A DNA stretch of 12,746 nucleotides from a bacterium (lineage in GTDB: Bacteria; UBP6; JAFGXH01), in assembly GCA_027064085.1 (NCBI GenBank), contig JAMOQH010000076.1, positions 1 through 12,746 of the forward strand, written 5' to 3'. How positions within the stretch are numbered: the stretch's first letter is position 1; each line of letters starts with the position of its first letter. The translations under genes and the position numbers were made by a program. A model generated the notes under the pieces. The model did no database searches and had not been told where the DNA came from. It worked only from the letters and a program-made list of their open reading frames with translations. Below, piece by piece: positions 1-12,746 of the stretch.

Positions 1-1
1 T

Positions 2-1006
2 ATAGAAAATGCTGATAAATATATAGAATATATTTATCAATATTTAGACAAATATATTGAAGAGTCAGATTATAAGTCATTATATTTTATATTTTATGAT
101 TTCAAAACAAACTATGAAACGGAAGTCAATAAAAAGAAAGTTGTTGTCCTATTAAAAAAGTTATATAACACCTTGATTGAACCAGAAAGATTAAATAAAA
201 TAGCAAAGAAATTAAGTAATTTAACAGAAGAAAATTATTTTGATTTTGTATTATTTTTAAAAGAACTTAATCCTTCTGTCCTAGTTAAATTTGTTGATAA
301 TTTTGCAAATATTGAAAATAAAAAAATACGAGATGAGTTGATTGCTGAATTAACTGCAATTAACTTCGACTTAACTTCTTACTATAAAAATCTCCTAAAT
401 GCTTCTTCAGTAGAATACATATTAGAAGGTCTAGAAGGAATTAGAAAATCAAGAAAGATTCCTGATATAGAAAAAATTACTTTATATAAAACAACAATGG
501 AATATAAAAACCCTCAAATTGACCTTTACTTACTTGAATTATTTCAAGGATATTATGATGATGATATTTTCATGAGTAATTTTTTCTTTAGATTATTAAA
601 ATCAGATAGTGTTGAAACACTAGCCAGAGTTATTATATATATAGACAGTGTAAGCAATGATGCTTTGTTTTTAAAAGCAACTAAGTTTATAGAAACATCA
701 GATTTTTTATCTTGGAGAATTGAATTAAAAAAAGAGTACCTAGCTGTTTTAGTTAGAAAATTAGGGATAAATGCTAAAAACTACTTATTAGCATTGTTTG
801 ATAGCAAATCATTAAAAAATAAAAAGGGATTTGAAGACTTAAGACTCGCTATAATATACTCCTTTTCATTTTTACTTGATAAGGATATAATTAATTTTTT
901 AAAATCTACATCTAAGAAATTAATGTTTTCTAAACAATTAAAAGGAGAGGCAATACAAAGCCTTGAAAGAATGAAAAATGTTGTAGAAAACAAACAGAGG
1001 CAATAA
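2..1006 (+). CDS. Helical (HEAT-like) repeat protein, 5'-truncated by the window edge
   Basis: The reading frame is open from base 2 through the TAA at 1004-1006, so at least 334 residues are visible and the true start lies left of the window. The TTG at 173 is in frame, but nothing supports it as a start because 57 sense codons precede it. The protein is a succession of amphipathic helices rich in Leu, Ile, Lys and Glu, with no signal peptide, membrane segment or catalytic motif. The spacing of helices, and a C-terminal repeat resembling 'KLMFSKQLKGEAIQSLERM', fit a HEAT/ARM-type alpha-solenoid, normally a protein-binding scaffold in the cytoplasm. Its stop overlaps the start of the next gene (TAATG), so the two are probably translationally coupled and may work together. 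The family assignment comes from the helical pattern only. That it is a real gene is nearly certain; a specific function cannot be named. Confidence 0.85.
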   Translation: MENADKYIEYIYQYLDKYIEESDYKSLYFIFYDFKTNYETEVNKKKVVVLLKKLYNTLIEPERLNKIAKKLSNLTEENYFDFVLFLKELNPSVLVKFVDNFANIENKKIRDELIAELTAINFDLTSYYKNLLNASSVEYILEGLEGIRKSRKIPDIEKITLYKTTMEYKNPQIDLYLLELFQGYYDDDIFMSNFFFRLLKSDSVETLARVIIYIDSVSNDALFLKATKFIETSDFLSWRIELKKEYLAVLVRKLGINAKNYLLALFDSKSLKNKKGFEDLRLAIIYSFSFLLDKDIINFLKSTSKKLMFSKQLKGEAIQSLERMKNVVENKQRQ

Positions 1007-2403
1007 TGAATGATAATGATAATTATAATGAGTTTGGTGAACAATTTGTAAATCTTTTTATAGGTATTATTAAAGCGGTAAACATGTACTCTTTTAATAA
1101 CGATACAACTAAAAAGATTTTTAAAAGATTCCATGAATTTATCAATCAATCAATTAATCAATTTGATAGTATTTCATTTGCATATGGTAGTGGTAATTTT
1201 TTTATAAATGCCCAACTATTAGAGTTACCATTTAAAACCTATAAAGTTGCAGAAGCTTTAGCTAAAATACTTTCTAAAATAACAATTTCAGAAATAAAAT
1301 TTTTACATGAAATACCTGCAGATGAATTATCAACTTTTTTTATTGATTTGGTACAACATATTAAAAGAGGGGATAAATACTTAGGAGACTCTCTTAAAAA
1401 TATTATCGTTAAAGATTTTTATGTAGTTGAAATTACTGATGATAAAGCAGAAACATTTGATTATGTTGAATATGTTTTAAAAATATATGGAACAGCATTA
1501 GTAAATGTTGAAGAAATTATATCAAAAATTAGAAATAATGAACCATTCGATATGTTACCATTAAAAAAAATCTTTCAGAATATTATTGACAACATTGACA
1601 ATGTAAAATATTATTTAATGGCAATATTAAACCAAAATTCTTTTAGAACACACTTGTCAACTCATTTGATAAATACAGGTATGTGGGCAATTTTATTTGC
1701 CAATAGGCTAAACCTTGATAAAATTAATATAATGAATCTTGGGCTTATTGGAGTATTTCACGATATTGGTAAAATTAGAATTCCAGAATATATTTTATAT
1801 AAAGAAAGGAAATTAACACTTGAAGAAGAAGAAGAAATAAAAAATATTCCTTATTATTCTGTTGATATTTTAAAATCATATTTCGACTCATCAAAAGAAG
1901 CACAATTTACATTATTAGCAATATATGAAAACTTATTAAAATCACAAGAAGATTCAAGTAAATTAACATTATTTCCAAGAATTGTTGCAGTATGCGATAG
2001 TTATGACAGCCTAACGACAAAAAAGCCATATCGAGATGCATATTTACCAGAAAAGGCATTAAAATTAATGCTTGGAGAAGGTCAAGATGTTTTAGATGGA
2101 AGACTTGTTGCAATATTTATGAGCATGATAACTTTTTATCCTCCAGGAACAACAATATCATTATCAACAGGAGAAATTGCTGTTGTTTACTCTATAAATC
2201 CAGGAGAAAAAGATTTTTTTAGTCCTAAAGTAATACCAATGCTTGACCCTAATTTTGAGTTTTATGATAAAAAAGTTGTCTTAGATTTATCAGACTCATT
2301 ACAAAAAAAGAAAAGAAGAATTATTGAAACAGTTGACCCTTTTGTATATGGATTAAACCCAATGTTCTCATTTTTCAATGCAGAAGGAGTAGAGTTAGAT
2401 TAA
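1006..2403 (+). CDS. HD-GYP-type signalling protein with degenerate metal/GYP motifs
   Basis: 465 residues. Residues 1-180 form a helical N-terminal domain of the kind often found before HD-GYP domains. Residues about 200-370 match an HD-GYP domain: H216/H220, the HD pair H252-D253 in FHDIGK, IP..IL after it, and AVCDSYDSLTTKKPYR at 328-343 (D331, D334). Residues 378-430 form a beta-rich tail with a PPGTTISLSTGE stretch, typical of such proteins. Canonical HD-GYP proteins are phosphodiesterases that hydrolyse cyclic di-GMP. Here the usual HP..G segment reads IPYYS (281-285), the HHE segment reads IYE (306-308), and the D-G-GYP loop is absent. Several metal ligands and the GYP signature are therefore lost, so the protein may bind rather than cleave its ligand. 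No membrane segment is visible, so it is probably cytoplasmic. It starts inside the stop of the HEAT-like gene and ends 14 bases before tex. Confidence 0.9.
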   Translation: MNDNDNYNEFGEQFVNLFIGIIKAVNMYSFNNDTTKKIFKRFHEFINQSINQFDSISFAYGSGNFFINAQLLELPFKTYKVAEALAKILSKITISEIKFLHEIPADELSTFFIDLVQHIKRGDKYLGDSLKNIIVKDFYVVEITDDKAETFDYVEYVLKIYGTALVNVEEIISKIRNNEPFDMLPLKKIFQNIIDNIDNVKYYLMAILNQNSFRTHLSTHLINTGMWAILFANRLNLDKINIMNLGLIGVFHDIGKIRIPEYILYKERKLTLEEEEEIKNIPYYSVDILKSYFDSSKEAQFTLLAIYENLLKSQEDSSKLTLFPRIVAVCDSYDSLTTKKPYRDAYLPEKALKLMLGEGQDVLDGRLVAIFMSMITFYPPGTTISLSTGEIAVVYSINPGEKDFFSPKVIPMLDPNFEFYDKKVVLDLSDSLQKKKRRIIETVDPFVYGLNPMFSFFNAEGVELD

Positions 2404-2417
2404 CTCTAATTATTTAT

Positions 2418-4574
2418 ATGAATAATATATATTTTTTAAAAATATCTAAAGATTTATCTATTGAAATTAATAGAGTTAAAGAAGTATACAAGCTAATTTT
2501 TGAAGAAGATGCAACCGTTCCATTTATTGCAAGATACAGAAAAGAAAGAACTGGTGGACTTAATGACTTAGAAGTAAAAGCTATTTGGGATAAAATTAAT
2601 TATTTTAAAGAATTAATTTCAAGAAAAATAACCATTTTAGACACAATTAAATCTCAAAACAAATTAACAAATGATTTAGAAAACCAAGTTAATAATATTT
2701 TTGACAAATCTGAATTAGAAGATTTATATCTTCCTTATAAGCCTAAAAAGAAAAATAAAGCAACAATAGCAAGAAAATTAGGCTTAGAAGAAATTAGCAA
2801 TAAGATATTACTACAAAAAAACTTCAACTTAGATTCCGAAATCAAAAAATTTATAAATAATAACGAATTAAAAACATATGAAGATGTTGAAATTAATATA
2901 ATATATATCATTTCTGATGAAATTTCATCTAATACAAAAATTATTTCTAGTCTAAAAAATTATTATCTACTCAATGCATTTATAGAAACTAAATTAAAAA
3001 GAGGAAAATCAGAAGAAGAAGCAAGTAAATACAAAGACTATTTTTCATTAAAAGAATTAGTTAAACGAGTACCTTCTCATAGATTTCTAGCAATAAATAG
3101 AGCTGATTCAGAGGGATATATATCATTTAAATTTACAATAGATGATGATATTGTAAAAAATAAAATTAAAAAAATAATTATAGACCCAAATAAAAGAACC
3201 TCTAATATATTGAAAAAAGCAATTGATTATTGCTTTAAAGAACAACTTCACAATCAACTCTCTTCATTTTTAAAAAAATATTTAAAAGAAAAATCTGATA
3301 TTGAAGCAATAGAAATATTTAAAAATAATTTATCTGATATCTTACTTGCCCCACCACTTTTAAATAAAACTATTATGGGAATAGATCCAGGATTTCGAAC
3401 AGGAGCAAAAGTAGTTGTTATAGATAAACAGGGAAACTTTAAGGAATACAAAAATATTTTTGCAGTTGAGCCATTTAAAAAAACTGATGAAGCCGAATAT
3501 ATTTTATTAAATTTAATTAATAAATATAATGTAGAAGCAATTGCCATAGGTAATGGTACAGCAAGCCGAGAAACAAGCAAATTCGTAAAATCTATACTAA
3601 AAAACAAAGATATTATTGTATCAATTGTAAATGAAGCAGGAGCATCTATTTATTCTGCTTCTGAAACTGCAAGAAAAGAATTTCCTGACCTTGATGTAAC
3701 GGTAAGGGGAGCAATTAGTATTGCAAGAAGACTTGCAGACCCACTAAGTGAACTTGTAAAAATAGAATCTAAATCTATTGGGATAGGACAATATCAACAT
3801 GATGTAAATCAAAAGCTTTTAAATGAATCACTAAATTTTGTGGTTAGCTCTATTGTTAATAAAATTGGAGTTAACATAAATAATGCGTCAAGTAATTTAC
3901 TATCATTTGCATCAGGATTATCAATAAAAAATGCAGAAAATATAATTAAATATAGAGATGAAAATAAAAATTTCACATCAAGAGAAGAAATAAAAAAAGT
4001 AAAAGGAATTGGTAATAAAATTTATTTACAAACAGCTGGATTTCTGATGGTTGAAAATAGTAAAAACCCTCTAGATTCAACAAGAGTTCACCCCGAAAGT
4101 TATGAACTAGCAATAAAAATAATAAAAGAAACTAAACAAAATTTAGATACATTCTTTAACTTAAAACAAAATGAGAAAAAAGATTTATTAAAGACTTTAA
4201 ATATAGATGAATTTATAATAAAAAACTCTACAGACAAATACACGATTGCTGATATTATAGATGAATTAATTGCTCCACTTAGAGACCCAAGAGAAAGTTT
4301 TCAATATGCTAAATTCGATGATAACATAAAAAATATTGAAGACTTAAGTGAGGGAATGATATTAGAAGGAGTTGTTAATAATTTAACAAAATTTGGAGCA
4401 TTTATAGATATTGGACTACATGAATCGGGACTAGTCCATATTTCAGAAATTGCTAATGAATTTATTACAGATATAAATAAAATATTAAAGTTAGGGCAAA
4501 TAGTTAAAGTTAAAGTTATTTCAATAGATGTTAAAAGGCATAGAATAAGTTTATCTATGAAACAGGTAACTTAG
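2418..4574 (+). CDS. tex: Tex family RNA-binding / transcription accessory protein
   Basis: 718 residues, close to the usual Tex length of 700-780, and co-linear with the family. The N-terminal helical region has PFIARYRKERTGGL (35-48) and EDLYLPYKPKKKNKATIA (101-118). A YqgF-like RNase H fold follows from about 318 (MGIDPGFRTGAKV, then IAIGNGTASRET and VNEAGASIYSASE). Next come the conserved RGAISIARRLADPLSELVKI and GQYQHDVNQ segments, a helix-hairpin-helix region (about 492-545, with VKGIGNK), NPLDSTRVHPESYELA, and a C-terminal S1 domain (about 646-715). Tex binds nucleic acid in the cytoplasm and affects transcription and RNA stability in other bacteria; its precise role varies. The ATG at 2418 gives the normal N-terminus but has no clear Shine-Dalgarno sequence, so it may depend on translation of the gene 14 bases upstream. 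The stop is followed immediately by the response regulator's binding site. Confidence 0.97.
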   Translation: MNNIYFLKISKDLSIEINRVKEVYKLIFEEDATVPFIARYRKERTGGLNDLEVKAIWDKINYFKELISRKITILDTIKSQNKLTNDLENQVNNIFDKSELEDLYLPYKPKKKNKATIARKLGLEEISNKILLQKNFNLDSEIKKFINNNELKTYEDVEINIIYIISDEISSNTKIISSLKNYYLLNAFIETKLKRGKSEEEASKYKDYFSLKELVKRVPSHRFLAINRADSEGYISFKFTIDDDIVKNKIKKIIIDPNKRTSNILKKAIDYCFKEQLHNQLSSFLKKYLKEKSDIEAIEIFKNNLSDILLAPPLLNKTIMGIDPGFRTGAKVVVIDKQGNFKEYKNIFAVEPFKKTDEAEYILLNLINKYNVEAIAIGNGTASRETSKFVKSILKNKDIIVSIVNEAGASIYSASETARKEFPDLDVTVRGAISIARRLADPLSELVKIESKSIGIGQYQHDVNQKLLNESLNFVVSSIVNKIGVNINNASSNLLSFASGLSIKNAENIIKYRDENKNFTSREEIKKVKGIGNKIYLQTAGFLMVENSKNPLDSTRVHPESYELAIKIIKETKQNLDTFFNLKQNEKKDLLKTLNIDEFIIKNSTDKYTIADIIDELIAPLRDPRESFQYAKFDDNIKNIEDLSEGMILEGVVNNLTKFGAFIDIGLHESGLVHISEIANEFITDINKILKLGQIVKVKVISIDVKRHRISLSMKQVT

Positions 4575-4582
4575 GGAGATTT

Positions 4583-5275
4583 ATGAAAAAAGTATTAATT
4601 ATAGAAGATGATAAGCATATTAGTAATGCAATTAAAGATGCTTTACACGATGATGGATATATAACAACTCAGGTATTTAATGGAGCTAATGCGATACAGT
4701 CAATAACTTATGAAAATCCAGATATTATTTTACTTGATATTATGCTTCCTAATATGAGTGGTATTGAAATTATCAAAGAATTGAAAACGATTAATTCAGT
4801 AAAAAATATTCCTATAATATTCGTAACAGCTAAATCTGATATTATAGACCAAGTTATAGGTTATGAATTAGGAGCAATAGATTATGTGGTTAAACCATTT
4901 TCAATGGCGGTTCTAACAAGAAAGATTTCAGCATTACTTGGAATAATGGAGCCTAAAGCATCTAAATCGGATTCAATTATTGAAATAGGTGATTTATATA
5001 TTAATCCTAAAGAATTTATTGTAAAAGTTAAAGGAGAAGAAATCCCTATGACTTTAAAGGAATTTAAACTATTACAGGTTTTAGCATCACAGTTAAATAA
5101 AGTATTTACAAGAGATGAACTACTTATTAAGGTATGGGAAGTAGAAACAACTACTTTTGAAACTAGGACTGTTGATACTCACATAAAAAAAATTAGACAA
5201 AAATTAAAGGGCGTTTCTCATTATGTAAAAACTATACATGGTTTGGGTTATAAACTTTGCAGTAAAGATAATTAA
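4583..5275 (+). CDS. OmpR/PhoB-family response regulator
   Basis: 230 residues with the standard two-domain layout. The receiver domain (1-120) has the acidic pocket E8-D9-D10, phospho-acceptor D52 in LLDIMLPNMSG, T82 and K104 in the VVKPF loop. The winged-helix output domain (about 130-226) has MTLKEFKLL, VFTRDELL, the recognition-helix segment RTVDTHIKKIRQKL and the closing TIHGLGYKL. All key phosphorylation residues are present, so it should be phosphorylated and bind DNA as a dimer. A GGGAG sequence at 4574-4578 lies 4 bases before the ATG and starts on the last base of the tex stop. The histidine kinase gene begins 1 base after this stop, so the pair is a cognate two-component system. 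The targets are not evident from this window. Confidence 0.96.
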   Translation: MKKVLIIEDDKHISNAIKDALHDDGYITTQVFNGANAIQSITYENPDIILLDIMLPNMSGIEIIKELKTINSVKNIPIIFVTAKSDIIDQVIGYELGAIDYVVKPFSMAVLTRKISALLGIMEPKASKSDSIIEIGDLYINPKEFIVKVKGEEIPMTLKEFKLLQVLASQLNKVFTRDELLIKVWEVETTTFETRTVDTHIKKIRQKLKGVSHYVKTIHGLGYKLCSKDN

Positions 5276-5276
5276 T

Positions 5277-6293
5277 ATGCCTAAAAACGAAAAAATATTC
5301 ACAGATAATTATAAGATTTTTCTGGATTCGGTTGATATACCTATATTAATTTTGGATAAATTTGATTTAAAAACAGTAATTTACAGTAACGAACTAATAG
5401 AAAAAACCTTCCAGATAGATAAATCTCAAAAAAACTATACAGATTTTTTTCTTGATGAAAATTTAATCAAACATCTAAGCTATCATTTATTTAGTTTTCC
5501 ATTACATCAAGAAATAGAAATTGATGAAAGATTTTTTATTTTAAAATCAACTAAAATATATGATTATATATTTCTCTTTTTTAATGATATTTCTTTAATA
5601 AAGAAAAATGATATGATTAAAAGAAGATATGTAGATTCTATCTCTCATGAACTTAAAACCCCGTTGACAAATATATTACTGTATACAGAAAAGCTACAAA
5701 ACTGTCTTGATGAAAGTTCTAAAGAAAGCCTTAAGGTGATTTATTCAAATGCTCAAGTGTTAAAAAAATTAATAGATGATATCCTAGTTCTTTCTAAATT
5801 GGATTCTCATGAACTTTTAATTACTCCAAGCAAAATTAAATTAAGAGCAATGATTGTTGACATAATGAAAGAACTTATGCCTCTTGCAGATTCTAATAAT
5901 GTTGATATTGAAATACTTGTTCCCTCTGATTTAGAATTTTATGGAGATAAAAAGCTTTTACATAGAGCCTTTAAAAATCTAATAGAAAATGGAATAAAAT
6001 ATAATAATAGTGGTGGAATAGTTACAATAAAAGGACTTTTAGAAAAAAATACAATAGCAATCTGTATTGATGATGATGGTATTGGAATAGAAAAAAAAGA
6101 TATTACTTGTTTATTTAATAGATTTTTCAGAGCTGACGAGGGAAGAACTAAGGGAAATACAAAAGATGGAACGGGTTTAGGCTTATCTATAGTTAAAAAT
6201 GTAATAAATCAACATAAAGGAATTATAGAAGTAAATAGTGAACCGGGAAAAGGTAGTAAATTTAAAATTATTTTACCAACAGTATATTCATAG
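5277..6293 (+). CDS. Cytoplasmic PAS-type sensor histidine kinase
   Basis: 338 residues from the ATG at 5277, which lies 1 base after the response regulator stop. An in-frame ATG at 5238 would add 13 residues but lies inside the regulator gene and has no binding site. Residues about 15-108 resemble a PAS fold (IPILILDKFDLKTVIYSN at the start). The HisKA domain has the H-box SISHELKTPL with phospho-acceptor H124. The HATPase domain has the N-box NLIENGIKYN (N238), G1 DDDGIGI (265-271), the F-box FNRFFRA (280-286) and G2 GTGLGL (298-303). It should therefore autophosphorylate and pass phosphate to D52 of its neighbour. Unlike most PhoR-like kinases it has no transmembrane segment, so it presumably senses a cytoplasmic signal or partner through the PAS-like domain. 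The ligand is unknown. Confidence 0.95.
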   Translation: MPKNEKIFTDNYKIFLDSVDIPILILDKFDLKTVIYSNELIEKTFQIDKSQKNYTDFFLDENLIKHLSYHLFSFPLHQEIEIDERFFILKSTKIYDYIFLFFNDISLIKKNDMIKRRYVDSISHELKTPLTNILLYTEKLQNCLDESSKESLKVIYSNAQVLKKLIDDILVLSKLDSHELLITPSKIKLRAMIVDIMKELMPLADSNNVDIEILVPSDLEFYGDKKLLHRAFKNLIENGIKYNNSGGIVTIKGLLEKNTIAICIDDDGIGIEKKDITCLFNRFFRADEGRTKGNTKDGTGLGLSIVKNVINQHKGIIEVNSEPGKGSKFKIILPTVYS

Positions 6294-6299
6294 AGAAAA

Positions 6300-7574
6300 A
6301 TGAGTCAAAATTATCAAGATATTTTTAATATATTAAAATTTTATTATCAGGAAAAGTCTTTTTTAAAGAATATATTGGATATCTATATAAAAAAAAATAG
6401 TATTGAAGATACTAAAACAACAACCGATTACATTTATGGTATTGTTAGAAATGATATTTATCTTACGCATTTGATTAACCATTTTGTTAAAAAATTAAAG
6501 AATAAAGATCTAATATACATGAAAATCCTATTTTATGGCATTTTGTTTAGAACAAATACTCAAAATGAAATATTTATCAATGATTTCATAAGATTTATAA
6601 AAAAGAAATTTGGAATTAAAAAATCAGGATTTTTTAATGGAGTTGCTAGAAATTTATTAAGAAATCAAAATTTTATTGATTCCTTAAAAGAAAATAAACA
6701 AATTTATTATTCTATTCCTAAAGAGTTATATCAATATGTCGAAAACAATATAGATAATAAAAAACTAAAACAGAAAATTTATGATAAAATGATAGAAGTT
6801 CCACATTTTTATTTTAGAGTAAATAAACTATCAAATGGAGATAATTTACTAAAAAAAATAGAAAAAGCTCATATTTGGGGCAATATTTATAGATTTAATG
6901 ATGAGTTAAAACTATCTTCATTAGAAAAAGAACTAAAAAATAATAAAATTATAATACAAGACATTTCATCTCAAATGATTGCTCATATATTAGCCCCTAA
7001 AGAAAATGAAAAAATTGCTGACTTTTGCTCTGCTCCAGGAGGAAAATCAATTTTACTATCAGAATTAAGCAATAATAAATCTGAAATTTTATCTATAGAA
7101 TTAGAAAAAAATAGATTTACTAAATTGAAAGAAAATGTCAAAAACTATAAAAATATCACTCCATTATTATCCGATGCAACAAAGCCTATTCTTGTAAATC
7201 AAAAACAAGCTATTTTTGATAAAATTTTAGTTGATGCTCCTTGCTCTGCTTTAGGAACCATATCCAAATCTCCTGATAAAAAATATAGATTTTCTAAAAT
7301 TGACTTATCTGAGTATACAAAAATACAAGTTAATATATTAAACAATGCCCTAAATCATTTAAAGCCCTATGGAATACTTCTCTATTCTCTCTGTACATTT
7401 ACAAAAGAAGAATGTGTTGATAGTGTTGAAATATTTTTAAAGCAAAATAAAAACAGAGTTAAATTAGTTGATTTTGAAACCCCAGATAGTAAGTTTAAGG
7501 GAAATAAATTATATACAGCAACTTATTATAATGGTGATTTATTTTTTATAACTAAATTTCAACGAATTAATTAG
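6300..7574 (+). CDS. rsmB: 16S rRNA (cytosine-C5) methyltransferase RsmB (NusB domain + SAM methyltransferase)
   Basis: 424 residues, the usual size for RsmB (Sun/Fmu). Residues 1-125 form a NusB-like helical RNA-binding domain. The catalytic part begins around 165 with VPHFYFRVNKL. SAM-binding motif I is DFCSAPGGKS (241-250). Motif IV is VDAPCSALG, with C315 as the PC cysteine. Motif VI is LLYSLCTF, with C365 as the presumed nucleophile. RsmB methylates C5 of a cytosine in 16S rRNA (C967 in E. coli numbering). The residue before the nucleophile is Leu rather than the common Thr, but both cysteines are intact. The gene starts 6 bases after the kinase stop and closes the tightly packed run. 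A run of nine A (6389-6397) lies early in the gene. Another RNA m5C methyltransferase of the same superfamily is possible, but the NusB domain favours RsmB. Confidence 0.93.
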   Translation: MSQNYQDIFNILKFYYQEKSFLKNILDIYIKKNSIEDTKTTTDYIYGIVRNDIYLTHLINHFVKKLKNKDLIYMKILFYGILFRTNTQNEIFINDFIRFIKKKFGIKKSGFFNGVARNLLRNQNFIDSLKENKQIYYSIPKELYQYVENNIDNKKLKQKIYDKMIEVPHFYFRVNKLSNGDNLLKKIEKAHIWGNIYRFNDELKLSSLEKELKNNKIIIQDISSQMIAHILAPKENEKIADFCSAPGGKSILLSELSNNKSEILSIELEKNRFTKLKENVKNYKNITPLLSDATKPILVNQKQAIFDKILVDAPCSALGTISKSPDKKYRFSKIDLSEYTKIQVNILNNALNHLKPYGILLYSLCTFTKEECVDSVEIFLKQNKNRVKLVDFETPDSKFKGNKLYTATYYNGDLFFITKFQRIN

Positions 7575-7599
7575 ATTAATAATATAAATCAATAAAATA

Positions 7600-7628
7600 T
7601 TGACATTCTAGCTTTGATTTGGTAGATT
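7600..7628 (+). promoter_or_regulatory. Probable sigma70-type promoter of the tandem membrane-protein genes
   Basis: A perfect TTGACA (7600-7605) is followed by a 17-base spacer and TAGATT (7623-7628, 4 of 6 matches to the -10 consensus). A TG at 7620-7621 forms an extended -10. Transcription would start near 7635, about 23 bases before the ATG at 7658. No equivalent lies before the second paralogue, so both genes are probably transcribed from here, besides any read-through from rsmB. Confidence 0.6.
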
Positions 7629-7638
7629 TCTTAGTTGA

Positions 7639-7671
7639 TTTTTAAGGAGTTTTGTTTATGAGTGATGAAAA
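7639..7671 (+). repeat. Copy 1 of an identical 33-base translation-initiation block
   Basis: This block is identical in all 33 bases to 8324-8356. It contains a Shine-Dalgarno AAGGAG (7644-7649), an 8-base spacer and the start ATGAGTGATGAAAA. The spacing selects the ATG at 7658 over the in-frame TTG at 7652, which is only 2 bases from the binding site. Confidence 0.9.
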
Positions 7672-8308
7672 CAAAAAGAATAGGGTAGATTTAGGTGGTT
7701 CAGGCAGTAACAGTTTTGAAGAACCTATTATCAATGATGATTATGAATTAACCAATTCATCATCATCTGGTGGAATTATGGGTTATGTATTTATGGGATT
7801 AATAATAGTTGCTTTAGTTATATCATACTACATGATTAATAAAGGAAAAGAAAAACTAGAAAAAAATCTTTCTGTTGTTAAAGCCAAATTAGCTAAAATA
7901 GAAAAAGAAAAAACTCAAGAACGAATAGGAAATTTACACATAAAAATAGAGGACCCGGAAAAGGATTTACCTGAAGAAGAAAAAACAAGTGCTCCCGGAG
8001 TTGAAATCTATATTAATGGAGAACAACAAACCGGTGGTAATGGTAGTGTTGACATGCTAAAACAGAACATTAGCCATGATTTGGTTTTTGAATTTAAAAA
8101 ACCTGGATACTATCCATTAAAACTTGAAGTAAAGTCTTGCAACTGGAAAAAACAGGCAGATGGAACATATCTTTATGAAAACAAAAACCTGCATCTAGTT
8201 ATAGATGAAAATGGAATGATGGCAATTGAAGCAGCTAAAAAAGAAAAGGATAAAGAAGCAAAAAATAGAAGTGGAAAAAAGAAGAAAAGAAGAAGAAGAA
8301 GAAGATAA
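7658..8308 (+). CDS. Single-pass membrane protein with PEGA-like domain and poly-Arg tail (paralogue 1)
   Basis: 216 residues from the ATG at 7658. Layout: a polar N-terminal segment (1-39) with conserved PIINDDYE; one transmembrane helix (about 40-60); a short Lys/Glu coiled coil (63-88); a beta-rich domain (about 91-182) with VEIYINGEQ, FEFKKPGYYPLKLEVKSCNWKK and a single Cys (C161); then an extremely basic tail ending in KKKK plus six Arg. The 'V-x-NG ... KPGYY' pattern resembles a PEGA domain, a small beta fold usually found in surface or extracytoplasmic proteins; this is a judgement by eye. Charges around the helix (acidic before, basic after) favour a cytoplasmic C-terminus, in tension with the usual PEGA location. 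I do not recognise the family. It has its own likely promoter and a close paralogue directly downstream. Confidence 0.88.
   Translation: MSDENKKNRVDLGGSGSNSFEEPIINDDYELTNSSSSGGIMGYVFMGLIIVALVISYYMINKGKEKLEKNLSVVKAKLAKIEKEKTQERIGNLHIKIEDPEKDLPEEEKTSAPGVEIYINGEQQTGGNGSVDMLKQNISHDLVFEFKKPGYYPLKLEVKSCNWKKQADGTYLYENKNLHLVIDENGMMAIEAAKKEKDKEAKNRSGKKKKRRRRRR
8288..8305 (+). repeat. (AGA)6 trinucleotide repeat encoding the terminal Arg tract
   Basis: Six consecutive AGA codons lie immediately before the TAA at 8306-8308 and encode the last six residues of paralogue 1. Slippage here would change the number of Arg residues without shifting the frame. Confidence 0.9.
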
Positions 8309-8323
8309 TTATTTCTTTATTGG

Positions 8324-8356
8324 TTTTTAAGGAGTTTTGTTTATGAGTGATGAAAA
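8324..8356 (+). repeat. Copy 2 of the identical 33-base translation-initiation block
   Basis: Identical to 7639-7671. It contains AAGGAG (8329-8334), 8 bases before the ATG at 8343. The in-frame TTG at 8337 is too close to the binding site to be the start. The bases just upstream differ between copies (no promoter is duplicated), so identity is confined to the ribosome-binding region and first codons. Confidence 0.9.
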
Positions 8357-8984
8357 TAAAAAAAATAGAGTAAACTTAGGTGGTTCTGGAGACAATTTAT
8401 TTGAACAACCTATTATTAATGATGATTATGAATTTAATGGACCACAAAGGTCTGCGGGTGGAAAATTTATTTTTACAACTATGTTTTTAGCAATTATAGG
8501 ATTATTAATCGCATCTTACTTTGTTTATAAAGACAAAGAAACATTAAAAAAAGATATTGTTATTGAAAAAAATAAGTTAGCCAAAATTGAACATGAAAAA
8601 AATAAAAAATTATATGGTAATCTGCACTTAGAGGTTGAGGACCCAGAAAAGGGTATGCTTCAAGAGAAAAAAACTGGTCCTGCAGGTGTTGAAGTTTATG
8701 TAAATGGTCAGTTAAAACCTAAAGCAAGTGGTGTTACAATTACCAATCAGGACATTAGTCAGGATTTGGTTTTTGAATTTAAAAAACCTGGTTATTATCC
8801 TGTAAAATTAGAATTAAAATCTTGTAATTGGAAGAAACAGGGTAAGGATAAGTATTTCTATGAAAATCGTGATATTCGCTTAGCAAGAGATGAAGAAGCC
8901 ATGAAAAAACTTGAAGAAGAAAAAAGGGCAAAAGAACAAGCTGAAAAAAACAGAAAAACTAACAAGAAGAAAAGAAAAAGATAG
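8343..8984 (+). CDS. Single-pass membrane protein with PEGA-like domain and basic tail (paralogue 2)
   Basis: 213 residues from the ATG at 8343, a tandem paralogue of the gene ending at 8308. It has the same layout: N-terminal segment with PIINDDYE, transmembrane helix (about 42-62), charged coiled coil (63-90), PEGA-like domain (about 92-181) with VEVYVNGQ and C161, and a long basic helix and tail (about 183-213) ending KKKRKR. By hand alignment 26 of the first 31 residues and 24 of 26 at residues 141-166 match paralogue 1. The membrane helix, coiled coil and tail have diverged much more. This pattern suggests duplication followed by selection on the N-terminus and the beta domain. It lacks the pure Arg tract. 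It is probably co-transcribed with paralogue 1 and ends 7 bases from the convergent ankyrin gene. Function unknown. Confidence 0.88.
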   Translation: MSDENKKNRVNLGGSGDNLFEQPIINDDYEFNGPQRSAGGKFIFTTMFLAIIGLLIASYFVYKDKETLKKDIVIEKNKLAKIEHEKNKKLYGNLHLEVEDPEKGMLQEKKTGPAGVEVYVNGQLKPKASGVTITNQDISQDLVFEFKKPGYYPVKLELKSCNWKKQGKDKYFYENRDIRLARDEEAMKKLEEEKRAKEQAEKNRKTNKKKRKR

Positions 8985-8991
8985 ATTTTGC

Positions 8992-10695
8992 TCAATCAAT
9001 CAAAAAATTTTTATATTTTTTAAAAAATGAAATTACTCTACTAGTTTTACTGTGATTATCTTTCTTAGATGCTTTTGGTAAACTTTTGTATTCTATTCCA
9101 TTATTGTCAATAAAAATGAAATTATTTATTTCCCTATTATAGTATACCTTAAATAGACGATTTCCATAATCTAGTATAAAACTATTCTTTATCTTTTTGA
9201 GAGGACTTTCTGTAGGTATTAGTAGTTTATTTTTTATCTTAAATTTAGGAATAATATCCTTGGATTTTAAATTTAATTTTTTAAAAACATCCCTATACTC
9301 AAATTTTAGTACATAATATATTAAATAATTATTTTTAATTGCAATTTCTAAAACTTCAAGTAAAGCTTTAACATCTATCTTTTTTATCATAAAACTTAAT
9401 ATCGTTTCTGTTTTTATTTCATTTTCATATAATAAGTCTAGCTCCCTACCCTCTTTTAACAAGAATTTTAAAAGAATTACTTGTTTTCTATATACGGCTT
9501 GTAATATATGAACACTATGAATTTTGACACCTAGTTTTACAATTCTTTTTATATAGGAAATAGTAAAATCATTGGCAATTAATCCACTTAATAAGTTCTT
9601 AATATCAGAAACCAAAGTTATTTGCTCACCAAAATCTAAAATTACATCATAATTAAATTCAAAATCAAAATTTACATCATTATTATATAGTAAATATTTT
9701 ATCATTTCTTTATCTTTATTTTCAGCTGCAATTTCAAATAATGTTTCCGAAGGATAAATAATATAATTTAAATCAGTATTTTCTAATAACTTTAATATTT
9801 CTAAACTCTGATATTTAGCAGAATAAGAAATTGGCTTATAGTAATACTCATCTATTTCGTCTGTTTCAAAACCATAATCTATTAAAAGTTTTACCATTTT
9901 ATAATTTTGATATTTTATAGCATAAGTTAAAGCATTATATCGATTATCCTTTCCAAATTTTAAACCTTTTATATCATATTTCAAATCATCTATTATAAAT
10001 TTCAACAGTATATAATTCTGTTCTTTAATATATTTACCAACTAATATTTTTATATCTAATTTACTTAATTTTGTATTTATATTTGCTTCAATAAAAAGCT
10101 TTATGATTTTTAAGTTTCCATAATGAAGTATATAAAAAAACATTTTTTTCTTACTGTTATCATATTGCTCAAAAAGAGATGTTGAAAAGTTAACTTTTTT
10201 AGATATTAAAAATTCTATAAGTTTTAGATTTTGTGATTTTATTGCATAAAAAAGTAAATTTCTTTCTTTAAAATATTTTTTCTTATTAAGACGATTAACA
10301 ATTTTATATTTTGTATTTATTTTCAAACCCTTTTTTATTAAATATTCTACTATTTCAGGCTTAGTATCTTTATCTATATAACAAACAGCAGATGCTCCCA
10401 TTTTATTTAATTGGTTTATATTTATATTTTTTTCTAAAATTAGTTTTATTATCTCTAAATCATTTCCTTTTATTGCATAGAAAAGTATAGTATTTTTATT
10501 ATTATCACTCCCTTTAGTAGGCACATTTTGTGATAAAAGATACTTAAATATCTCTAATTTACCTCTAAAAGCAGCATAAAAAGATAAATATGCCCCATTT
10601 TCATCTTTTAGTTTTCTTTTTTTGGCATCAAAAGACTTACTAATTTTCATTAAAGAAGCATTTCTAACTAGTTCGAATATATTAATTTCCATCAT
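8992..10695 (-). CDS. Ankyrin-repeat protein
   Basis: 567 residues from the ATG at 10695; a second ATG follows at once (10692), and either could be used. Only a weak GGGG lies just upstream. About eight to ten ankyrin-type units run from residue 33 to about 460. They are clearest as FYAAFRGKLEIFKYLLSQNV, LFYAIKGNDLEIIKLILEKN, LFYAIKSQNLKLIEFLISKK, LTYAIKYQNYKMVKLLIDYG and FEIAAENKDKEMIKYLLYNN; others are degenerate. Ankyrin repeats bind proteins. Residues about 480-567 are not ankyrin: a beta-rich stretch (FILDYGNRLFKVYYN, FIFIDNNGIEYKSL) and a basic C-terminus. No signal peptide or membrane segment is visible, so the protein is probably cytoplasmic unless exported by another route. The gene is convergent with the tandem paralogues and downstream of the acyl-CoA dehydrogenase by 154 bases. 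The partner is unknown. Confidence 0.92.
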   Translation of the reverse strand: MMEINIFELVRNASLMKISKSFDAKKRKLKDENGAYLSFYAAFRGKLEIFKYLLSQNVPTKGSDNNKNTILFYAIKGNDLEIIKLILEKNININQLNKMGASAVCYIDKDTKPEIVEYLIKKGLKINTKYKIVNRLNKKKYFKERNLLFYAIKSQNLKLIEFLISKKVNFSTSLFEQYDNSKKKMFFYILHYGNLKIIKLFIEANINTKLSKLDIKILVGKYIKEQNYILLKFIIDDLKYDIKGLKFGKDNRYNALTYAIKYQNYKMVKLLIDYGFETDEIDEYYYKPISYSAKYQSLEILKLLENTDLNYIIYPSETLFEIAAENKDKEMIKYLLYNNDVNFDFEFNYDVILDFGEQITLVSDIKNLLSGLIANDFTISYIKRIVKLGVKIHSVHILQAVYRKQVILLKFLLKEGRELDLLYENEIKTETILSFMIKKIDVKALLEVLEIAIKNNYLIYYVLKFEYRDVFKKLNLKSKDIIPKFKIKNKLLIPTESPLKKIKNSFILDYGNRLFKVYYNREINNFIFIDNNGIEYKSLPKASKKDNHSKTSRVISFFKKYKNFLID

Positions 10696-10849
10696 CCCCT
10701 ATAAAACCCTTATATATTCTAATATATTTTTAATTTTTTTTCTATGAATTCTTTAAAAATTAATTTGTTCTGTTTTTTTAAAGTTTTATAAGTGTTTACA
10801 ATAAATTATTTTAGAATTTTGTTCTAGTTTTATGAAACCAAAATACAAC

Positions 10850-12547
10850 TTAATCATTCATTTTATAAGCATTATTCAATGTTTTTACATAATTTTGCCA
10901 AATATTTTGGAATCTTTCGGTATTTACAACTGGTTTTTTAATCATTTTCATGCAAATATCCATCTGTGCTTGAGTACTAGAAGTTTTTGAATAAATTTGA
11001 AGTGCATATTTAGAGAAATCTCTAATCATAAAATCAAAAATTTGCTCTAAAACATTATCTTCTACATTTTCAATTTTTGCATTTTCAATAATTAATTGCC
11101 CATAAACAACAAGAGTAAATAATTCACCCAAAATTAATAAGAAATCAATATCTTTTTCTTGCTCTTTTGTAGGACGAGCTTTTATTAAAAATTCTTTTAA
11201 TAATTTAATTTGAGATTTAAAAATATTTACATTAGGCAAATCAACAGAATTATAAGCGATATTATAATCATGAAATTTAATCTCTCTAAGTCCTCTTGTA
11301 GGCCCTTGTGCAAACAAAAAGTCATCATCAACAGCATCAACTCTTTTAGGAATTTCAGGATATTCCATAGGGGCAAAGAAATAATTTGCCATAAATTTAA
11401 TAATTAATGCCATATTTACATGAACAGTTCCTTCTAATTTAGGCAAGGCTCTTATTTCTTGAGTAGCTTGTTCAAAATGCATATCCTTTTCAAAACCTTT
11501 TGCTGCAATTATGTCCCAAAGTAAATTAATCACCTCTTCGCCTTGAGTTGTAACTTTCATTTTTACCATTGGATTAAAAAGTAAATATCTCCTATCTTGC
11601 AATGTAGCACTACGCATATAGTCTTTTGCTCTTGCAGCAAACAAACGCATTGCAGCTAAACGGCTATAAGCATCTGTAAATAACTGTTGAATATGAAGAA
11701 AATCTGTTACAAATTTTCCGTATAAACTACGACTTGATGCATGAGTTATTGCCTCATAAAAACAATGTGTTGCAATTCCAATTGCTCCCCAACCTAAATT
11801 AAACTTACCAACATTAATGGTATTTAATGAGCTATCCCAAGCATCTCTACCTGTAGAAAGTATTTCGTTTTCAGTAACGGGATAATCATGAAGAGCATAT
11901 TCTGCAACATAAGATTGCCAATTTACAATATTTTTAACAAGCTCATATTTTTCATGTTTTGGGTCTGCAACAAAAAATACATAATCTCCAGTATCTGCAT
12001 CTTTTGCAAAAGTAGAAACAAAAGCAGCTTCATTAGCATTACCTATATAATATTTATCCCCATTAGCAAGATATTTACCATCACCAAGATTTTTCAACAT
12101 CATATCAGAAGAGTACAAATCAGCTCCGTGTTCTTTCTCTGAAAGTCCGAATGCAAAAATATGACCTTCTTCTAATAACTTAGCTGTTTTTTTCTTAATT
12201 TCTTCATTATGGCCCATCCATATTGGCCCTAATCCTAAAATTGTAACCTGCCAAGTATACCAATATTCTATACTATAAAAACCTAGTATTTCACTAAAAT
12301 CACAAATTCTGGCTGTATCCCATCTTGCATCGGGGTTGTCACTATAGCCTGAAGGCATTAGAAGAGTTGCAAATATTTTATTCTCTTTTAAAAATTCAAT
12401 AAAATCACTATACCAAACTCTTTCATGGTAATCTTCTTTAAGTTTTGCTAAGCCCTTGTTTTCAAAAAATTCAATAGTTTTTAACATTATTTCTTTTGAG
12501 CGCTTATCCAGATGATCAAATTTCGCTTTTTTAGGATTTAAAAACAT
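10850..12547 (-). CDS. Acyl-CoA dehydrogenase (long FadE-like form)
   Basis: 565 residues. This FAD enzyme family introduces the alpha,beta double bond into acyl-CoA thioesters and passes electrons to electron-transfer flavoprotein. Visible landmarks are the N-terminal helical domain (1-125), the FAD/substrate segment FAFGLSEKEHGADLYSSDM (131-149), a beta domain (about 150-235), and the C-terminal helical domain with SLYGKFVTDF (274-283). The likely catalytic base is E372 in ALPKLEGTVHVN, by analogy with the EGT motif of medium-chain dehydrogenase. The family is usually about 380-400 residues; this protein carries roughly 165 extra C-terminal residues, as in long FadE-like members. The start has a strong Shine-Dalgarno site. 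Chain-length preference cannot be read from the sequence. No electron-transfer flavoprotein or other beta-oxidation gene lies beside it. A role in fatty-acid or butyrate metabolism is inferred. Confidence 0.93.
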   Translation of the reverse strand: MFLNPKKAKFDHLDKRSKEIMLKTIEFFENKGLAKLKEDYHERVWYSDFIEFLKENKIFATLLMPSGYSDNPDARWDTARICDFSEILGFYSIEYWYTWQVTILGLGPIWMGHNEEIKKKTAKLLEEGHIFAFGLSEKEHGADLYSSDMMLKNLGDGKYLANGDKYYIGNANEAAFVSTFAKDADTGDYVFFVADPKHEKYELVKNIVNWQSYVAEYALHDYPVTENEILSTGRDAWDSSLNTINVGKFNLGWGAIGIATHCFYEAITHASSRSLYGKFVTDFLHIQQLFTDAYSRLAAMRLFAARAKDYMRSATLQDRRYLLFNPMVKMKVTTQGEEVINLLWDIIAAKGFEKDMHFEQATQEIRALPKLEGTVHVNMALIIKFMANYFFAPMEYPEIPKRVDAVDDDFLFAQGPTRGLREIKFHDYNIAYNSVDLPNVNIFKSQIKLLKEFLIKARPTKEQEKDIDFLLILGELFTLVVYGQLIIENAKIENVEDNVLEQIFDFMIRDFSKYALQIYSKTSSTQAQMDICMKMIKKPVVNTERFQNIWQNYVKTLNNAYKMND

Positions 12548-12553
12548 TTTTAT

Positions 12554-12558
12554 TCCTC
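12554..12558 (-). promoter_or_regulatory. Shine-Dalgarno site of the acyl-CoA dehydrogenase gene
   Basis: On the minus strand GGAGG lies 6 bases before the ATG at 12547, a near-ideal position. It confirms that start and is the strongest binding site on this strand. Confidence 0.88.
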
Positions 12559-12580
12559 CAAATAATTCAAATTAAGAATA

Positions 12581-12609
12581 TTTATAAATCTTTTTAGAAG
12601 TAAATTCAA
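12581..12609 (-). promoter_or_regulatory. Candidate proximal promoter of the acyl-CoA dehydrogenase gene
   Basis: On the minus strand TTGAAT (12604-12609) is followed by a 17-base spacer and TATAAA (12581-12586). It would start transcription near 12574 and leave a leader of about 27 bases. Matches of this quality arise often by chance in such AT-rich DNA, so confidence is limited. Confidence 0.4.
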
Positions 12610-12678
12610 GTTTATTAAGTATTTGTTATGAACATTGACAGTAAAACTTATCAAATAAATTGAAATTTCTATATTTTT

Positions 12679-12687
12679 ATTATATCA
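12679..12687 (-). promoter_or_regulatory. Candidate distal extended -10 promoter of the acyl-CoA dehydrogenase gene
   Basis: On the minus strand the sequence reads TGATATAAT: a perfect -10 hexamer (12679-12684) with the extended TG (12686-12687). No good -35 exists, which is normal for extended -10 promoters. Transcription would start near 12672 and leave a leader of about 125 bases. An inverted repeat covers the -35 position. Confidence 0.4.
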
Positions 12688-12697
12688 TCTTCATTTG

Positions 12698-12719
12698 TTT
12701 TACGAGTGGACTCACAAAA
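12698..12719. repeat. 22-base inverted repeat, possible operator
   Basis: The two 10-base arms flank GG on the plus strand (CC on the minus). Eight of ten positions are complementary, including GAGT/ACTC at the centre and TTTT/AAAA at the ends. It is relatively GC-rich for the region and covers the -35 position of the distal candidate promoter, so repressor binding is a reasonable idea. It could instead be the terminator stem of a gene beyond the right edge, although the 2-base loop and lack of a good uridine tract speak against that. Confidence 0.4.
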
Positions 12720-12746
12720 GATTAAAATAAAAATTGTCCATATAAC

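Follow-up and report, generated by a model that had tools for sequence, protein, structure and literature searches.

A tandem pair of single-pass membrane proteins with a PEGA-like domain and a Lys/Arg-rich tail in a lineage-restricted family

PEGA domains are common in exported bacterial proteins. In the genome studied here many exceed the Pfam cut-off, spread over about 10 contigs, and among them are Ser/Thr-kinase-like proteins that combine a membrane helix with several PEGA domains at the C-terminus (L012, L011/L020 and L019/L026). The domain is named in PMC2447325. A search of the literature returned nothing on the layout of the gene pair described in this work.

Three known systems come close to the pair. 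The PEGA kinase receptors of the same genome (L011, L012, L019) resemble it in having a cytoplasmic-type N-terminal part, one helix and PEGA sequence beyond, whereas the pair carries no kinase but a conserved peptide of about 40 residues, a heptad helix after the membrane and a basic tail. With the Pfam PEGA family (PF08308) the pair shares a PxG[AV]xx[IV]YxNG core and a KxxPGYxP-like motif. However, the GxTP motif is missing, an insert of about 13 residues separates the first two strands, and past the PGY motif the chain continues with additional sequence that includes Cys161-Asn-Trp-Lys and more strands. The predicted fold is also akin to transthyretin-like sandwiches such as teneurin, the C-terminal domain of carboxypeptidase D, EMC7 and CnaB, although sequence searches detected no relation to these.

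The tandem gene pair and its surroundings

The window, i.e. the whole stretch of DNA that was analysed (12,746 nucleotides), is one entire contig of a 3.65 Mb genome assembled in 195 contigs (94.7% complete). Its G+C content is 25%. The features of the pair are as follows.

7600..7628, forward strand: candidate promoter of sigma-70 type, TTGACA-17-TAGATT, its second hexamer preceded by TG; a candidate only
7638..7670, forward strand: 33 nt spanning the leader and start of paralogue 1, TTTTTAAGGAGTTTTGTTTATGAGTGATGAAAA, identical to those of paralogue 2
7658..8308, forward strand: paralogue 1, 216 aa, ATG start at 7658
8323..8355, forward strand: the corresponding leader and start of paralogue 2, identical to the 33 nt of paralogue 1
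8343..8984, forward strand: paralogue 2, 213 aa, ATG start at 8343, architecture as in paralogue 1

The two proteins are 54% identical over their full length, and NG86 estimates for the pair are dN 0.32 and dS 1.13 (dN/dS about 0.28). Because of this full-length identity and these values we regard both genes as real and as old duplicates; judged by its divergence, the tandem duplication is old, and the pair evolves under purifying selection. The paralogous tandem pair proposed in an earlier, sequence-only reading of the window is thus borne out. An identical AAGGAG leader precedes the ATG of each gene.

An RsmB-like rRNA methyltransferase gene (6300-7574, assigned with Pfam) ends 83 bases upstream of the pair, and an ankyrin-repeat gene (8992-10695, reverse strand, 567 aa) is convergent with it. 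The ankyrin-repeat protein weakly matches NCBIfam models of Dot/Icm ankyrin effectors (about 40 bits, against cut-offs of 600), a match that arises through the repeats. The earlier reading had also credited the pair with a promoter of its own and, from this, with substantial expression. This claim is not supported: the region contains 7 promoter-like sites against a mean of 9.0 in shuffled sequence, which is no excess, and expression cannot be read from a promoter site.

Protein layout and the beta domain

A third member of the family was found as a single-copy gene on contig DYRY01000003.1 of a cave MAG (G002) from the same bacterial family. This cave relative (206 aa) is 39% identical to paralogue 1 and keeps all features of the layout, namely the near-invariant N-terminus (MS[DE]EN..KKNRV[ND]L), the helix, the heptads, the PEGA-like core and a Lys tail. 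It has an extra Cys two residues before Cys161 and is without the insert of about 13 residues present in the window pair. The layout of paralogue 1 and the position of the beta domain in both genes are given here.

Paralogue 1, from N- to C-terminus: polar segment; membrane helix, about residues 40-60; heptad helix, as far as 86; PEGA-like domain, 90-180; C-terminal helix; Lys/Arg tail
7916..8200, forward strand: PEGA-like domain of paralogue 1, with Cys161 (profile-profile comparison, model and fold search)
8601..8890, forward strand: PEGA-like domain of paralogue 2, with Cys161 (profile-profile comparison)

Both paralogues show the elements recognised in the bare sequence (a PIINDDYE motif, one membrane helix, Cys161 and the Lys/Arg tail), and Cys161 recurs in the cave relative as Cys161-Asn-Trp-Lys. 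Each paralogue has a single hydrophobic segment (Kyte-Doolittle means of 2.26 and 2.29), and hydropathy indicates one helix in all three members. The short coiled coil held in part: heptad a/d positions exceeded shuffled sequences with p 0.015 for paralogue 1 and p 0.003 for the cave relative, whereas those of paralogue 2 did not reach significance (p 0.22).

The order of parts raises the question of whether the pair could be stubs of PEGA-bearing Ser/Thr kinase receptors, minus the kinase and now acting as co-receptors or decoys. The kinase, membrane helix and PEGA proteins of the same genome (L011/L020, L012/L021, L019/L026) do follow the same order, and the N-terminus of the paralogues, about 40 residues long, contains no Ser/Thr kinase domain according to Pfam. 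However, this short N-terminus is itself conserved, its first 12 residues being nearly invariant in the three members, which does not fit a decaying kinase remnant. We consider a receptor origin very unlikely.

For the region following the heptads a PEGA-like beta domain had been proposed, together with a profile search and a structure prediction by which it could be checked. The Pfam PEGA model (PF08308, curated cut-off 20.8 bits) matched neither the full-length proteins nor the isolated domains. Profile-profile comparison succeeded. When the family core was aligned by hhalign to a reference alignment of 14 PEGA domains from the same genome, a probability of 89% and a score of 33.6 over 47 columns were obtained; the best of 300 column-shuffled controls scored 17.0 and the reversed alignment 10.1. 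The PEGA relation, missed by the Pfam model, was hence recovered with the genome's own PEGA domains.

An AlphaFold2 model built from the three-sequence alignment contains a helix at 39-86, seven strands between 90 and 179 and a second helix at 184-215. Its confidence is medium, with a mean pLDDT of 62 and about 70 in the beta domain; a single-sequence model of the isolated domain was worse. Foldseek and VIA-align matched the model mostly to transthyretin-like sandwiches (Z 5.4-6.9 over about 64-86 residues), values below 8 that may reflect merely a common arrangement of strands. The matches of this transthyretin-like group are teneurin, carboxypeptidase D, intradiol dioxygenases, EMC7, CnaB and HIU hydrolase. 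These fold matches are consistent with PEGA and are not proof of it. Taken with the profile comparison, the model supports a PEGA-like core domain. The pair adds a compact single-pass layout to those known for PEGA-like domains. The earlier reading had recognised no family with this combination, and the searches agree: no family in Pfam, NCBIfam or PHROGs covers the full-length proteins, and sequence searches of the PDB gave no match.

The basic tail, orientation and a possible role

Lys and Arg account for 10, 9 and 7 of the last 12 residues in paralogue 1, paralogue 2 and the cave relative, respectively. The commonest count was 2 at 61 ORF ends of the window genome, these being loci fetched from the genome, some of them chosen for their tails. 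Conservation of tail charge is therefore seen in kind (all three members are Lys/Arg-rich) and not in strength. Within the genome the tail is unusual, not unique. Two other tailed genes were noticed: L055:967-1521, with a Lys/Arg-rich C-terminal extension (KKKLEDKKKKKNVKKKKRR), reads as a peptide deformylase, and L052:1-1521, whose C-terminal extension is long and rich in lysine, reads as an enzyme resembling the small subunit of glutamate synthase.

In the DNA that encodes the tail of paralogue 1, AGA and AAG triplets form a nearly perfect run. The tail could accordingly be a by-product, a purine-rich AAG/AGA tract that slippage lengthened at the 3' end of the gene, the genome being AT-rich, and that has no specific ligand, the beta domain being the part that matters. 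The differences in tail strength among the members agree with this, as does the finding that poly-purine runs before a TAR stop are no commoner than a control pattern: six Lys/Arg codons (ARR) followed by TAR occurred 11 times genome-wide, against 9+9 for the backwards control. Four of the 11 matches are in-frame ends of real genes, and two of these four are the window pair. Yet Lys/Arg runs end all three members despite overall identities of 39-54%, and comparable gene ends are rare in the genome. We regard a by-product without ligand as improbable.

On which side of the membrane the tail lies was approached from the charges flanking the helix. Within 15 residues before and after it, Lys/Arg numbers are 0 and 4 in paralogue 1, 2 and 5 in paralogue 2, and 3 and 3 in the cave relative, a pattern that is ambiguous for orientation. 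Paralogue 1 has an acidic N-terminus with no Lys/Arg near the helix and a lysine-rich stretch directly after it, and for this protein the positive-inside rule alone favours an inward domain. The anchor would then be inverted, with the N-terminus outside and the PEGA-like domain and tail in the cytoplasm, where the tail would bind rRNA, DNA or the inner membrane face. The best argument for such an arrangement is that the two other tailed genes of the genome read as cytoplasmic enzymes; a single conserved Cys would also be nothing unusual in a reducing compartment. Paralogue 2 and the cave relative, however, carry Lys/Arg before the helix as well. Furthermore, the charge pattern of paralogue 1 recurs in the kinase-PEGA protein L012, where the 15 residues ahead of the helix contain 1 Lys/Arg and those following it 6, though the kinase end of L012 should be inside. 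Hence, in this case lysines past the helix are no argument that the domain faces inwards.

Those PEGA domains of the genome whose upstream region could be read as well sit beyond a signal-peptide-like N-terminus (L009, L010, L016, L017, L024) or beyond a membrane helix with a kinase or zinc-ribbon region upstream (L011/L020, L012/L021, L015, L019/L026). In the PEGA frame L014, which looks truncated, neither signal peptide nor helix was seen. Because of this placement and of the charge pattern in L012, an outward-facing beta domain and tail is the likeliest orientation by analogy, and the inverted anchor appears unlikely.

With the domain facing outwards, the proteins may be signal-anchored envelope proteins, each acting as a tether that uses its tail and beta domain to hold on to an anionic component of the envelope; we put this forward tentatively, at a little less than an even chance. 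About 40 N-terminal residues would remain cytoplasmic, where the conserved peptide may contact a partner. The one membrane helix would run into the short heptad helix, which may pair two subunits as a homo- or heterodimer. The PEGA-like (transthyretin-type) domain would then lie outside the inner membrane with the Lys/Arg-rich tail at the end, and tail and domain together could grip polysaccharide, lipid head groups or acidic protein. Orientation, dimerisation, ligand and partner are what we infer here. All three members keep every element under purifying selection, the heptads being significant in two of the three, which supports a tether. More doubtful is the wider proposal of an undescribed tether family, limited to a handful of genomes within one bacterial family. 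In its members a conserved cytoplasmic peptide, a coiled-coil stalk, a PEGA-like domain and a polycationic tail would connect a partner in the cytoplasm with an anionic polymer of the envelope. If the tether reading is true, the ligands of PEGA domains could be studied with the pair as a small system of two genes.

Distribution of the family

The expectation of a taxon-restricted distribution agreed with the searches, in which the cave relative was the one further member. The three-sequence profile detected no member in G001, a congener of the cave MAG (93% complete), or in the remaining 25 genomes of the phylum. From outside the phylum about 360 genomes were sampled, and these gave no member and one spurious match at E below 1e-3. 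Viral contigs and plasmids (the latter by tblastn) contained no member. A scan of contig collections returned nothing with one sequence as query and the cave relative alone with the alignment, and the N-terminal 35 residues as query revealed no other gene convincingly carrying the motif. Since the wide search scored few candidates per genome and the contig scan required exact short peptide patterns, absence outside the known genomes is indicated, not proven.

Gene neighbours differ between the window genome and the cave MAG, and no family member lies beside the RsmB-like neighbour gene in G001 or G002. As neighbours are not conserved across the two genomes, no pathway is indicated. The narrow distribution and the non-conserved neighbours limit the reach of the findings. 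On these sequence comparisons the family is very rare and uncharacterised and seems to be a lineage-specific variant of a familiar pattern; the description that fits it best is a family of PEGA-like, single-pass proteins that is restricted to one lineage and carries a basic tail.

Several weaker matches were set aside. They lay at E 0.002-0.07 in G001, G024, G022 and G002, with one at 7e-4 in G130. The ones read (L030, L031, L034, L035 and L038; not L032 and L036) belong to other proteins, which align at the helix or by composition and comprise a zinc-ribbon membrane protein, TPR-like proteins, Hsp90 and a large secreted-type protein. A third match in the window genome (E 0.06) falls inside an Hsp90 gene. 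A PHROGs 'spanin' match of the cave relative (E 9e-4) spans the helix and coil alone, and the gene convergent with that of the cave relative (L007:6181-7689), considered as encoding an ankyrin protein like the one in the window, lacked Pfam support for this. The record of the cave MAG is titled 'Anaeromyxobacter dehalogenans isolate SulCav_PC08...', yet the genome groups with the family of the window in a small phylum represented here by 28 genomes; the Anaeromyxobacter dehalogenans label may be a misassignment.
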